Shown in pieces: positions 1 through 64,000 of a stretch of 64,000 nt of DNA; the stretch's first letter is position 1, and every line of letters begins with the position of its first letter. Source of the DNA: Bacteroidota bacterium. Its GTDB lineage: Bacteria > Bacteroidota > Ignavibacteria > Kryptoniales > JAKASW01. The stretch covers positions 124,001 to 188,000 of the forward strand of contig JAJYIT010000004.1 of NCBI GenBank assembly GCA_021789975.1, in the 5' to 3' direction. The notes beneath the pieces are model-generated. The model did not search any database and was not told where the DNA came from. It saw only the letters and a program-made list of their open reading frames with translations. Position numbers and translations under genes: made by a program.

Positions 1-835
1 TATACAAATCTGGATTTGATGGCGGAGAATTCGGTCTGATTCCTGTGAGATTTATGAAATGAATATCCTTCCTGATAACCGAATCGGGATGTGCATCGAA
101 ATTCAATGAATCGATTGCAGCCGTTGGCCAATATCCATCAGAGAGCTCCCTCAGTGCATACAAGTTATATCTCATTGCATAGATACGCAGTAAATATGTG
201 CTGTCAGCATTGAAGGTGACTGGAAAATCAAGCTTGAAATTACCACTGGTGAATTTTTTGCCATTCTTGTCGAACATGTACCCCGTTAATGTGGCACAAC
301 AACCTGACGTGTCGTATGGTATTCCCATGGTCGTATCTTCGGAGAGACAGAAATAGACTCCATTATCCTCGGAATTGAAATAATAGCTGAACCTTCGAAT
401 CGAGTACCCGTAAGGAGGTGAATCACAGTCGGACCAGGAAGAGTTACCGTAGGACATCTCGTCCGATAGTGTGATTCCTCCCAAATGTGATGAATCTGAC
501 AGATAAGAATAGAGCACGATTTGGTCGCCGGTGCTATTGACGGAAACAGGTACAGTAAGACTATCCGGTGTTATCACTAATATCGAGGTGCTGTCCTGGA
601 CGTTCTCCAATCTGACTCGTCCTCTTCCGGAAGAAGTCACAATACAAATGCTGTCATAATAGCTGCGCAAGCTGGGTAAATAAGGATTAAGGTATCCGAG
701 ACCGATCTCCAGTTCCCACTTGTTGACCGGATCGAATTTGAATGCCAATATTTCAGCATGTGGCGGCTCCACCGGGTTCCCCAAAAGGCGGTTTGACATT
801 ATCAGCAGCAATACCCAGAATAATTTCTTTCCCAT
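1..835 (-). CDS. Exported protein of unknown function, C-terminus cut by window edge
   Basis: An open frame of 278 codons runs from an ATG at 833-835 off the left edge with no stop. The first 18 or so residues (MGKKLFWVLLLIMSNRLLG) are a short basic stretch plus a hydrophobic core, typical of a Sec signal peptide. An AAGGGG stretch lies about 10 bases upstream. The mature part is rich in Ser, Thr, Asp and Tyr with alternating hydrophobic residues, suggesting a beta-rich surface or periplasmic domain, and it has two Cys clusters (SDCDSPP; a CC pair about 50 residues later). I recognise no family. The end is missing, so a type IX sorting domain cannot be excluded. Confidence 0.7.
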   Translation of the reverse strand, partial: MGKKLFWVLLLIMSNRLLGNPVEPPHAEILAFKFDPVNKWELEIGLGYLNPYLPSLRSYYDSICIVTSSGRGRVRLENVQDSTSILVITPDSLTVPVSVNSTGDQIVLYSYLSDSSHLGGITLSDEMSYGNSSWSDCDSPPYGYSIRRFSYYFNSEDNGVYFCLSEDTTMGIPYDTSGCCATLTGYMFDKNGKKFTSGNFKLDFPVTFNADSTYLLRIYAMRYNLYALRELSDGYWPTAAIDSLNFDAHPDSVIRKDIHFINLTGIRPNSPPSNPDLY

Positions 836-1020
836 TTTCTCATCCCCTTGATTTCTCGCATTTTCAATTAAGGAACGTTGATTACCGGGCGCACATCCAT
901 TCCTCGAAATTGCGCCGGTCGTCCCTAACCACGCCTTGGAAAAATATAGAAGTCCCTGCCGTTTGAGTCAAGATGAGAAATCATAGAATACGTGAGCAAA
1001 GGCAGAAGATCTCACGGAAC

Positions 1021-1671
1021 TCAGAATGCCGAGGTGAAGTACTCTAATCTCTCCTCTGTGTGTATTCTGATGACACCTGCCCTGACAAGATTCACCAGCG
1101 TTCTCGATGCACGCCTTTCACTGATGTTGACCAACTTCGCGAAATCTTTGACCGTTATCCGCTCGTTGTCTTCAAGGTACTTGAACAGTCTTCGCTCGTT
1201 CTCACCGATGATTATTGAAAGCGGCTCACTGTCCGGACTTTCACCCTGGAGGATCTTGACCACTTCCCGACTTGCGACGACGCTCTTGTCGTTTATGCGT
1301 ATGTATACTTTTGAGTCTTTGGAAAGATAGTCCTTATAATCCTGGAGCCTGTGAGGTTTTGTCTCACTCTCCTTGATGATCGCGACGACCACATCTTTCC
1401 TGTTGAGCTCTATCACCTGCACTATCGGCTCTATCGGTGGCTCGCAATACTCATGAGCCGCCTCGTATAGCAGGTCCATTTCGGATTTTTCGCTTTCCAC
1501 TCCGCAGATGGTACCGTCGTCGTCAACGCCGAAGAGGATCATACCGCCCTTGGTGTTTGCGAAAGCAATGAGCTCTTTGGCAATTTTCTCGATCGAGCTG
1601 AATTGCCGTTTGAATTCTATTTTGAAATTCTCGCCCTCGGAAATGAGAGCCTTAAGCTCGGAAACGTCCAT
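1021..1671 (-). CDS. AlbA_2/Schlafen-like putative DNA-binding regulator
   Basis: A 216-residue protein. Residues about 10-125 match the AlbA_2 (divergent AAA_4/Schlafen-like) domain: E-x-K-x-x near residue 18, then FANTKGGMILFGVDDDGTI, a hallmark of the family, and later VYIRINDKS. The last 70 residues (VKDFAKLVNISERRASRTLV) form a winged helix-turn-helix. Members are usually transcriptional regulators or accessory nucleic-acid-binding proteins; the regulated gene is not evident. The ribosome site is weak. It stands alone, 118 bases beyond the 3' end of mtgA on the same strand, so it is probably transcribed separately. Confidence 0.8.
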   Translation of the reverse strand: MDVSELKALISEGENFKIEFKRQFSSIEKIAKELIAFANTKGGMILFGVDDDGTICGVESEKSEMDLLYEAAHEYCEPPIEPIVQVIELNRKDVVVAIIKESETKPHRLQDYKDYLSKDSKVYIRINDKSVVASREVVKILQGESPDSEPLSIIIGENERRLFKYLEDNERITVKDFAKLVNISERRASRTLVNLVRAGVIRIHTEERLEYFTSAF

Positions 1672-1789
1672 TTTCAGGAATTCTCAGTTCTAAATTTTGA
1701 ATTTCGAATTAGATCGCTGACCCAGTTGATATTAATTCAACATTTAAAATTCATAATTCCCCCAGGGGGTCCTTCGGACAAGATTTCAG

Positions 1790-2449
1790 TCACCACCCTC
1801 TTGCCCCCATCCGGACCAGAATGATATTCGTTCTGTATGAAACGAAGCGCGATCCCGACAGCGGAGTAAATCCCAGCGGATCAGGTATGATGGCAGCGAG
1901 TCTCGCCGCTTGATCGCGAGTCAACTGCGACGCCGGCTCTCCGAAATAAACTCTGCTCGCAGCCTGGATCCCGAATATCCCTCGCCCGAACTCTATGTAG
2001 TTGAGGTAGAGTTCCATGATCCTGTTCTTGGTTAAATAATGTGTCAGCATAAATGCGGAAAGCGTCTCATTCAACTTCGTCAGCGGGTCGCGACTCGTTG
2101 AGAACCAGAGGTTCTTGGCAAGCTGCATCGTGATCGTGCTCGACCCTCTTACGATTTTCTTCGCCCTCCAGTCGGCATCGAACGATTGCTGCACTTCATA
2201 CCAGTCAACACCATCGTTCTCATAGAAGGTCCCGTCCTCTCCGACGACGACCGCATGTACCATTGCATCCGAAATCCTCGACAAGGGGACAAATGATTGC
2301 CGGATCCTGAATGGTCGGTGTTTCGCCTTCGCCTGTGACATCCTCTCTTTCATCAATGCAGTCAGACTTGGATTGTGCGTCCGCAATCCCGCGACGGTCC
2401 AGGGGAAAGGAAGCGCCACAATTTCAATGACTAAAAAGGCCGCGATCAA
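1790..2449 (-). CDS. mtgA: Monofunctional peptidoglycan glycosyltransferase
   Basis: A GT51 transglycosylase that polymerises lipid II into glycan strands at the outer face of the inner membrane. GT51 motifs are present: VVVGEDGTFYENDGVDW (catalytic Glu), RGSSTITMQLAKNLW, RIMELYLNYIEFGRGIFGI and AARLAAIIPDP. There is no transpeptidase domain and the length of 219 fits MtgA. The start is uncertain: the only canonical codon near the N-terminus is TTG at 2449, but the same frame continues upstream with a Lys-rich stretch and more hydrophobic residues that would complete the membrane anchor. That extension has no ATG, GTG or TTG. It follows ruvX closely on the same strand and is probably in one operon with it and rel. 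Confidence 0.88.
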   Translation of the reverse strand: MIAAFLVIEIVALPFPWTVAGLRTHNPSLTALMKERMSQAKAKHRPFRIRQSFVPLSRISDAMVHAVVVGEDGTFYENDGVDWYEVQQSFDADWRAKKIVRGSSTITMQLAKNLWFSTSRDPLTKLNETLSAFMLTHYLTKNRIMELYLNYIEFGRGIFGIQAASRVYFGEPASQLTRDQAARLAAIIPDPLGFTPLSGSRFVSYRTNIILVRMGARGW

Positions 2450-2492
2450 GACGGCAAAGATTTTGCCGGCAGTAACAACCTTCTTTTTCGTG

Positions 2493-2963
2493 TTACAGTT
2501 CTTTCTCTTTGACTGGTTTACTCCTTGGATGAGCGTCCAAGTAGCTCTGTAGGATAAGCTGGGAAGCCATCCGGTCGAGGTTTCCCTTCTTTTGCCTCTC
2601 CTTTTTCCTCATTCCCATCTCGATCTGGGTTTGCTTCGCAATATTTGTCGTAAATCTCTCATCCCATTCCACGATTTCCACAGAGTCCAACCTCTCTTGT
2701 GCCAGCTTCCTTCTCAGCCTGTCGGCAAAGTTGGCTGCTCCGGCGGCTGAGTCTCCTTCCAGTCCACTTAACTTAAGCGGCTTGCCGATCACAATTTCTT
2801 TAACCGCCATTTTCTTCACGATATCAATAATCTTAGACACGATAGCCTGATCATTCTGCAGGGTTTCGATCCCTTGAGCAATAATCCCCATCGGATCACT
2901 GACGGCGATACCGACTCTTTTTACTCCGTAGTCTATTCCCATCACGCGGCCAGATTCAAGCAT
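2493..2963 (-). CDS. ruvX: RuvX/YqgF RNase H-fold pre-16S rRNA nuclease
   Basis: The start is set at the ATG at 2963, which overlaps the rel stop in an ATGCTTGA junction and sits behind an AGAGG ribosome site. The product is about 156 residues, normal for YqgF. The N-terminal MGIDYGVKRVGIAVSDP is the family's first catalytic-Asp motif. IVIGKPLKLSG and the C-terminal EWDERFTT supply the remaining RNase H-fold acidic residues. In E. coli the protein is essential and acts in 16S rRNA 5'-end maturation. Overlap with rel upstream and closeness to mtgA downstream suggest a translationally coupled operon. Confidence 0.9.
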   Translation of the reverse strand: MLESGRVMGIDYGVKRVGIAVSDPMGIIAQGIETLQNDQAIVSKIIDIVKKMAVKEIVIGKPLKLSGLEGDSAAGAANFADRLRRKLAQERLDSVEIVEWDERFTTNIAKQTQIEMGMRKKERQKKGNLDRMASQLILQSYLDAHPRSKPVKEKEL

Positions 2964-5166
2964 AAGTTCCTCTTCCGGATGTATCAGTCGAAATCCTTTC
3001 CACCCTGGTGACACCCGTTACTTTCCTAAGCTTGTCTATCAACCGATCAAGGTGTTCTTTGTCTCTTACGTATATAATGATCTGAGCTTCAAAGATCGTA
3101 TTCTTCACTTCGGCAGTGACGCTGCGGATGCTTGTATTCTGGTAGCTGGAAATGGAATGGGTGATCTCCGTGAGTATCCCGGGTCGGTCGAGACCGGACA
3201 CCGAGACACCGGCGACGAAGAAGCCGCTGCTTTCACCTGGCCAGTTGGCGTCAACGATTCTCTCCTTAGAGGCCGCTTCCAGCCTTGCCAGGTTTGGACA
3301 ATTCTTGCGATGCACCTTTATTCCCTCTCCAGTAGTAACGAAGCCGACTATCTCGTCACCCGGAATGGGGTTGCAGCATTTCGCATAGGAAATCTTCCAT
3401 TCGGTACGAGATCCGTCGACGACGATACCTTCGGATGCCTTCCTTGCGATCTCGACAAATGTATGCGCGGGCTTTCCGCTTTCCTGCGTATCTCTCTGCT
3501 GCTTCTGCTCATTGAACTGGTTGATGGTCTTATCCGGATCCAGGTCCCCTTCTGAAATTGCGACATAGAATTTCTGAGGGTTATCGAATTTGAAGTCGTG
3601 GAGCAATTTTCCGAAATCCTCTTCAGACAGAGAGAGCTTATGCTTCTTTAGTTTCTTTGCCCAGATTTCCTCACCGTCTGATGCTTTCTTCCTCGCTTCT
3701 TCGTTAAGCCAGCGTCTGATATGTGCCTTTGCCTTCCGGGAGACCACGAATTTCTCCCAATCTGGGTTGACATTCTGGCTCGATGAGATAATTATCTCAA
3801 TCTGGTCGCCGCTATTAAGCTTTGTATTTAGCGGAACTATCCTTCCATTGACTTTTGCGCCGACGCAGTGGGTACCAATTTGAGAATGTATCTCGAATGC
3901 GAAGTCGACCGGTGTCGCGCCGCGCGGAAGAATCTGGAGTTCTCCTTTCGGCGTGAAGACATATATCTCATCCTGGTACAGATCGAGCTTGAATCCTTCG
4001 ATGAAGCTCGTCGGCGTTTCTTCACCGGCTGATGGCTGTTCCAAAATCTCCCGCACCCAAGATATCCATGCTTCCAGGTTCTGGTCGGACTCCTTTACGC
4101 CTTCCTTATATTTCCAGTGAGCAGCCACGCCACGCTCCGCCACTTCGTCCATCTGTTTCGTCCGAATCTGCACCTCAACCATTTTTCCTTCCGGTCCGAC
4201 TACAGTCGTATGAATGGATTGATAGCCGTTCTGTTTAGGGACAGAGATATAATCCTTGAATCTTTCGGGCACTGGAGTATAAATCTCCGACACAATGCCA
4301 TAAACCGAGAAGCACTCGTTCTTGTCGGTCGTATCGAGAATGACCCTGACGGCGAACAGGTCATATATTTCTTCGATGGGCTTTTCCCGTTTGACCATCT
4401 TGTTGTAAATACTGTAAAGATGTTTCGGGCGTCCCGTTATTTCAAACTCTAGGTTGTTTTCTTCAAGCCTCATTCTTATCGGTTGTATGAACTTGCGAAC
4501 GTAGGCTTCACGCTCTTTTCGTTTTGCGTTCAACTTCCGGGAAATATACTCGTAGTCCGACTGGTTAAGGTATTTAAATGCAAGATCTTCGAATTCCCAT
4601 TTCACCTTCGCAAGTCCGAACCTGTGAGCAAGAGGGGCATAGATCTCCAGAGTTTCCCTCGCAATTCTCTCCTGTTTCTCAGGACGCAGAAAAGCGAGAG
4701 TCCGCATATTGTGCAACCTGTCTGCAAACTTAACCAGAATAACTCTTACATCTTTCGCCATGCCGAGAAGCATCTTTCGGTAGTTTTCAGCCCGAGTCAG
4801 CTCATGGCTCTCCACTGCCCCCGAAATCTTAGTGACTCCGTCGACTATTTCCGCTATCTCATTACCGAAATCGGAACGAATCGACTTTATGTCGTATGGG
4901 GTATCTTCGACAACATCGTGGAGTAGAGCGGCTGCAACCGACACATCGTCGAGAGGGATTTCCTTGGCCACCACAAGTGCAACTTCATATGGATGAGAGA
5001 AGTACGGCTCTCCGGAAGCACGTGGCTTACCTTTTACATGCGCGTTCCAACTGTACTCGAATGCGCGGCGTATCAGGTTTTCATCGAGCGCGTACAAATT
5101 CTGCCTGCATACTTCAATTAGGCGGTTGAGTTTCTCGACGCTCTTGATATCGGCTAAATATGACAC
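2956..5166 (-). CDS. rel: Bifunctional (p)ppGpp synthetase/hydrolase
   Basis: A full-length RelA/SpoT homologue of 736 residues that makes and degrades the stringent-response alarmone (p)ppGpp. Domains in order: an HD hydrolase with FSHPYEVA and the catalytic LLHDVVEDT (residues about 55-90), a synthetase with GRPKHLYSIYNKM, PKQNGYQSIHTTV and VEVQIRT (about 240-350), a TGS domain (VFTPKGELQILPRGATPVDF), a conserved Cys-containing zinc-finger-like helical region (SYAKCCNPIPGDEIVGFVT) and a C-terminal ACT domain. The intact HD motif argues for hydrolase as well as synthetase activity. The start is GTG at 5166 behind AAGGAAG. First gene of a rel-ruvX-mtgA run. Confidence 0.95.
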   Translation of the reverse strand: MSYLADIKSVEKLNRLIEVCRQNLYALDENLIRRAFEYSWNAHVKGKPRASGEPYFSHPYEVALVVAKEIPLDDVSVAAALLHDVVEDTPYDIKSIRSDFGNEIAEIVDGVTKISGAVESHELTRAENYRKMLLGMAKDVRVILVKFADRLHNMRTLAFLRPEKQERIARETLEIYAPLAHRFGLAKVKWEFEDLAFKYLNQSDYEYISRKLNAKRKEREAYVRKFIQPIRMRLEENNLEFEITGRPKHLYSIYNKMVKREKPIEEIYDLFAVRVILDTTDKNECFSVYGIVSEIYTPVPERFKDYISVPKQNGYQSIHTTVVGPEGKMVEVQIRTKQMDEVAERGVAAHWKYKEGVKESDQNLEAWISWVREILEQPSAGEETPTSFIEGFKLDLYQDEIYVFTPKGELQILPRGATPVDFAFEIHSQIGTHCVGAKVNGRIVPLNTKLNSGDQIEIIISSSQNVNPDWEKFVVSRKAKAHIRRWLNEEARKKASDGEEIWAKKLKKHKLSLSEEDFGKLLHDFKFDNPQKFYVAISEGDLDPDKTINQFNEQKQQRDTQESGKPAHTFVEIARKASEGIVVDGSRTEWKISYAKCCNPIPGDEIVGFVTTGEGIKVHRKNCPNLARLEAASKERIVDANWPGESSGFFVAGVSVSGLDRPGILTEITHSISSYQNTSIRSVTAEVKNTIFEAQIIIYVRDKEHLDRLIDKLRKVTGVTRVERISTDTSGRGTYA

Positions 5167-5716
5167 TTCAAGTCTTCCTTATAAAACCAATCGGACAACC
5201 AACACGTATTACGTATTTATCCTTGATTCAATTTATGCTTATAACCACAAATTCCAAATATCTGTAAACCCCTTGCCGTCGGCGCGAGAAGGCACCTTGA
5301 CTCAAAATGGAAATGTAATCCGACGCACCAGGCTTATTTTGCCGGAAACTCTTCAGAAATGCCACATGTTGCAGGCGGTAGAAGAGCGTTGAAGTTGCAC
5401 ACGACCGCGCCAGTCGATATGTACACGGTGCTTGTTTATCGTCGGCAACAATTAAAACAGGCTTGAGGAAGGAGAATCTGCATGAGAGCGTCCCTGTAAC
5501 TCTATTGCTTGGATGGCGTGGCGAGTTCTTTATGGCTGGAGAACACAGGCTTGATGTTGAGCAGCGGCCTGTTTGCGAAGCTAACTATCCACGCATAGAA
5601 GGGCGGGGTGTACCTTCTCAGATCTTTTCCAGCCTCACATTTATTCCATAGATCAAACCAGGAGGAGCACCCTCTGTAAGGTGATTAAACTAACAACAAT
5701 TGTCAAAGGAGCTACA
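5167..5716. other. Intergenic region between rel and a lipoprotein gene
   Basis: About 550 bases with no gene I can support. A small plus-strand open frame at 5463-5651 has no family resemblance and no convincing ribosome site. The region should hold the divergent promoters for rel (minus) and the lipoprotein at 5717 (plus). I could not place either with confidence. Confidence 0.5.
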
Positions 5717-6448
5717 ATGCGAAAGACTTCGCATAAAGTCGGAGCTATGCTCCTTTTTGCAATTCTGGTTTCAGGCTGTTCCAAGAGCGGCAGCAATCCA
5801 GGCGGTGCAAACAGCGGCGGCGCTCCCGGGTTGATTTTGCCTAACGTATGGGCGCCACAAAGCAAGTCCGCTACAGCAGACACCAGCCAGGGATACCTTG
5901 AGGTGAACACTCACAATTCTCTCCTCGATTCTGAAAGCGTAAGCCTCCGGGGTTATCTTGCCGGGACTCCCACCCAATCGGGGAATGTTCGGACGTGGAA
6001 CTTCAGCATTCCCGCCGACAGCCTAACGGGAAAGTGGACCGCAACACCTGATTCAGGGGGTTACTACTGGACTTTCGATCTGTATTTTCCAGGTCAACCA
6101 TCGTTCCGATACCTGGCCGGCCTGGTTTCAACTGACGGAAAGACAGGAAATCTTAACGTCCCGTACAATCAGCAAACAAACCAACCAGTTGCAGATTGTA
6201 GCTGGTCAACAAACGCGAGCGGACAAGTCACCGGGATTGTTTACGTAAATGATTTTCTGGGAATAGTCGGGAAGAAATATGTGTACACAAACAAAACCGA
6301 CAAAAGCGGCACGCTCAACGAATGGCAGGCTCTTTCCAACGGATCGATAGTCCAGACATGGGAGATAATGTGGAACGCAAATCAATCAGAACAGTACACT
6401 GAATGGGACACGACCGGTACAATCATAGACAGCGGAACCTGGAATTGA
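5717..6448 (+). CDS. Secreted lipoprotein of unknown function
   Basis: The start is the ATG at 5717, preceded at normal spacing by AAAGGAG; an upstream in-frame extension to 5681 lacks such a site. The 243-residue product begins MRKTSHKVGAMLLFAILVSG and then a Cys, a clear lipobox (LVSGC), followed by a Ser/Gly/Asn-rich linker. The remainder has many aromatic residues and the look of a beta-sandwich or beta-barrel of successive strands (WTATPDSGGYYWTFDLYFPG, GIVYVNDFLGIVGKKYVY). I do not recognise the family. It stands alone, followed by the first copy of the 74-bp repeat. Confidence 0.75.
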   Translation: MRKTSHKVGAMLLFAILVSGCSKSGSNPGGANSGGAPGLILPNVWAPQSKSATADTSQGYLEVNTHNSLLDSESVSLRGYLAGTPTQSGNVRTWNFSIPADSLTGKWTATPDSGGYYWTFDLYFPGQPSFRYLAGLVSTDGKTGNLNVPYNQQTNQPVADCSWSTNASGQVTGIVYVNDFLGIVGKKYVYTNKTDKSGTLNEWQALSNGSIVQTWEIMWNANQSEQYTEWDTTGTIIDSGTWN

Positions 6449-6505
6449 AGTGACCTCGTTTGATGTCGGCCGTCGAGGTGAAGAGGACTTTAGCTTGGCC
6501 ACTTT

Positions 6506-6579
6506 AGTCCGACTTAGAAACTCACTGCCTACGGCAATGGTAATGGGAAGACAGCTTCGCTGGGTCCCGCCATTTAGCA
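6506..6579 (+). repeat. 74-bp structured direct repeat, copy 1
   Basis: Identical over 74 bases to 8716-8789. The flanks diverge immediately on the left; on the right about 14 further bases are similar with three mismatches. The unit can fold: a small TGCC/GGCA hairpin, then a nested stem AATGG/CCATT, GGGA/TCCC, CAGC/GCTG closed by a TTC loop. This copy lies between the lipoprotein at 5717 and the DUF4386 gene. Confidence 0.9.
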
Positions 6580-6614
6580 GCCATCCGTTGAAATGGACGG
6601 CTGTCGAGATCAAA

Positions 6615-6633
6615 AATCCGCCGACGGCGGATT
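6615..6633 (+). terminator. Perfect 8-bp hairpin
   Basis: AATCCGCC and GGCGGATT are separated by GAC. It could stop transcription coming from the lipoprotein gene or from the repeat. It is not followed by a long T run, so its function as a terminator is only possible. Confidence 0.4.
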
Positions 6634-6914
6634 ACCGCTTTTCGCGAGGCGTCCGTCTTCGACGAATGCCTCTCAGAAGCCACCGGCTTTGCCCGTTGTA
6701 GTTCACTCGGAAATGAGAGAATCTTGAATTGAGACGCGCATTTAAATTGAAAATTGATGCCCTGCCATTCCTGATTTTGTTTTCAATTGTCGCTGGAGGT
6801 GGCGCTGGTGGCCGCGACGCTTTGCGTGCAAGCGGTAAGCAGGAGAGGAGTGCTCCCGGGTTGACCCGGAATAGTGCGCGGATTCCCACGGGGCGTTGCC
6901 ATATCGCCGGTACC

Positions 6915-7577
6915 ATGGTCGCGATCGACTCTACACTACCGATACTCGTGTTCATTATATGGCCGCCGCCATCCACTGTTGCGGGCTGGTTTGAACTATT
7001 TCAATCGAGCAAACTGGTCGGTCTCCTCGATCTTGACCTCATGCTTATCGTGGATCAGGTTCTGACGATACCGATATACCTGGCGCTCTACTTTTCATTG
7101 AGGCGCACCAATCATTCTTTTATGGTTATTTCTATTGCGCTCGTGTTCACGGGCATTACTGCCTATTTTGCTTCGGGCTCGGCCTTCGAGATGCTGTCGA
7201 TCAGCGGACGTTACGCGGCAGCAGAAACGGAAGCCGAACGTTCGATGCTGATTACTGCGGGTCAGATCGTCCTTCTCAACTGGCAGGGAACGGCATTCAA
7301 TGTCGGCTATGTACTTCAGGGGGCGGGATTCTTGATAGCAGCACTGGTCACGTACCGCAGCACAGTCTTCAGCAAATCTCTGGCTTATGTCGCCATCGCA
7401 GGCGGTGTGTTGATGCTTCTGCCGCCGACCGCAGGGACAGTAGGTATGGCGTGCTCTTTTGCCTCGCTGACACCTCTCGAAATTTGGGACATCATGGTCG
7501 GATGGAAATTCCTCCGACTAGGAGGGGCGGAGGAATCCATACCCGAAATAACGGGAGCTATCTCACCCGGTCCTTGA
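6915..7577 (+). CDS. DUF4386-family integral membrane protein
   Basis: A 220-residue polytopic membrane protein with about six hydrophobic segments. It matches the DUF4386 pattern through GLLDLDLMLIVDQVLTIPIY, AYFASGSAFEMLSISGRYAA and LNWQGTAFNVGYVLQGAGF. The function of the family is unknown. The frame stays open back to a TTG at 6729, but the extra 62 residues look non-coding (Arg/Gly/Pro rich), so the ATG at 6915 is preferred, although it lacks a clear ribosome site. Relatives often have an additional N-terminal helix; this one may have lost it, possibly in the rearrangement that placed the 74-bp repeat upstream. The end overlaps the convergent DUF4382 gene by 20 bases. Confidence 0.7.
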   Translation: MVAIDSTLPILVFIIWPPPSTVAGWFELFQSSKLVGLLDLDLMLIVDQVLTIPIYLALYFSLRRTNHSFMVISIALVFTGITAYFASGSAFEMLSISGRYAAAETEAERSMLITAGQIVLLNWQGTAFNVGYVLQGAGFLIAALVTYRSTVFSKSLAYVAIAGGVLMLLPPTAGTVGMACSFASLTPLEIWDIMVGWKFLRLGGAEESIPEITGAISPGP

Positions 7578-8370
7578 GCGATAGTGATATAGTGTCGAGG
7601 TTTGTGACCTGTCCGTCTGTTACACTGACGTTTGAAATAGTCGTGTCGTTGAGAGTAGTATCTGACGGTACGATTTGCAGATCATAGCTGCCCGAAGAAA
7701 GATGGGTCACTTTGAAATTTCCCGAAGTGTCGGCAACTGTTGTAACTGTGTCGGATGAGCTCGATGCAGTTATTGTCGGCAACGCAATAGTTGGAAGGAC
7801 TTTGCCTGCAATCTCGCCGCTTGGCTGGCCGACAATTACCCTGATAACAGGCTTCAGTATGTACTGGGCATTGAATGGGTTTCCGCTTATAATTATCGAA
7901 GAATTTACGTTGAAGTCAAGCGTCATGCTGTAAGTTGATCCGGATTGTATCGTTGCGTCTACATTGAGTTTCAACCCGCTTTGCATTCCGCTCGGAATAG
8001 TCAAAGGGAAGCTCGCGCCGCCGACCACGACAGATGAGCCGCTGCCTATGTAGAGTCTGATCTGCGAATACTGACCCGCAGGAAGTGAAGCATTTGCTAT
8101 CATGGCGCTGTTGCCGTTCACAAGTTGCAAAAGATCGTAGGACCCGGCGGTACTTCTCAGTGTCACCCAACCGCCCGTGCTATCCGATGAAGATAAATGC
8201 GCCTGAACGCTGTCGATCACAATATTCACAGCTCCGAACGTCCCCGGGCTATCGATCAGGCTTATCTGAAGCGTACCGCTGCTGCCGGACGATGAAGGCG
8301 ACTTGCTGCACCCCTGTATCAACACTACAAGCATCATGGCGCCTAAAACCCTCAAGAAATTATTTGTCAT
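7558..8370 (-). CDS. DUF4382 lipoprotein with carboxypeptidase-regulatory-like C-terminus
   Basis: The 270-residue product starts with a signal peptide ending in a lipobox (MLVVLIQGC). Residues about 33-185 match DUF4382: GTLQISLIDSPGTFGAVNI, YDLLQLVNG, LPAGQYSQIRLYIG and SGLKLNVDA. The last 75 residues (DTVTTVADTSGNFKVTHLSS, SGSYDLQIVPSD) resemble a carboxypeptidase-regulatory/Cna-B-like beta-sandwich. It is probably anchored in the outer membrane or at the periplasmic face. The exact role is unknown. Its 3' end overlaps the end of the DUF4386 gene on the other strand. Confidence 0.85.
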   Translation of the reverse strand: MTNNFLRVLGAMMLVVLIQGCSKSPSSSGSSGTLQISLIDSPGTFGAVNIVIDSVQAHLSSSDSTGGWVTLRSTAGSYDLLQLVNGNSAMIANASLPAGQYSQIRLYIGSGSSVVVGGASFPLTIPSGMQSGLKLNVDATIQSGSTYSMTLDFNVNSSIIISGNPFNAQYILKPVIRVIVGQPSGEIAGKVLPTIALPTITASSSSDTVTTVADTSGNFKVTHLSSGSYDLQIVPSDTTLNDTTISNVSVTDGQVTNLDTISLSLKDRVR

Positions 8371-8599
8371 TGTAGTTCTCCTCTGTTCATTTCACTTATA
8401 AGTATGTGCAAACCAGATGCCGTGATAAACGGTGTCACGGAACGGAATGGAATGCGTATTGGATGGGAATCACGAATAACGTGCATACGCCGCGCAAATC
8501 CTGCAAGGGTTACAGTGCAAATTTGTCATACCACCCGGGCACACGTGCTGACAATTTTCTCTGAGGTGCATAAACTCTTTCTGTCTGGCCGTCGCAGAT

Positions 8600-8704
8600 A
8601 TGAACGGTAAAGACAAGGGTTGGGTTTCAGGAGAACTTGAGAAAATCCACGAGCGAGAGGAATGCTTCATTGAGAGTTTGGAAGCAAACCGATTGAAAGT
8701 TTAG
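8600..8704 (+). CDS. Possible 34-residue small ORF
   Basis: ATG at 8600 to TAG at 8702-8704 encodes a hydrophilic, Glu-rich peptide (starting MNGKDKGWVSGELEK). No clear ribosome site is present. It ends 11 bases before the second 74-bp repeat. It may be a gene remnant or chance; nothing else in 8371-8715 looks coding. Confidence 0.2.
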   Translation: MNGKDKGWVSGELEKIHEREECFIESLEANRLKV

Positions 8705-8715
8705 CATTCGGGTTC

Positions 8716-8789
8716 AGTCCGACTTAGAAACTCACTGCCTACGGCAATGGTAATGGGAAGACAGCTTCGCTGGGTCCCGCCATTTAGCA
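8716..8789 (+). repeat. 74-bp structured direct repeat, copy 2
   Basis: Identical to 6506-6579. It ends 14 bases before the ATG of the TMEM175-type gene, so it would occupy that gene's 5' untranslated region. The two copies bracket the DUF4386 and DUF4382 genes. Confidence 0.9.
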
Positions 8790-8803
8790 TCCAACCATTG
8801 AAA

Positions 8804-9320
8804 ATGACTATGAGCAAAAACCGTATGGAGGCATTCAGCGATGGAGTACTAGCCATCATAATCACTATAATGGTTCTCGGTTTGACAACACCACGCGGAT
8901 CCGAACCGAGCAATTTAGTCCCGCTCATCCCTGTTTTTCTCAGTCATCTTCTCAGCTTCATAAACCTCGGCATATACTGGAACAATCACCATCACCTACT
9001 GCAGGCAATCAGCCATGTTGACAGGAAAGTCCTCTGGGCGAACCTTCGCCTTCTATTCTGGCTCTCTCTTCCCGATTGCAACAGCATGGATGGGAGAGAA
9101 TAAATTTGCAAAATGGCCGGTCGCCGGATACGGCCTGATTTTACTCTTCGCTGCGGCCGGCTACTTCGTTCTCACCAGGACCCTGATCTCTCTTCACGGG
9201 CGTGATTCTGTTTTGGCAACCGCGCCCGGTAATGACTTCAAGGGGAAAATTTCGGTCGTAATTTACGTCGTAGCGATTCTTGCATCAATTGCGAACCGCC
9301 GGGTTGCTCTGGCATCGTAA
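8804..9320 (+). pseudogene. TMEM175-family (DUF1211) membrane protein, frameshifted
   Basis: The N-terminal frame gives RMEAFSDGVLAIIITIMVL, NLGIYWNNHHHLLQAISHVD and LRLLFWLSL, the conserved helices of bacterial TMEM175-type potassium channels. The continuation (LFPIATAWMGENKFAKWPVA, then a final hydrophobic helix) is in another frame. The switch falls in a CT run at 9062-9070: restoring one lost CT would join the frames as LFWLSLFPIATAW and give an intact product of 172 residues, the usual size. The start is the ATG at 8804, with ATGs at 8810 and 8825 as alternatives. It could be a true pseudogene, a slippage-controlled gene or a sequencing error. Confidence 0.8.
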
Positions 9321-9414
9321 GTCATCGTCGCGGTGATTTGGCTCGTGCCTGATCGGAGGATTGAAAGGACACTTTCCAGATAACATCCAACATATGTAGA
9401 CGCATGACAGGAAG

Positions 9415-9924
9415 GTGAACTTGGAAAGACATTCAGGAGCGAGCGGCGTTGGTTCACGCGGACCAATAAGAACGATCATAGCGGCGTGGCTGGTCGCGGG
9501 TACCGCAGACATAACCGCTGCGTCTGTCTACTTTCCGATAGCGGGAAGATTTCGACTGATCGAGCTGTACCAGGGCATAGCCAGCGGAGTGCTTGGCGCC
9601 AACGCTTTCAACGGCGGCGTCGCAGCTGCCATGCTCGGATTGCTTCTGCATTACTTGATAGCACTAATATGGACCACGTTCTTTTTCCTTATTTATCCGA
9701 GATTGAAGCTATTACAGAAAAACAGACTTGGGACGGCAGTCGGCTTTGCAGTTTTTGTCTCCTGTGTTATGAGCTTCCTGGTGCTTCCTCTCAGCAACGT
9801 CTTTCACGCACCTTTCAATTTTCGGCATTTCTTAATTTCGACTGCAATTCTTATGTTTACCATCGGACTCCCGATCACGACGGTTGTCACTAATTACTAT
9901 TCAACAATAGACAAAAACGGTTAA
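9415..9924 (+). CDS. Uncharacterised four-helix membrane protein
   Basis: A 169-residue protein beginning at GTG 9415 behind AGGAAG. Four hydrophobic segments are visible: IIAAWLVAGTADITAASVYF, MLGLLLHYLIALIWTTFFFL, TAVGFAVFVSCVMSFLVLPL and ISTAILMFTIGLPITTVV. Between them are GIASGVLGANAFNGG and LIYPRLKLLQKNR, which I recall as conserved in a family of unnamed bacterial membrane proteins. No function is known. It lies 7 bases upstream of the LOG-family gene, so the two are probably co-transcribed. Confidence 0.75.
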   Translation: MNLERHSGASGVGSRGPIRTIIAAWLVAGTADITAASVYFPIAGRFRLIELYQGIASGVLGANAFNGGVAAAMLGLLLHYLIALIWTTFFFLIYPRLKLLQKNRLGTAVGFAVFVSCVMSFLVLPLSNVFHAPFNFRHFLISTAILMFTIGLPITTVVTNYYSTIDKNG

Positions 9925-9931
9925 GGTAACG

Positions 9932-10510
9932 ATGAGAATTTGCGTTTATTGCGCGTCAAGCACGAGAATCCACCAATCATACTTTGATGCGGCAAAGAGA
10001 CTGGCAGCGCACCTCGTATCGCACAGCGTGACGATAGTATATGGAGGAGGTGCGGCCGGCCTTATGGGATGCATAGCCGACACCGCTATCGAACAAGGCG
10101 GACACGTTGTCGGGGTAATCCCGAAATTTATGACCGAAGTCGAGTGGCAACATAAGGAACTGGAAGAAATTCACATTGTAGCCGACATGCACGAGAGAAA
10201 GAAGAAGATGCTCGAAGGGAGTGATGCCGTCATCGCACTGCCGGGTGGAAGCGGAACATTCGAGGAGCTCCTGGAGGTGATTTCGTTAAAGAGACTCGGC
10301 TTGTATACCAAACCTATTGTAATTCTGAATGCAAACGGCTACTACGGCCCGCTGATCGAGATGCTCGAGAAGAGCATCCGGGAGAAGTTCATGTCGGAGC
10401 GGCATCGGGATATATGGACGGTAATCAAAGACCCGGAGGATGTGATGGCAGCGATTGAAAAGGCACCGCAGTGGTCGGCGGCCGCGATATCATTTGCGGC
10501 AGTGAAGTAG
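9932..10510 (+). CDS. LOG-family nucleotide phosphoribohydrolase
   Basis: A 192-residue Rossmann-fold protein of the TIGR00730/LOG family. It starts MRICVYCASS, then YGGGAAGLMGCIAD and the signature ALPGGSGTFEELLEVISLKR, which carries the conserved Gly-rich site and catalytic Glu. Plant and bacterial members release the base from cytokinin riboside 5'-monophosphate or from purine nucleoside monophosphates; many bacterial homologues are annotated as putative lysine decarboxylases, which is a misnomer. The substrate here cannot be told from sequence. The start is the ATG at 9932. Confidence 0.9.
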   Translation: MRICVYCASSTRIHQSYFDAAKRLAAHLVSHSVTIVYGGGAAGLMGCIADTAIEQGGHVVGVIPKFMTEVEWQHKELEEIHIVADMHERKKKMLEGSDAVIALPGGSGTFEELLEVISLKRLGLYTKPIVILNANGYYGPLIEMLEKSIREKFMSERHRDIWTVIKDPEDVMAAIEKAPQWSAAAISFAAVK

Positions 10511-10588
10511 TTCGCCTCCTGAAAATCTCATGCCCGGGTAATTACGGAGTTCGAGTAACCCGTACTAAGATCAGGCAAGACTGTAGAC

Positions 10589-11464
10589 ATTAAATCAACA
10601 GAAACTTCCGAGATTACTCACATCTCGCATACCGCCCTTTGGGCAGCCTATTACCGCGCGATTGAGACGAAACGAAAAGATGCACTGTTCCATGATCCCT
10701 TTGCAGAGACTCTTGCCGGTGAGCGCGGCAGGCACATCGTTGAGAATACAAAAGGGTGGAAGAACGGTGCCTGGTCGATGATCGTGAGGACGGCGATCAT
10801 GGATGAATTCATTACGAGGACGATTATCCAGGACAACGTCGATACCATCGTCAACCTTGCTGCCGGTCTCGATACGCGCCCGTATCAACTCGAACTTCCT
10901 TCTTCGCTCCGATGGATCGAAGTAGATCTCCCGGATATTTTGGATTACAAGGAGAGCAAACTCACTGGTTTTAGTCCGAACTGTAGATTGGAGCGCAAGA
11001 AAGTTGACCTGGTCGAGATAGCGGCACGCAAGAAATTATTCGAGCAGATCAACCTCGCGGCGAGACGTGCACTTGTGATAACGGAGGGCTTGCTCCTCTA
11101 TCTTAGCGGCGAAGATGTTGCCTCGCTTGCAGAAGACCTGCATTCCCGGGAGAATTTTCGCTGGTGGACTCTTGATATCGCAACACCTGCACTTCTCGGA
11201 TGGCTGCTCAATAATTCTTTTAGACGATTTGCCGAAGGAGACATTCAGATGAAATTTGCTCCCGAGGGTGGTCCGAGCCTCTTCATGCAATTCGGCTGGG
11301 ATGCGGCAGAATCTCGTCTGGTGTCGAAGGAGTCCAGGAGACTCAAAAGGGAAATGCCGGGGATGTGGTTCTACCGGCTCCTCGCTACGGTTGCTCCACG
11401 AAAGCAGCGCGAGGTATTTGTCAAGATGGATTCACATTTCGTATTGCTTAAGAAAAGGACTTGA
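10589..11464 (+). CDS. Class I SAM methyltransferase (leucine carboxyl methyltransferase-like), non-canonical start
   Basis: Homology to the PPM1/LCMT-like family extends well upstream of the first in-frame ATG at 10778: HTALWAAYYRAIETKRKDAL, then FHDPFAETLAGERG. These are conserved N-terminal features, followed by NLAAGLDTRPYQL (SAM loop), WIEVDLPDIL and RALVITEGLLLYL. The frame is open from a TAA just upstream, but between that stop and the homology there is no ATG, GTG or TTG. An ATT at 10589-10591 followed by AAA TCA is the natural position for a start and would give 291 residues. Either an ATT start is used, the start was lost by mutation, or a sequence error is present. The target molecule is unknown. 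Confidence 0.75.
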   Translation: MKSTETSEITHISHTALWAAYYRAIETKRKDALFHDPFAETLAGERGRHIVENTKGWKNGAWSMIVRTAIMDEFITRTIIQDNVDTIVNLAAGLDTRPYQLELPSSLRWIEVDLPDILDYKESKLTGFSPNCRLERKKVDLVEIAARKKLFEQINLAARRALVITEGLLLYLSGEDVASLAEDLHSRENFRWWTLDIATPALLGWLLNNSFRRFAEGDIQMKFAPEGGPSLFMQFGWDAAESRLVSKESRRLKREMPGMWFYRLLATVAPRKQREVFVKMDSHFVLLKKRT

Positions 11465-11504
11465 CAAACACGTACCTCGTTTGTTATTATAACATATCAG
11501 ACAT
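11461..11504 (+). promoter_or_regulatory. Promoter and operator-like motif of the GntR regulator gene
   Basis: TTGACA at 11461-11466 and TATTAT at 11485-11490, 18 bases apart, form a sigma-70-type promoter. The -10 lies inside 11482-11504, whose reverse complement (ATGTCTGATATG, TTATAATAACA) closely matches 12282-12306 ahead of the TonB receptor. ACAAAC/GTTTGT arms also flank the spacer. The layout suggests autorepression. Confidence 0.6.
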
Positions 11505-11510
11505 CTTACA

Positions 11511-12260
11511 ATGAGCGAACGAGCCACATTTTCGACAATTGGGAATCGCGAACTTCTTAGCAAAACAGTAGCTTCGAAGATTGAAGACGCGATCCACGCG
11601 CGGACGTTCAAGAATGGCGACAGGTTGCCCGCGGAGCTGGAGCTAGCCGCACAATTCGATGTAAGCAGAACCGTTGTCAGGGAGGCGCTCAGGATGTTGA
11701 GCGGACGCGGAATAATCGTCATTAAGAAAGGCAAGGGGGGTTTCGTTAACGGCTTTTCGGCAGAAAGCGTCATCGAGCCGCTCCACTCCTATCTCAGATT
11801 TTCGATTCCGAAAGATTATGCTCTTGACGTCATCCGTGCTCGCCAGGTGATTGAGCCTGCGATTGCCTATGTGGCAGCGTTGAATCACACGAAGGAAGAC
11901 GCGACACAACTGCAAAGAGATTGGGACGAGTTGAAGAGTTGTCGCGAGGACGATTATGACGCCCTTGCGAAGCTGGACCTCAGGTTTCACCTTGATATTG
12001 CAAAGTCAACCCATAACGTCATCATCCCGCTGATGATAGAGCCGATCCACCGACTGATGCCTGCCATCAAAGTGTCGGTGTATAAGGAAGTCGAAGACTC
12101 GAAGAACTCGGCCCTGGATAAGCACGGCAAGGTGCTCTCAGCGATCCTGAAGTACGATGCGGAGGGGGCGAGGCGAGCAATGACCGTCCACCTGAAAGTA
12201 GCTGAAGAGCATGTTCTCCTGACGATGAAATCGGAATCGGCGGAAGCAGTGAAAAAGTGA
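11511..12260 (+). CDS. GntR/FadR-type (FCD) transcriptional regulator
   Basis: A 249-residue regulator. Residues about 15-85 form a GntR winged helix (GDRLPAELELAAQFDVSRTV, then VREALRMLSGRGII and a GKGGFV wing). Residues about 100-235 form an all-helical FCD ligand-binding domain with the usual metal-site pattern (DLRFHLDIA; LDKHGKVLSAI; MTVHLKVAE). FCD-GntR proteins often sense sugar acids or carboxylates. Its place directly ahead of a TonB receptor, a beta-helix protein and kduI/kduD suggests that it responds to an unsaturated-uronate or 2-keto-3-deoxygluconate-type intermediate. The start is the ATG at 11511. Confidence 0.9.
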   Translation: MSERATFSTIGNRELLSKTVASKIEDAIHARTFKNGDRLPAELELAAQFDVSRTVVREALRMLSGRGIIVIKKGKGGFVNGFSAESVIEPLHSYLRFSIPKDYALDVIRARQVIEPAIAYVAALNHTKEDATQLQRDWDELKSCREDDYDALAKLDLRFHLDIAKSTHNVIIPLMIEPIHRLMPAIKVSVYKEVEDSKNSALDKHGKVLSAILKYDAEGARRAMTVHLKVAEEHVLLTMKSESAEAVKK

Positions 12261-12281
12261 AATTAATTCTCTTACATAAAC

Positions 12282-12306
12282 ATGTATGATATGTGATATA
12301 ATAACT
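12282..12306 (+). promoter_or_regulatory. Operator-like motif over the TonB-receptor promoter
   Basis: ATGTATGATATGT followed by GATATAATAACT matches the inverted motif at 11482-11504 with one substitution and a 2-base insertion. It contains a perfect TATAAT (12297-12302), so a bound regulator would cover the -10 of the receptor gene. The -35 is poor (TTACAT, 19-base spacer). Confidence 0.6.
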
Positions 12307-12337
12307 CACTCATAATACAAATTGTCAGAGGGCTATA

Positions 12338-15300
12338 ATGAAAGTGTTTCGACCGATCATGGCCACCGTGCTCATCTTTTCAATACCCGATGTTATCCGA
12401 GCCCAATGCAACATCCGCGGGTACGTCACGGATTCCCTGAATATCAGCCCGCTCGTTGGAGCAAATGTTTTTCTCATCGGGACGGCATTTGGTGCAAGCA
12501 CAGATGTTAACGGGCAATATCTGATAGACAACATTCCTCCCGGCAACTATCAGGTCCGGGTGTCTTACATCGGTTACGAAACAAAGCTTCTGGAGATCAT
12601 TGCATCGAAGGGAGGTTCGACAAACGTGAACGTTCCACTTTCGCCGCAGGCAGTTCAGGGAAAGGAAGTAGTCGTCATGGCACAAATGAAGGGCCAGCTC
12701 GCCGCAATCAACCAGCAATTGGGATCGCACAAAATCGTCAGCGTGGTATCGAGAGAGAAGATACAGGAGTTGCCCGACGCAAATGCCGCCGAAGCAATCG
12801 GACGGCTGCCGGGCGTTTCCGTAATACGGAGCGGGGGCGAGGCTAACAAAGTAATCTTGCGGGGCATGGATGAAAGATTCACTAACATTACGATCGACGG
12901 AGTCCAGATCCCTTCTACGGACTCGACGAATCGATCTGTCGACCTTAGTACCATATCGCAGAGTTCACTCTCAGGCATAGAACTCTACAAGTCGCTTACT
13001 CCCGACATGGACGGAGATGCAATCGCGGGGAGTATAAACCTGGTGACCAAAAAGGCCCCTTCGGAGAGATTCATAAGACTGGATCTCAGCGGAGATTATA
13101 ATGAGCTGATGAACTCTGCAAAGCAGTATAATGCCGCGTTGCGATACGGAGAGAGATTCTTCAAAGACTTCGTGGGAGTTCAGTTAATCGGGAATCTCGA
13201 AAACAGGATAAGGAGTAGTGAGGATATTAACCTCAACTACAACCAGGGATTGAATAATCAGACCGACTACGCAATAAGCGACTTCCTTCTGACTTTCAAT
13301 AATGAGGTAAGGAAGCGTAATGGTCTTACGGCGTTGCTGGACGTCTCCACACCTGATGAGGGCGTCATCAGGTTGAACACCGTCTACAGTGGAACGAAGA
13401 GGGACATTTTCACATCAGCCAGAGACTATCCTACCAGCAGCGGCAGCGCAACCTCTGGTGGAGCAAGCGTTACCTACTCGGCACATGATCAAACAGAGAA
13501 TATAAACACTTTGAGCAGTGCTCTTTTGGGAGACAACAGTATATTGGGATTCTCTCTAGACTGGGGTGCCTCTTTTGCCCAGTCTCTTTCGGACTTTCCA
13601 TACGATTATTTGGCCGGCTTCCTCGAGAAGTCGTCAATGAACGTAACCGGAACGGATACAGTCTACACGGGTGGTATGCTGCCCACTCCAACGATCAAGA
13701 CAAACCCTGAGCAGTTGACGCCTTACGCTCTCAACGACTTCAAGGACGCAACTTTGTATGATGCTTTCTACTACAACAAGAGAATTTATGACAAGCAGAG
13801 AGTAGCTTACCTGAACATTTCGAGGGGATACACTCTCAGCAATTGGCTGTCGGGAGAGTTGAAGTTCGGCGGAAAGTACAGAATCCAAGACAAGAACAAC
13901 CTCCAGGGACGCACGTATGCTCCATATTATCTTGGAGATTGGAGGCCCTACCAGTATGCCGCGGATGGCACCATGCAGAAGAAAGACCTGAGTGGAACCT
14001 ATTTCAACGATTTCTACCAGAGCTACCTCCAATCTTCGGCAAACATATATCCCGGATTCACCGACTTCCTCGATTCATCCCCCGTTTCCAGGGACATATT
14101 TGGGCTTTACAAATTGAATCCGATCATGAACAGAGGCAGGTTGGAGCAATGGTACAGCCTCAATAGAAACGGGATCGATAGGAGTGGAAAGCAACCGGAG
14201 AATTGGAATGACCCTACCGCGATCGCATACAATTACTCGATAACGGAAAGGACATCCGCAGGATACGCGATGAATACTCTGAATGTCGGTACCGCACTGA
14301 CATTCGTGCTTGGCGTTCGGGTTGAAAATGAAAACAACGACTATTCCAACAAGTACTCGACGCAGCAGTTTGGCGGCTTCCCGGTTCCGCAGGATGCCTT
14401 TAAAGACATCAGAGATACGGCAGCTACGCATGACGAAACGGTGTGGATGCCGCACTTCAGCCTGAACTACAGGAGGACCGATTTCTTGAACGTCCGGGTT
14501 GCAGCATACAGAGCACTCGCGCGACCTGACTTCATTTACCGCCTGAACACTCGCTTCCCGTGGAGAGACATTCTTTCTACCGGCACAAAGCAGGTCTTCC
14601 TTGGGAATCCCACTTTGAAAGACGCAAAAGCATGGAACTACGAAGTGAATCTCTCACTCTTCGGAGACAAGATAGGGCTCTTCACGGTTTCAGCATTCTA
14701 CAAGGAAATTGCAGACATGTTCCATATGCTCAACCAGATGGGTACTAGCGGGGATAGTCTGATTAGGTATGTAGGCCTGGGTTGGAGCAGTCTGCAGACC
14801 GGTAATTACTCACTGACTGTTCCTTACACTTCCGACAAGCCGACGAAAGTCTGGGGATTCGAACTTGAGCACCAGATAAACTTTTCCTTTCTCCCGGGCC
14901 TATTACAGAACGTCGTCTTATCGTACAACGCATCAATGGTTCGTTCCGAGACTCACACGATTGGCTGCACCACAGACACGTCGTACTATTACATCGGCGG
15001 CATCCCATTCCCTCAATATACTTTGCGCGTAATAGATCAAAAGCAGCAATTGGAGAACCAACCGGAATTCTACGGAAATATTGCTCTCGGGTATGATGTC
15101 GGCGGGTTCTCCGGGAGAGTCTCGCTTTTTCATCAGTCTCAGTACAATGTTTCTTTCAGTCCCAGCGGTAGAGGAGACATAGTTGCCAATGCTTTTACTA
15201 GGATTGATCTGGCATTCAGGCAAAGAGTCACTCCGTTTCTTTCACTTACACTGAACGTAAACAATCTGACGAATACCAGGGAGGGCAACTCCCTATACGA

Positions 15301-15382
15301 TCGAGTCAACAATTACAAAATACTGAGTACGAATGAAAGATACGGAATCACCGGTGACTTCGGGTTGATCCTTGAACTATGA
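12338..15382 (+). CDS. TonB-dependent receptor with CarboxypepD_reg-like N-terminus
   Basis: A 1014-residue outer-membrane transporter. After a signal peptide (residues 1-22) comes a carboxypeptidase-regulatory-like beta-sandwich (YVTDSLNISPLVGANVFLIG, DVNGQYLIDNIPPGNYQVRV). A plug domain follows (ELPDANAAEAIGRLPGVSVI, VILRGMDERFTNITIDGVQI, GSINLVTKKAPS), then a barrel ending in an aromatic C-terminal strand (GITGDFGLILEL). It should import a ligand bound outside the cell using ExbB/ExbD/TonB energy. The neighbours suggest a pectin-derived oligosaccharide. There is no SusD partner beside it, so it is not a classic SusC/D pair. The start is the ATG at 12338. Confidence 0.92.
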   Translation: MKVFRPIMATVLIFSIPDVIRAQCNIRGYVTDSLNISPLVGANVFLIGTAFGASTDVNGQYLIDNIPPGNYQVRVSYIGYETKLLEIIASKGGSTNVNVPLSPQAVQGKEVVVMAQMKGQLAAINQQLGSHKIVSVVSREKIQELPDANAAEAIGRLPGVSVIRSGGEANKVILRGMDERFTNITIDGVQIPSTDSTNRSVDLSTISQSSLSGIELYKSLTPDMDGDAIAGSINLVTKKAPSERFIRLDLSGDYNELMNSAKQYNAALRYGERFFKDFVGVQLIGNLENRIRSSEDINLNYNQGLNNQTDYAISDFLLTFNNEVRKRNGLTALLDVSTPDEGVIRLNTVYSGTKRDIFTSARDYPTSSGSATSGGASVTYSAHDQTENINTLSSALLGDNSILGFSLDWGASFAQSLSDFPYDYLAGFLEKSSMNVTGTDTVYTGGMLPTPTIKTNPEQLTPYALNDFKDATLYDAFYYNKRIYDKQRVAYLNISRGYTLSNWLSGELKFGGKYRIQDKNNLQGRTYAPYYLGDWRPYQYAADGTMQKKDLSGTYFNDFYQSYLQSSANIYPGFTDFLDSSPVSRDIFGLYKLNPIMNRGRLEQWYSLNRNGIDRSGKQPENWNDPTAIAYNYSITERTSAGYAMNTLNVGTALTFVLGVRVENENNDYSNKYSTQQFGGFPVPQDAFKDIRDTAATHDETVWMPHFSLNYRRTDFLNVRVAAYRALARPDFIYRLNTRFPWRDILSTGTKQVFLGNPTLKDAKAWNYEVNLSLFGDKIGLFTVSAFYKEIADMFHMLNQMGTSGDSLIRYVGLGWSSLQTGNYSLTVPYTSDKPTKVWGFELEHQINFSFLPGLLQNVVLSYNASMVRSETHTIGCTTDTSYYYIGGIPFPQYTLRVIDQKQQLENQPEFYGNIALGYDVGGFSGRVSLFHQSQYNVSFSPSGRGDIVANAFTRIDLAFRQRVTPFLSLTLNVNNLTNTREGNSLYDRVNNYKILSTNERYGITGDFGLILEL

Positions 15383-15451
15383 TCTTTGAACCGGTGAGTT
15401 TCTTGAAACAATCAAGTTCAATTACGAAGAATATTTTCTTACAGGAGGTGA

Positions 15452-15499
15452 ATGACGGGAGAATTGTTCTTTAAAAAGCAGATCAGAAAAAAAACTTAA
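15452..15499 (+). CDS. Putative 15-residue leader peptide
   Basis: AGGAGG at 15443-15448 is followed at good spacing by ATG at 15452 and a 15-codon frame (MTGELFFKKQIRKKT) ending in TAA at 15497-15499. That stop abuts the AAGGAG ribosome site of the next gene, so translation could be coupled. Its Shine-Dalgarno is as strong as that of the main gene. The peptide is Lys-rich. No homology is expected at this length. Confidence 0.45.
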   Translation: MTGELFFKKQIRKKT

Positions 15500-15510
15500 A
15501 GGAGATCATC

Positions 15511-17184
15511 ATGAATCACAAGATGTACAAAGCACTGGCAGTGGCAGTTGTGTTACTTGTGGCCAAAGCATCTTTCGGGCAGGAAAATCGTTTGGTACTG
15601 AATCCGTATGATGGATCCCCTGGTTCAATGTTGATGGCGCAAATCAAAGCTGACACTACGGCGAATCATGGAATCCCATCAAACCGTGTCTACGTGCTGA
15701 AGCGGGGAGGTTTGTATCTATGTACGGAGGTGTTCAATGTACCCAATGGAAGCACGATGAACTTGCGCGCCGATTATGGTGCAGGCAAGAAACCGATAAT
15801 TTATTTGTATCCGACAGGTACCGGCGCCAATCCTCAACGACCTCCCGGAAATATGTTCGTGTTATTGGGATCGAATCTGATCATGAGAAATATTGCTGTT
15901 GCGGGGTACTTCGAGCCGCTCGACACTAATCTCAACAATGTCCAGGGCGGGTTAGTCAACACGACCCAGCCGGGATCCTCCATAATTATTGACAGTTGTA
16001 TTCTCACCAATATCAATGGACAACACTTAAGAACAGGCGCCGCATCTATCAAAGTGGAAGTTACCAACTCTATATTCGCAAACATGGGTGCGTTGAGTAC
16101 CTCCAATCTTGGGGCGGGCAAGGGCCTGGATTTGCGAGAGGTATCTTGCGATTCCCTAATATTGAAAAACAATACCTTTGTTAATTATCAGGACAGAGTT
16201 GTGCGACACTACAATTATTCCAGCCCAGGATCAGGAACTGGTGCGTTGGCCGTTGCTATCATTGACCACAATACCTTTCTGAACGGAATGGGATTTCACG
16301 GTCTCCTTTCTCTCGGTAGTGTCGGTTCAAAGGTCATGATAACGAACAATCTATTCATGGATGCGTTTGCATGCGGTGAAGACACGGGGGATGCTACAAG
16401 GTCAGCCGAATGGGCGAACACCAGCGAGCAGTATCAAAACGGGAACTACAGGATGTCGTGGATTTTCACGACTCCCAATGATACAACTCAATGGGACATC
16501 TCGAACAATTATTACGGCATTTCTGACTCGGGGCAGGCGTATCTCGACGATTTCAACCTGACCGAGGATACGCCGCTTTCATGGCATATCAACGCAAGAG
16601 TTGGCATAGACTCCACAACCGCCTTTAAGAAAGTGTGGCTTAAACTCGCAAATACTCCGCGATTGATGACGAACGAAATGCGGTGGTACCGCGACCCAAA
16701 CGGTGGGAATATGACAAAGAACACCCCGACTTCAAAGTGGCAATGGCCCAGCGACGACATGGATAGGAGAGTCTACAAGTATTACGAGGACACTTTGAAT
16801 TGTTCTTATAATGCTGATCAGGATCTGTCGAAAGCGGGAAGTGATGGAAAGATTATAGGCGCTACTAACTGGACCTTTATGGGGGTGGTTGCGGTCAACG
16901 AGCGTCCGCGTGAGCTTCCCTCCAGCTTCTACCTGACCCAGAACTATCCAAATCCGTTCAACCCGACAACTGGGATAGGCTACTCCGTCCCCAAGGCTAG
17001 CCATGTTACTCTTGAGGTGTACAACGTCCTTGGTGAAAGAGTAGCAACATTGTTTTCTGGAGTTCGTCAGCCTGGTAATTATGTGGCGAATTTCAATGGA
17101 AGCAAGGTTGCCAGCGGAGTCTATTTCTACCGCCTGCAGGCAGGCAATGTGTCTATCACAAAGAAGTTGATGCTGGTTAAATAA
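15511..17184 (+). CDS. Secreted beta-helix protein with type IX sorting domain
   Basis: A 557-residue exported protein with a signal peptide at residues 1-23 (cleaved after FGQ or nearby). The middle has a repetitive right-handed parallel beta-helix pattern of the pectate-lyase-like kind (SIIIDSCILTNINGQHLRTG, SLILKNNTFVNYQDRVV, KVMITNNLFMDAF), resembling DUF4957/DUF5123-type proteins of pectin loci. The last 80 residues form a Por secretion sorting domain (YPNPFNPTTGIGYSVP, LEVYNVLGERVATL, SGVYFYRLQAG, KKLMLVK). It is probably exported by the type IX system to the surface to bind or cleave pectic polymer; catalytic residues were not identified. RBS AAGGAG; start ATG 15511. Confidence 0.85.
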   Translation: MNHKMYKALAVAVVLLVAKASFGQENRLVLNPYDGSPGSMLMAQIKADTTANHGIPSNRVYVLKRGGLYLCTEVFNVPNGSTMNLRADYGAGKKPIIYLYPTGTGANPQRPPGNMFVLLGSNLIMRNIAVAGYFEPLDTNLNNVQGGLVNTTQPGSSIIIDSCILTNINGQHLRTGAASIKVEVTNSIFANMGALSTSNLGAGKGLDLREVSCDSLILKNNTFVNYQDRVVRHYNYSSPGSGTGALAVAIIDHNTFLNGMGFHGLLSLGSVGSKVMITNNLFMDAFACGEDTGDATRSAEWANTSEQYQNGNYRMSWIFTTPNDTTQWDISNNYYGISDSGQAYLDDFNLTEDTPLSWHINARVGIDSTTAFKKVWLKLANTPRLMTNEMRWYRDPNGGNMTKNTPTSKWQWPSDDMDRRVYKYYEDTLNCSYNADQDLSKAGSDGKIIGATNWTFMGVVAVNERPRELPSSFYLTQNYPNPFNPTTGIGYSVPKASHVTLEVYNVLGERVATLFSGVRQPGNYVANFNGSKVASGVYFYRLQAGNVSITKKLMLVK

Positions 17185-17356
17185 GTGGCGGTATTGATAG
17201 TCACCGACACGAGATGACTCAGGCTGGTGACAGACAACCTATTGCTCCTGTGCCAGACCGCCACTCGCGACTGAAATCCGAGGGTGGCGGCCTTCATGAA
17301 AAATGATTTCGGTTAAGCGTTTCAAGACACTATGATAAAAAGAAGAGAGGAAAACA

Positions 17357-18190
17357 ATGGAGGTACGATATCTTCCTGATCGAAGGAGTTTCAAGAAGCT
17401 AAATACCGACGAAATCAGAAATGCTTTTCTTGTTGACGGTCTGTTTCAGGACGGCTGCATCAAAACGGTTTATGTCGATCTTGACAGGGCTATTGTCGGT
17501 GGAGCTGTACCGTCAAACGAGAGACTCAGCCTTCTGGCGAGCAGGAAAGAATTGTCGTCCGACTACTTTACCGAGCGGAGAGAGATCGGAATCTTCAACG
17601 TAGGAGGACAGGGGACAGTAGAAGCTGATGAAAAGGGATTTAAGGTGGCATTCAAAGATGCCGTCTACCTCGGCAAGGGCACAAGAAGAATCTCGTTCTC
17701 AAGCGACGATCCTGCCAATCCGGGACATTTCTTTTTTGTCAGCTTTCCGGCCCACTCCGCCCACCCGGCGATGTTGATGAAATTTGGAGAAGCTAATTCT
17801 TCCCGACTAGGCGCGATGCAAAGCGCAAATATGAGAACCGTAAGAAAATACATTCATAACGACGGCGTGAAGAGCTCCCAGCTTGTCATGGGTCTTACAG
17901 ACCTGGACGAAGGCAGCGTGTGGAACACGATGCCTCCCCACACACATCAGCGAAGGACAGAAATATATTTTTACTTCGGCCTTGGGAATGGGGAAGTTGT
18001 TTTCCATATGATGGGCGAGCCGAGTGACACAAGGCACCTTGTCGTAAGCGATAAGCAGGCTGTCGTCTCCCCGAGTTGGTCGATTCATAGCGGCACAGGA
18101 ACGAAGAACTATTCGTTCATATGGGCAATGGGCGGCGAGAATCAGGATTTCGATGACGTGGAAGCAGTCGGTGTGGAAGATCTGAAGTGA
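17357..18190 (+). CDS. kduI: 5-keto-4-deoxyuronate isomerase
   Basis: A cupin-fold KduI of 277 residues, the normal family length. It interconverts 5-keto-4-deoxyuronate and 2,5-diketo-3-deoxygluconate in the cytoplasmic pathway from unsaturated galacturonate. The metal-binding cupin signature is present (MPPHTHQRRTEIYFYF, His-x-His and Glu), with a later His in SPSWSIHSGTG; ends GGENQDFDDVE as in the family. The start ATG 17357 has a GAGAGG site. It lies 49 bases upstream of kduD, giving two consecutive steps of one pathway. The 172 bases before it contain dispersed GTGGCGGT/ACCGCCAC complementary arms but no clear terminator. Confidence 0.95.
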   Translation: MEVRYLPDRRSFKKLNTDEIRNAFLVDGLFQDGCIKTVYVDLDRAIVGGAVPSNERLSLLASRKELSSDYFTERREIGIFNVGGQGTVEADEKGFKVAFKDAVYLGKGTRRISFSSDDPANPGHFFFVSFPAHSAHPAMLMKFGEANSSRLGAMQSANMRTVRKYIHNDGVKSSQLVMGLTDLDEGSVWNTMPPHTHQRRTEIYFYFGLGNGEVVFHMMGEPSDTRHLVVSDKQAVVSPSWSIHSGTGTKNYSFIWAMGGENQDFDDVEAVGVEDLK

Positions 18191-18239
18191 ACTATGGTGG
18201 TACAACTCGGTATGGTAAAAGGACATAAGGGGATCACAA

Positions 18240-19001
18240 ATGGTACTTGAGAAGTTCAGGCTGGACAACAAAGTGGCAATTGTAACTGGTTCAAACCAGG
18301 GGATAGGATTGGCATACGCAGTAGCCTTGGCAGAAGCTGGTGCGGATATCGTCAGCGTCTCCAACGTAGAACATTTTGAGCAAGTGAAAAGGGAAATTGG
18401 CAAACGCGGCAGGAATTTCAAATCTTACACTAGCGATTTCTCCAATCGTGCTTCTCTATATGAGTTTATAGGGCGAGTAAGAAAAGACTTTCCGAAGATT
18501 GATATACTTGTCAATAATGCGGGAATGATTCTGCGTAGGCCGATCTCTGAACATCCCGACGAGTACTGGGACAAAGTCATCGAAGTAAATCTGACTTCGC
18601 AGTTTGTATTAACTCGCGAAATTGGCAAGGAAATGGCGGCAAGAGGATGCGGCAAGATAGTCTTCGTCGCATCTCTGCTGGCATTTCAGGGGGGGATCCT
18701 TGTTCCGGGATACTCTGCCTCTAAAGGCGGCGTAAAACAGTTGACCATGGCATTTGCGAACGAGTGGGCCTCGAAAGGTGTGAACGTCAATGCGATTGCC
18801 CCGGGTTATATCGCTACCGACAACACTAAGGCGTTGCGCGAGGATGGAGCCAGGAGTAAAGCCATACTCGATAGAATACCCGCAGGAAGGTGGGGAACTC
18901 CTGAAGATATGATGGGAGCAATTGTTTTCCTCTGCTCGGACGCTTCAAGTTATCTGAATGGAAGTGTGATCACTGTCGACGGCGGCTGGATGGGAAGGTG
19001 A
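18240..19001 (+). CDS. kduD: 2-deoxy-D-gluconate 3-dehydrogenase (KduD-type SDR)
   Basis: A 253-residue short-chain dehydrogenase that reduces 2,5-diketo-3-deoxygluconate to 2-keto-3-deoxygluconate with NAD(P)H. Visible motifs: TGSNQGIGLAYAVALAEAG (cofactor glycines), LVNNAGM, a catalytic Ser about 12 residues before the YSASKGG Tyr/Lys pair, and the C-terminal SSYLNGSVITVDGGW. Assignment to KduD rests mainly on the adjacent kduI; many SDRs look alike. The start ATG 18240 follows AAGGGG. Confidence 0.9.
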   Translation: MVLEKFRLDNKVAIVTGSNQGIGLAYAVALAEAGADIVSVSNVEHFEQVKREIGKRGRNFKSYTSDFSNRASLYEFIGRVRKDFPKIDILVNNAGMILRRPISEHPDEYWDKVIEVNLTSQFVLTREIGKEMAARGCGKIVFVASLLAFQGGILVPGYSASKGGVKQLTMAFANEWASKGVNVNAIAPGYIATDNTKALREDGARSKAILDRIPAGRWGTPEDMMGAIVFLCSDASSYLNGSVITVDGGWMGR

Positions 19002-19119
19002 CTTTCGGAGTCGGCACCCGATGAAGTATCCACGATGCCGGACGCCTGCAGCTCGATGCTTCCTTCAATTGTTAAGGTATCTCGAGACCTTGATGCTCGA
19101 GAAGAATTGAGGATCTTTC

Positions 19120-20397
19120 ATGAAACGATTTATTGAGGCAGCACTTCTCATCGCTATCGCTGCATCCTCCTCCGCGATATTTGGGCAATACAGCCGTCAA
19201 GGCACGAATGGAACCGGTTCATTTCTCGTCACTGCTGTAAATCAGATGGATATTTACCGTCCTGATGAAATGATTCGGCTCGATCTGGCCGAGATAGAAG
19301 ACAAATTTCCTTCTTTTAACGCTAAGGGGTTCTTCGTCTCTGAAGACGATCATGAGATACCCAGCCAAATATCTGAAGGCGAGCTTGGGAAATCTTCTGA
19401 GATAATCTTTGTCGCCTCCTTTGCACCGATGGAAACGAAAACACTTCAGATCTCCTGGGAGGACAAAGTTGTCGATGTGCACCATTACCCTCGGATGACA
19501 CAGGCTGCAATGGGAATGAAAGTCGGTTATGAGAAAGTGAACGGATATTACACCGGCGGCAGGTTTGTCGACGTGGATTCGACTACCGTTCCTCATGATC
19601 ACTTTGCTCACGATGCGCTTTACCGAGTTGAGGGACCGGGTTGGGAATCCGGCAAGATCGCTTATAGGTTCTATCTGGACTCGCGAAACAGAAACGACAT
19701 ATTTGGGAAAAAGACTCATGGTTTAGTACTGGAAACAATCGGAGAAAACGATCTCATCTCCGACAGCAGGGAATCGTACACGAAGATGCTTGATTGGGGG
19801 ATGGACATTTTCAAGGTCGGTGAATCTCTCGGCATAGGCTCAATTGCGATGTGGCACGACTCCCAAGCGGCGACGGTGGGCGATGTGGCAAAAGTCGAAT
19901 GCTCAGTATTCAACGGGCCGATTCGATCAGGCGTCTTTACGAAATACCTGGGCTGGAAAACCGGCGGAAAGGAGTACAACCTCGTCACAGATTTGTCCAT
20001 TTCAGCTGGGAGTAGATTAACAAAAGTCTCTGCATCAATAAACAACGACACCGTTCTGCTCTGCACTGGCCTTGCAAAGCACGACTCCTGCGATTTGATG
20101 GGATCTGTTCCCTCAGCAAAGGGTGTATGGAGATATCTTGCATTGTACGGTAAGCAGAGTCTTTCAGGAGACAATCTTGGAATTGCAGTCTTTTACAGGA
20201 AGACGGACATGCTGAAGCTTACACATGATGGTACAAGTCAAATCGTTGTACTGCGACCGACCGATGGACGGCTGACCTACTATTTCGGCGCAGCATGGGA
20301 AGAAGAGCCGGGAGGGATTAAGAGCGAAAAGGAATTCAAGGAATATCTGGAGCGTACAGCATCAGTGCTTGACGATCCGATAGGTGTTTATTTCTGA
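19120..20397 (+). CDS. Exported DUF4861 protein
   Basis: A 425-residue protein with a signal peptide at residues 1-21 (ends SSAIFGQYS). The mature sequence matches DUF4861, a family of periplasmic or secreted proteins that often sits in pectin and alginate loci: VGYEKVNGYYTGGRFVDVDS, PHDHFAHDALYRVEGPGWES, YRFYLDSRNRNDIFGKKTHG. His and Asp/Asn residues in those motifs look like a carbohydrate or metal site, but no reaction has been assigned to my knowledge. The ribosome site is GAGG, 7 bases before ATG 19120. It lies 118 bases after kduD and is probably the last gene of the locus. Confidence 0.8.
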   Translation: MKRFIEAALLIAIAASSSAIFGQYSRQGTNGTGSFLVTAVNQMDIYRPDEMIRLDLAEIEDKFPSFNAKGFFVSEDDHEIPSQISEGELGKSSEIIFVASFAPMETKTLQISWEDKVVDVHHYPRMTQAAMGMKVGYEKVNGYYTGGRFVDVDSTTVPHDHFAHDALYRVEGPGWESGKIAYRFYLDSRNRNDIFGKKTHGLVLETIGENDLISDSRESYTKMLDWGMDIFKVGESLGIGSIAMWHDSQAATVGDVAKVECSVFNGPIRSGVFTKYLGWKTGGKEYNLVTDLSISAGSRLTKVSASINNDTVLLCTGLAKHDSCDLMGSVPSAKGVWRYLALYGKQSLSGDNLGIAVFYRKTDMLKLTHDGTSQIVVLRPTDGRLTYYFGAAWEEEPGGIKSEKEFKEYLERTASVLDDPIGVYF

Positions 20398-20627
20398 GGC
20401 GATTGCTGAGAATCTGAATTATCTTATCATTCTGAACCTGATTTGATATCTCTTAAGAACGTGAACACTCTTGTGAGTGTGGTGCCATAAAAGGGGCAGA
20501 TTCAAATCTGTCATTCGGTTTGGAGAATCGGGGGACCTACCTTTAGTTGTTTTCAAAACAATACAACAATCCCTTCCTTTGATCGTCATAATAAGCATAA
20601 GAGCACCTGCAGTGGGGATGCGGCAAA

Positions 20628-20838
20628 ATGAAAACAGGAACAATTAGCCAACGACTTTGAAGATGAATCGGAAGCGATGAAATTCTATAGTGAACTTGGA
20701 TTTGAGATCGAAGAGCATCCGATGTACGACGGCAGCTGCGAGTTATCTACTATCTCCATGATAACTGAAAGCGCAAGAGGAAAATTTCTTGACATAATAT
20801 CGAACGCGAAAACATGGATAATGACGCCAAGAGAATGA
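20628..20838 (+). pseudogene. Possible remnant of a glyoxalase-fold (VOC) gene
   Basis: From an ATG at 20628 one frame gives ten codons and stops. An adjacent frame continues with NDFEDESEAMKFYSELGFEI and runs to a TGA at 20836-20838. EAMKFYSELGFE is typical of a VOC-family beta-alpha-beta module. The piece is short (about 70 codons) and lacks the second half. The rest of 20398-20889 shows no gene, apart from a 6-bp ACACTC/GAGTGT hairpin near 20465-20480. Confidence 0.35.
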
Positions 20839-20889
20839 AAGCAGAAAACTGCGACTCACATTATTAAGGGAGCCGCAGTTGGCATCCGA

Positions 20890-22131
20890 TCAGAATAGCC
20901 TCATCGCCCCGTACACGAGCAGCACCGCCGTCCCGAAACCCCAGGTCAGGAGTGCGATGGTTCCGTTAACTTTTGTGAATTCCCAGAACCTGAACGGTGC
21001 TCTCTCTTTGGACAGCTCGAGCACGATCATATTTGCAACCGAGCCTGCCACAGTCAGATTGCCGGCGAGTGTCGAACTCATCGCCAGCACCAGCCACATC
21101 AACATCGGAGAATTGAACGACGCTATCCAATGTTTCACCACCATGACGTACGGCACGTTCGACACGACGTTTGAAAGTATGAGCGATGCAAAAGAGAAGG
21201 TGGACACCTGCGTTGGTGTCGAAACCGAGAAATAGCCGCTTAAAAGATTGTGAGCGTTTTCAATCAAACCCACCTTGTTGATCCCATCGACCACGACGAA
21301 CAAGCTTGCAAAGAACAGAAGGAGCGACCAGTTTACCTTCGAAAAGATTTCATCGGGTCTCCTTCCTGCGACGAGTACCAGGAGCGCTGCGCCCAATATC
21401 GCCATGAAAGACAGGCGGACGCCCGCTGCAAATCCTGCAATTACTACGGCACTCACGATTATCGACTTTATGAGTAAGGGTCGATCGACCTTCTGACGGT
21501 CAACAAGCGTCGGGGGATCGAGATCCCTCCTGAGTTGCTCTCTGAAAAACATCTTCAGGGTGAAATATTCTATGGCGAGTCCCACTGCGGCCACCGGCAA
21601 CATGGCGAGTAGAAACTTCAGGTATGGCCAATGAGAGAACGAGCCGATGAGCATATTTTGCGGGTTACCGACAAGGGTGGCGACGCTCCCAATGTTTGCA
21701 CTCGAAGCCAACGCGATCAAATAGGGTTTAGGATCAACATTGGACCTGGTTGTCACAAGCAAAATGAATGGAGTCATCATGATACAAATCGTGTCGTTGA
21801 CGAAAAAGGCTGCAAGGATGCCGCTCGCAAGAATGACCGTCAGCAATAGTCCGTAACCCGTCCTGACGTTCTTGACGAGCCGAAATGCTACCAGGTCAAA
21901 AAAACCGCTGACCTGCAGGTACGCGACGACGATCATCATTCCGAGGAGGAGGACGATCGTGTCGAAGTTTAAAGCCTGGTATGCCTCATTGACACTCAGG
22001 ACTCCTAAGGCGACCATTGCGACCGCCCCTATCATTGCCCCTGACGTCCTGTCTAAGTGTAAAAAGGGCAGCCTCTGTACAGAGATGGCAAGGTAAGTAA
22101 AACCGAAAATGATTACGGCAATTAATGCCAT
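20890..22131 (-). CDS. ArsB/NhaD (SLC13-like) anion transporter
   Basis: A 413-residue polytopic membrane protein with about 11 hydrophobic segments, of the ion-transporter superfamily that includes ArsB, NhaD and CitT/CitMHS. Diagnostic stretches: LNFDTIVLLLGMMIVVAYLQ, FFVNDTICIMMTPFILLV, ANIGSVATLVGNPQNMLIGS (helical hairpin 1) and SSTLAGNLTVAGSVANMIVL (hairpin 2). It probably exchanges a carboxylate, arsenite or Na+/H+; sequence alone does not fix the substrate, and no arsenic or citrate genes adjoin it. Last gene of the long minus-strand run, 9 bases after the small protein before it. Confidence 0.85.
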   Translation of the reverse strand: MALIAVIIFGFTYLAISVQRLPFLHLDRTSGAMIGAVAMVALGVLSVNEAYQALNFDTIVLLLGMMIVVAYLQVSGFFDLVAFRLVKNVRTGYGLLLTVILASGILAAFFVNDTICIMMTPFILLVTTRSNVDPKPYLIALASSANIGSVATLVGNPQNMLIGSFSHWPYLKFLLAMLPVAAVGLAIEYFTLKMFFREQLRRDLDPPTLVDRQKVDRPLLIKSIIVSAVVIAGFAAGVRLSFMAILGAALLVLVAGRRPDEIFSKVNWSLLLFFASLFVVVDGINKVGLIENAHNLLSGYFSVSTPTQVSTFSFASLILSNVVSNVPYVMVVKHWIASFNSPMLMWLVLAMSSTLAGNLTVAGSVANMIVLELSKERAPFRFWEFTKVNGTIALLTWGFGTAVLLVYGAMRLF

Positions 22132-22140
22132 TCAATCTCA

Positions 22141-22428
22141 TCATATCTGATGCAATGTAAAAGAGCGCAGTTTGTCCGGAACGAGACAATCGTTAATCCT
22201 GACCACCATTTCGTCAAACGCACTGTCGTCCGCATTTTGGAATGAGTCTTCGTTCTCATACGTATAAATTTCCATAAAGCTGTTTGTGGAACCCTGAACC
22301 TCAAAGACTTCGAGATCTGCTATCTTCGAGTTCTCATACCCGGACTTAAGCTCTTTGATCAAACTAAGATATTCGTCGCGCTTGGACGGTTGTACCTCGT
22401 AATTGATCTCCAGTAGAACTTTCGACAT
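22141..22428 (-). CDS. Small ferredoxin-like-fold protein of unknown function
   Basis: A 95-residue soluble protein beginning MSKVLLEINYEVQPSKRDEY. The pattern beta (VLLEINYEVQ), helix, beta (DLEVFEVQGS), beta (FMEIYTYEN), helix is that of dimeric alpha/beta-barrel (ABM-like) domains. No catalytic residue is evident. Its ATG follows the dedA stop immediately, and its AGGAGG ribosome site lies inside the end of dedA, so the two are translationally coupled. Confidence 0.65.
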   Translation of the reverse strand: MSKVLLEINYEVQPSKRDEYLSLIKELKSGYENSKIADLEVFEVQGSTNSFMEIYTYENEDSFQNADDSAFDEMVVRINDCLVPDKLRSFTLHQI

Positions 22429-23001
22429 CTATTCCTCCTGTTTAGGTTCATCAATCATGGGCTTAGTGTTTGCGTTTCTGACGATCCAGTAGATCACAGC
22501 CAGAACAGCGACTGCGACCGCAACCACAAGCTCGATTTTGTTCAATCCGGCAACCGATCCAATTGCCTCGCTGAAAAAATAACCAAGAAATCCATAAGAA
22601 ACAGCCCAAAACAACGCCGCGACAATATTCAAAATTGTAAATTTCACAGCTGGCATCTTGGCCAAACCGCACATCACGACAAGCGCAGTTCGGAGACCGT
22701 AAATATATCGCGAAAAAAGGACGATGTATGTCCCGTGCTTCTTCACCAGTCTCTCCGCTCTCGGCAGGGCATTGAAGACATACTTGAACTTCTTTGCAAA
22801 TTCGTAACCTTCCTGACGGGCAAGGTGGAAAAAAAGCTGGTCACCGAGCGTCGACCCGAGAAATGCCGACAGGACCGAGAGTTCAATGTTCAACATCCCC
22901 TGGTGAGCGAGAATGGCTGCAATGATAAGAACGCTCTCTCCTTCAAACAGGGTCACGACAAAAATCAGGAGATAACCGTACTGTCGTAGCAAAACCTCCA
23001 A
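22429..23001 (-). CDS. DedA-family membrane protein
   Basis: A 190-residue inner-membrane protein of the DedA/SNARE-associated (VTT) family. Motifs: FEGESVLIIAAILAHQGML, the G-x-x-x-G-D helix LGSTLGDQLFFHLAR, and FSRYIYGLRTALVVMCGLAK (the F-x-R-x-x-x-x-R segment). Members act as lipid scramblases or flippases, for example of undecaprenyl phosphate or phosphatidylethanolamine, and depend on the membrane potential. The start is taken as TTG 23001, only a base after the stop of the zincin gene, so it lies within the same operon. Confidence 0.88.
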   Translation of the reverse strand: MEVLLRQYGYLLIFVVTLFEGESVLIIAAILAHQGMLNIELSVLSAFLGSTLGDQLFFHLARQEGYEFAKKFKYVFNALPRAERLVKKHGTYIVLFSRYIYGLRTALVVMCGLAKMPAVKFTILNIVAALFWAVSYGFLGYFFSEAIGSVAGLNKIELVVAVAVAVLAVIYWIVRNANTKPMIDEPKQEE

Positions 23002-23002
23002 G

Positions 23003-23374
23003 TCAATACCCCGCTTCCCTGATTTCGGCGTCGGTCATACCGAAATAATGCGCTACTTCGTGGATCAAGACCTCTCTGATTCTTGCTTCGATTTCCGCAT
23101 CGCTCCGGCAGATGCGTTCAATGTTATCTTTGAATATTGCGATACGATCCGGCAGAACAGGGTACATGCCGTAATTCGGCCCCCTCTTATTGAGAGGGAT
23201 ACCAGAATATAATCCCAGCAGGGAGAATTGATTCTTCAGCTTTACGCTCCCAAGCTGCATTTCATCTGGAAGATCCTGAACCACTACATGGACGTTTTCG
23301 ATTCTCGATTTGAATTCAGGCGGGAGTTCTTCAAATGCTTTATCGACTAGCAACTCAAATGTGTTCCTGTCCAT
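23003..23374 (-). CDS. Small zincin-type metallopeptidase-like protein
   Basis: A 123-residue protein of the possible zinc-metallopeptidase family (PF06262-type). The zinc-binding helix is near the C-terminus: IREVLIHEVAHYFGMTD, giving HExxH plus a following Asp. The N-terminal part (ENVHVVVQDLPDEMQLG) and LLGLYSGIPLNKRG also fit. The function of the family is unknown. It overlaps the end of dapF by 20 bases. Confidence 0.85.
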   Translation of the reverse strand: MDRNTFELLVDKAFEELPPEFKSRIENVHVVVQDLPDEMQLGSVKLKNQFSLLGLYSGIPLNKRGPNYGMYPVLPDRIAIFKDNIERICRSDAEIEARIREVLIHEVAHYFGMTDAEIREAGY

Positions 23375-24230
23375 CGACTAAGTCCAGTATTTTTCCGCTT
23401 GCTTGATCGTAGAGCACTTCTCCGCTGAAGACCATGCTGGCGCTTCCTTCAAGAACGAGATCTGAAAAACCGTTACCGTTTCTCCGAAAGTAGACTCTAA
23501 GCGTTTCACCCCCGGTGGTTATGATCTTAACGGGTGAACTCATCTCATATCTTATGGCGGCAGTGATTGCGCTTGCAACCGCTCCCGTCCCGCAAGCGAG
23601 GGTCTCATTCTCTACGCCACGCTCGTAAGTCCGAAGACGAATTGTGCTGTCATCGGCCCGCTCGATTAAATTCACGTTCGCGCCGTTCGGGAAGACATCA
23701 TGGTTGTATCTGATTTTCCTGGCAAACGGGATGATATCGACCTCGTCGATCTTTTCGAATGCGTCGCCGCTTGTAAGTACCGCATGTTCGGTGTTCGGTC
23801 TTACGTATGTGCCATCGAATGTCCGGGAGTCGAAAGGGATTTTAAAATGCGGCACCACCTGATCCGGATCCGGGAGATGAAGCTTAACACTTCCGTGGTG
23901 AGTTATTTCAGCCCGGTATTGTTGTCGGTGGGCGAGGAACCGCATTGGGGATCCGCAGACTCCGTTCACAACGGCGAATCTCGCGATGCATCTGCCGCCA
24001 TTTCCGCACATTCCGCCTTCGCTCCCGTCGGAGTTCAGATAGACCATCTCGAAGTCAAACCCTTCATGCGTTCTCAAGACGAGGAGTCCATCGGCAGTCA
24101 CTCCAAACCCTCTTGCGCAAATTGCTTTTGCAAAAGCGGGCAGGTCGATGTTAAATGATCCTTTGGTGTCGTCGACTACAACGAAGTCGTTTCCAGCTCC
24201 GTTCATCTTTGCAAAGGGAATACGTATCAT
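23355..24230 (-). CDS. dapF: Diaminopimelate epimerase
   Basis: A 291-residue enzyme that converts LL- to meso-diaminopimelate for lysine and peptidoglycan synthesis. Both catalytic cysteines are in their motifs: GGMCGNGGRCIARF (first Cys) and NETLACGTGAVASA (second Cys). The N-terminal FAKMNGAGNDFVVVDD is the substrate-binding segment. Length is slightly above E. coli DapF. It overlaps coaE by an ATGA junction and the zincin gene by 20 bases, so translation of the three is coupled. Confidence 0.96.
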   Translation of the reverse strand: MIRIPFAKMNGAGNDFVVVDDTKGSFNIDLPAFAKAICARGFGVTADGLLVLRTHEGFDFEMVYLNSDGSEGGMCGNGGRCIARFAVVNGVCGSPMRFLAHRQQYRAEITHHGSVKLHLPDPDQVVPHFKIPFDSRTFDGTYVRPNTEHAVLTSGDAFEKIDEVDIIPFARKIRYNHDVFPNGANVNLIERADDSTIRLRTYERGVENETLACGTGAVASAITAAIRYEMSSPVKIITTGGETLRVYFRRNGNGFSDLVLEGSASMVFSGEVLYDQASGKILDLVDGQEHI

Positions 24231-24910
24231 GTTTCGGAATCGGATACATTCAGAGAAGAAATAATCTTGTGCAATATCACTACACGGCTCCTGAGCTCAT
24301 CGAGTGAGCCGTCATTCGATATTACGAAGTCTGCGAGTTTTTCCTTTTGTGACTGGTCCAACTGCGCGCTGAGCCGATTTAGAATATCGCTTTTCGTCAC
24401 TCCAAGGTTCCGAGACGCTCGCTCGACGGAAAGTTCTGTCGCCGCCTTTACGACAATAACATAATCAAAAAGGTGGGACAGTCTCGCCTCGTATAAAAGT
24501 GGGACCTCCACAACCACGTAGTGACTTCCCGAACGCTTCGGGATACTTCCGATTATGCTATTCATTATCTGGGGGTGAAGTATATCCTCCAGGGTCTTCT
24601 TCTTCCTCGGATCGCTGAACACGATCTTTGCGAGACGATGTCTGTCGATAGAACCGGCAAACACTATTTCCTTTCCGAATTTCTCGATGATCATTTTTTG
24701 CACGTGTGTACTAGAGGCCAAAAGCGAATGCCCGACACTATCGGCATCAAAGACAGGCACCCCAAGCTCTGCAAACATACTTGATGCAGTCGATTTTCCA
24801 GAGCCAATGTTGCCGGTCAAGCCGACTCTTATCGGTTGAGCCTCTCCGGTGTCGGCGTTCTTTCCACTTTCCTGGCGTCGGGCTTTCTTCCTGACCTTGC
24901 TACTTTGCAT
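24227..24910 (-). CDS. coaE: Dephospho-CoA kinase
   Basis: Catalyses the last step of coenzyme A synthesis, phosphorylating the ribose 3'-OH of dephospho-CoA. The P-loop is [12 protein letters not shown] at residues about 29-40, followed by the substrate-binding [11 protein letters not shown] and [21 protein letters not shown] 27-residue basic N-terminal extension ([20 protein letters not shown]) precedes the enzyme core; its ATG overlaps the rny stop by 11 bases. The extension may be real or a later start may be used; none nearer the P-loop is obvious. Confidence 0.93.
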
Positions 24911-26453
24911 AAGCTACGCTTCTGACCTCCCGGATGACAGTGACCTTAATTTGTCCAGGGTACTCCATCTGGTCCTGAATCTTGTGGGAAATCTCGTGAG
25001 CCAGCTGGTCAGCAAAAATGTCGTCGACTTTCTCGGGCTCAACAATGACCCGAACTTCACGGCCCGCTTGGATAGCATAGGTCTTGCCGACCCCGGAAAA
25101 CGAGTTGGCGATGCTTTCAAGCCGTTCAAGTCTCTTGACATATCCTTCAAGCGATTCGCGTCGGGCACCGGGTCTCGCCCCGCTTATCGCGTCGGCGGCC
25201 TGGACAAGTGCCGCGATCGGTGTCTCCATTTCGATATCTTCGTGGTGTGAGCCGATAGCGTTACAGACAATCGAGTTTTCGCCGAACTTCTTCGACAATT
25301 CGTAGCCGAGCAATGCATGCGGACCCTCGACGTTCTTGTCGACGACTTTCCCGATGTCGTGGAGAAGACCGGCACGTTTTGCAATCGTCGAGTCGATCCC
25401 GAGCTCTATCGCCATTAATCCGCTAAGGAAGGCTACCTCGATGCTATGTTGGAGGACGTTCTGCCCGTAGCTGGACCTGTATTTCATTTTGCCAAGAAGC
25501 TTCACTAACTCAGGATGTACCCCATGGATTCCGACTTCCAGGAGTGCATCTTCACCGATTTGAACTATTTCTTCCTCCATCTCGGTGCGCACCTTTCCGA
25601 CTATTTCTTCAATCTTCGTCGGGTGGATTCGACCGTCGGCAATCAATCTTTCCAGCGCACCTTTCGCAACCTCGCGCCGGAACGGGTCAAACCCTGAGAT
25701 GACCACGGCATCGGGGGTATCATCTACTATGATATCACAACCGGTCGCAGCCTCGAAAGAGCGGATGTTTCTTCCCTCGCGCCCAATAATGCGGCCTTTC
25801 ATCTCTTCGTTCGGCAGGCTTACCACACTTACTGTGGTTTCCACAGAATGATCCGCAGCAGTTCGCTGGATTGCCTGAACGATAATTTTCTGTGCTTCTT
25901 TCTTGGCATCAATCCTCGCCCTCTCGCGCATCTCCCTAATTTCGAGCGCAGCTTCTGATTTTGCCTCACTTACCAGATTCTCGACGAGAAGTTTCTTTGC
26001 CTCCTCGCGGGAAACGCCCGCAAGCCGTTCAAGCTTTTCCGTTTGTGCCTGTACAAGCTTCGCCGCCTCTGCTTCTTGTAATTGAATGTTTTTTGCTCTG
26101 TCACGAAGTTCGTTGTCAAGTGTTCGAAGCGATTTCTCCTGTTGTCTTAATGAATCTGCTTTACGATCTAGGCTCTCTTCCTTACTGTTAAGCTGTTTTT
26201 CGATACTCTGGATTTTTCGTTGCTTTGCATTGTATTCGTTGTCTAGTTCCTGTCTCTTCTTTATCCACTCGTCTTTTACCTCGACGAGTTTCTCTTTCTT
26301 GATTGCATTTGCTTCTCGTTCAGCGGTGTCCAGGATTTGCTTGGAGCGTTCTTCAATCGTTCCAAGCTTCCTTTTCGAGGAACCCGCCTGAACGTACCAT
26401 CCGATGATGAACGCCGCCACGCCGGTAAGCACGGCGACTGCCAAAGTTATCAT
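24900..26453 (-). CDS. rny: Ribonuclease Y
   Basis: The start is the ATG at 26453 with a strong AGGAGG site; the in-frame extension to 26600 is rejected because it runs into the RNA gene upstream and looks non-coding. The 517-residue product has the RNase Y layout: an N-terminal membrane helix ([19 protein letters not shown]), a long coiled coil to about residue 180, a KH domain ([20 protein letters not shown]) and an HD domain ([13 protein letters not shown]) with a conserved C-terminus. It initiates mRNA decay at the membrane. coaE follows with overlap. Confidence 0.96.
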
Positions 26454-26477
26454 ACAGGTACCTCCTGGTTTATATAC

Positions 26478-26702
26478 AAAAAAGCCGTAAGGCGTATGTG
26501 GTAGATAGGAAAGAACCCTATCTCGACACGGTGGGTGCCCTCCTGAGCGAGTCGGGCTTCCGCCGGAACCTGCGAATTGACTCGCGGTCAAAGCGACCAC
26601 CTATGCGGTCGGATTGCGGCCTGCCTTCTTCGTTCACGAGCCGGGCTCCCATTATTTCTTACTTAGCAGTTCTTTCACGTGACCACGGCGCCGTTACGGC
26701 TT
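26478..26702 (-). ncRNA. ssrS: Candidate 6S RNA
   Basis: About 225 nt between zapA and rny. The ends pair as a closing stem: 5' AAGCCGTAA with 3' TTACGGCTT, then GGCG/CGCC and GTGGT/ACCAC. A large internal loop follows, whose 5' strand is about 30 nt of purine-rich sequence and whose 3' strand carries a small hairpin (GATAGG/CCTATC). The terminal arm begins with TGGG-A-GCCC pairing GGGC-A-CCCA. This closing stem, open bubble with 3'-side hairpin and apical arm is the 6S RNA design, and a position next to zapA is the known 6S site in proteobacteria. It ends in six T's, consistent with intrinsic termination. No protein-coding reading fits. A covariance-model search would confirm it. Confidence 0.72.
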
Positions 26703-26730
26703 AAAAACGTACCAACTATTTTAAAAGAAC

Positions 26731-27021
26731 TTAGCTCGCTTCGATCGGGAAATTCTCTCTCAAGTAGCTTAGAACACCAACCAGATCTGAAATTTCAATC
26801 TCTTCACCCTGCACGTGCTCCTTCAAGTCGAACAACTGTTCAGCTATATTAAGTGCGGCTATTACTGCAATAGTAGATGTCGGTGCTCCGGGATTCTTTT
26901 CCATGAGCTCATTTAACAGTGAGTCTACGTAAGCTACTACCTTGAGTGCTTTTTCCTCGTTTTCCACGCGAAGCGGATATTCACGGCCTAAGATCGTTAC
27001 CCTTATGCTCTTTTTTTCCAA
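26731..27021 (-). CDS. zapA: Cell division protein ZapA
   Basis: A 96-residue ZapA that cross-links FtsZ filaments. The globular N-terminus (IRVTILGREYPLRVENEEKA) is followed by AYVDSLLNELMEKNPG and a helical region (IAVIAALNIAEQLFDLKEHV), with the usual two-part organisation and length. The start codon is TTG at 27021 with GGAG upstream. It follows the coiled-coil gene at 27036 and precedes the 6S RNA candidate. Confidence 0.9.
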   Translation of the reverse strand: MEKKSIRVTILGREYPLRVENEEKALKVVAYVDSLLNELMEKNPGAPTSTIAVIAALNIAEQLFDLKEHVQGEEIEISDLVGVLSYLRENFPIEAS

Positions 27022-27035
27022 GGATTGCTCCGCGG

Positions 27036-27356
27036 TCAGAACAAACTAAGTTGTTTGTCGATTCTTGCGATGAGCTCGCGAGCGACCTGGACGAAGTGGA
27101 CTTTTTCCCTGTCGTCGAATCCCTTCGTCGGCGGTGTTTCTCTAGAAGTCAGCATCTTTTCCAGGTCGGAGACTTGAGCCTTTAGCCTCTCAATCTCCGC
27201 CCCGGCATTCGCAAGATCTTGTTTAAGTGATTCGTTTTCACTCTTAGCGGCATTGAGCACTTCTGCGGCCCGCCTCGCTTCTGTCCACAACTCACTGACA
27301 AGCTGCTTTTTCATGGACATGGTCGATTGCTCTTCCGACAGGCCCGTAGCACTCAT
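27036..27356 (-). CDS. Small coiled-coil protein between pheT and zapA
   Basis: A 106-residue protein, almost entirely helical, with heptads from residue about 30 to 75 (AKSENESLKQDLANAGAEIE, then RLKAQVSDLEKMLTS). A proline-containing break (RETPPTKGFDD) and a final amphipathic helix ending KQLSLF follow. The ATG overlaps the pheT stop as ATGA. Because it is fused to the zapA neighbourhood it may be a ZapB-like partner in division-ring assembly, but the sequence only shows a coiled coil. An internal ATG at 27320 is an alternative start. Confidence 0.7.
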   Translation of the reverse strand: MSATGLSEEQSTMSMKKQLVSELWTEARRAAEVLNAAKSENESLKQDLANAGAEIERLKAQVSDLEKMLTSRETPPTKGFDDREKVHFVQVARELIARIDKQLSLF

Positions 27357-29782
27357 CGGTTCTTCTGTCTTCTCAAAGTCGCCGAGTATTCCCTGCCTAG
27401 CTGTGTCTCGGCTTCATTAATAAATTCTGCGACGTCTTCGTCGTTCAACGTACGATCATCACTCCCGAGCACGACATTGAACGCCACGCTCTTTTGTCCT
27501 TCGGGGATTCCCTTCCCCGTGTACAAATCAAATATGGAGATGTCTCGGAACATCTTGCCCGCCACACCCTTCACGGAGCTTGTCATATTCCCCACGGGAA
27601 CATTTGAATCAACTATGAAAGACAAATCGATGGACGCGAAGGGAAATTTCGGAAGTGACCGAAATTTCTTTGTCTGAGTATTGACAGACGTAATTTGCAA
27701 TAAGTCCAGTTCGGCGAAGAATAAGTGTTGAGAGATTGAAAACTTCTCCAGAAGTTTGTCACCTACTCTCCCGGCAACTCCAACATCCATCCCGTTCAAA
27801 GTCAACTTTAGTGATTGATTGTAAATTCTGCTACTATCATAAGAAATAAAGTCCCAATTGTCAAGCTGAAGGCGTTTAAGGACACGTTCGATCTCTGTCT
27901 TGAGGTCAAACAGGTCATATTGGTGGAGTTGACGGTCATACGAGACAGGGTCGGCAAACCCCGTGATTACGAGCGAAATTGGGCTTCTTTCGGAGTAATT
28001 CCCTACTAGCTCCTTCTTTTCACTCAGAGCATAGACACGTCCCGCCTCAAACAACTTCATATCTTTGATCCCATGGGACAGGTTCAGGCTTACCGCGCTC
28101 AGAGCACCCGGAAGAAGTGAGGTCCGCATCGCGGCCATGTCCTCGCTGATAGGGTTCGCGACCGGTACATATCTACCCGATTCCTCGGAGGCGACATGCA
28201 CCGGCTGAAGTGAGTTGGTCACTATTTCATTAAATCCTGCACCTGCAAGAAATAGCCTTATCTCATCCACAAGATCCGATTTGTCGAATCGTGTGTCGAA
28301 TACCAGTTTTGTCTGCCTCGCCTCTTCAATCTTCTCATAACCGTAAACACGCGCTACCTCTTCAATAAGGTCGACTTCACGTTCTATGTCAACTCTGAAT
28401 GTCGGTACTGAACAGACCAGCACAGTTTCGGATTTCTTCTCGGAGCGTATTTCAATTGAATCAAGAATTCTCTTTATCTCGCCGGATGCGAGTCGTGTTC
28501 CAAGGAGTCTGTTTACTTGATCAACGTGGAGATCAATTCTCTTAGCCGCGAATTTCGATGCGGTTATATCGATAGTCCCTTTTGTGACCTGGCCGCCTGC
28601 CGTCTCTTCTATGATACCGGCAACTCTGTCGAGGGCGGTCAAGGTAATGTCCGGATCGACGCCGCGTTCAAACCTGTATGAAGCCTCGGTTGAAAGTCCG
28701 AGTCTCTTCGCTGTTCTTCTAATGGAAGTGGAGAGGAAGTTCGCACTCTCAATCAACACATCGACCGTCCCGTCACTGATTTCGCTGTTCATCCCGCCCA
28801 TCACGCCTGCGATAGCAACGATCTTCTCCTTGTCGCAAATCATAAGCATGTCGGGAGCGATGCGGCGTTCCTTGCCGTCAAGGGTTGTAAAAGTCGTCTC
28901 GTTCGGATTTGGTCTCCGCACGACGATTGTTTGCTTGCTCAGAAGGTTAAGGTCGAAGGCATGGAGAGGCTGCCCGAGCTCAAGCATGACATAGTTCGTT
29001 GCATCGACCACATTATTGATCGATCTCATGCCCGCTTTCTCTAGGGCGTCCTTCAGCCATCGGGGGGAGTGCCCGACCTTTATTCCTTTGACGACGCGTG
29101 CTGAATAGCGCGGACACAGGTCTTGCGCAGCGACCTCAACTTTTGCAGCGATTGGATCGCCGGTTTCATGGAATCTCGGCCTCTTTGCCGACAGCTTCCG
29201 CGAGAAAGCGGATGCGATTTCTCGCGCAACCCCGAGGTGAGATAGGCAGTCTGATCGATTCGGGGTGAGGCTAATCTCGAAAACTGTATCATCCAGGCCT
29301 AAATACTTGGCAAGTGGTTCACCTGTCGGGGCGTCGTTGTCGAAGACCATGATGCCGCTCTTGTCGTCGCCAAGTCCGAGTTCAAAGGCAGAGCAGATCA
29401 TACCGTTCGATTCTATGCCGCGGATTTTTGCTCGCGTCAGTTCGAAGCCGTTGCCATCAGGGTCGTGCTGGTTGTGAGGTACGAGCGCTCCCACAAGCCC
29501 AACCGGCACCTTCTGTCCGGCGCCAACGTTGGGTGCACCGCATACTATGTCTTTCACGTCGCCGCCGATGTCGACTCTGCATAGATGGAGCCTGTCTGCG
29601 TTGGGGTGCCTGGAAGATTCGAGCACGTGCCCTACAACGAATCCCTTGTACTTTTCGGAGAAATTCTCGTACGATTCCACTTCGATCCCGAGCATCGTAA
29701 GCCTCGATGCAATCTCCTGATCGGGAATGCCGTTCAGATCCACAAGTTGTTCGAGCCACTTCCTGGAAATTTTCATAGTCAA
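27353..29782 (-). CDS. pheT: Phenylalanyl-tRNA synthetase beta subunit
   Basis: An 809-residue beta chain of the alpha2-beta2 synthetase. Domains in order: N-terminal B1 with embedded tRNA-binding OB fold ([20 protein letters not shown]), B3/B4 editing core ([16 protein letters not shown]), B5 ([18 protein letters not shown]), a synthetase-like core and a C-terminal FDX-ACB anticodon-binding domain ([15 protein letters not shown]). Length is normal. It overlaps pheS by ATGA upstream and the coiled-coil gene downstream. Confidence 0.97.
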
Positions 29783-30807
29783 AACTGATTTAAGAAACGA
29801 ATGTCATTCTCAAAGAAAAGCCGGATATCGTCTATGCTGTACTTCAACATGGCGATCCTCTCTATTCCCATCCCAAACGCAAAGCCGCTCACTTCGGCTG
29901 GATCGTAGCGGACGAACTTGAACACGTTCGGATCCACCATGCCGCATCCCATTATCTCAAGCCAACCGGCATACTTGCACAGCCTGCATCCCTTTCCGCC
30001 GCAGAAGATACATCCGATATCGACCTCTGCACTCGGTTCGGTAAAAGGAAAAAAGCTTGGACGAAAACGTGTCTTCACTTCGGAGCCGAACAATTCTTTT
30101 GCAAAATAAGAAATTGTCCCCTTGAGTTCGGCAAGGCTGACATTTTTGTCAACGTATAGACCTTCCACCTGATGAAACATGCAATAGGCGCGTGCGCTGA
30201 TTGCTTCATTGCGATAGCACCTGCCGGGCATGATTACCCGAATGGGAGGCTTATTATTCTCCATGACGCGTATCTGTACGCCTGAAGTGTGGGTACGTAG
30301 GACGAATTTTCCGGAATCGTCGCTGACAAAAAACGTGTCCTGCATGTCCCGGGCCGGATGGTCGGGTGGAAAGTTCAACGCTTCGAAGTTGTGATAATCG
30401 TCCTCTATCTCAGGGCCATCCGCGATCCCAAATCCGATACCTGTGAAGATTCGTTTAATCTCGGCCGCAGTCTGCGTGAGAGGGTGCATCTTGCCGACAT
30501 ACCTTTTTCTTCCCGGCAGAGATAGGTCCGGGACTTCCTCTCTGACTTTGCTTTGGCCCTCTATCCTGGATTTGGCCGATTCAAATTCTGTTTCGAGGGA
30601 TTTACGGAGTTCGTTGAGCGATTTGCCGAGCTGCGGTTTCTCTTCCTTGGGGACATCTTTAAGCCTTTCGAACAGTTGCGCAACGAGGCCCTTCCGGGAG
30701 AGATACTTCAGTCGAAATGTCTCTGCTTCATCTGCTGAATTCAACCGTCCTGCTGCGACGGTTGCTTCTTCCTTCAGCTTTAGAATTTCGTCTATCATGG
30801 GCGGCAT
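29779..30807 (-). CDS. pheS: Phenylalanyl-tRNA synthetase alpha subunit
   Basis: The 342-residue catalytic subunit. It has an N-terminal coiled coil that contacts tRNA, then class II motifs: [20 protein letters not shown], motif 2 region [52 protein letters not shown], and motif 3 [20 protein letters not shown]. The CxxCxxxxCxxC-like cluster is found in many bacterial PheS proteins. It heads a pheS-pheT pair separated from rplT by a terminator-like hairpin. Confidence 0.97.
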
Positions 30808-30897
30808 GAAAAGTTTTTCCGCAGGATGGCAGAAAAGCCGGTTGGCTTAATCCGTCTTAAGCAAATTGCGGGCTGCGGTGTTCTTATTTCCAGATAT

Positions 30898-30949
30898 AAA
30901 AAATCTTCCTACGTTTCAGAAATACGGACTTTCCGAACGCAGGAAGATT
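30898..30949 (-). terminator. Rho-independent terminator between rplT and pheS
   Basis: Read on the minus strand, AATCTTCCTGCGTT pairs with AACGTAGGAAGATT (14 bp, one G-U) around a 20-base loop that itself contains CGGA/TCCG, followed by six T's. It should end or attenuate transcription coming from thrS-infC-rpmI-rplT before pheST. Confidence 0.85.
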
Positions 30950-30952
30950 CTG

Positions 30953-31300
30953 TTAATTAAAAGCGTAGTGAACGACCTGTTTGAATGTCTCGGGACTATT
31001 CGCAGCCAGGTCGGCGAGCACTTTTCTATTTATTGAGACTTCCTTTTTCGCAAGAGCGGCAACCAGTCTTGAGTATGTCGTGCCGTTTTCTCTGGCCGCA
31101 GCGTTGATGCGTGCGATCCACAGGGTTCGGAATTCGCGTTTCTTTTTCCTCCGATCCCGGTAGGCGTGTTGCAGTGCTTTCTCGACATGGTGCTTTGCAA
31201 CAGTATAAACTTTGCTCCTCGCACCCCAATATCCCTTGGCTAAATCTAGAGTTTTCTTGCGTCTCCTGTGTGACGCGACCTTGTTTCTTGAACGTGGCAT
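30953..31300 (-). CDS. rplT: 50S ribosomal protein L20
   Basis: A 115-residue L20 with typical sequence: [60 protein letters not shown] and a C-terminal [17 protein letters not shown]. It is an early 23S rRNA assembly protein and in other bacteria represses its own operon. It lies 116 bases after rpmI in the infC-rpmI-rplT order. Confidence 0.98.
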
Positions 31301-31416
31301 TTCAGTCTTTCTCCATTATCGCTTCAAATATAGCATTTGCGCTTGAAAGAGTCTATGTCTTCCGACGCCGGCTGGTGAACTAGCGCCCTAGCGCTTCTGT
31401 TCATGCAGTTCGTTTT

Positions 31417-31611
31417 CTACTCGTTCAGCATCCCGCGGACGCGGTTAACGTCAGTTTTGTCAAGCACGCCTGCCTGTCTTAGCTGGCGTTTCCGTTTCTG
31501 AGTTTTCGATGTCAGAATGTGGCTTCTGAATGCCTTCTCGCGCAGATACTTTCCTGTCGCGGTTCTTTTGATCCTTTTCGCCATTGCGCGGTTTGTTTTC
31601 ATCTTTGGCAT
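31417..31611 (-). CDS. rpmI: 50S ribosomal protein L35
   Basis: A 64-residue, strongly basic protein starting [20 protein letters not shown] and containing [18 protein letters not shown], as in L35. The start is the ATG at 31611; the longer open frame to 31737 only reads through the end of infC in another frame. It begins one base after the infC stop, so its ribosome site lies within infC and the two are probably coupled. Confidence 0.97.
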
Positions 31612-31612
31612 C

Positions 31613-32233
31613 TTACTTCTCCTTTGGTGTTTCCTTTTCGTTCTGGTCGCCCTTAGTCCCATTGGACGCTCCGGCGCCCGCTGTCGTAACCGACGGTGCC
31701 TTCGCAGTTGCCTTCTTCTTCGTCTTATCGGGGGCAATTATAACGGCCATGCTCCTGCCTTCCAGCTTGGGCTTCTGCTCGACTTTGCCGATATCCGAAA
31801 GGAATTCTGTGAACCTATTAAGCAACTCCTCTCCGTGAGCGGCGTATGTAATTTCCCGACCCTTGAAGATTACGCTTCCCTTGACCTTGTGTCCCTGGTC
31901 GAGGAATTCTTTTGCATGTCTTGACTTAAAAAGAAAATCATGCTCATCAGTGTTCGGGTGGAATCGTATTTCCTTCAGTTGCGCTGAAGTCTGCCCCTTT
32001 GTCTTAGCCTTTTCTTTCTTGGTCAATTCGTACATATACTTTCCGTAATCGACCAGTTTGCAGACGGGAGGATTTGATGTTGGTACAATCTCAACAAGAT
32101 CCAGCCCCCTGGTTTCAGCAAGCTTCAAGGCTTCCCGTGGTGTCATAACCCCAAGTTGTTTTCCATCGGAGTCGATCAGGCGTATGCTGGCAACCCTGAT
32201 GTCACCGTTGATCCTGAGTTTGGGTGTGTTAAT
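31613..32233 (-). CDS. infC: Translation initiation factor IF-3, ATT start codon
   Basis: The conserved N-terminus ([20 protein letters not shown], then SDGKQLGV) lies upstream of the first ATG (32146), and the frame begins at an ATT (32231-32233) 7 bases after AGGAG. IF-3 genes commonly use rare AUU/AUC starts because IF-3 rejects such codons, giving autoregulation. The 206-residue product includes [20 protein letters not shown] and the C-domain ([15 protein letters not shown]). A low-complexity tail rich in Lys, Ala, Thr and Gly (about 40 residues) extends past the usual end. It starts 10 bases after thrS. Confidence 0.95.
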
Positions 32234-32243
32234 AGGCGATCTC

Positions 32244-34145
32244 CTAGATTTTTTCGACTATTTCTCTTTTTATGCTGTCAACGAAGTCCGCGAGCGGAGT
32301 AGCGCCCTTGTCACCTTCGTGGTGTTTCCGAACTGACACGGCGCCGGATTCAGCTTCTTTCTGTCCCACAATTAACATATAAGGGACCTTCTTCGTTTCC
32401 CACTCGCGTATCTTGTATCCTACCTTTTCGTTCCGATCGTCCAGTTCGACCCGGACCCTTTGTTCTTTCAATGCAGTGACGACAGATTTCGCGTAGTCCC
32501 GATAGTCGTCGGTAATGGGGATCACGGCGGCCTGAACAGGCGCCAGCCAGGTTGGGAAGGCGCCTGCAAGGTGCTCGGTCAGTATGCCGACAAATCTTTC
32601 AAACGATCCGAAGATTGCGCGGTGAATTATAACCGGTCTCTGAGGCTTGCCTTCTGCATCGATGTACGAAAGATCGAATTGTTCAGGAAGCATAACGTAG
32701 TCAAGCTGAATTGTTGCGACCTGCCATTCTCTGCCGATGGCGTCTTTGATTTGAATATCTATCTTCGGCCCGTAGAATGCCCCATCTTTTTCTTTTACGC
32801 CGTATTTGATTGCGTTATTCGCCAGTGCCTGTCTAAGCGATTCTTCTGCCTGTTCCCAGAGTCTTGGGTCGCCCATTGCGTCGTCAGGCTTTGTTGAAAG
32901 CTTGAACGATACTTCGAAATTGAATAGCCCGTATACATATTTTACGAGTGCGATGATATTGTCGATTTCGGACAAGATCTGATCAGGACGGCAATATATA
33001 TGTGCATCGTCCATGGTGATCTGGCGGACACGGAACATTCCGCCGAGGGCTCCCGAGATTTCATTTCTGTGCAGTCTGCCTATTTCGGAATAGCGGAGCG
33101 GAAGATCGCGGTAGCTTCTGGTTTTGTGTTTGAAAGCGTAGGTGCTCTCAGGACAGTTCATCGGTTTCAGTGAATATATTTCTTCATCAACGTTGAGGAC
33201 AAACATATTCTCTTTGTAATGTCCCCAATGACCCGATTGCTCCCACAAATCCTTTTTCACAAGCATCGGGGTGGAAATTTCCAAATAGTTCCGCTTGTCC
33301 AGTTCTTCGCGGATGAATTTTTCGAGTTCGCGGAAAATAATCATGCCCTTCGGAAGCCAGAACGGCGCACCCGGAGCGACATCGTGGAACATGAATAGAT
33401 CGAGTTCGCGCCCGAGCCTCCGATGATCTCTCTTCTTTGCCTCCTCCAACATCTTAAGATGATCTTCGAGCATCTTCTTCTTGGGAAAAGAAACACCGTA
33501 GACGCGTTGAAGCATCTTGTTCTTGCTGTCGCCGCGCCAATAAGCTCCGCTCGTCCCAAGAAGCTTGAAGTACTTCAGCCTTCCGGCAGAGGGGACGTGC
33601 GGTCCGCGGCACAGGTCGGTGAATTCTCCCTCTCCGTAGATAGTGATTGTCCCATCAAGCCCCCCGATGATTTCGACCTTGTAGGGGTCCGACTTTTCTT
33701 TGAAGAATTTCAGTGCGTCATCTTTCGTAACAACTTTACGGACGAACGGCTGATCGCCTTCCGAGATCTCGTGCATTTTCTTCTCGATGGCTTCAAGATC
33801 GGCAGGGGTCAGCGTCTTGTTGATGTCGATGTCGTAGTAGAAGCCCTCCTCTATCGCCGGTCCGACGCCGAATTTTGCTTCTGGAAAGAGCAATTGGATC
33901 GCATGTGCCATCAAGTGCGAGCTGCTGTGCCAGTATACCTCTTTCCCTTGAGGGTCATCGAATGTAAGAAATTCAATCGCGCAATCGTTTGTGATTGGCG
34001 TGCTAAGATCAAATAGCTTTCCGTCTATCTTCACGACCAGGGCATCTTCGGCCAGCGAGCGACTGATTTTCCGGGCGACCTCTATAGCTGGGGTCGATTG
34101 CGGGACATCCAGTAAGGAATTATTAGGTAACTTTACTTTAGGCAT
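32244..34145 (-). CDS. thrS: Threonyl-tRNA synthetase
   Basis: A 633-residue class II synthetase. Domains: N-terminal TGS, the editing domain with HSSSHLMAHAIQLLFPEAKF and a later Cys (TDLCRGPHVPSAGRLKYFKL), a catalytic core with motif 2 (SEIGRLHRNEISGALGGMFR) and zinc ligands (MNCPES, DDAHIYC, VIIHRAIFGSFERF), then an anticodon-binding domain. Full length. It heads the thrS-infC-rpmI-rplT operon. The roughly 150 bases before its start hold no obvious T-box or leader peptide. Confidence 0.97.
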   Translation of the reverse strand: MPKVKLPNNSLLDVPQSTPAIEVARKISRSLAEDALVVKIDGKLFDLSTPITNDCAIEFLTFDDPQGKEVYWHSSSHLMAHAIQLLFPEAKFGVGPAIEEGFYYDIDINKTLTPADLEAIEKKMHEISEGDQPFVRKVVTKDDALKFFKEKSDPYKVEIIGGLDGTITIYGEGEFTDLCRGPHVPSAGRLKYFKLLGTSGAYWRGDSKNKMLQRVYGVSFPKKKMLEDHLKMLEEAKKRDHRRLGRELDLFMFHDVAPGAPFWLPKGMIIFRELEKFIREELDKRNYLEISTPMLVKKDLWEQSGHWGHYKENMFVLNVDEEIYSLKPMNCPESTYAFKHKTRSYRDLPLRYSEIGRLHRNEISGALGGMFRVRQITMDDAHIYCRPDQILSEIDNIIALVKYVYGLFNFEVSFKLSTKPDDAMGDPRLWEQAEESLRQALANNAIKYGVKEKDGAFYGPKIDIQIKDAIGREWQVATIQLDYVMLPEQFDLSYIDAEGKPQRPVIIHRAIFGSFERFVGILTEHLAGAFPTWLAPVQAAVIPITDDYRDYAKSVVTALKEQRVRVELDDRNEKVGYKIREWETKKVPYMLIVGQKEAESGAVSVRKHHEGDKGATPLADFVDSIKREIVEKI

Positions 34146-34291
34146 TATATTTCACTACCGTCAACTTAGATTGGAGAGAACGCTTTGATACAAACTGATA
34201 TGCCCCAATTTTCTGGCAGAAAGTCGGACAGGCAAGTTCTCAACTTATCCCTGAAAAAAACTCTTGTAAACAGATGTTGTGCATCATGCTC

Positions 34292-34363
34292 GTGGGCGAT
34301 AGAGAATTCTCCCAAAGGGATTTCTCGCGAATCGTTCCGATTCCTCAGGGAGAACCTCTGACC
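34292..34363 (-). repeat. Broken partial copy of the tRNA-Val 3' half
   Basis: 34292-34309 matches 34383-34400 (17 of 18 bases) and 34352-34363 equals 34401-34412 exactly. In the tRNA the two pieces are contiguous; here 42 bases starting TCCC and ending GGGA separate them. It looks like a duplicated tRNA end later interrupted. Confidence 0.6.
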
Positions 34364-34380
34364 ATCTTTCATTTGTCATA

Positions 34381-34458
34381 TGGTGGGCGATAGAGGATTC
34401 GAACCTCTGACCTCTACAATGTCAATGTAGCGCTCTAAACCAACTGAGCTAATCGCCC
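34381..34458 (-). tRNA. tRNA-Val (GAC)
   Basis: The minus strand reads an acceptor stem GGGCGAT/ATCGCCC, a D-arm with AGCTCAGTTGGTT, an anticodon stem CTACA/TGTAG around loop TTGACAT (anticodon GAC, valine), and a T-arm with GGTTCGAATCC. The discriminator A and 3' CCA are encoded (34381-34384). Confidence 0.97.
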
Positions 34459-34502
34459 TCAATTTCGGTTTCAAGGTGACGGTTAAAAGCAGCCTTCCAC
34501 TG

Positions 34503-34589
34503 TGCCGAGGGCGGGACTTGAACCCGCACGACCCGTTTGGGGCCAAAGGATTTTAAGTCCTTCGCGTCTACCAGTTCCGCCACCCCGGC
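34503..34589 (-). tRNA. tRNA-Leu (UAA)
   Basis: The minus strand reads GCCGGGG at the 5' end pairing CCTCGGC, a D-arm GGCGGAACTGGTAGACGC, an anticodon stem AAGGA/TCCTT around CTTAAAA (anticodon TAA), a long class II variable arm and a T-arm GGTTCAAGTCC. The discriminator is A and CCA is not encoded. It lies 44 bases upstream of tRNA-Val on the same strand, probably co-transcribed. Confidence 0.97.
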
Positions 34590-34724
34590 GGGTATCACCG
34601 ACCGTCAGAGAGATGCTGCCACTTAACACACATGCATCGCGGAGCCGATCAATTCCCGGCTTTAAGCATCTCGAAAACGACCTTTCGGCGCCGGAAATCG
34701 CCTGTTAATTTAGGGAGTGAGACT

Positions 34725-35150
34725 GTGAAAATCAACGTGAGTGACGCGAAACGGCAAAAGGCCGCAGGGGCAAGCGGAGGAAGCCACGGTGGAGGAAATC
34801 ATTTTACTTCCGGGTCTGGAAAATGCCGAGTAGAAGTCCAGGGAAAGGTTTCGCGAAGGATCGTTTCAGAAATAGATTCTCATGGTCAGGGAGGCACCAT
34901 GGGAAACCATGATGGAATCGGTTCATGCTCAATTCGGCGCTTCTCGGGGAAACTGAAGCCAGCTTGCGGCTCTGCAGTGAACCAGGACAAAAAAGAGATA
35001 ATGATTGTTCTCATCGGAGTCCACTCAAGCTATGAGAAGGGATCCAAATTACTAAGCTTCGACTGGTCCACAGATTTCGCAGCCGTTGCCGAAAGAGCGG
35101 GGGAGCCGCAGCTCCCCTGCTGTCGGATCAAAATCACTTCATCTTCTTAA
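34725..35150 (+). CDS. Doubtful ORF of 141 codons
   Basis: A frame from GTG 34725 (GGGAG 9 bases upstream) encodes a Gly/Ser/Lys-rich, low-complexity protein ending in a hydrophobic patch (KKEIMIVLIGVHSSYEKGSK). It overlaps the terminator and the last 17 bases of the peptidase gene on the other strand, and resembles no family I know. If it is not a gene, 34590-35099 holds nothing recognisable. Confidence 0.2.
   Translation: MKINVSDAKRQKAAGASGGSHGGGNHFTSGSGKCRVEVQGKVSRRIVSEIDSHGQGGTMGNHDGIGSCSIRRFSGKLKPACGSAVNQDKKEIMIVLIGVHSSYEKGSKLLSFDWSTDFAAVAERAGEPQLPCCRIKITSSS
35100..35117 (-). terminator. Terminator hairpin of the papain-like peptidase gene
   Basis: Perfect 7-bp GC-rich stem GGGGAGC/GCTCCCC with a 4-base loop, 17 bases beyond the minus-strand stop at 35134. 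Only a short pyrimidine run follows (CGCTCTTTC on the minus strand). Confidence 0.6.
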
Positions 35151-36363
35151 CAATTTCCGGAATGGCGGTCTTCGGAATCATTACTCCAAGCATTTTCAAT
35201 TTAACGTAGTCCTGACTGAAGAAATCATATCCGGGATGATCGTTGTTCCTCGATTCCGAATCGGAGTCCTTTATCAGGAACCACGTTTTGCCGTCTTTCA
35301 CCGTATAGCCGATGAGATGCATACCGTGATCGTCTGTGGTCGTGTGGTTATAGAATCTGAAGATCCTTGCGTTCGCGTCAATGTATTGCGAAGGGATATC
35401 CCAGCTTGGTATCACCGCTATTCCGGCATTCCCGTAGATCCCCGGTTCGCTGACATCCCCCCAGATTGCCATAGTGTATCCCGTACGCACGGCGTGATTG
35501 ATTGCGTCCATGAATACGTGCAACGGGACATTGAAATAATCCTTGCTGTGCCACCAGTTGTCCGAAACATTGTATTCTGTCCAGCTGTAGTACGGACGAT
35601 CAGAGAACGATACCAGCGATACATAATCGTTCAGATTGAGCTTCACAACATTTTTTAGATACTCCTTCGGCGTCATTTCTTTTCCATCGACATTTATTTC
35701 CCTGGGCGGAGTACCGAGATAATGATCCAGGATGGATTCGATCGTGCTTTTCACGACTGCCGGGTCCCAGGCGTTGGATGCCTTGACAGATTTCAGGTAG
35801 GAAAACATCTCGTCATACATTCGTGTTTCATCGTAGAACGGCTGGCCGTTCAGCAATCCGGTGTAATCCTGCTCCGGAACGATACCGTATTCTTCCCAAT
35901 CCGTGATAACCGCGTTAGCCTCTGATCCGGGGCCGAACTTTGATTTTCCTCTCGTACGTACATAGCCCATTGCCTTCCTGACATATTCCCAATAATCGGT
36001 GTACATTTCTGAGAACTTCATCTTCCTTCCCGTAAGGCGGTACACTTCAGATTCGAGAAAAGAGGTCGTCGAGAAGTCCCAGCACGAGCCGGTATTTCCC
36101 TGAGATATTGTCGGGTTATGCCAATATTGTTTGAAGTCACTCACAGATTTCGGTGCATCGTACTGGCTGAAATCGACGCTGATGGCTTTCCTGGCTTTGA
36201 GTTCTTTCCGCTGGTAGAATTTGTTCAGCGATGTCTGGATCGAATCGAAGAATGCGTTGGAAGGTTTGACAAACACTGCCGTGTCATGTTGGGCCTCCTG
36301 AGGAAAGGCCATCCCGCATAATGAAAAGAGAGAAAACACAAGGGCAAGACTGAAAGTTTTCAT
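35134..36363 (-). CDS. Exported papain-like (C1B, bleomycin-hydrolase-type) peptidase
   Basis: A 409-residue protein with a signal peptide at residues 1-21. The C1 nucleophile motif is clear: QGNTGSCWDFSTTSFLESEV (Gln oxyanion residue and catalytic Cys). The catalytic His lies in TTDDHGMHLIGYTVKDGKT. The third position, usually Asn in a K/ENSWG motif, reads WFLIKDSDSES, with Asp in place of Asn. Bleomycin hydrolases are normally cytosolic aminopeptidases; the signal peptide implies a periplasmic or surface role. RBS GGAGAG; single-gene transcript ending in the hairpin at 35100. Confidence 0.88.
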   Translation of the reverse strand: MKTFSLALVFSLFSLCGMAFPQEAQHDTAVFVKPSNAFFDSIQTSLNKFYQRKELKARKAISVDFSQYDAPKSVSDFKQYWHNPTISQGNTGSCWDFSTTSFLESEVYRLTGRKMKFSEMYTDYWEYVRKAMGYVRTRGKSKFGPGSEANAVITDWEEYGIVPEQDYTGLLNGQPFYDETRMYDEMFSYLKSVKASNAWDPAVVKSTIESILDHYLGTPPREINVDGKEMTPKEYLKNVVKLNLNDYVSLVSFSDRPYYSWTEYNVSDNWWHSKDYFNVPLHVFMDAINHAVRTGYTMAIWGDVSEPGIYGNAGIAVIPSWDIPSQYIDANARIFRFYNHTTTDDHGMHLIGYTVKDGKTWFLIKDSDSESRNNDHPGYDFFSQDYVKLKMLGVMIPKTAIPEIVKKMK

Positions 36364-36936
36364 GCGACTCTCCGCTGTTTAAGGTTAGATAAGTTTGCAT
36401 CTCCTTCTTCGAGTCGCATTATTGCGAGATCGAAGGGCGATATTTCATCTATATAAAATCGCCCCGGGTAAGGGCCTACTGCACCTCGTCATGCCGCGTC
36501 GGGTAGTATTTAGCAATTAGCTCTTCGATTTTCAAGGTCGGTAGCATCTCGGTTTGGTTTCACACCTGCCTCGGTGGGCAGGCAGAGTTCGCGAAGAACA
36601 AAAGACTGAGATCACAAAGAGACATAGCTCTCTGCGTGGCTGCACACCGGAGTGCACAGTTGAAATTGAGCCTTCCTCTGAACTTTTCAGAATGCAGGCG
36701 TGCTCTGTATTTGATTGGCGCCCTTTTCGTGAAATTATTTCTTAGACTGGAACAATACCTAAAAGTCAACGTGGCTCAACGAATCTTAGTGATGTGCTGT
36801 ACCGCGAAAACAATTAACTTTACAGATGGAGGAGACGAGAAGAAAAGGGATGACAGAAGTCGGAAGTCGTCGTCGCATGGCTTCAAGTATGGGAAGGTCA
36901 TGTATCGAAGGCAAGAGAATAAGGAGCTAATCGACC
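36364..36936. other. Intergenic region
   Basis: About 570 bases without a gene I can support. A plus-strand frame ending near 36950 is hydrophilic with no family resemblance (YGKVMYRRQENKEL). A CCTGCC/GGGCAGG hairpin lies near 36566-36585. The AAGGAG at 36921-36926 serves the DUF2835 gene. Confidence 0.5.
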
Positions 36937-37167
36937 ATCAAGCGTTTTGAATTTCGTCTCAACATTTCATCCGCGCGATATCTGGACTACTACCGGGGTG
37001 CCGCGAAACATGTACTGGCACACTGCCTTGACGGCTCGACCGTCCAGTTCCCCGCATCCCTCCTGCAGAAATTCATCACCTCCGATGGGATAAACGGAGA
37101 TTTTGTTCTCACTTGCGATGACGACTTCAAGAACGCAAAGCTGGAACGCTTACCCGCATCAAAGTGA
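36937..37167 (+). CDS. DUF2835 family protein, apparent ATC start
   Basis: A 76-codon frame that matches DUF2835 across its length: FEFRLNISSARYLDYYRGAA, STVQFPASLLQKFITSDGIN, GDFVLTCDDDFKNAKLERL. The function is unknown. The frame opens after a TAA at 36928-36930 and has no ATG, GTG or TTG before the homology. An ATC at 36937 lies 10 bases after AAGGAG, exactly where a start belongs, so an ATC start or a mutated ATG is likely. Members are best known from gammaproteobacteria, so transfer is possible. Confidence 0.75.
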   Translation: MKRFEFRLNISSARYLDYYRGAAKHVLAHCLDGSTVQFPASLLQKFITSDGINGDFVLTCDDDFKNAKLERLPASK

Positions 37168-37329
37168 CAGGTAATTTCATCCTCGGTCAACCTGGAATAT
37201 AGCTCGGTGCGTTGGTTCGGCATCATAACTCCCGTGCACACTGCGGGACGAAGTTGAACTTACGGCAGTTAATGGGAGTTCACAACAAAGGCATTAGTTT
37301 TCTAATTTAACCTGAGGAGGAAGAAAGCA

Positions 37330-37623
37330 ATGATCATCATTCAAGATACATTTGTCTGCAAGCCGGGAAACGCTTCAAAGGTTGCTAAGATGTTCAAAGA
37401 GGCCATGAAGCCGAATCCGAACGTGGTGAACGTAATGACCGACGTGACCGGTCAATATCACCGGGTTGTTATTGTCTCACAATACAAAGACCTGTCGGAA
37501 TTTGAAAAATCATGGGAAGCGATGAGCAACCCGACCAGGGAAATCCAGGAATCGATGAAGCAGATGGAAGGATACCAGGAAATGTACGTTTCTGGAAGTC
37601 GTGAAATCTACAGGACATGGTAA
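37330..37623 (+). CDS. Small dimeric alpha/beta-barrel-like protein
   Basis: A 97-residue soluble protein with AGGAGG before ATG 37330. The order beta (IIIQDTFVCKPG), helix (NASKVAKMFKEAM), beta (VVNVMTDVTGQYH), beta (RVVIVSQYKD), helix (LSEFEKSWEAMSNP) is that of ABM/NIPSNAP-like stress-responsive folds. No catalytic residue is apparent. It is a single gene, and the bidirectional terminator at 37725 follows it. Confidence 0.7.
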   Translation: MIIIQDTFVCKPGNASKVAKMFKEAMKPNPNVVNVMTDVTGQYHRVVIVSQYKDLSEFEKSWEAMSNPTREIQESMKQMEGYQEMYVSGSREIYRTW

Positions 37624-37724
37624 TTTGCAAAACGCCTCAGCATCAGAGGATTGAAACACATAAGCGCATGGGAGCTATTGAAGATAGAAGTTGGCTGCGT
37701 GCCCTGATGTGCCTATGAGGCTGA

Positions 37725-37757
37725 ACACCTGTGTGCCGCGTTACGGCACACAGGTGT
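37725..37757. terminator. Bidirectional terminator hairpin
   Basis: Perfect 14-bp stem ACACCTGTGTGCCG / CGGCACACAGGTGT with a CGTTA loop, lying between the convergent genes ending at 37623 (plus) and 37767 (minus). Confidence 0.85.
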
Positions 37758-37766
37758 GGTGTTATT

Positions 37767-40700
37767 CTATTTCGTCTTTACCGGGTACGGCGGCTGCTTT
37801 GGGAACGTGAACGGATGTTCCTTGATTTCCTGCATTGCCGTTTTGATCGCGGCCTGAAGCTGCGGATCCTTTCCTTCCATTACCGAAGCGGGATCGTTCA
37901 TTACATGAATATCGGGATCCATGCCATGACCCTCGATCCACCATTTCCCTTCCTTCCCGTAGAATCCGTTGTTCGGCTGCGTGCCTTCGCCGTTATCTAT
38001 AGTCATCTCTTCGTTCACGTAACCGGTCAGACCTCCCCATGACCGCGTGCCGACAATGAGGCCGAGATGGTTGGCCTTGAAATCTTCCAGGAATGCTTCA
38101 CCGTCAGAACCGTTGTACTCATTTGAAATGACGACGTACTTGCCTGTCGAGGTGCTTCCCGGGTATCTGAATGGAACCATATGATGGAGCACGTCATAAG
38201 CCACCATCTTGCGCTCCAGCTTGTCGATCATGAAGTATTCAGTCCAGCCGCCGGAGTTCCGTCGCACGTCTATGATGATCCCCTTCTTGTAGCGGAAGGC
38301 TCTCCAGAACTTGTCGAACTCGCCGATGTTGGCTCCACCCATCGCATTGATGTGCATATACCCGAGCTCGCCATGGCTTTCCTTCTCCACCAGGTTTATG
38401 TTGTGGGTAAGCCACTTGAAGTATCTCAGATCCGGGCTGTTACGGATAGGAAGTACTTCGTAAGTCCTTGCTCCCTCTTCCGTCGGCTTGTCGTTCACTG
38501 TCACCGATACTTTCTCGCCTTCTATGACCTGCAGGTACTTGAAGTAATCTTCCGGTGCCTTGATCTGATGTCCGTTGATAGCAATCAGGTAATCGCCTTC
38601 CTTAACATTTATATCGGGTCGGTCGAGCGGTGACTTCAGGCTCAGGTTGTATTCGGTAGGGCCGTAAATTGCTGAGAACTTGTAATAACCTGACGCCATG
38701 TCGGGGACGAGATCGGCGCCGAGCCATCCGGTGAACACTTTTGATTTGGGTGCCTGATCGGGACCGTTATCGCCGCCGAAGAAATACGTATGCGAGACGC
38801 TCAGCTCGCCGACCATTTGCGAGAGAACCCAGTTGAGCTGCTGACGCGACCTGATGTGCGGGATGTACGCCCTGTACTCATCTCCGATCTTCTTCCAGTT
38901 CAGGCCGAACATGTTCGGATCGAAAAAGAAATCCCTGTACCATCTCCAGACATCGTTGAATATCTGAAGCCATTCCTTTTCCGGATCGACGGTGTATCTC
39001 ATTCCGCTGAGACTCACCTTTTCGCCAAGCTCATGCGACTTGTACGCTTCGTCCCATGATGTCGAATATATCTTGCTATTTCTTTCGATGACCATGTACT
39101 TACCATTTATCGAGCCGCTAAACTCCGCGATCTTTTCGGGAAGCACGGATTCCTTCTTGTCTTTCATGTCGAAAATGTGAAGAGTCCATTTCGTCTCGCC
39201 GCCGGGGTTGAAGATCTCGCCAAACTCCAGGTGAGTGAACTTTGGAACCGAGCACCATGCAACTTTGCCATCACCGGCTGTCAGATAGAAATCGTTCCCG
39301 GGGGGGACGGGGAGCGGATAAGTTCTCGACTCAATCCCGTCGAGGTCTATTCTAAATTTGTCGGATGCCTTCGGCTCATCTTTCTCGACGGGCCCGGCGA
39401 AAGGCGGTTTTAGTCCGGACTGAAGCTGTACCACCATAACTTCCTGGGGCGTGTCGATTACGTGGTCGTCTTCATAGAAGTCCATCTGGACATCGAAGTT
39501 CCTGCTCGAAAGGTAATAGAGATATTTCCCGTTCGCGTCGAACCTCGGATTTATGTTGTCGTAAAAGTCATTTGTGATCGGATAGCTCTTGTTCTGATCG
39601 AGGCTGTAGAGATAGATCACGCTGTTCCGGTTGTAGTGGACGAAGCTGTATGCGATCCATTTGCTGTCCGGCGACCAGCAATAGTCGCTGATCTCCCAAT
39701 AGAACTCGTCGTTCTTCAATTGGTTGGACGAGGCGAATTTATGAAGCTCCTTTGTCGCAACATCTATATAGAAAAGGTCGAATTCCTTATTTCCGAACAG
39801 AATCTTCCTGCTGTCCGGCGACCACAGGAGATGGTAGTCGGTCCGGTCGAGCGAAGTGGTCAGCTGGTCCCACTTTCCGCCCTCGACGCGTTGAATATAG
39901 ATCTCGTACTCGCCAGTCTTGTCGGAAAAGAACGCGACCCATTTCCCGTCGGGAGAGACTTGCGGATACATCTCGCGTGTCCCGGGAGAGTTCGATAGGT
40001 TCAGTGTCTGTCCGCTGTCTGCCGGAACAATGAACACGTCTCCTATCGCTTCGATAGCAATGTTCTTTCCGTCATTCGATATGGTTGCATAGTGAATGTA
40101 TTTCTTTGGATTGATTACCCTGTCTCTCATCTGCCAGTTGTCGGAAGGACAGTTGACAGCAATTTGTTTCGTCTCTCCCGTCGCCACATCCATGATATTT
40201 AAATAGCCGGAATGGAGATAAACGATATCTTTGTGATCGGTCGAAGGATCCATGACGTCTACGTCGTTGTAGTGAGTAAGTACGGTTATCTTTCCGGTCG
40301 GGAGATTTCTTTTGTAGATGTTCGAGATCCCGTTCACGCTGTCGCAAACATAATACATATCGTTGCCTATCCACATCGGAGACGAGTTCACGCCAACGTA
40401 TGTGGTTATGGGGGTGAACTTGTTCGCTTTGAAGTCATACATCCAGATATCGGGATACCATCCTCCCTTGTAGCGCTTCCAGTAGTACGCTTCGGGTCCT
40501 TTCCTGACGTAGAGCATTTTGCTGCCGTCGGCATTGAAGCTGCAGTCTCGGCCGCGGTCGATCGGGAACCGCATCGGAGCCGAACCATCCTTATCGGCGA
40601 AGTAGAGGTTGGGATCTCTATATATGAAATTTTCCCAGTACGATCTGAAAACTACCCGCTTCCCGTCCGGCGTCCACGTTACGGTCTCATCGTCGCCGGG

Positions 40701-41018
40701 ATTATAAGTAATTCTCTTAGGTGTCCCGCCTGTCGCCGGCATGACGTAAATGGCCTCTGGCCCATCGTAGCTTGCAGTGAACGCTATCGACTTCCCATCC
40801 GGCGAGAAGCGTGCGCGGTATTCTTCACCGGGAAAAGAAGTAAGCCGGGTTGCCGTACCACCGTTGGTGCTTACAAGCCACAGGTCACCTTCGTAAGTGA
40901 AGACTATCTCGTTTCCGTGGATATCCGGGTAAGTCATGAACCTTGCCTGCTCCTGTGCAAAGAGCGGCAGGGAAAACGCCATGACAAGAAGTGAGATTCC
41001 GTACGATACTTTTCTCAT
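37767..41018 (-). CDS. Exported tricorn-type S41 protease
   Basis: A 1083-residue protein with a signal peptide at residues 1-21. The N-terminal two-thirds is a WD40/TolB-like double beta-propeller (RFSPDGKSIAFTASYDGPEA, VTWTPDGKRVVFRSYW, LLWSPDSRKILFGNKEFDL). A PDZ-like domain follows (GDYLIAINGHQIKAPEDYFK), then an S41 peptidase core: GIIIDVRRNSGGW and VVISNEYNGSDGEAFLEDFK, with the Ser of NGSDGEA as nucleophile, and GGLTGY. Tricorn proteases degrade short peptides; the signal peptide places this one outside the cytoplasm. RBS GGAGGG; single gene with a strong terminator. Confidence 0.93.
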   Translation of the reverse strand: MRKVSYGISLLVMAFSLPLFAQEQARFMTYPDIHGNEIVFTYEGDLWLVSTNGGTATRLTSFPGEEYRARFSPDGKSIAFTASYDGPEAIYVMPATGGTPKRITYNPGDDETVTWTPDGKRVVFRSYWENFIYRDPNLYFADKDGSAPMRFPIDRGRDCSFNADGSKMLYVRKGPEAYYWKRYKGGWYPDIWMYDFKANKFTPITTYVGVNSSPMWIGNDMYYVCDSVNGISNIYKRNLPTGKITVLTHYNDVDVMDPSTDHKDIVYLHSGYLNIMDVATGETKQIAVNCPSDNWQMRDRVINPKKYIHYATISNDGKNIAIEAIGDVFIVPADSGQTLNLSNSPGTREMYPQVSPDGKWVAFFSDKTGEYEIYIQRVEGGKWDQLTTSLDRTDYHLLWSPDSRKILFGNKEFDLFYIDVATKELHKFASSNQLKNDEFYWEISDYCWSPDSKWIAYSFVHYNRNSVIYLYSLDQNKSYPITNDFYDNINPRFDANGKYLYYLSSRNFDVQMDFYEDDHVIDTPQEVMVVQLQSGLKPPFAGPVEKDEPKASDKFRIDLDGIESRTYPLPVPPGNDFYLTAGDGKVAWCSVPKFTHLEFGEIFNPGGETKWTLHIFDMKDKKESVLPEKIAEFSGSINGKYMVIERNSKIYSTSWDEAYKSHELGEKVSLSGMRYTVDPEKEWLQIFNDVWRWYRDFFFDPNMFGLNWKKIGDEYRAYIPHIRSRQQLNWVLSQMVGELSVSHTYFFGGDNGPDQAPKSKVFTGWLGADLVPDMASGYYKFSAIYGPTEYNLSLKSPLDRPDINVKEGDYLIAINGHQIKAPEDYFKYLQVIEGEKVSVTVNDKPTEEGARTYEVLPIRNSPDLRYFKWLTHNINLVEKESHGELGYMHINAMGGANIGEFDKFWRAFRYKKGIIIDVRRNSGGWTEYFMIDKLERKMVAYDVLHHMVPFRYPGSTSTGKYVVISNEYNGSDGEAFLEDFKANHLGLIVGTRSWGGLTGYVNEEMTIDNGEGTQPNNGFYGKEGKWWIEGHGMDPDIHVMNDPASVMEGKDPQLQAAIKTAMQEIKEHPFTFPKQPPYPVKTK

Positions 41019-42059
41019 CGATCCCTCCGGGTTGTTTATTTAAAGAAATGAGCCACTGGCAAAAATCCTCCCAAATAAAATGCGCAAACGACTGCGGGGC
41101 CGCGTTCCAGTGAAAGGACATTGTACCAGCTGCAGCGGGCCATGCCATTGAGTTCGCGACTTGAATATAGCAGCATATCGCGGAAAATGCTGGCAGAAAC
41201 TCCGGGTCAAGAGACCCATCCACTGCGCAGTCGGAAGAGGATTCCACGGCGATCCCCAATATGAAAACTCTTTTTAACTCCACCCGACGCATGTAATTTT
41301 TGTGACCCTCCTCTTGCATCAAGGATCCGTGTTCCATAGACTAAACCAATATCTCGGCGTGCGACATTGGCGGCCCAAGCAGCAATTCACCGGAGCAAGC
41401 GACTCCGGACGGGCATTGCATCTGTAGCCAGCAGTCCGTTTCCTACTTTCGCCGGGACAGGTTCCAACGGATGGCGTGGTACTTTGCGGAAGATCATTTT
41501 TGCCGACCCCTGCACTCCTTTAGGTTAACCACCTCTTTTTTCCTCCGCTCCAGTAAGTAATTGAAGCTCCCTCTTTAGTGATTTTGACGGCTTTGGGGCA
41601 ATTTAAGCGTTTTCGATCTCAACTTACGTCCGCTCTGTCTGAATTCGCGCACACTCCGCATTAATTGTTGCAATCTTGAGGTCGATTTACGCACGCTTGA
41701 GTCCGATTTTTGTCAACTCTTTTTCGATTTTTGTGAGTCTGAACCCGGTCTGTGGAGTCCCGACTTTGAGCGGCATAGGGGCACAGCAAAATCGAGCACC
41801 TCATGACTCAACTTGTGGAGAGGATAGGGTCAGTCGGTTCGTCTGAACAGAAAATTACATCTTAATCGGGCAGCAGACGGTCGGGCGGTGTCTCAATTTT
41901 ATTTCGTGCCTGTCTACCGCAGGCAAGGTCCGCAAAGTGAAGGACGGCGAGACCGCGCAGGGTCATTTGCGTGAAGAATTAATCAAGCTGATAGACTACT
42001 GACGGTTGCTTGTTCAGCGTTGATGGTTTAGATTTTTGACATCATGGCGGTCGACATTG
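41019..42059. other. Long non-coding region
   Basis: About 1040 bases with no supported gene on either strand. Between about 41680 and 41745, similar words recur roughly every 20 bases (GTCGATTTACG, GTCCGATTTTTGT, TTCGATTTTTGT), a weak degenerate tandem pattern. A small GCCTG/CAGGC hairpin lies near 41908-41925. The promoter of the tricorn gene should be near its right end. Confidence 0.5.
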
Positions 42060-43258
42060 ATGGATGAATCGCAAATCAGGGCTGCACTGTTCGACTGGCT
42101 GGGAAAAGAAAGCGAGAAGAACGGCGGAAGAAAAGATTTAACCGCAGAGCACGCAAAGGGCGTAAATACAAAACGGTTCTCACTTTGTGGACTTTGCGAT
42201 AGTTTTAAGAAAACCGCTTTGCGACCTTCGTGGTTAAAAGAGCTGAGCCCCCATGGTCCCTCGCTCTGCAAGATTCACAACGGCGCTTTCGATCTGAAGG
42301 ATCTTGTCCACATGACCATGCGGACGGACAAGGAGCTTCATGGTCACAAGATTATTTTCCCTCATCACAAGTCCGATAAGGATAAAGGATTGAATGATTC
42401 CCTTGAAGGTGCGGCAATGGAGACGTTGAAGTGGATAGCCTACGAAAAACGGTTGGATTCTCCTAAGGCAGAGCTTGAGAAGTTTGGGTGTCCCCATTGC
42501 GAGATGAACGTTGCACGATCCCCTTTGACGAAGAAAAGGGTAAATGCCCGAATTGCAATGGTGAAATATTTATTACTGATATGTTCGGACTGCATCAGAA
42601 CATGACCGATGATTTTGCCCCAAGCCAAGTTGCCTCTGACTACATGGCGGTGAGCGAAGCGCTAATGATATTTACCCCGATTCGTTACTTTTGGGAAAAA
42701 AAGAAGGAGGTTTTGCATAACTGCCTTTTCGTCAAAGATGGACCGCTTTCTTTGCGGGCCACTCTTGCAAAGCTTTCAGCCCCCATTAGGAGATTCTTCA
42801 ACTATGCCAAAGAGAATGGAGTAAACGTCGCGATGATAGGCCAAGAAAAGACAGGGCAATTCTTTGATCACCTCCAGTTGATCGGAGGTGCGGCCCCAGT
42901 CAGTGCCTACTTCATACCCGATAACAAGTACATCCAAGAGCACATAAAGCACAACAACACGACTGCCATCTACGGGGCGGACACGAACTATGGCGCTAAG
43001 TTGTTTGTAAAATTGAACGACTATCACAACATGGTGCTCAACATTCCAACAGGAGAACGTGGGGAATTCGTTACCTCACCCTCACAAGATCATCTCATAA
43101 ATTTTAAAAACATTACAGCGACTTTATCGAGGATTCTCAGCAATCGATGCGAAGGCGCACTGCTTCCTATCGAACTGGCTAACAAAATTGCATCACTTTC
43201 AACCTATCCATCAGCAAAAGCACTCGAGTTGTTCTCTAATGCCATGAAAAGTACGTAG
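42060..43258 (+). pseudogene. NurA-family nuclease, frameshifted
   Basis: Two overlapping frames make one protein. The first (42060-about 42500) ends with KFGCPHC. The second continues CTIPFDEEKGKCPNCNGEIF, then FVKDGPLSLRATLAKLSAPI, VAMIGQEKTGQFFDHLQLIG, YGADTNYGAKLFVKLNDYHN and a C-terminal LLPIELANKIASL. DGPL, the GxEKtG segment and YG-x-x-t-x-YG are typical of NurA-domain nucleases that pair with HerA ATPases in DNA repair and anti-phage modules. One missing base near 42490-42515 would give about 399 residues with an intact Cys-pair cluster. The first acidic DGS motif was not found; a palindromic repeat occupies that part (42137-42239). No HerA gene lies nearby. Confidence 0.75.
42137..42239 (+). 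repeat. Imperfect palindromic repeat inside the NurA-like gene
   Basis: It begins TTTAACCGCAGAGCACGCAAA and ends CTTTGCGACCTTCGTGGTTAAAA. The ends are imperfect inverted repeats (TTTAACC.. with ..GGTTAAA; CGCAAAG with CTTTGCG). It reads in frame as low-complexity sequence. Similar AACCACGAAGG / CGCAAAG words occur as dispersed intergenic repeats in many environmental bacterial genomes, from general memory. Probably a miniature element inserted in the gene. Confidence 0.55.
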
Positions 43259-43700
43259 AACCCAGATTGTATTTTTCACTTCTGCGAGCGTTCCATTCTC
43301 ATGGCAGACTTGGCCCAAGACCGCAACTCCCGCACATAGATCGCACTGCACCATCGGAAAATACTGTCTAGTCCTGCGGGTCCGGCAAGGCAACCTGTGT
43401 GGTTGCGACGTTGAAGGTCGGTTCCAGACATTTATCCTGCTGACCTACTGATTGTTCAATCGCCGCTCTACTCAAGGAGAGCGGATAAGCGACGTAATCA
43501 TTTTCACATTCTATATTTCGCCCTGGAACGAATCATCAATTGTTTTGCTTTCCCGTTCTCTCGAGCTGATCGCAGATGGAACACGAAGTTACCAGGCACG
43601 ATGACCCGAAAGTATCCGTGGAAAACTCGGGAAGGCGAGCGAGCACCATTTAGCAAAGGCAGCTGCACTTATCGGCGTAGAATAGTTGGAACCTGCGGCG
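43259..43700. other. Intergenic region before the XRE-ImmA gene
   Basis: No gene is visible. A 7-bp hairpin CCGCTCT/AGAGCGG with an 8-base loop lies at 43463-43484 and may terminate transcription from the NurA-like gene, although no T run follows. Confidence 0.4.
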
Positions 43701-43736
43701 GTTGACAAACGTTGTCATTTCTGTTAATTTGTCAAC
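43701..43736 (+). promoter_or_regulatory. Promoter and palindromic operator of the XRE-ImmA gene
   Basis: GTTGACAAA (43701-43709) and TTTGTCAAC (43728-43736) are perfect 9-base inverted arms. The left arm contains the TTGACA -35 box, and a TTAATT -10 follows about 16 bases later just before the right arm. The ATG of the HTH gene is 21 bases downstream. Autorepression by the XRE domain is the simplest reading. Confidence 0.7.
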
Positions 43737-43757
43737 TGACATCAGGAGGAAAACACA

Positions 43758-44834
43758 ATGGTGGGGGAACGCATAAAACAACGCAGGATCGCGCTCGGTC
43801 TCTCCCTCGATCAGCTTTCGGAGAGAACCGGGAGCTTCGTGACCAAACAGGCAATCCATAAGTACGAGCAGGGAACCACAATGCCGGGCTCGGATGTGCT
43901 CCTGAAACTCGCCGCCGCGCTCGGCGTCAAAGTGGAATTCTTCTTCAGGGAACCGGAACACGCCGTGGAGCTCGGAGAGCCTGCCTACCGGAAGCGCGGG
44001 AGCGCCTCGGCAAAGAGTCTCAACGCAATTCAAGCCAGTGCAAAGGAATTCCTTGAACGCTATCTCTTCGTTGAATCGCTCTTTCCTGCCGACAGGTTCG
44101 GGAAGTTCACTATACCGTCGGTACCCGAAAGGACTATGAGGAAGCTGGAGGATGCCGAGACGCTGTCTCTCGGACTCCGCAAGAGATGGAACCTAGGCAT
44201 CGATGCTATCGAGGATGTTATGGAGATTTTCGAAGACAGGGGCGTCAAGGTGGTTCTACTCGGAGGTGAAGAAAGCTTTGACGGATTATCCTCATGGGCC
44301 AACACAAAAGTTCCCGTGGTTGTAGTTAGAAAGGGGTTGCCTGGAGATCGCCAGAGGTTCAATCTCGCTCATGAGCTTGGACACCTGCTTATGATACATT
44401 CAAGAAAATTTGACTCTGAGAAAGCCGCGCACCGATTTGCCGGCTCATTTCTCGTACCGGCTGAGGCAGCTTATCAAGAGCTTGGAGCAACGAGGCGCCA
44501 CATCGACATCCTGGAGCTGGCAATGCTGAAGGAGAAATACGGAATGAGCATGCAGGCGTGGATTTTCAGGGCGCACGACCTCGAAATAATTTCAGATTCA
44601 TACGCTTCTTCACTCTACAAATTGTTCCGCGCAAAAGGATGGAACAGGAATGAGCCGGGTAAAGCAGTGCCCGAGGAAACTCCCCATAGGCTTGAACGGT
44701 TGATTCTCCAGGCTGCAAGCGAAGATCTGATATCGCCGCCGCGTGCGGCCGAGCTGCTTGGGAAGCCGCTCGACGAATTCCGCAAAAAGATGGGAGCCGT
44801 GCTTGTCGGAGGAGAAACAGCGGTTAGTAGTTGA
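43758..44834 (+). CDS. XRE-ImmA/IrrE (DUF955) regulator-protease fusion
   Basis: A 358-residue protein with AGGAGG before ATG 43758. Residues 1-60 form an XRE helix-turn-helix (RIALGLSLDQLSERTGSF, then QAIHKYEQGTTMPGSDVLLK). Residues about 130-250 form a DUF955 zinc protease: FNLAHELGHLLMIH (HExxH) and AHRFAGSFLVPAEAA. Such fusions repress an adjacent gene and can cleave the repressor or partner under stress. Its 3' end overlaps the PIN-domain gene, so the two form a toxin-antitoxin-like pair. Confidence 0.92.
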   Translation: MVGERIKQRRIALGLSLDQLSERTGSFVTKQAIHKYEQGTTMPGSDVLLKLAAALGVKVEFFFREPEHAVELGEPAYRKRGSASAKSLNAIQASAKEFLERYLFVESLFPADRFGKFTIPSVPERTMRKLEDAETLSLGLRKRWNLGIDAIEDVMEIFEDRGVKVVLLGGEESFDGLSSWANTKVPVVVVRKGLPGDRQRFNLAHELGHLLMIHSRKFDSEKAAHRFAGSFLVPAEAAYQELGATRRHIDILELAMLKEKYGMSMQAWIFRAHDLEIISDSYASSLYKLFRAKGWNRNEPGKAVPEETPHRLERLILQAASEDLISPPRAAELLGKPLDEFRKKMGAVLVGGETAVSS

Positions 44835-45309
44835 TACTTCCGTTTGCATCGACCTCTTTAACGGCCGGATAGTAAGCGAGACTGTGAGACTCCCATATGA
44901 CTTTCTTCTTCCGGATGTCATACTGGTCGAGGAACTCAAGGAGCCGTCCGGAGAGGAGTTGATCAGGCGCGGATTCATAGCCGCAGGTACAACCGGCGAA
45001 GAGATGCGCACTGTAGAGGAACTGAGCAAGAAGTACGGACGGCCATCAAGGAATGATCTCTTTGCACTGACGATTGCGAAAGTCAGAGGGCTCACGCTCC
45101 TCGGCGGCGATAAGGACCTGAGAAACTCTGCACGACGCGAGGGCGTAGCTGTCCATGGTACGATTTGGATCCTCGACCGGCTTATTGCCGAGTCAAACAT
45201 AATAGATGAGATCGCCGCTGATGCGCTTGAAAGGATAATGAGCTCCGGAGCAAGACTTCCCAGGAAAGAGTGCACGGATCGTCTGAGAAAATGGAGGATG
45301 CCAAATTGA
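44803..45309 (+). CDS. PIN-domain RNase (putative toxin)
   Basis: A PIN-fold protein of about 168 residues: RLVVDTSVCIDLFNGRI (first Asp), LPDVILVEELKEPSGEEL (acidic helix), RPSRNDLFALTIAKVRGLTL (second Asp, spacing as in VapC) and LLGGDKDLRNSARREGVAVH (third acidic group). VapC-type proteins cut tRNA or rRNA. The start is unclear: TTG 44803 is the nearest canonical codon, while GGAGGAG at about 44809-44815 sits just before the conserved VVDTS with no ATG/GTG between. It overlaps the end of the XRE-ImmA gene by about 32 bases, implying coupled translation. Confidence 0.8.
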   Translation: MSEEKQRLVVDTSVCIDLFNGRIVSETVRLPYDFLLPDVILVEELKEPSGEELIRRGFIAAGTTGEEMRTVEELSKKYGRPSRNDLFALTIAKVRGLTLLGGDKDLRNSARREGVAVHGTIWILDRLIAESNIIDEIAADALERIMSSGARLPRKECTDRLRKWRMPN

Positions 45310-45566
45310 AGGACCATCCTTGTAGGTGATTGCCCGCCCTATTTCATAGCATCGGCGGATCGGGATGACAGGTGGCCTGGAGGGATGCCAGCTCCTCAAT
45401 TCCGCGTTGTGGCGCGATGAAGCCATGAATTACTTTTCCGCCAAATTCAAGAAACCAGATCACGTTTCATGGTGTTGTATGATACTGACCGACTCAGCCG
45501 GCATGAACTCTTCTGACGGAAGACAGCCGGTCAAATTTGAAACTATCCAGATTGAATGAGTCTCCA

Positions 45567-46391
45567 ATGTCAAACTTCGCCGAACGTCCGCCGATCCTCT
45601 ATCAGGAAGTTGCGCCTCCGTCCGCGCTCGCCGGGCTCGTCTTCTGTTATTGGAAATTCGAGTACAACCCCTTAGGTGATGGTACAGCAAATCCGAAAGT
45701 GCTCCACCACTCGGTGCTTCCCGACGGGTGCGTATCTCTTTTTTTCCAAAACTGCGAGTCCTCTCAGGGCGGCAGGATGCTGATCGGCTTCCTCGGTCCG
45801 AGAACAACAGTCTTTAAGACCGAAGTCCCGCCCGGCCACATGATTGTCGGAGTCCGCCTCTTTCCGGCAGTGGCAAATTTCTTGTTCGGTATCACTGGTG
45901 CGATGTTGAGAGACAAAGTGATCGACGCGACGCCTTATACCAGGGGCTTAGATTTCGAATCGATACCGGCAAAACTGAAACCCGGGTTTACGGACTTTCG
46001 ATTGCTCGATGCGCTGCTTCTGAAGTGCGCAGAGAAAGCCGTCGAACTTCCTGACAGCGACGTTGTACGCGCGATAAACGGTATACTCGAAAGCGGCGGG
46101 AAGACACGTATCGGTCCGGTTTCATCGTCCGCTGTCGTGAGCGAACGCCAGCTGCAGCGGGAGTTCAAACGAAGCGTCGGTCTTACAATGAAAGAGTTTG
46201 CCCGCGTCCGACGCATGAGAAACTCGGTGATCGACTATCTCATGAACGATAGGAACCTCCAGGACCTCGTCCACGATAACGGATATTGTGACCAGGCGCA
46301 TCTCATAAAGGACTACTCGCTCGTCTCCACCACCAATCCCACCGCATTGCTTAAGTATCTCTCGGAGATTTCACACAAGGACGTAACCTGA
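45567..46391 (+). CDS. AraC-family regulator with DUF6597-like N-terminus
   Basis: A 274-residue protein starting at ATG 45567. The N-terminal domain has the DUF6597-type pattern (LAGLVFCYWKFEYNP, VLPDGCVSLFF, VGVRLFPAVANFLFGITGAM), presumed to sense a ligand. The last 100 residues form an AraC double HTH (SERQLQREFKRSVGLTMKEF, then ARVRRMRNSVIDYL and YCDQAHLIKDYSLVSTTNPT). The final helix is atypical (usually G-x-S-P-x-x-Y/F). The ligand and targets are unknown. The exported DUF1579 protein follows 70 bases later on the same strand and may be its target. Confidence 0.85.
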   Translation: MSNFAERPPILYQEVAPPSALAGLVFCYWKFEYNPLGDGTANPKVLHHSVLPDGCVSLFFQNCESSQGGRMLIGFLGPRTTVFKTEVPPGHMIVGVRLFPAVANFLFGITGAMLRDKVIDATPYTRGLDFESIPAKLKPGFTDFRLLDALLLKCAEKAVELPDSDVVRAINGILESGGKTRIGPVSSSAVVSERQLQREFKRSVGLTMKEFARVRRMRNSVIDYLMNDRNLQDLVHDNGYCDQAHLIKDYSLVSTTNPTALLKYLSEISHKDVT

Positions 46392-46461
46392 CGGGGCATG
46401 TCGTTTTTTTACAATTAATCTCACAAAGGTTTCATTTATCTTGGTTCAAAGAGGAGGAGAA

Positions 46462-47019
46462 ATGTCGATGAAGTATTTCAACGCACGGAACGTTATCGGA
46501 ACAGTAGTAGTGCTGCTTTCATGTGCCACAATAAGCATAGCACAGGAAGGACCTGACCCTGCCCAGGTGTCGGCCATGAAGAAGCTTGATTTCCTTACCG
46601 GCAAGTGGAAGGGAAGCGGCTGGATATTTGTCCGCGGCGGTAAGCGAAGGACATTCGGCGAGATGGAGAACATCGGCTGGAAAGCCGGCGGTCTCGTGAT
46701 GACAATAGACGGAAAGGGAAAGGCGCGGAACCCATCGAAAGGTAAAGAACGGTCGGTCCATAACGCGTTTACAGTAGTATCATACGACAGAGCCGGCGGT
46801 TATCGGTGGGGAGCCTTCCTCTCAACCGGCCAGTCGACGGTGGCACACGGACACCTGGAGAGCGCCAACACGTTCGTCTGGGAAATGGAAATCCCGCAGA
46901 TGGGAACGATGAGATACACGATCAAGATAAACGGCAACAAGTGGGATGAAACCGCAGCACGGTCCACAAATGGTAAGAAATGGATCCCCTTTTTCGGTAT
47001 GGCATTGACCCGGCAATAA
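46462..47019 (+). CDS. Exported DUF1579-like protein
   Basis: A 185-residue product from ATG 46462 with a GGAGGAG site; the frame opens 21 bases earlier at a TTG. A signal peptide covers residues 1-25 (ends ISIAQ). The mature domain begins DPAQVSAMKKLDFLTGKWKG, the L-x-G-x-W motif of lipocalin-like DUF1579 proteins, and ends with strands such as GTMRYTIKINGNKWDE. These probably bind a small ligand; no function is known. Confidence 0.78.
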   Translation: MSMKYFNARNVIGTVVVLLSCATISIAQEGPDPAQVSAMKKLDFLTGKWKGSGWIFVRGGKRRTFGEMENIGWKAGGLVMTIDGKGKARNPSKGKERSVHNAFTVVSYDRAGGYRWGAFLSTGQSTVAHGHLESANTFVWEMEIPQMGTMRYTIKINGNKWDETAARSTNGKKWIPFFGMALTRQ

Positions 47020-47048
47020 AGTGCGGCGTGCGGATGGGGCAGGGAAAG

Positions 47049-47585
47049 TCACCTGCCGCTTCCGCTGTCCGGCACAAAGATCAGAGCCGCCGAATTGATG
47101 CAATACCTCTTCCCGGTGGGCGGCGGTCCGTCGTCGAAGACATGGCCGAGATGATTGCCGCCCTCGTCGAGCACCTCGATACGCGGCTCGCCGGGAAGAC
47201 TGTAATCCCAGCGAAGTACAACTGCGTTCGGGTTGATCGGCGCCCAGAAGCTCGGCCAGCCTGTGCCTGAATCGTACTTCTGCTTCGAACTGAAGACAGG
47301 CTGGTGTGTTGCTGCACTCAAATAGATTCCCTTCCTGAATTCGTGATCGAGCGGTCCCGAGAAAGCCATTTCAGTCCCGGCATCGCGCAATATGTAATAC
47401 TGCATCGGAGTGAGAATCTTCCTCCACTCTGCGTCCGTCTTGAACTCACTGCTGTCGAATGTTCCGGAAATGAGCTTTCCATCGCCCGGCGCCGGTCCGA
47501 CTGCAGCATTTGCATGATGGTACATCGTCAGCCCGATGACGGCAATTATGAGTACGAACAAACCGGTCTCGATTTTCCTTTTCAT
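47049..47585 (-). CDS. msrB: Exported methionine-(R)-sulfoxide reductase
   Basis: The start is ATG 47585 behind GGAGGAG. The product of about 178 residues has an N-terminal membrane segment or signal (GLFVLIIAVIGLTMYHHANA), so it is periplasmic or membrane-anchored. MsrB motifs: PMQYYILRDAGTEMAFSGPL, KYDSGTGWPSFWAPI, VLDEGGNHLGHVFDDGP and the catalytic Cys in GKRYCINSAALIF. The two CxxC zinc sites of many MsrB proteins are absent. It repairs oxidised Met residues and needs reductant, which the adjacent DipZ-type protein 18 bases upstream could supply. Confidence 0.95.
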   Translation of the reverse strand: MKRKIETGLFVLIIAVIGLTMYHHANAAVGPAPGDGKLISGTFDSSEFKTDAEWRKILTPMQYYILRDAGTEMAFSGPLDHEFRKGIYLSAATHQPVFSSKQKYDSGTGWPSFWAPINPNAVVLRWDYSLPGEPRIEVLDEGGNHLGHVFDDGPPPTGKRYCINSAALIFVPDSGSGR

Positions 47586-47602
47586 GACTCTCCTCCTCTC
47601 TC

Positions 47603-49345
47603 TCATCCGAACGTAAACGCGAATGCTTCGATGCCCGGCGTCTCGAATTTCAGGCGAAGCAAGTGACTGCCCGTACTTCCTATCAGATTAACGAGATTGT
47701 ACAGTCGAGCAGAGTCTATCGTCAGCACTCCGTCTTTCACATCCAAGCCAGCGTCTGAAACATTGGCAGGCTTTCCATCGACGAATACTTTCACTTTTGC
47801 TCCCGCTGCCGCTTTTCCCGGCCGGAGGACCAGGAAGACTTTGTCTGCATGGAAGTGATAGTTCAATTCAGCGCCCGGTCCTGCTACCGCTTCGTGCTGT
47901 TTGATGTCCCAGTTGCCGCCGAGGCTGAAGGAATTCACCGCCGGGTCTTTCGCGAGCACGAACTCGCGGTCGCCCTTGTTCACGGTGCCTGACGGATAGA
48001 AGTACTCCATCCTGCACGCGCCCAAATATGTTTCCGGCGACTGGTTGCCGTTCGGAGTCTGATTAGGAACGTTTGACAACGGCGAACTGACATTGTGCCC
48101 GGCCTGCTGAAGCAGCGTCCTGATCGCCATCTCCATCTTGCCATATTCACCTTCACCGAAGTGCGTCCTGCGTATGATACCGTTCGCATCGATCAGATAT
48201 TCCGCGGGCCAGTACTCGTTGTTGTAATTGTTCCACGTCGCATAATCGTTGTCCTGTGCAACGGGATAATGTATGTGATACATCTTTATCGCGTCGAGCA
48301 CGTTTTTAGCATTGTGCTCAAACTGAAACTCGGGTGTGTGTACCCCGATGACGATGAAGCCGTCGTTCTTGTACTTATCGTACCACGCCGTGACATGAGG
48401 GAGTGTGCGGATGCAGTTGATGCAGGTGTAGGTCCAGAAGTCGACCAGGACTACTTTCCCTCTCAAATCTTTTAGAGAGATAGACGAATCGGTGTTGAGC
48501 CACTTCGTGATCCCGACGAAATCAGGGGCAGGCTGATCGGCATTGAAGTATGGATTATTCTCCGACACGGGAACCATCGCTGCCGGTTTTTCTCCTTTAA
48601 GGAGATCGAGCTGTTTCGTGACTGCTCCGTTGCTTTCGAACCCGTTGAGACTTGCGCTGAATTGGGGAAAATCGTTCAGGAGTTTTGTCTCCAGGTATTT
48701 ATCGTAGTTCGTGTACATCGCGACCGCCGTCAGGAGCATGATCACGCCGAACACCTGCTGTATTCTTCCGGTGTATCGCGAGAGGAAGCGCGTGCGCGTA
48801 ATAACCTGTCGACCGCCGTATGCAAAAATGAACAGCGGTATGCCGACGCCGGTGACGTAAGCAAGCGTAACGAGTACGACATCCAGCGTAACCTTTCCCG
48901 TCGCCGCAAGAGCCGCGATCGCAGCGAGGATCGGGCCGGCGCAAGGCGACCAAACGATCCCGAGTGAGATTCCCGTAATGAAACCGGCAAGCAGTCCGCT
49001 TCCTTGCTTGGATTTTTGTCCGAACAGACCGGAGAGCCTGCTTATCATAGTTTCGAATATTCTCGACAGTGCCGGCACTATCATGGTCACTCCGAGCAGG
49101 GCGATGATCGCGATTGCGGCAATGCGAAGGGTGTCGGCATCGAAATGAAATGCTTTGACGAGATATGAAATCGCAAGCGTGAAGAATGCGAAGCTCAGCA
49201 CGATGCCTAAAGTAATGCCGAGCGGTCTCCTTCTCCCCTGTCCCGCGACCGAAGATGAAAGGACTATCGGAAGTATTGGCCAGATACAGGGCGCGAGAAT
49301 CGTCACCAGCCCCGCGAGAAATGCAAATCCAAGTAGGACGATCAT
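47603..49345 (-). CDS. dipZ: DipZ-type CcdA-thioredoxin electron conduit
   Basis: A 580-residue membrane protein. Residues 1-225 are a CcdA/DsbD-like multi-helix domain with a conserved Cys in LAPCIWPILPIVLSSSVAGQ and another in GIVWSPCAGPILAAIAALAA. A TlpA-like thioredoxin domain follows (LVDFWTYTCINCIRTLPHV, a CxxC redox centre; IVIGVHTPEFQFEHNAKNV). The C-terminal 140 residues match the beta-rich DipZ tail (YHFHADKVFLVLRPGKAAAG). It should carry electrons from cytoplasmic thioredoxin to the periplasm. It lies directly upstream of msrB in one operon. Confidence 0.92.
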   Translation of the reverse strand: MIVLLGFAFLAGLVTILAPCIWPILPIVLSSSVAGQGRRRPLGITLGIVLSFAFFTLAISYLVKAFHFDADTLRIAAIAIIALLGVTMIVPALSRIFETMISRLSGLFGQKSKQGSGLLAGFITGISLGIVWSPCAGPILAAIAALAATGKVTLDVVLVTLAYVTGVGIPLFIFAYGGRQVITRTRFLSRYTGRIQQVFGVIMLLTAVAMYTNYDKYLETKLLNDFPQFSASLNGFESNGAVTKQLDLLKGEKPAAMVPVSENNPYFNADQPAPDFVGITKWLNTDSSISLKDLRGKVVLVDFWTYTCINCIRTLPHVTAWYDKYKNDGFIVIGVHTPEFQFEHNAKNVLDAIKMYHIHYPVAQDNDYATWNNYNNEYWPAEYLIDANGIIRRTHFGEGEYGKMEMAIRTLLQQAGHNVSSPLSNVPNQTPNGNQSPETYLGACRMEYFYPSGTVNKGDREFVLAKDPAVNSFSLGGNWDIKQHEAVAGPGAELNYHFHADKVFLVLRPGKAAAGAKVKVFVDGKPANVSDAGLDVKDGVLTIDSARLYNLVNLIGSTGSHLLRLKFETPGIEAFAFTFG

Positions 49346-49477
49346 TTGTTAACCTCTCTATTTGTAACAGGTGCTTGTCTGATTCAACATTTACTACATT
49401 GGATTTGTCGAACGAACGAAGAAAACCTTACAGCAAGCAGATAACTATTGGAGGGTTCTTATTCTCGATAGACAAAT

Positions 49478-49726
49478 CTAACTCTTCATGAACCCTTCGA
49501 GCGCAGCTTCCATCCTTTTCTTCTCCTCACCCATGAGTGACTCCGCTGCCACCATTGTCCTCACTGCCCGTGAGATAGCCTCCGTCTGCGCGAGGAACCG
49601 GCGACAGAACTCGCAAACTTTGAGATGCGCACGAAGCTTGAACCTCTCGCGAAGGGTCAACGCGCGCTCCTGCTTCTTGCAGATCAACAAAGTTGCCTGC
49701 CTGCACGGTATGATCGCCATCTTCAT
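49478..49726 (-). CDS. Small zinc-finger (ZAS/zf-HC2-like) putative anti-sigma factor
   Basis: An 82-residue protein whose ATG (49726) lies one base after the sigma-factor stop, so it is coupled to it. The HxxxCxxC motif is in FKLRAHLKVCEFCRRFLAQT, with an earlier Cys pair (CRQATLLICKK), as in zinc-binding anti-sigma factors. There is no membrane helix, so it is a soluble ZAS protein like the redox-sensitive RsrA class. The dipZ-msrB operon follows 132 bases downstream on the same strand. Confidence 0.75.
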   Translation of the reverse strand: MKMAIIPCRQATLLICKKQERALTLRERFKLRAHLKVCEFCRRFLAQTEAISRAVRTMVAAESLMGEEKKRMEAALEGFMKS

Positions 49727-49727
49727 C

Positions 49728-50318
49728 TCAGGAGCGAATCCAATTTTTCTCAATGCAGTGTCTCAGCACAAGCTTGGCCCTGTGCATAATCACCCAGTAA
49801 TTTGACGGAGATACGGACAATTCCTTACATATCTCGTCGGACTCTAACTCATCGAGATATTTCAGAGAAAATACGGCGCGGCATTGTGCAGTCAGCTTCG
49901 ACAGGCATCTCTGGAGAGTATCAAAGAACTCCTTCGAACGATATTCGTCTTGACCGCCGGCGCTCCAGTCGGACGGCTTTGTCGTATCTTTCCATCCGCC
50001 GTCTTCGCCGAAATAATAATCATGTCCGGCGTCATCTTCAGATAGTGGTACAACATTCTCGGCAGTGTTCTTTCTATAGTGATCGATAATCTTGTTTTTC
50101 AATATCGAGAAGAGCCATGTTTTCTCGGAGCTGTCTCCTCTGAACGATGTCGTTCCTCGAAGTGCGGCAAGAAATGTATCCTGGACCATGTCACGTGCGG
50201 TTTCCCTGTCGCTGATGCGCATGATGGCATAGTTGAACAACGCATCGGCATATCTTGCGACCCAGGTCGGCGGCGAAGTTTTCGTTTCAAGCATTGGCTG
50301 TGGTAATTTTCTCAACAT
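49728..50318 (-). CDS. ECF-type RNA polymerase sigma factor
   Basis: The start is taken as ATG 50318, giving 196 residues, normal for an ECF sigma factor. Sigma region 2 is at residues about 15-80 (ALFNYAIMRISDRETARDMV, QDTFLAALRG, KTWLFSILKNKIIDHYRKN) and region 4 near the C-terminus (LSKLTAQCRAVFSLKYLDEL, ICKELSVSPSNYWVIMHRAK). The linker is longer than usual and acidic. The open frame runs on to 50663, but that part reads through a duplicated gene fragment and a repeat. A small ZAS protein follows. Confidence 0.9.
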   Translation of the reverse strand: MLRKLPQPMLETKTSPPTWVARYADALFNYAIMRISDRETARDMVQDTFLAALRGTTSFRGDSSEKTWLFSILKNKIIDHYRKNTAENVVPLSEDDAGHDYYFGEDGGWKDTTKPSDWSAGGQDEYRSKEFFDTLQRCLSKLTAQCRAVFSLKYLDELESDEICKELSVSPSNYWVIMHRAKLVLRHCIEKNWIRS

Positions 50319-50369
50319 TAGTGGGACTTCGCCGGTTCCTATCCAGTACGAAGAGAGAAAGCCGAGTAA

Positions 50370-50448
50370 CCTTGCGAAGGTTTCTCGCCTTCGCAAGGTA
50401 CCTGACTTTTCCTCCTCTTCCTTCCACAACTTGTAATCGAACCTCGCG
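50370..50448 (+). repeat. Left direct repeat flanking the hipBST module
   Basis: It contains CCTTGCGAAGGTTTC (50370-50384, same as 52293-52307) and a 33-base block (50416-50448) identical to 52378-52410. In the right copy the block is the 3' coding end of the YdeI-like gene (RFDYKLWKEE), so the left copy is a duplicated gene fragment. ACCTTGCGAAGG/CCTTCGCAAGGT also forms a perfect 12-base inverted pair here. Confidence 0.8.
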
Positions 50449-50478
50449 AGCCTGTGGCCGTCCCAAAAGTGTTGTTCC

Positions 50479-50573
50479 GTCATCCCGAACCCTGGACTGA
50501 TACGCTCCAGGTCAGGCTTGTTTCGGGGTCTCAAGACAAATGGAATTAGACGCTGAAACAAGTCCAGCATGAC
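50479..50573. repeat. REP-like inverted element pair
   Basis: GTCATCCCGAA at 50479 with CTTGTTTCGGGGTCT near 50517-50531 forms one palindromic unit. AGACGCTGAAACAAG and CAGCATGAC end at 50573 in the opposite orientation. GTCAT-x-CTGAACTTGTTTCAG-like words are familiar dispersed intergenic repeats in Bacteroidota and other genomes (general memory). It accounts for most of the gap between the sigma gene and hipB. Confidence 0.6.
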
Positions 50574-50838
50574 CGCTCTCGTTGTTTTGAGGCAGCCTCT
50601 TCTTCCGTTTCGACGATTCTCAAATCTTTTCAGACAGCCTTTCCATGTGCCGGCTCGAATCAAGCGGCCATATTTACCGCCACCGCAGTAATGTGAGATG
50701 CGCAGGGCTTCATAACCCCTTCGTCATACTCGCAAGAGTCAGAAATTACCGCTGTAGCAGTAATCTGCTTGACAAACTCATACTATCGGCATATCTTGAA
50801 AGAAAACACGAGAAGATTACCGCCCGAGCGGTACGACC

Positions 50839-51069
50839 ATGAGCAGGATTGATAACATCGCCGAGGTAGTACGCTTTCACAGGAAGGAAGCCGGACTCAC
50901 TCAAAAACAATTGGCCGACCTTGCCGGTGTCGGCAAGACCGTCGTCTTCGACATCGAAAAAGGGAAAGCATCGGTGCGGCTCGACACGCTTGAGAAAGTC
51001 CTTGATGCACTCAACTTGAAAATGACCGTCCACGGCCCTTTGATGAAACGGGAAAATGAAAAAGGCTAA
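50839..51069 (+). CDS. hipB: HipB-like antitoxin (XRE helix-turn-helix)
   Basis: A 76-residue DNA-binding protein with a Y4mF/HipB-type HTH: EVVRFHRKEAGLTQKQLADL, AGVGKTVVFDIEKGKASVRL, DTLEKVLDALNLKMTVHGP. It would bind the promoter and the toxin. The ribosome site is weak. Its end overlaps the next gene by 14 bases. First of three coupled genes in the order hipB-hipS-hipT. Confidence 0.88.
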   Translation: MSRIDNIAEVVRFHRKEAGLTQKQLADLAGVGKTVVFDIEKGKASVRLDTLEKVLDALNLKMTVHGPLMKRENEKG

Positions 51070-51364
51070 GGTCTACAACCTCGGCAGGTATGCCGGTGAA
51101 CTCATCGAACTCGAGAAAGGAAAATCCTACCGCTTCCAATATGACGACGCGTATGATGGTACACCTGTATCGCTGACCATGCCGCTGTCAAAGAAGCTTT
51201 ATGAGTTCGACAAGTTCCCTCCGTTCTTCGAGGGTCTCCTTCCAGAAGGGATACAGCTCGAAGCGCTGATTCGTCAGACGAAGACAGACCGGGACGATTT
51301 ATTCTCCCAACTTATCATCGTGGGTGGAGATCTCGTCGGCTCGGTGACGGTCGAGGTCGAATGA
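51056..51364 (+). CDS. hipS: HipS-like protein (HipA N-terminal subdomain as separate gene)
   Basis: A 102-residue protein corresponding to the HipN/couple_hipA domain: AKVYNLGRYAGELIELEKGK, then FPPFFEGLLPEGIQLEALIR and LFSQLIIVGGDLVGSVTVEV. In one-piece HipA this is the N-terminus of the kinase. Here it is a free protein, as in the E. coli O127 HipBST system, where HipS and not HipB neutralises the kinase. It overlaps hipB by 14 bases and hipT by 4 bases. Confidence 0.88.
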   Translation: MKKAKVYNLGRYAGELIELEKGKSYRFQYDDAYDGTPVSLTMPLSKKLYEFDKFPPFFEGLLPEGIQLEALIRQTKTDRDDLFSQLIIVGGDLVGSVTVEVE

Positions 51365-52287
51365 ATCTCTGTCCCATCACATACGAGCCGTGCGGAGATC
51401 AGAAATATTCCGTCAAAGGCCTGAGGCTGTTGTCGCGCGGCCTGAAGACTTTGAACGACATCTCGATGACGCAGGAAGAGCAGTTGCGAGAAGCGGCCGT
51501 GCGAGCGACCAAGATGTCGATACAAGGCATCCAGCCGAAGCTCAGTGCGGTACTCAATGTAAAAGCGAGCTCTTTTGAAATTGTAGACAGAGGCGGAAGA
51601 TTTATCCTTAAGCCGCAGAGCAATCTGTACCCCGAGCTTCCCGAAAACGAAGATCTTACGATGCGACTCGCGAAGTCGGCGGGACTGGAAATCCCTTTGC
51701 ACGGCATGGTGTATTCGGCAGACAACCGGCTGACTTACTTCATTCAGCGGTTCGACAGACACGGCAAAACGGGTAAATACTCGCTTGAAGACTTCGCGCA
51801 ATTGTCGGGAAAGTCCAGAGACACCAAATATGATTACAGCATGGAAAAGGTCGCGGATATTATTGAGAGATATTGCACCTTCCCCCTCGTGGAAAAGCTG
51901 AAATTGTTCAGACTGACTTTGTTCAACTTCTTAGTCGGCAATGAAGACCAGCACCTGAAGAATTTCTCCTTGATCACGCGCGATGGAAAAGTTTCCATCT
52001 CTCCTTCTTACGACTTGATCAACACCACGATCGCGCTTGCGAGTCCGCAGGAGGAAATAGCCCTTCCGCTGAAGGGTAAAAAGAGAAACCTGACCCGCGA
52101 CATCTTGGTGGATTACTGGGGAAAGGAAAGACTCGGACTCAACGAACGGACGATTGGAAATGTAGCGAGTGAGATTGAGCTTGCCGTGCCGGGATGGAGG
52201 GAGACTATCGGTAGGAGTTTTCTTTCGGACAAAATAAAAGAAAAATATTCGGCACTTCTAACCGATCGAGCGAACTTGCTCTTTTGA
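51361..52287 (+). CDS. hipT: HipT-like Ser/Thr kinase toxin
   Basis: A 308-residue HipA C-terminal kinase without the N-subdomain. Gly-rich loop: KMSIQGIQPKLSAVLNVKAS, the Ser/Gln-rich loop whose serines are autophosphorylated in HipT. ATP-binding Lys: FILKPQSN. Catalytic segment: FNFLVGNEDQHLKNFSLITR, with Asp and Asn. Metal Asp: SPSYDLINTT. The toxin phosphorylates a tRNA synthetase (GltX for HipA, TrpS for E. coli HipT); the target here is unknown. The ATGA overlap with hipS keeps the two in step. Confidence 0.9.
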   Translation: MNLCPITYEPCGDQKYSVKGLRLLSRGLKTLNDISMTQEEQLREAAVRATKMSIQGIQPKLSAVLNVKASSFEIVDRGGRFILKPQSNLYPELPENEDLTMRLAKSAGLEIPLHGMVYSADNRLTYFIQRFDRHGKTGKYSLEDFAQLSGKSRDTKYDYSMEKVADIIERYCTFPLVEKLKLFRLTLFNFLVGNEDQHLKNFSLITRDGKVSISPSYDLINTTIALASPQEEIALPLKGKKRNLTRDILVDYWGKERLGLNERTIGNVASEIELAVPGWRETIGRSFLSDKIKEKYSALLTDRANLLF

Positions 52288-52292
52288 TGCCG

Positions 52293-52410
52293 CCTTGCGA
52301 AGGTTTCAACGCTGAGGTATAGCTATCTCTGCAAGGTCGCAGATGTGTCCTTATCTTTTTCCTCCCTTCTATTCTTTTCTTCCTTCCACAACTTGTAATC
52401 GAACCTCGCG
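52293..52410 (+). repeat. Right direct repeat flanking the hipBST module
   Basis: It shares CCTTGCGAAGGTTTC and a 33-base identical block with 50370-50448; between them the two copies differ in length (about 31 versus 70 bases). The module and both flanks span about 2.0 kb. Confidence 0.8.
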
Positions 52411-52982
52411 GGCTTCTTCTCTTTCGACGATTCTGTAATCAGCTGATCGAGTCTCTTCATGCGTGTCGTTTCGCTCTTCGCCCGCATCACCCAGTGAGTC
52501 GCGGTCTTCCGGTATGACGCCGCCTGCTTGTTGAAGAAGTCCCAGGCTTGTCTGCTCGCTTTGAATTTCTTCTGGAAAGGTTTGCTGAATTCAGCGCCGT
52601 CCTGCTCGTAAGCGTAAATCCCCGTTCTGTCTTCCCGCCGATCATTGAAAACATCGAGTCCCGCCGGAGTCATCAGCCCAAGCTTGATAAGCTCTTTCGC
52701 CCTCCTGACATTTATATTGCTCCAGATGCTTCCCGGTTTCCTTGGCGTGAACCTCTTCGCCCACCTTTCTGCGTCGAAGCTTCTCAAAGCGCCGTCGATC
52801 CAGCCGAAGCAGAGTGCTTCATCAAGAGCCTGCGAATAAATCATCCCTTTATCGGAGGACTTCTTTTTGTACAAACCTACCCAGATTTCCTGTGCGGTAT
52901 CGTGGTTTTCTTCCAGCCATTTCCTGAATTGATCGGATGTCTTAAAATAGATCACTTCGTTGCCCTGCCTGTCGTGCTTCAT
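52323..52982 (-). CDS. YdeI/OmpD-associated family protein
   Basis: A 219-residue protein from ATG 52982. YdeI-type motifs: YFKTSDQFRKWLEENHDTAQ, EIWVGLYKKKSS, LDEALCFGWIDGALRSFDAE, WAKRFTPRKPGSIWSNINV, KELIKLGLMTPAGL. The C-terminal half (FFNKQAASYRKTATHWVMRA) is also family-typical. The function is unknown; some relatives protect against antimicrobial peptides. Its last codons (RFDYKLWKEE) form the repeat duplicated on the other side of hipBST, and the tail beyond is charged low-complexity sequence. Confidence 0.88.
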   Translation of the reverse strand: MKHDRQGNEVIYFKTSDQFRKWLEENHDTAQEIWVGLYKKKSSDKGMIYSQALDEALCFGWIDGALRSFDAERWAKRFTPRKPGSIWSNINVRRAKELIKLGLMTPAGLDVFNDRREDRTGIYAYEQDGAEFSKPFQKKFKASRQAWDFFNKQAASYRKTATHWVMRAKSETTRMKRLDQLITESSKEKKPARFDYKLWKEEKNRREEKDKDTSATLQR

Positions 52983-53224
52983 TGATACCCTCGCTGTTCT
53001 TTCATGGTACACTTCAAAATTCCATCTCGTAATAAAATGCATAACCAAGTTTTATCGTCGTTAGTTTCATGAAGGCAGCCAGGCTATTGCGTGCTGCGCG
53101 AAGTGGAACGCAGAAATCAGATAATCCGATCAACCTTCAGCACTCGCGGCTATTTTGAAACTACGGAACAGCTCGGCGCGGAAGATTGTTGAATAGGCAG
53201 TGATTTAAAAGAAAGAGAGGTGCC

Positions 53225-53707
53225 ATGATCGACAAGCAATATCTGCTGAAGCTAATAAAGACTGAGACAACGACCACCTTGAAAGTGATGCGTGCCTACC
53301 CGGAAGACAAACTTGAATTTGTACCTCACGCGCGTTCGTCCACCGCAAAGAAGATTATGTCAACCTGTCTGTTCGGGATGTATTTGATAAACTCTTACGT
53401 CTTCGAAGAGAATCTGGACCGGACGATTTTCCAGACATACTCGCCCGACAAGCTGGCTACGCTTCTTGCTGATTTCCAACAGGCGTCGTCGCACGTCATC
53501 GAAAGAGTCGGGAGGCTTACTCCGTCAGACCTGAGCAAGTCCTTCGATTTTGTCGGGCGCAAGATGGCCGCAGACGAGTTTGTTGTCGGAATGATTCTCG
53601 ACCAGGTACACCCCCGCGGGCAACTATCCGTATACATCCGCCTCGCGGGCGGGAAAGTCCCGTCTATTTACGGACCGAGTGCCGACGATCCGCCGAAAAA
53701 ACAATAG
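53225..53707 (+). CDS. DinB-like four-helix protein
   Basis: A 160-residue protein with GAGAGG before ATG 53225. The layout fits DinB/YfiT: an N-terminal helix, PEDKLEFVPHARSSTAKKIM, and near the C-terminus DQVHPRGQLSVYIRLAGGKV, a metal-binding His region followed by the common GGKVPSIYGPS ending. Of the three metal histidines only some are evident. The role is unknown, possibly thiol-S-transferase-like. It is followed 8 bases later by the SRPBCC gene. Confidence 0.82.
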   Translation: MIDKQYLLKLIKTETTTTLKVMRAYPEDKLEFVPHARSSTAKKIMSTCLFGMYLINSYVFEENLDRTIFQTYSPDKLATLLADFQQASSHVIERVGRLTPSDLSKSFDFVGRKMAADEFVVGMILDQVHPRGQLSVYIRLAGGKVPSIYGPSADDPPKKQ

Positions 53708-53715
53708 GAGCAATT

Positions 53716-54165
53716 ATGAACGACAAAATGATAACCACCGATTCGATCACGATAAATGCATCGCCGGCCCGCGTCTGGGACGTCCTCGTGAATCCTGCGA
53801 TGACGCGGAAATATATGTTCGACTGCGAGGCGCTTTCAAACTGGCAGCCGGGAAGCAGACTCGAATGGAAGGGCGCGGCGGATGGAAAGGTTTATGTCAA
53901 AGGGAACATCGTCGAAATCGAGAAAGACAGGCTTCTCCGCTACACGGTATTCGACCCGAACGGGGACCTCGACGACGTGCCTTCCAATTACCTTACAGTT
54001 ACTTATAACCTTTCAAGACAAAATGGTAATGGTACACTTCTCGAAGTCTCCCAGGGAGATTTTGCAAAAGTTCAAAACGGCCAGCAGAGATATGAAGATA
54101 CCCTGAATGGGTGGGGAACGGTTCTGAATAAGATAAAGGAGATCGCAGAAGAAGATGCAGGATGA
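53716..54165 (+). CDS. SRPBCC/AHSA1-domain protein
   Basis: A 149-residue START-like protein with AGGAG before ATG 53716. Motifs: ITINASPARVWDVLVNPAMT, RKYMFDCEALSNWQPGSRLE, then VKGNIVEIEKDRLLRYTVFD and a C-terminal helix (WGTVLNKIKEIAEE). These helix-grip proteins bind hydrophobic ligands or act with HSP90-like partners. It overlaps a second, interrupted SRPBCC gene by 11 bases, so the pair arose by tandem duplication. Confidence 0.88.
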   Translation: MNDKMITTDSITINASPARVWDVLVNPAMTRKYMFDCEALSNWQPGSRLEWKGAADGKVYVKGNIVEIEKDRLLRYTVFDPNGDLDDVPSNYLTVTYNLSRQNGNGTLLEVSQGDFAKVQNGQQRYEDTLNGWGTVLNKIKEIAEEDAG

Positions 54166-54589
54166 GATTGTCGTAAGGAAGGAGCTTGATCTCAATGCAC
54201 CTGTTTCGAAAGTCTGGGAAGCATTGACGAGCTCCGACTACACAAAGAAATATATGTTCGCACTCGATGTGGAATAAGAATGGGAAATCGGAAGCCTTGT
54301 CGAATGGACCGGCAACGCAGACGGAATCAGAACTTATCGAGAAGGCAAGTTACTTGAGGCTGATCCGGGAAAGTTTCTGAGATTCTCCGATTTCAATCCC
54401 TCCACGGGGGCGGAAGATGTCGAGGAGAATTACGCCCATGTGAGTTACGAGTTGAGAGCCCTGGATAATAAGACCTTGCTCACCGTCATGACCGATCATC
54501 TTAGCGGCGACGAGCCGAGGCGCAAAGACTCGGAAGGCTTCTGGGACCGCGTACTGCCGGCACTGAAGAAGCTGTTGGAAAAACAATAG
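54155..54589 (+). pseudogene. Second SRPBCC/AHSA1 gene with an in-frame stop
   Basis: From ATG 54155 the frame reads a typical SRPBCC start (KELDLNAPVSKVWEALTSSD, YTKKYMFALDVE), meets TAA at 54275-54277, then continues in the same frame (EWEIGSLVEWTGNADGIRTY, GKLLEADPGKFLRFSDFNPS, VLPALKKLLEKQ) to TAG 54587-54589. With that single codon restored the product would be 144 residues and complete. It resembles the preceding gene. A nonsense mutation or base-call error explains it; the sequence after the stop shows little decay, so the event is recent or artificial. Confidence 0.85.
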
Positions 54590-54655
54590 CACAGTGGTAA
54601 CACGGATTGGGCGGATCTGCACGGATGTTCAAGGGTAAGTTAACCGTGAGAATTT

Positions 54656-54882
54656 TCACCGACTTCCAGATTCAGCCACATTCATTTTCTCGTAATCATT
54701 GACGGCTTCGACCTGCGGTCGGCTGACGCCCGGAAACCATTGCAGGAATTGCTCAATGGTCACGCCCCCTCTCAGGTTTTCAAAAAGGGGAGTAAGCGTC
54801 ACACGCGTTCCCTTGAAGACCCGTGAACCGTTAACCCTTCAGGATTTCGCTCCACCGCATAACAATCATTCCAATCTGTCAT
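54656..54882 (-). pseudogene. DUF433 antitoxin-like gene, frameshifted
   Basis: On the minus strand ATG 54882 (GAGAAGG upstream) begins MTDWNDCYAVERNPE. The next frame continues VNGSRVFKGTRVTLTPLFEN, LRGGVTIEQFLQWFPGVSRP and QVEAVNDYEKMNVAESGSR to TGA 54656-54658. V-x-GTR-V and FLxxFPgVsr-x-qv-x-av are the DUF433 signature; such proteins are VapB-like antitoxins normally paired with a DUF5615 PIN toxin. One missing base near 54845 restores the frame. No toxin partner is adjacent. Confidence 0.78.
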
Positions 54883-54973
54883 GATGCCTTCTCGTTTAGC
54901 CAATAGTTCCGGAGATTACATTAGAAAATTAGTACTTTTGTCCGCGCGTTACAGTACTCATTATGGACCCGAG

Positions 54974-57900
54974 TCAATTTCCGACGTCCTTCGGATTCAG
55001 GATTATCGCCTCAATGCGTTTAGTACTCAACCAACCATTGAAATCCGGTATCGTGGTCGTCATTAGAACGTTGTACTCGGCTTCGACTTTGGTGAGCCGG
55101 TCTCTAAGGACATTATAGACCCGAATCTCCTGGTTTGTAGGTGCAAAGTCCGGATCACCTGCAACGTCACCGGCACCGCTGCCGACTTCACCTGCAAGCC
55201 AAATGAACTTCAAGTATAGCTTCATAGGCGCGGCGTATGTCTTCTCGTCATCCGCCGTCAAATATTTCTGAAGCAACCGGTTTTCGACTTTCTGAATTTT
55301 TTCATTGAGAACGGTCGCTGAGTCCGTGATGACCTTCTCATCGTGCTTGCCCGCGACATAGATCGGCATGTCCTCGATCTGTTTGCGGACCCGCTCAATG
55401 GAGTTGATCATTTCGACAACAGTATCGATGTTCGCGTCTATGTCTCGCCATAGTCTTACGTCAGCGCTAATATCGGCAAGTGTTCCCGCCGAATGTGGAT
55501 CTTTGAGAACAGTTAGTGGCTGCGTGTATGATCTCCCTCCCACCGTCAGCTTCACGGTGTACGTTCCCGGCACGGCAAGAGCACCTGATTCCGCCGGACT
55601 AATTCCCCAATGATATATTGGCCGCGTCTTCTTTCCTATGAACCTGGAGTCGGACCAGATCTGCGGATAACTCGGCGGTGTGGTGCGTAGCTTGACCTGC
55701 TTGACCGACGGGTAACGAAGGTTCCAGTAGATCCGGTTTATACCAACCTCTCTGGTTCCTTTCAAAGTGCGAACCGTGTTGCCTGCGGAATCGAGTATGC
55801 TGATTGTAAGTTTTCCGGCCGGCTGCGAATCCAGATAATAGTTTACGTCGGCACCATAACGCGGATTGTCTCCTGCGGAGGCATCATTGTTCACGCCGCG
55901 CGAGTAGCTGACCTCCCTGAAGCGGTAAGCATCTCGCGGTTTGAAGAGGTAAACCGGAGAATCGAGTACCTGCTGGTTGAGTTGTTCCAGAGGAGTGATG
56001 TCGTCCAGTATCCAGAAACCGCGGCCTTTCGTGGCAAGCACGAGATCGTGGAAATGCTGCTGTACCACCATCCATGACGCAGGAACATGAGGAAGGTTCG
56101 ATTGTATTGGGATCCAGTGTTCCCCGTTGTCGTATGTCATATAAACTGAGTTCTCGGTTCCGGCGAAGAGCATTCCGGGCCTGAACGGATCTTCGATGAC
56201 GATATGCACGTAGCTGAATGTACTTTTGGGAATATTCCCGCTGATGAATTTCCACGTCCTGCCGTAGTCGGTCGTCAAATAGATGTACGGGTTGCGGTTG
56301 TCCATCTGGTGGAAGTTGACACCGATGTAGGCAGTTCCGGCATTGAAACGAGACGCGAAGATATTGCTGATTGTACCGTACGGAGGAAGATTCGGAATGT
56401 TCTTGGTTACGTTCTCCCAATGTTTCCCTCCGTCCGTGCTGATATGTACCAAACCGTCGTTTGAACCAGTCCAGATAATTCCTTCTTTAATTGGAGAGAC
56501 CGCGATGGAGAAGAGTGTTCCCCAGTATTCGACGCCGAGATTATCGGGTGTCAGCCCGCCTGAGCTTCCCATGTGGGAATGGTCGTCAAGCGTGAGGTCC
56601 GGACTGATCACCTCCCAGCTCTGCCCGCCGTCGGTTGTCCTGTGCACGTATTGGCTCCCGACGTAAACCGTATTATGGTGAAGCGGATCGATACAGAGCG
56701 GCGGTGTCCAGTTCCATCGATACTCCAGTACACCTGCCGGCGAGTCGAGCGGCTTGGATGGCCAGGGACTTACCGACCTCGTCTGACCGGTTCTCAGGTC
56801 AAACCTTTCTACTTCGCCAGAGTAGCAGTCGCCCCAGACGATATTACTGTCAACCGGATCAGGAAATGAAAAACCCGATTCGCATCCGGCAGTGGTGGTC
56901 CAGATGCTCGACGGGATGGGACCGTAAGTGCGTGTGTTGCTCGGTCCACGCACCGACTCATCGTCCTGCATATTTCCATAGACGTAATAAGGCACGCGGT
57001 TGTCTACGGCAACATGGTACATCTGTCCGACCGGAAGGACTATGTGGGTCCAACTCTTGCCGTGAGTTGTTGTTATAAACAACCCGATGTCACAGCCAAT
57101 CATCATGCGATTGGCGTTTGTCGGATCGGCCCACATATCATGGTTGTCACCACCCCAGTGCGTGTTGTAAACAGTTCTTCCACCGTCGCGAGTGTACCAG
57201 ATATCGTTTGATGGGAAATAGACTTCATCCGCATCGTCCGGAGAGATCAAGAGCCGTGTGTAATAATGTGGTCGTTCGTTGAGAAGACGGCTGTAACTCA
57301 CGACGAACCAGCTTTTGCCGCCGTCATCTGAGCGCCAGAGAGACCCGCGGCCGTCATTCCCGGTTTCGATGAGTGCGTACATTCTGTCGGGGTTGCTTTG
57401 AGCAATGCCGACGGCGATTTTACCGAGCGGCGGATTGGGTAAGCCGTTTGTAAGTCGCGTCCATGTGTTGCCCTCATCGCGGGACATGAAGACTCCGCTT
57501 CCGGGTCCGCCGCTTCTTTGTCCCCATGTGTGGATGATCATCTGCCACGTGCCTGCCAGCAAAATGTTTGGATTTGCGGGATCCATCGCGAGGTCCGAGG
57601 CTCCGGTGCTGTCATTTACGAAAAGTACCCGCTTCCACGTTTCGCCCCCGTCTGTCGTTTTGAAAACTCCCTTCTGCTGCTGCGTGCCATAAAGGTTTCC
57701 TTCGGCCGCAACGAGAACAATATCAGGGTTGTGCGGATCGATTACGACGCGGGAAATACGGCCGGTTCGGTCCAGTCCCATGTGAGTCCACGTCTCACCG
57801 GCATCCGTCGACCTATAAACACCGTCTCCGATTGAGACATTGCTCCTGATGAATGGCTCACCCGTCCCGACCCATACGATTTTATGGTCAGATGGAGCAA

Positions 57901-58195
57901 TAGCTATCGCACCGATAGATTGCACCGGCTCTTTGTCGAAGATGGGACTCCAGTGAGTCCCGCCGTCTGTGGATTTCCATACTCCGCCCGATGCTGCACC
58001 GGCATAGTAAACGTTCAGATTCCCAGGCACACCAACGACGGCCGTGATGCGATTGCCGCCTGGACCTATGAAGCGGTAGTGGAGCGCGTCAAAATTCGCC
58101 GGTTTGATTTGTGGTGTCTGCGCCGCGGAAAGGGCCGCCATGAATGGCATGAAAAATAGTGCAGATATATACCTCAATCTGTAAATGTGTACCAT
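54974..58195 (-). CDS. Exported sortilin/BNR-repeat beta-propeller protein
   Basis: A 1073-residue product from ATG 58195 (GGAG upstream); the open frame runs further but without a signal. The signal peptide (YISALFFMPFMAALSAAQ) precedes repeated BNR/Asp-box units: GGVWKSTDGGTHWSPIF, GVYRSTDAGETWTHMGL, GVFKTTDGGETWKRVL, SLWRSDDGGKSWFVV, TTDYGRTWKFI. These predict one or two large propellers of the VPS10/xyloglucanase-like type. The C-terminal 300 residues carry a beta-sandwich (GKLTISILDSAGNTVRTLKG) and a helical tail. Often annotated as a glycosyl hydrolase, but no catalytic residues are evident; a binding role is equally likely. Confidence 0.88.
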   Translation of the reverse strand: MVHIYRLRYISALFFMPFMAALSAAQTPQIKPANFDALHYRFIGPGGNRITAVVGVPGNLNVYYAGAASGGVWKSTDGGTHWSPIFDKEPVQSIGAIAIAPSDHKIVWVGTGEPFIRSNVSIGDGVYRSTDAGETWTHMGLDRTGRISRVVIDPHNPDIVLVAAEGNLYGTQQQKGVFKTTDGGETWKRVLFVNDSTGASDLAMDPANPNILLAGTWQMIIHTWGQRSGGPGSGVFMSRDEGNTWTRLTNGLPNPPLGKIAVGIAQSNPDRMYALIETGNDGRGSLWRSDDGGKSWFVVSYSRLLNERPHYYTRLLISPDDADEVYFPSNDIWYTRDGGRTVYNTHWGGDNHDMWADPTNANRMMIGCDIGLFITTTHGKSWTHIVLPVGQMYHVAVDNRVPYYVYGNMQDDESVRGPSNTRTYGPIPSSIWTTTAGCESGFSFPDPVDSNIVWGDCYSGEVERFDLRTGQTRSVSPWPSKPLDSPAGVLEYRWNWTPPLCIDPLHHNTVYVGSQYVHRTTDGGQSWEVISPDLTLDDHSHMGSSGGLTPDNLGVEYWGTLFSIAVSPIKEGIIWTGSNDGLVHISTDGGKHWENVTKNIPNLPPYGTISNIFASRFNAGTAYIGVNFHQMDNRNPYIYLTTDYGRTWKFISGNIPKSTFSYVHIVIEDPFRPGMLFAGTENSVYMTYDNGEHWIPIQSNLPHVPASWMVVQQHFHDLVLATKGRGFWILDDITPLEQLNQQVLDSPVYLFKPRDAYRFREVSYSRGVNNDASAGDNPRYGADVNYYLDSQPAGKLTISILDSAGNTVRTLKGTREVGINRIYWNLRYPSVKQVKLRTTPPSYPQIWSDSRFIGKKTRPIYHWGISPAESGALAVPGTYTVKLTVGGRSYTQPLTVLKDPHSAGTLADISADVRLWRDIDANIDTVVEMINSIERVRKQIEDMPIYVAGKHDEKVITDSATVLNEKIQKVENRLLQKYLTADDEKTYAAPMKLYLKFIWLAGEVGSGAGDVAGDPDFAPTNQEIRVYNVLRDRLTKVEAEYNVLMTTTIPDFNGWLSTKRIEAIILNPKDVGN

Positions 58196-58336
58196 GCGAT
58201 TTGCTCCAGAGTTGTTCCGAATGCACGGCCGATCATACCCGTATCGTGGTTCTGCTCCTCCTCGTGCGCCATACAATCGAAAGGTAGTAGAGGTAACTGA
58301 GAATGTCAATGTTGCTGGCGCAAATGGCGATGCGGG

Positions 58337-59086
58337 TCAGTTGTTCTTGCAGTAGACCTGGATGGCTTCTGTCAGGTTGTCTGCGAGTCCGGCGCGATAC
58401 TTCTCGAAGTAAGCACGAAATCGCTGATCCTCTACATACAACTTTCCGAGGCCCTGGTACAACTTCGGCTTGACCTCGTAGAAGTTGTTGAGGTAAGCGT
58501 GGTGGCGTGCGATGAAAGCCTGGACCTCCGGATCGCTGACTGGTGCTCCCATGAACGCCGCGATCTGCTTCAGGATATCGTCGAGCTCCCTGTTCACTGA
58601 TGCCCATCTTTCCTTCGACCACTTTTTCATGCTCGCATTTGTCTCGTCGACGAGTTTCGGACCCCAGCGTCGCTTCGCTTCTTCGGTGTAGGCTTTCGCC
58701 TGCTCCATTGAAAGCCCACCGTACAACTCTTGATCTGACATCTCTATCTTTTCTCCCTTCAATTTTCTTATCGTCTTCTCGATTGTTTCCAGCAGCGCGT
58801 CGATTCGCTCGGCGCGCATTTCGAGTTCTTTTCTATGTGTTTCAAGCGCCGCTACCGGCTCGAATCCCGGGCTATCAAGTATTTGCGAAATGTCGATCAA
58901 CCTGAAGTCAAGTTCCCTGAAGAACAGGATCTGCTGGAGGCGGAGGAGTTCTGCTTCACCGTAAAATCGATATCGTGCATCGTTGCGCGATGCCTGTTTC
59001 AGAAGACCGATGTGGTCGTAGTGGTGAAGTGTCCTGACGCTGACACCCGGAATTTTCGCAAGCTGCTGAACAGTGTATTCTTTCAT
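58337..59086 (-). CDS. TipA-like MerR transcriptional activator
   Basis: A 249-residue protein from ATG 59086. The N-terminal MerR HTH is YTVQQLAKIPGVSVRTLHHY, DHIGLLKQASRNDARYRFYG, then a dimerisation coiled coil (ALLETIEKTIRKLKGEKIEM). The C-terminal 130 residues form a TipAS antibiotic-recognition domain (WGPKLVDETNASMKKWSKER, FIARHHAYLNNFYEVKPKLY, ADNLTEAIQVYC). TipAS proteins bind thiopeptides or other drugs and activate efflux or their own synthesis. The promoter at 59103-59133 has MerR-type geometry, suggesting autoactivation. Confidence 0.92.
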   Translation of the reverse strand: MKEYTVQQLAKIPGVSVRTLHHYDHIGLLKQASRNDARYRFYGEAELLRLQQILFFRELDFRLIDISQILDSPGFEPVAALETHRKELEMRAERIDALLETIEKTIRKLKGEKIEMSDQELYGGLSMEQAKAYTEEAKRRWGPKLVDETNASMKKWSKERWASVNRELDDILKQIAAFMGAPVSDPEVQAFIARHHAYLNNFYEVKPKLYQGLGKLYVEDQRFRAYFEKYRAGLADNLTEAIQVYCKNN

Positions 59087-59102
59087 CAAATGCTCCGGTA
59101 AT

Positions 59103-59133
59103 AATATACAACTATGACGTCGCGTCAGGGCAA
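59103..59133 (-). promoter_or_regulatory. MerR-type promoter with 19-bp spacer and dyad
   Basis: On the minus strand TTGCCC (59128-59133) and TATATT (59103-59108) are separated by exactly 19 bases, the stretched spacing MerR proteins act on. The spacer contains the inverted repeat TGACG-CGA-CGTCA. It leads straight into the TipA-like gene with a very short leader. Confidence 0.65.
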
Positions 59134-59265
59134 GAGAATAATTGAAGAAACTTATTCAATGGCTGAGCTTTAATTGAAATGAGACGCGGTTGAGTGTGGT
59201 GAACCGACGGTTGGCTTCGGGAAATAGCTAGGGCGATACCAGCAACCGACTCCCCTTGGAACAAT

Positions 59266-59306
59266 GACCGCCGCCGACCTTCATCTTTCGAAAGTCAGCG
59301 GCGATC
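59266..59306. terminator. Bidirectional hairpin downstream of the YXWGXW gene
   Basis: A 15-bp stem (59266-59280 with 59292-59306; GACCGCCGCCGACCT against AAGTCAGCGGCGATC with a few G-U pairs) and an 11-base loop. It lies 26 bases past the minus-strand stop. No long T run. Confidence 0.55.
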
Positions 59307-59331
59307 ACCAGTATGACTAATGCCTACCCTT

Positions 59332-59799
59332 TCAATGGCCCCAACCTCTTCGGCGAGCTTTGCCGTCGTGATGGCCATTATCCTCATGGTGACCACCACG
59401 CTCCCAATGACCTCTATGCCCCCAACCGCCTCTGCCTCCCCAATAGCCTCGATATTCGTGGCTGCCTCTGTATCCCCACCTGTCTCTGTCTGCCCAGTAC
59501 CCTCTCGAAAATAGCCAGCGGCCGCTCATCTGTTCCCAACGCGGAGCAATCCACTGCGCGTAAGGACTAGGCGGAGGTGTCCAGTAGCCTCTGACCCAAT
59601 AGTAGTTGTCGAATCCTGGATTCCAGCTCCAATATCCTGGTATCCACACCCAGCCCACGTGCGGACAAGGCGCTATGACTTGTTGTAGAGGTTGAGGTGG
59701 ACCGAGCCTGATACCGAAATTGAAATACACTTGCGCAAACGAAGGCGCAGCGGTTGCGAGTATCCCGACGAAGAATGCTGCTCTCAATGCTTTCTGCAT
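59332..59799 (-). CDS. Exported YXWGXW-repeat-type protein
   Basis: The start is ATG 59799 with AAGGAG; 155 residues. A signal peptide (AAFFVGILATAAPSFAQ) precedes a Pro/aromatic domain with repeated W-x-P-G-Y-W units: VWIPGYWSWNPGFDNYYWVR, GYWTPPPSPYAQWIAPRWEQ, RWLFSRGYWADRDRWGYRG. The tail is Gly/His/Arg rich and might bind metal. Such small outer-membrane-associated proteins are common and uncharacterised. Confidence 0.8.
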   Translation of the reverse strand: MQKALRAAFFVGILATAAPSFAQVYFNFGIRLGPPQPLQQVIAPCPHVGWVWIPGYWSWNPGFDNYYWVRGYWTPPPSPYAQWIAPRWEQMSGRWLFSRGYWADRDRWGYRGSHEYRGYWGGRGGWGHRGHWERGGHHEDNGHHDGKARRRGWGH

Positions 59800-60022
59800 T
59801 TTGTTTCTCCTTTCCTCACTCTGCGAATTATTTCCGGTTTTCATTTTCGTTGCTCCTCTAAAGTGGTGTGCTCATCAGAACTTCTATTCTAAAAACGCTT
59901 GCCGTTGGGCTACACAAAGTTAGACTAACGATATCGATGTAAGTTTTACGGCCGGAGGGTAGAATTCAAATTAAAAAAAATTAAGATGAGTAGGGAACGT
60001 CCCCTTAGGTTGCATGCATTTA

Positions 60023-61021
60023 TCAGCGTTCGCTGTCTAATCGCGCCATTTGCTGCGGCGCGTAACGGTCCCCGGCCACCGAACCGACCGGCACAGCGCG
60101 CTGGATCGCCGCTAAATCGTCTTGCGAGAGTTTCAGCTCTAACGCGCCGAGTGCCTCGCTCAGTTGACTCCTCTTGCGTGCGCCTATCACCGGCACAATC
60201 TCCGAGCCGCGCGCCAAAACCCATGCCATCGCCAACTGTGCCACGGTACAGCCGAGCCTGTTCGCCACCTCGCGGAGCGATTCCACCAACGCGAGATTGC
60301 GGTCGAGATTATCGCCGCTGAAACGCGGCATATGACTCCGCATGTCCCCGCCAGGCCCAGTTCTATCCTTGGACCACCTCCCGCCCAGTAGTCCGCGGGA
60401 TAGCACGCCGTAAGCGGTTATACCAACTCCAAGCTCACGGCATGTCGGCAGGACCTTAGATTCTACCCCCCGTGAGAAAATCGAATACTCGATCTGTAAA
60501 TCGACAATCTGTGTGATCTTGCTTGCTTTCCGAATTGAATGGTCGCCCGCTTCAGAAAGTCCTGCATATCGCACATAACCAGCCTTCACCATATCCGCAA
60601 TTGCGCCGATCGTTTCTTCGATCGGAACCGAAGGATCGACGCGCGCCGGCCGATAAATGTCAACGTAGTCGGTTCCGAGTCGTTTCAGAGAATATGTCAG
60701 AAAGTTTTTCACCGACGCCGGTCTGCAGTCGGTGCCTACCATGGCCCCCGATGGTTCGCGCAGCGCGCCGAACTTTACGCTGAGCACAATGTTTTGTCTC
60801 CTACGGTCTTTCAAAGCTTCGTGCAGTAATTCCTCGTTATGTCCCGAGCCGTAGAAGTCGCCAGTATCCAAGAGCGTTATGCCCGCATCCAGCGCTGCAT
60901 GTATCGTTGCGATGCTCTCGGTTCGGTCCGCATGTCCGTACACATCCGACATTCCCATGCAGCCGAGGCCGATGGCTGAAACCGTAGGTCCATTTTTTCC
61001 TAATTGTCGTAGTTGAATCAC
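60023..61021 (-). CDS. Aldo/keto reductase
   Basis: A 332-residue NADPH-dependent oxidoreductase starting at GTG 61021 with AGGAAG upstream. It is a TIM barrel with the catalytic tetrad visible: Asp and Tyr in [20 protein letters not shown], Lys in [15 protein letters not shown]. The usual His region reads [20 protein letters not shown], with Arg-Pro-Ala-Arg in place of the typical Q-x-H, as in several YajO/IolS-type enzymes. NADPH-binding loop: [20 protein letters not shown]. The substrate is unknown. Confidence 0.92.
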
Positions 61022-61170
61022 TTTTGTTCTTCCTCTTCAGTCCGTTATGATAATCATGATGAAACGGCCATCCGGATTGAGCATCCTGACCTAACGATCA
61101 TGTTTCCACTTTTGAAGAACGTGGGTGGGACTTAGTCGGTTCCTTTATGAAAGAACTGTAACTTACTCGT

Positions 61171-61567
61171 TCATCCGGCTATCTGCACGACATATTTCGC
61201 TTCGACATGTCCCAGCCCATATCTTCCGTCGGGCAAAATCCTGTCCGTCTTCGAAATCATGTTCGGATTTGAAAAAGTAAATGTGCAATTGTAAGTGGCG
61301 GCCGGAATATGCGGATACCCTTTGAGTGTGACTGTTCTTTCAATTGCATAACCTGAACCAATTTTCGTGAACCATTCGGCTTTCCAACTATCGGCGGGAT
61401 CGGGCTGATCGACAACCTTTATCACTTATGTCGCCGACTTTGAGATTCGCATCCTTGAGAAGGTAGAATCCGAACTTAGAGTCGCCACCGGCATCCGCTG
61501 GATTGTGACCTGACTGACAACCGATAACAAAAAGTGAAACTACAAAAAGGAGATAATACTTTTCCAT
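61171..61567 (-). pseudogene. Small lipoprotein gene, frameshifted
   Basis: ATG 61567 (AGGAAAGCGAAGAAA upstream) starts a lipoprotein signal (YYLLFVVSLFVIGCQSG, Cys in the lipobox) followed by KFGFYLLKDANLKVGDI. The next part is in another frame (KVVDQPDPADSWKAEWFTKI, then YAIERTVTLKGYPHIPAATY and GRYGLGHVEAKYVVQIAG) ending at 61171. The switch lies near 61420-61430. It is the same size class as the exported protein just upstream and probably in one operon with it. I do not recognise the family. Confidence 0.6.
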
Positions 61568-61589
61568 TTTCTTCGCTTTCCTCGTTTGC

Positions 61590-62030
61590 TTAGTCGTCGG
61601 CTTGTGTCTTGCGAGTCAGCACGCATTCATCTCTCAAATTGTCATCGACAACCGAGCTGCCGATCCGGTACGCCTGTATCGACACAACAGGAGCAGATAT
61701 TAGCGGCTGTCCAAGTCTGAAAGTGTCGGCTCTCGTGTACTTTTGTCCCGGGATAAGTGTTTGCATCATGTACATATCGAGTTGACCGGAATGGGTGGAG
61801 TCGAACTTTATCCCGTAGCCCCCCATCTGACACTTCTCGATCCGGACATAGTACACCAGCTCGACTGCACATTTTAGTTCTGAAGAATCCCTTCCCCCAA
61901 TTTCGCTGTAATAGCCTGACTCGATGACTAGACCCCTGCCGTTGTCAGGGCCGGCAGTATTGTTGCAGGTCCAAACAAGGATTGAGACTAAGAGCCCTGC
62001 AAGGAATCCGACCACGAATATACTCTTCAT
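61590..62030 (-). CDS. Exported protein of unknown function, possible lipoprotein
   Basis: A 146-residue product from ATG 62030 with GGAG at good spacing. The N-terminus (FVVGFLAGLLVSILVWTC) is a signal or anchor ending in a Cys that could be lipidated. The mature part has beta-strand-like stretches (VELVYYVRIEKCQMGGYGIK) and a second Cys near the end (DECVLTRK). I recognise no family. It precedes the frameshifted lipoprotein gene by 22 bases. Confidence 0.65.
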   Translation of the reverse strand: MKSIFVVGFLAGLLVSILVWTCNNTAGPDNGRGLVIESGYYSEIGGRDSSELKCAVELVYYVRIEKCQMGGYGIKFDSTHSGQLDMYMMQTLIPGQKYTRADTFRLGQPLISAPVVSIQAYRIGSSVVDDNLRDECVLTRKTQADD

Positions 62031-62331
62031 GACTTGCTCCGATTCATTACGAAGATGTTTGGTGAATCACTTCGAAAGCCTCAAAGCTGTTCCGGCTTTG
62101 TACTCGCCGGATTGGTGGCAAAGGTGCGGAATACGATCGCTGCCGTTAGTTAAGAGACCGCGGCCGTTCGCAGCGAAGCGGCATGGATCAAGAAAGCTAC
62201 AGTGAGCCTGGCAGATTTTTGAAATACCTCATTATGTGCCCACGAAAGATGCGAAGAGGCACGAATCTAAGAATGTCTTTTCGTGTTTAGCGTGTTTCGT
62301 AGGCTGATATTTCTTCTTGCTCGACAACCGC
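62031..62331. other. Intergenic region
   Basis: About 300 bases without a gene. Near 62245-62300 it contains words such as GCGAAGAGGCACGAA and TTTCGTGTTTAGCGTG, loosely like the palindromic repeat at 42137-42239, perhaps a decayed copy. Confidence 0.4.
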
Positions 62332-62766
62332 CTAACTCTTGTGCCAGCTGATAATTTCCCACTTCTGGTCCTCTTTCAACTGGAACAAGATTGAGTGCCA
62401 GCATGTCCTGGTACCGTTTGCGTACTTTGTCTCGATAACCATGTACGCGGATTTGCCATTATCAGGCATCCACAAATGAAGGTACTCGACAACGAGTCCT
62501 TTCCCTTCGACGAACGAATTCCTCCCGGATTTATTCTTCAGCAGTTCGTTCATGCTTTCATATCTGTTGCCGTCGATTACATACGCGCCGGGATCGATGT
62601 ATTCCCTGACAGCCGAGAAGTCTGCTCCCTGCAAAACGGATTTCACGATCGGAAGTATTTGCTTTACGACCTCTGGATTTCCAGCATCATTGTCAGAAGA
62701 TCCTTTCGGAGATGAGAATGCGACTGAAGAGATCAGGATGGCGAGGATGAATTCCGACCTTTTCAT
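62332..62766 (-). CDS. Exported NTF2-like protein
   Basis: A 144-residue product from ATG 62766 with GAGG upstream. A signal peptide covers residues 1-18 (ILAILISSVAFSS). The mature domain reads like a SnoaL/NTF2-like fold: a helix (VVKQILPIVKSVLQGADFSA), YIDPGAYVIDGNRYESM, and strands ending LFQLKEDQKWEIISWHKS, the typical final strand W-x-I-x-x-W/H. Function unknown; single gene. Confidence 0.68.
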   Translation of the reverse strand: MKRSEFILAILISSVAFSSPKGSSDNDAGNPEVVKQILPIVKSVLQGADFSAVREYIDPGAYVIDGNRYESMNELLKNKSGRNSFVEGKGLVVEYLHLWMPDNGKSAYMVIETKYANGTRTCWHSILFQLKEDQKWEIISWHKS

Positions 62767-63093
62767 AATTACCTCACTTTGTTTTGATTTGAATTGGAGT
62801 TGGATGATCGCGAAGAACGAAGTGAAGCAATTGTCATGACGTTTCCTCGTTGCTGAATGCCTTGTTTAAATGCACGCCTCATCTTGACAAAGGACGTTAA
62901 AGAATCGATTCGAAAGAGTCAATCCTCTCGCGAACCGGACAAGTGAGTGTTTACTCAAGGACGATTTACGACCACCAGTTCTCATGCCTCTCTCATCACA
63001 ATGGAACACGCTTAATGAGGACTCCTTTTAGTTCCGAAGCCAATTCCCGCCAAAAACTCTCACATTTGCCATTTCATCGGCATTCTGTCAATC

Positions 63094-63122
63094 TTGACTT
63101 TAAAATCCAGATTAGCTAAACT
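63094..63122 (+). promoter_or_regulatory. sufB: Sigma-70-type promoter of sufB
   Basis: TTGACT (63094-63099) and TAAACT (63117-63122) lie 17 bases apart, 58 bases before the sufB start. I see no gene in 62767-63093 and no clear IscR-type palindrome. Confidence 0.55.
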
Positions 63123-63179
63123 GTCCGTGCGATTGAAGAGGAATGAAAGCCTCGCAAGAAGAAGCTGCAGGAGTTGTAA

Positions 63180-64000
63180 ATGAGTAACAGAGATATAACA
63201 GTTGAAGAACTTGCCAATACCGAGTACAAGTACGGATTCGTATCTGATGTCGAAGAGGAGAAAATTCCGAAGGGGCTCGACGAGAATGTTGTCCGACTCA
63301 TTTCGGAAAAAAAGCACGAACCGGGCTGGATGCTAGAGTGGCGGCTGAAAGCCTACCGTCACTGGATCACGATGAAAGAGCCGCATTGGTCCAACGTTAA
63401 GTACTCGCCCATCGATTATCAGGATATCATTTATTACGCAGCACCAAAGAAGAAGCCGAAGCTTAACGATCTCAATGAAGCAGATCCGGATTTGCTGCAA
63501 GCTTTCGAGAAGCTCGGCATACCGCTCGCAGAGCAGAAAAGACTCGCTGGTGTGGCAGTCGACGCGGTCTTCGACAGTGTTTCAGTTGCTACGACATTCA
63601 AAGAGAAGCTCAGCGAGCTTGGGATAGTCTTCTGTTCGATTTCTGAGGCTATTCAAAACTACCCCGATCTTGTCCGCAAATACCTCGGTAGTGTGGTACC
63701 TTATACCGACAACTTTTTTGCATCGTTGAACTCAGCGGTTTTCAGCGACGGCTCATTTGCATTCGTGCCGAAGGGTGTCCGCTGCCCCATGGAGCTTTCC
63801 ACCTACTTCCGCATCAACGCATCCGAGACGGGGCAGTTCGAACGAACGCTGATAGTTGCAGAAGAGGGCGCATACGTCAGCTACCTTGAGGGTTGTACCG
63901 CACCGATTCGCGACACGAACCAATTGCACGCCGCGGTCGTCGAACTCGTGGCTCTCGACAACGCGGAGATAAAATACTCCACTGTCCAGAACTGGTATCC
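63180..64000 (+). CDS. sufB: Fe-S cluster assembly scaffold SufB, C-terminus beyond window
   Basis: ATG at 63180 with CAGGAG upstream; 273 codons, open to the window edge. It begins [20 protein letters not shown] and contains [60 protein letters not shown] and [20 protein letters not shown], all close to SufB. It forms the SufBC2D complex that builds Fe-S clusters using sulfur from SufS. The downstream sufC/sufD genes are expected outside the window. Confidence 0.97.

Follow-up and report, generated by a model that had tools for sequence, protein, structure and literature searches.

Predicted operators of a putative autoregulated FadR-subfamily GntR repressor at a pectin-type polyuronate locus in Bacteroidota

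Regulators of the FadR subfamily of GntR proteins bind operators of the consensus NyGTM-N0-1-KACNy, usually with three nucleotides between GT and AC (GT-N3-AC), a spacing common to ExuR, PdhR and LldR. Weaker additional boxes near GntR sites have also been described, and none of the motifs in the table of this 2015 comparative study comes from Bacteroidetes (PMC4494728). AusR of Zobellia galactanivorans is reported to be a GntR repressor of alginate utilisation that binds one, two or three copies of its operator and is released by breakdown products (PMC7874173, PMC8286568). UxaR (TM0439) of Thermotoga maritima is a GntR regulator of pectin/galacturonate genes with a conserved 17-nt motif, to which it binds in vitro (PMC3750489). 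E. coli NanR binds repeated half-sites cooperatively (PMC8012715).

We analysed a 64 kb stretch of DNA (the window) from a Bacteroidota bacterium. The gene gntR (11511..12260, + strand) encodes a regulator of 249 residues with a GntR helix-turn-helix domain (HTH; PF00392, residues 16-79) and an FCD domain (PF07729, residues 106-229), both above cut-off. By these domains the protein is a FadR/FCD-type GntR regulator. It missed every equivalog cut-off of NCBIfam; the best scores were for LldR (144 bits, cut-off 311), NanR (118, cut-off 260), PdhR (114, cut-off 330), UxuR (99, cut-off 442) and ExuR (95, cut-off 396). The nearest solved structure by profile was NanR (6on4, 106 bits), and among the solved relatives is 3fms, which we take to be TM0439. 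The residues D156, H160, H205 and H227, invariant in 12 homologues, presumably form the metal site of the FCD domain, as in other members, and appear consistent with a carboxylate ligand.

The genes that follow are all on the + strand. A gene for a TonB-dependent receptor with a CarbopepD_reg_2 domain (12338..15382) is predicted to head the controlled operon. Next to it lies the gene of a secreted protein with a T9SS sorting tail (15511..17184), which by eye resembles beta-helix polysaccharide lyases and in which no catalytic Pfam domain was found. It is followed by kduI, for 5-dehydro-4-deoxy-D-glucuronate isomerase (17357..18190; NF002091, 391 bits, cut-off 250), a kduD-like SDR dehydrogenase gene (18240..19001; TIGR01832, 318 bits, just below the cut-off of 339) and a gene for a DUF4861 polysaccharide-utilisation protein recognised by domain search (19120..20397). 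Pfam gave no alginate lyase match among the locus genes of the window. As KduI and KduD are present and an alginate lyase was not recognised, the substrate appears to be pectin-type, and the presence of kduI and kduD points to an intermediate of polyuronate breakdown as the likely signal.

Two words that had been matched to each other in the preliminary description, ATGTCTGATATGTTATAATAACA (the reverse complement of 11482-11504) and ATGTATGATATGTGATATAATAACT (12282-12306), are indeed present in the window, and we have redrawn their boundaries to the palindrome alone. The shared unit is an odd palindrome, tSATGTMWKACATSa, of 11-15 bp, with centres at 11499 and 12287. The form ATRTMWKAYAT fits both ATATCAGACAT (operator 1, 11494..11504) and ATGTATGATAT (operator 2, 12282..12292), each of them a near-perfect odd palindrome and hence without strand. 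Past the palindrome, the match of 23-25 bases runs into TTATAATAAC and ATATAATAAC, which are -10-like AT sequences. In genome G005 the second copy is ATGTATGACATGTGATGTAAGACC and the receptor promoter has GATGTAAGACC at the matching positions; the TATAAT part is therefore outside the conserved site. Since the core is palindromic, the opposite orientations first ascribed to the two copies have no meaning for it. An extra half-site, 7 bp on, lies downstream in both promoters, and each site therefore faces its own gene in the same way.

Within the window, the significance of the two-word match is modest. ATRTMWKAYAT occurs twice (expected 0.31; at least two in 2 of 100 shuffles), and a 13-mer with at most one mismatch was common to 8 of 300 randomised pairs of the two promoter regions. 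A chance resemblance of two AT-rich promoters would have these figures in its favour; the case for operators rests on conservation.

At gntR, the consensus scan found a sigma-70-like promoter (11461..11490, + strand; TTGACA, 18 bp, TATTAT). Its TTGACA box is kept in the orthologues, and a TTGACA-like box precedes the site in many homologues. Given this promoter, operator 1 (16.5 bits by matrix score with its flanks, 11492-11506) lies just downstream of the -10 box and covers the expected transcription start. The predicted leader is about 14 nt (11490-11513) and has no evident Shine-Dalgarno sequence. Downstream of operator 1, at a distance of 7 bp from its right half, an extra half-site, TACAA (11507..11511, + strand), reaches into the start codon; its score as a full 7-bp half-site is poor (-2.8 bits).

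At the receptor promoter region, operator 2 scores 15.2 bits with its flanks (12280-12294). A degenerate second palindrome, ATATAATAACT (12296..12306, no strand), lies 14 bp from it, centre to centre, and overlaps TATAAT at 12297-12302; the counterparts of ATATAATAACT score 16.1 bits in G005 and 13.0 bits in L088 and L096. Contrary to the earlier statement that both copies overlap a -10 box, operator 1 begins just after its -10; a convincing -35/-10 pair was found by consensus scan at the gntR copy only, and none was clear for the TonB gene. The receptor has two -10 candidates, 12297-12302 and 12311-12316 (CATAAT nearby), of which the second is conserved in G005. If the second is the real -10, operator 2 would fall around the -35 of that promoter, where an activator or dual regulator could recruit polymerase while repressing gntR from operator 1. 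In line with this, the window and G005 share CTCACTCATAATACAAA downstream of operator 2 but differ in the nearer TATAAT. However, the scan found no promoter pair at CATAAT, and FadR-subfamily sugar-acid regulators are, as a matter of general knowledge, mostly repressors; we regard activation as unlikely. Repression is our preferred reading. Operator 2 is within the promoter region whichever -10 candidate is used.

Among 13 genus/family genomes, gntR orthologues were found in two others, G005 (86% identical) and G011 (77%). In both genomes ATGTCTGACAT precedes gntR and ATGTATGACAT follows it, with the spacing seen in the window. The palindromes at the two places are near-perfect, and ATGTATGACAT, at the place of operator 2, is perfect. 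The contig search returned the G005 locus alone. More widely, 46 of the 391 genomes of the class carry homologues of gntR. A de novo, palindrome-constrained EM search of the upstream regions of 41 homologues recovered tSATGTMWKACATSa with a log-likelihood of 158, compared with 19-21 in three shuffled sets. With the resulting matrix, 31 of the 43 loci scanned had the site ahead of gntR, and in 13 a second copy stood in the promoter of the gene that follows, which often encodes a TonB receptor. As these next-gene promoters were absent from motif training, they constitute an independent check. The density of sites in the loci was 0.79 per kb in non-coding and 0.095 per kb in coding DNA, the genes having been called by a simple longest-ORF routine. 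Outside the class, a strong site follows gntR in four loci (L181, L182, L183 and L189). The palindrome was thus recovered independently and is kept at the same two places across dozens of species; this conservation, upstream of both gntR and the following gene, was what the preliminary description had left to be looked for, and it refutes the chance match of promoters, to which we assign a practically negligible probability.

The gene context of the homologues varies. In L093, gntR stands after KDPG aldolase and PfkB kinase genes and before SDR, PL17-like lyase and MFS genes, and in L078 a heparinase-like lyase gene adjoins the homologue. In genome G067, a single contig carries two gntR copies (L200 and L087) separated by about 4 kb, each with a near-perfect site (20.5 and 20.1 bits). 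A clade of eight homologues (L093, L102, L104, L105, L107, L108, L110 and L113) has the recognition helix SRTS, not SRT[AV], and several of them have gntR after kdgK-type genes. No copy of the motif was found in the fetched flanks of this clade. The motif therefore does not follow every homologue, and the SRTS clade may use a different operator.

We also followed the site through the rest of the genome, which was scanned with patterns and in fetched stretches. A degenerate pattern matched 28 places, compared with 11 for the reversed control, and a 2-mismatch pattern matched 357 forward places, which were read in part. The possibility raised earlier, that the word is scattered at random, was not borne out: besides the two window sites, the exact matches lie almost all in coding sequence, and, being mostly intragenic, they were set aside as operators. 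At the locus with KDPG aldolase and GH88 in the same genome, the only site is weak (12.5 bits) and overlaps a start codon, at which ATG-TCT-GAC encodes Met-Ser-Asp; it was judged to be due to chance. Two other non-coding matches, L022 (15.0 bits) and L150 (15.2 bits), have scores similar to that of operator 2. Therefore, the regulon may extend further, or a high score is not decisive by itself. The genome has only three FCD regulators, and the loci of the other two showed no site.

Non-coding matches that score nearly as high elsewhere would also suit a different owner of the site, namely another regulator common to these promoters. Against this, the site has the GT-N3-AC form of FadR-subfamily operators, it accompanies gntR over many species and families, and it is absent from kduI loci that lack gntR. 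Eight such loci come from genus members in which no gntR orthologue was detected, and in these loci we observed no intergenic site of comparable score. They do carry kduI and a gene like kduD, but the genes of the window for the receptor, the T9SS protein and the DUF4861 protein have no detected homologues there. Regulator, sites and uptake genes thus travel together, and we consider ownership by another regulator very unlikely. Over the genus set (the window genome and G001-G012), kduI occurs in 11 of the 13 genomes and gntR in only three; the receptor, T9SS and DUF4861 genes adjoin kduI only in the gntR-bearing genomes, as an accessory cassette.

In gntR promoters, the palindrome is followed, towards the gene, by a further half-site exactly 7 bp beyond its right half. 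The mean half-site score is 2.4 bits at +7, compared with -6 to -17 bits at other offsets in the same orientation. A score of at least 0 bits is reached at 22 of the 30 gntR sites and at 9 of the 11 sites before the next gene, compared with a background of about 4%. Positions +9 to +11 read A, C and A in 27, 23 and 24 of the 30 gntR sites, respectively. In receptor-type promoters, it is more often a second palindrome, weaker than the first, that follows at 14 bp (G005, L088 and L096). In some gntR promoters (L052 and L072) a tandem ACATCATACATCATACATC gives three or more half-sites in 7-bp steps. We tentatively suggest that the operator could be a ladder of half-sites in 7-bp steps, made up, at gntR, of the palindrome and a third half-site and, at the receptor, of two palindromes that overlap at a 14-bp spacing. 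Dimers that have no NanR-like extension might assemble on it cooperatively, with differing thresholds for gntR and the receptor, as part of a large Bacteroidota polyuronate regulon. This possibility, although doubtful at present, makes a specific prediction about cooperative binding.

The two sites flank the gene of the FadR-subfamily (FCD) GntR regulator and are very probably operators for this protein, which we read as an autoregulated repressor of polyuronate genes. The preliminary description proposed that a single regulator uses one type of site to control both its own gene and the pectin locus. Phylogenetic footprinting supports this proposal, and the predicted regulon would be new in itself and known in kind. 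What we observed are the sites and how they are conserved, their association with the regulator, and the genes present at the locus; from this we infer binding, repression, operon extent and ligand as follows. A dimer would bind tSATGTMWKACATSa at operator 1, on the transcription start, and at operator 2, within the promoter region, and would block RNA polymerase at both; the extra half-sites at 7-bp steps would probably raise occupancy. Autorepression would hold the level of the regulator low. Breakdown of polyuronate would raise a sugar-acid intermediate, most likely one of the KduI/KduD pathway (5-keto-4-deoxyuronate, DKII or KDG). Once the FCD domain takes up this intermediate, the protein would leave the DNA, and the receptor, T9SS protein, kduI, kduD and DUF4861 genes would be expressed. 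The occurrence of KduI and KduD in genus members without this regulator counts against the model.

The FCD regulator group to which the protein belongs is widespread in Bacteroidota and, as far as we found in the literature searched, undescribed. The putative binding motif can be used for this group, and it allows mapping of which polyuronate loci (pectin-type, alginate or heparinase-like) share a sensor.

The site had first been thought to be unlike published operators. However, tSATGTMWKACATSa conforms to NyGTM-N0-1-KACNy, and its GT-N3-AC core fits the FadR-subfamily pattern of E. coli PdhR, ExuR and LldR, which likewise have 3 nt between GT and AC (PMC4494728). The difference lies in the outer positions, which are ATGT/ACAT here and TKGT/ACMA in the common form. 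Repeated half-sites at a fixed spacing, as in NanR, are also found here, but NanR recognises direct GGTATA repeats (PMC8012715), whereas the main site here is a palindrome. In addition, NanR has a 32-residue N-terminal extension for cooperativity, whereas the regulator of the window has only about 15 residues ahead of its HTH, which starts at residue 16. UxaR belongs to another phylum and another regulon but is comparable in role. AusR is likewise compared here by role. Unlike the alginate-linked AusR, the window regulator stands at a locus with KduI and KduD and without a recognised alginate lyase. An AusR-like context is, however, seen around homologues that adjoin PL17-like lyase, KDPG aldolase, PfkB kinase, SDR and MFS genes, and AusR and the regulator of the window appear alike in role, both being GntR proteins of polyuronate systems in Bacteroidota.

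What the first reader, a model, noticed from the sequence alone, without database searches (positions are those of the whole stretch)
42060..43258. Orphan NurA-family nuclease with one frameshift and an inserted palindrome
The DGPL and G-x-EKtG regions are intact, a single base restores the reading frame and the Cys-pair cluster, yet the region expected to hold the first catalytic motif is occupied by a 103-base palindromic repeat and no HerA is present. It may be the remains of an anti-phage HerA-NurA module, or a degenerate nuclease kept as part of the adjacent XRE-ImmA-PIN island.
Basis: partly seen in the sequence, partly recalled or inferred. Interest (0 to 1): 0.55.

Follow-up and report, generated by a model that had tools for sequence, protein, structure and literature searches.

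The report
Fused wreck of two nuclease genes
The stretch is very probably a dead hybrid gene: the two ends of an HNH nuclease gene with a common palindromic repeat between them, joined to the tail of a NurA nuclease gene; it is debris of lost DNA-defence-type genes and is itself ordinary.

Summary
The NurA tail is real; the reading of its front half is not. From about 42369 to 43258 the DNA encodes the C-terminal two thirds of a NurA-family nuclease, 80-83% identical to the three closest intact relatives (Bacteroidota MAGs), with one frame change between 42506 and 42539. Upstream, 42057-42371 is not NurA. It is the first ~24 codons and parts of the last ~80 codons of a ~300-aa HNH_2 endonuclease gene, intact in 4 of 12 other same-genus genomes, with its interior replaced by the palindrome. 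So the palindrome does not sit in NurA's catalytic motif: NurA's first ~152 model positions, DGS motif included, are absent. The palindrome belongs to a dispersed repeat family (112 places against 5 control in 13 genomes); another genome has a related one at the same HNH codon. The genome holds no module-type HerA and no D12 methyltransferase of the relatives' kind. XRE-ImmA-PIN is a separate unit. Best reading: a recombined pseudogene, part of it from a lost HerA-NurA module. In passing: relatives form a recurrent methyltransferase-HerA-NurA module resembling TdpAB, possibly a little-described restriction-modification system.

The parts
42057..42128 (+). 5' end (first ~24 codons) of an HNH_2-type endonuclease gene
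   Evidence: blastn 76-81% to the start of intact genes in L026, L028, L029 and L030; SW Z 16.6-18.5 against 4 HNH proteins, at most 1.2 against 7 NurA proteins
42137..42239 (.). Palindromic repeat of a dispersed family; arms 42137-42158 and 42217-42238; replaces the interior of the HNH gene
   Evidence: arm pattern 112 places against 5 control in 13 genus genomes, 8 against 0 in the own genome; fold z -2.5; related repeat at the same HNH codon in L027
42240..42371 (+). 3' part of the same HNH gene, itself shortened by about 20 codons
   Evidence: SW Z 9.6-14.2 against 4 HNH proteins, at most 0.7 against 7 NurA proteins; DNA 85% over 33 bases and 80-83% over 46 bases
42369..42539 (+). NurA remnant, first frame (model positions 153-205)
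   Evidence: E 9.1e-9 with the model of 11 relatives
42506..43258 (+). NurA remnant, second frame (model positions 202-450), with DGPL and G-x-EK-x-G; ends with the natural stop
   Evidence: E 1.2e-111; 80-83% aa identity to L008, L009, L010

Best explanation
A chimeric pseudogene made of two unrelated decayed nuclease genes. (a) An HNH_2 endonuclease gene, present intact elsewhere in the genus, lost its interior, which is now a palindromic repeat of a dispersed family. (b) Its 3' end was joined, near 42370, to the last two thirds of a nurA gene, so that nurA's start, its N-terminal third with the DGS motif, and the herA (and probably methyltransferase) genes that accompany nurA elsewhere are gone. 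(c) A one-base frame change broke the remaining nurA frame. The product would have no complete nuclease domain and no partner, so it most likely does nothing. Shown: the identities of the pieces, their borders, the repeat family, the absence of module-type HerA and D12 methyltransferase. Inferred: the order of events, and that recombination or deletion made the HNH-NurA joint.
For: Sharp switch of homology at ~42370 from HNH to NurA (model start 42369). Intact ~300-aa HNH genes in 4 of 12 other genus genomes, PF13391 hit for one of them. A decayed HNH gene with a related repeat directly after the same codon in G002 (L027), and an HNH 5' fragment plus repeat in G003 (L030). Full-length NurA relatives have the N-terminal third that is missing here, with an invariant Asp in the DGS/DGG/DAS motif. 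One frame change. No module-type HerA or D12 methyltransferase in the genome; 0 of the 12 other genus genomes have the nurA. Differences to L009 by codon position are 34/20/155 over 242 codons, so the piece was a protein-coding gene until rather recently; 6 of 95 residues invariant in six relatives are changed here (leave-one-out controls 0/95, 2/97, 4/99).
Against: The second frame is open for 256 codons with a possible GTG start at 42488 and little decay, so expression of a C-terminal piece is not excluded; the excess of changed residues over the controls is small. The HNH-NurA joint was seen in this one assembly only. All three pieces up to the frame change happen to be in one reading frame.
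Confidence: 0.9

Rival explanations
1. A short protein is still made: either the HNH-repeat-NurA fusion or the 256-codon C-terminal NurA frame acts on its own, for example as a DNA-binding or regulatory piece.
For: Open frame of 256 codons; differences to relatives are mostly at third codon positions; DGPL and G-x-EK-x-G are kept.
Against: No N-terminal third, no DGS motif, the Cys cluster split by the frame change, no HerA partner. The codon pattern is also expected of a recently dead gene.
Confidence: 0.05
2. An assembly or sequencing artefact: the joint or the frame change does not exist in the cell.
For: The genome is a draft in 85 contigs, the HNH-NurA joint has no second example, no reads could be seen, and the break is a one-base frame change.
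Against: The place lies well inside a 201-kb contig (one search gives the place, another the contig length); the HNH-plus-repeat arrangement recurs in G002, another assembly; the NurA N-terminal third is not found elsewhere in the genome.
Confidence: 0.04
3. One reading: a NurA gene whose first catalytic motif was interrupted by a palindromic insertion.
For: Frame and place fit roughly; tblastn lets some NurA matches run upstream to 42273.
Against: Z at chance for all 7 NurA relatives on both sides of the palindrome, high Z for all 4 HNH proteins; intact HNH genes carry these sequences; the NurA model starts at 42369.
Confidence: 0.01

Closest known systems
NurA nuclease (PF09376) of HerA-NurA complexes, e.g. 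Deinococcus radiodurans NurA-HerA (BMC Biol 2023, PMC9960219; start of abstract and passages seen)
   Same: The fossil's intact relatives resemble NurA chains in fold (VIA-align Z 6.1-7.0 to 3tal, 3taz, 3tai, 7f6d, 9x1n) and lie next to HerA; more distant members found with the same model pass the PF09376 cut-off (82.3 and 28.2 bits against 21).
   Different: The close relatives tested are not detected by PF09376, carry a Cys-pair cluster, and mostly stand beside a DNA methyltransferase. The window copy lacks the N-terminal third and HerA.
TdpAB (PDB 8wet, 8wfd, 8y1k); that Tdp is a phosphorothioate-linked defence of Thermus is from recall, no paper was in the library
   Same: Best structural match of the intact NurA relative: Z 13.5, 240 residues, rmsd 4.2; best solved-structure match of the module's HerA is TdpA, E 1.5e-23.
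   Different: Sequence identity about 10% for the nuclease; methyltransferase genes stand where Tdp (from recall) has a phosphorothioation gene. Only a remnant of the nuclease exists in the window.
HNH_2 (PF13391) endonucleases of putative restriction type; PADLOC models 'HNH' (PDLC04132) and 'Type II restriction enzyme' HNH (PDLC03546)
   Same: Start and end of the gene are recognisable at 42057-42371; intact same-genus copies hit PF13391 (E 1.7e-9) and PADLOC HNH (E 6.3e-21 and 1.6e-8).
   Different: The interior is replaced by a repeat; no HNH nuclease can be made.
Dispersed palindromic repeats of bacterial genomes (REP- or MITE-like, general knowledge)
   Same: Imperfect palindrome of ~100 bases, scattered through the genus.
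   Different: No named family identified; a literature search gave only general papers (listing only).

Membership tests
NurA nuclease family | sequence homology over the family domain | tested here: met
   42369-43249 matches positions 153-450 of the 452-position model, E 9.1e-9 and 1.2e-111; that alignment against one with a PF09376-positive member (L088): hhalign probability 100, E 2.9e-57
NurA nuclease family | complete nuclease domain with the N-terminal catalytic Asp (DGS) motif | tested here: not met
   model positions 1-152 absent; invariant Asp at position 69 of L008. The catalytic role of this Asp is from recall
NurA nuclease family | NurA/RNase H-like fold | tested here: inconclusive
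   model of the intact relative L009 (mean pLDDT 58.6): Z 13.5 to the TdpAB nuclease chain, 6.1-7.0 to NurA chains; the window copy itself was not modelled
HerA-NurA module | herA gene next to nurA | tested here: not met
   no module-type HerA in the own genome, none matching in the window; 23 of 24 relatives have it
HNH_2 endonuclease | homology to the gene's start and end | tested here: met
HNH_2 endonuclease | complete HNH domain and open frame of ~300 codons | tested here: not met
   interior absent, 42060-42134 and 42240-42371 only; no PF13391 hit on the pieces
Dispersed palindromic repeat family of this genus | two inverted arms of the TTTAACCGC...GCAAAG kind, many copies | tested here: met
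XRE-ImmA-PIN island | conserved linkage of nurA with XRE-ImmA-PIN | tested here: not met
   two same-genus genomes with XRE-ImmA-PIN have no nurA match
Restriction-modification system (for the intact relatives) | methyltransferase paired with a nuclease that spares methylated DNA | not testable with these tools
   gene pairing seen in 19 of 24 neighbourhoods; activity needs experiments

The most novel reading that the evidence does not exclude
The nurA piece is the last trace of a methyltransferase-HerA-NurA module that works as a restriction-modification system: a DNA methyltransferase marks self DNA and a TdpAB-like HerA-NurA machine destroys unmarked DNA, methylation taking the place that phosphorothioation has in the Tdp system. 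The module is scattered over bacteria, archaeal records, plasmids and phages, uses at least three forms of methyltransferase, and was lost in this lineage by recombination at a hot spot of defence-type genes.
Probability: 0.4. Interest if true: 0.6.

Novelty: new member of a known kind. Interest (0 to 1): 0.27.

Why it matters
For the finding itself: it removes a supposed oddity (a nuclease with a palindrome in its active site) and replaces it with an ordinary event, turnover of defence-type genes by repeats and recombination. It also shows how one continuous open reading frame can consist of two unrelated genes. The larger value lies in the intact relatives: a methyltransferase-HerA-NurA module that recurs across phyla, plasmids and phages and resembles TdpAB, which can be tested directly as a restriction-modification system.

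Tried and rejected
NurA Pfam profile in the own genome: no match. NCBIfam, PADLOC, Pfam and PHROGs on the window's nuclease pieces: only weak matches of no use. Viral-contig search with the C-terminal frame: 13 pattern matches, none a relative; with the alignment: 26 pattern matches, one relative (L094). tblastn of 42225-42371 against plasmids: only chance-level hits. DNA search of the whole palindrome in the own genome: only itself; the copies showed up only with arm patterns. PDB sequence search with the NurA alignments: only chance-level hits. Rfam over 41000-45400: no match at gathering threshold. Tandem repeats 41000-46700: none.

Considered and dropped: insertion of the whole stretch into this genome. 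G005, the closest relative seen (96.4% over 6.6 kb), lacks 41872-46628, but there the gene matching 46441-47019 is shorter on that side, which points to a deletion in G005. Considered and dropped: an AhpD-like gene remnant at 43325-43440; DNA matches exist (73-81%) but the protein-level test did not exceed its shuffles. tblastn let NurA matches run upstream to 42273; the shuffle test and the model border show that this extension is chance.

Literature: searches (listings), passages of four papers. No paper describing a methyltransferase-HerA-NurA module turned up in these; subscription papers and the 2004 FtsK-HerA survey (seen only as a citation) were not read, so this is weak evidence of novelty.

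Full report
What was claimed. An orphan NurA-family nuclease at 42060-43258 with one frameshift and a 103-base palindrome where the first catalytic motif should be, without HerA.

The NurA part is real. The C-terminal frame (42488-43258) has no useful Pfam, NCBIfam, PADLOC or PHROGs hit, but tblastn finds relatives in 5 plasmid records (29-33% identity; 3 of the 5 annotated as NurA), in two Vibrio phages (25%), and at 51-83% identity in six genome contigs plus one short fragment, L014. Eleven full-length relatives align over their whole length, with invariant D-G-P-L and G-x-x-K-x-G. A model from that alignment matches the window at 42369-42539 (positions 153-205) in one frame and at 42506-43249 (positions 202-450) in the next. 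The close relatives tested are not detected by PF09376, but distant members found with the same model pass its cut-off (L088 82.3 and L087 28.2 bits against 21), and an alignment with L088 matches the first at hhalign probability 100. An AlphaFold2 model of the intact relative L009 is of modest quality (7 sequences, mean pLDDT 58.6). Its best structural matches are the TdpAB nuclease chain (Z 13.5, 240 residues, rmsd 4.2; Foldseek E 2.6e-3) and then NurA chains (Z 6.1-7.0; the tool warns that Z under 8 can be a common arrangement), followed by RNase H-like proteins such as Argonaute from Z 4.5 down.

The front half is another gene. A search of 13 genus genomes with 41900-43757 gave matches to 42061-42127 and 42331-42376 that lie about 0.8 kb apart on one contig. 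There stands an intact HNH endonuclease gene of about 300 codons; G009, G012, G010 and G003 have one, that is 4 of the 12 other genus genomes. The copy of G012 hits PF13391. By blastn, window 42057-42127 is 76-81% identical to the start of these genes, 42260-42293 about 85% to the SLCKIH region (3 of the 4), 42331-42376 about 80% to the 3' end (3 of the 4). Shuffle tests are clear: 42060-42134 gives Z 16.6-18.5 against four HNH proteins and at most 1.2 against seven NurA proteins; 42240-42371 gives 9.6-14.2 and at most 0.7; 42372-42509 gives at most -0.3 for HNH and 14.2-46.8 for NurA. The homology switches at about 42370, where HNH 3'-end sequence and the NurA relatives' sequence meet. Hence NurA's first 152 model positions, with the DGS motif, are absent; they are not covered by a repeat.

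The palindrome. Arms 42137-42158 and 42217-42238 agree in 17 of 22 bases. Folded as single-stranded DNA the stretch gives -17.9 kcal/mol, z -2.5, 3 of 200 shuffles as good; the generic repeat finder did not report it. The arm pattern with up to 3 mismatches occurs at 112 places in 12 of 13 genus genomes against 5 for the reversed control; in this genome 8 against 0, two of the 8 being these arms. A stricter pattern gave 34 places in 9 of 13 genomes against 2, and none in this genome. It is a member of a dispersed repeat family. In G002 (L027) a decayed HNH gene carries a related repeat directly after the same codon, and in G003 (L030) an HNH 5' fragment with a repeat stands upstream of an intact copy. 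Of 10 dispersed HNH 5' fragments (the window's included; a further case at a contig end, L035, and repeated views of one place left out), 4 end at this same point (positions 136-137 of the probe): the window, L027, L030 and L037. In the first three a repeat follows, in L037 other genes do. Whether this is common descent or a preferred site is open.

What was lost. I looked at 24 neighbourhoods of intact or nearly intact relatives (L002-L013 and L083-L094; L082 is the same contig as L011 and not counted again; L014, a fossil, not counted; G139, G533, G537 and G598 were matched but not fetched with flanks). HerA is adjacent in 23 of 24 (not L092; in L002 it is split by an insertion element), and a DNA methyltransferase is adjacent in 19 of 24: not in the three cyanobacterial plasmids L003, L004 and L006, not in L087, and out of view at a contig end in L010. 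In L007 it is on the other strand; in L093 it is fused to a NurA start. The methyltransferases come in at least three forms: D12 class (PF02086) and two forms with the N6_N4 domain (PF01555). L092 (no HerA, NurA cut at the N-terminus) and L093 look partly decayed. In the window's genome no module-type HerA and no D12 methyltransferase match is found (the other methyltransferase forms were not searched there), and 0 of the 12 other genus genomes have the nurA. NurA matches occur in 14 of 395 genomes sampled from the phylum and 6 of 391 from the class, the window's own genome counted in both. A second decayed nurA 3' end, with a frame change, lies in L014.

Age and state. Over 242 codons the piece differs from L009 by 34, 20 and 155 bases at codon positions 1, 2 and 3; L008 and L009 differ by 31, 15 and 118. 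Of 95 residues invariant in six relatives 6 are changed here, against 0 of 95, 2 of 97 and 4 of 99 when L008, L009 or L010 is left out in turn, a small excess. So it was a working gene until fairly recently. GC at third positions is 51% against 18-30% in four relatives (L008-L011), so it did not come straight from one of them.

Setting. XRE-ImmA (43758-44834) and PIN (from about 44803) are a unit of their own: in G010 (L031) and G002 (L032) the shared DNA starts at 43688 or 43697, and nurA is not found in either genome. G005, the closest relative seen, is 96.4% identical over 47488-54065 and has 41461-41871 almost directly beside 46629, so 41872-46628 is missing there; since the gene matching 46441-47019 is shortened in G005, a deletion in G005 is likelier than an insertion here.

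Conclusion. A chimeric pseudogene: HNH 5' end, palindromic repeat, HNH 3' part, NurA C-terminal two thirds, one frame change. The identity of the pieces and their borders are shown; the order of events is inferred. It is ordinary debris of defence-type genes. The methyltransferase-HerA-NurA module of the relatives is the more interesting lead: the HerA of L008 is closest to TdpA among solved structures (E 1.5e-23) and the NurA model to the TdpAB nuclease chain. The function of Tdp as a phosphorothioate-linked defence is from recall; no paper on it was in the library. That such modules act as restriction-modification systems is inference from gene content.

Noticed in passing
L008:2066-6225, L009:626-4761, L011:4591-8744, L012:3505-7880, L013:2100-6228, L094:2146-6308 and others: Recurrent methyltransferase-HerA-NurA gene order in Bacteroidota MAGs, a Heimdallarchaeota MAG, plasmids and phage or viral contigs, with at least three forms of methyltransferase; HerA and NurA resemble TdpA and the TdpAB nuclease.
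   Followed up: partly
L027, L028, L030, L036, L037, L038, L026, L029 (same-genus genomes): The 5' end of the HNH gene is scattered as fragments; 4 of 10 end at the same point, followed by a palindromic repeat or by other genes, so the start of this gene looks like a recombination hot spot.
   Followed up: partly
L014:3223-3439: A second decayed nurA 3' end, in an Ignavibacteria MAG, preceded by what looks (from recall) like the start of a Crp/Fnr-type regulator, with a frame change.
   Followed up: partly
window 43758-45309: XRE-ImmA gene followed by a PIN-domain gene, conserved as a pair in two same-genus genomes; the first hits PADLOC RmrA models (best E 4e-51).
   Followed up: partly
window 41872-46628 against L099 (G005:C234): The closest relative seen lacks this 4.8-kb stretch; the flanking gene is shortened there, which suggests a deletion in that relative.
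   Followed up: partly
window 43325-43440: About 110 bases repeated at 73-81% identity in G005 (L033, several places) and in this genome's contig C9 (L034); nature unknown.
   Followed up: partly
L087:2441-8317: HerA-NurA followed by a 758-aa HsdR-like protein (ResIII, EcoEI_R_C, HSDR_N) with no methyltransferase adjacent.
   Followed up: no
L003, L004, L006 (cyanobacterial plasmids): Small helix-turn-helix gene, HerA and NurA in the same order on three plasmids, without a methyltransferase beside them.
   Followed up: no
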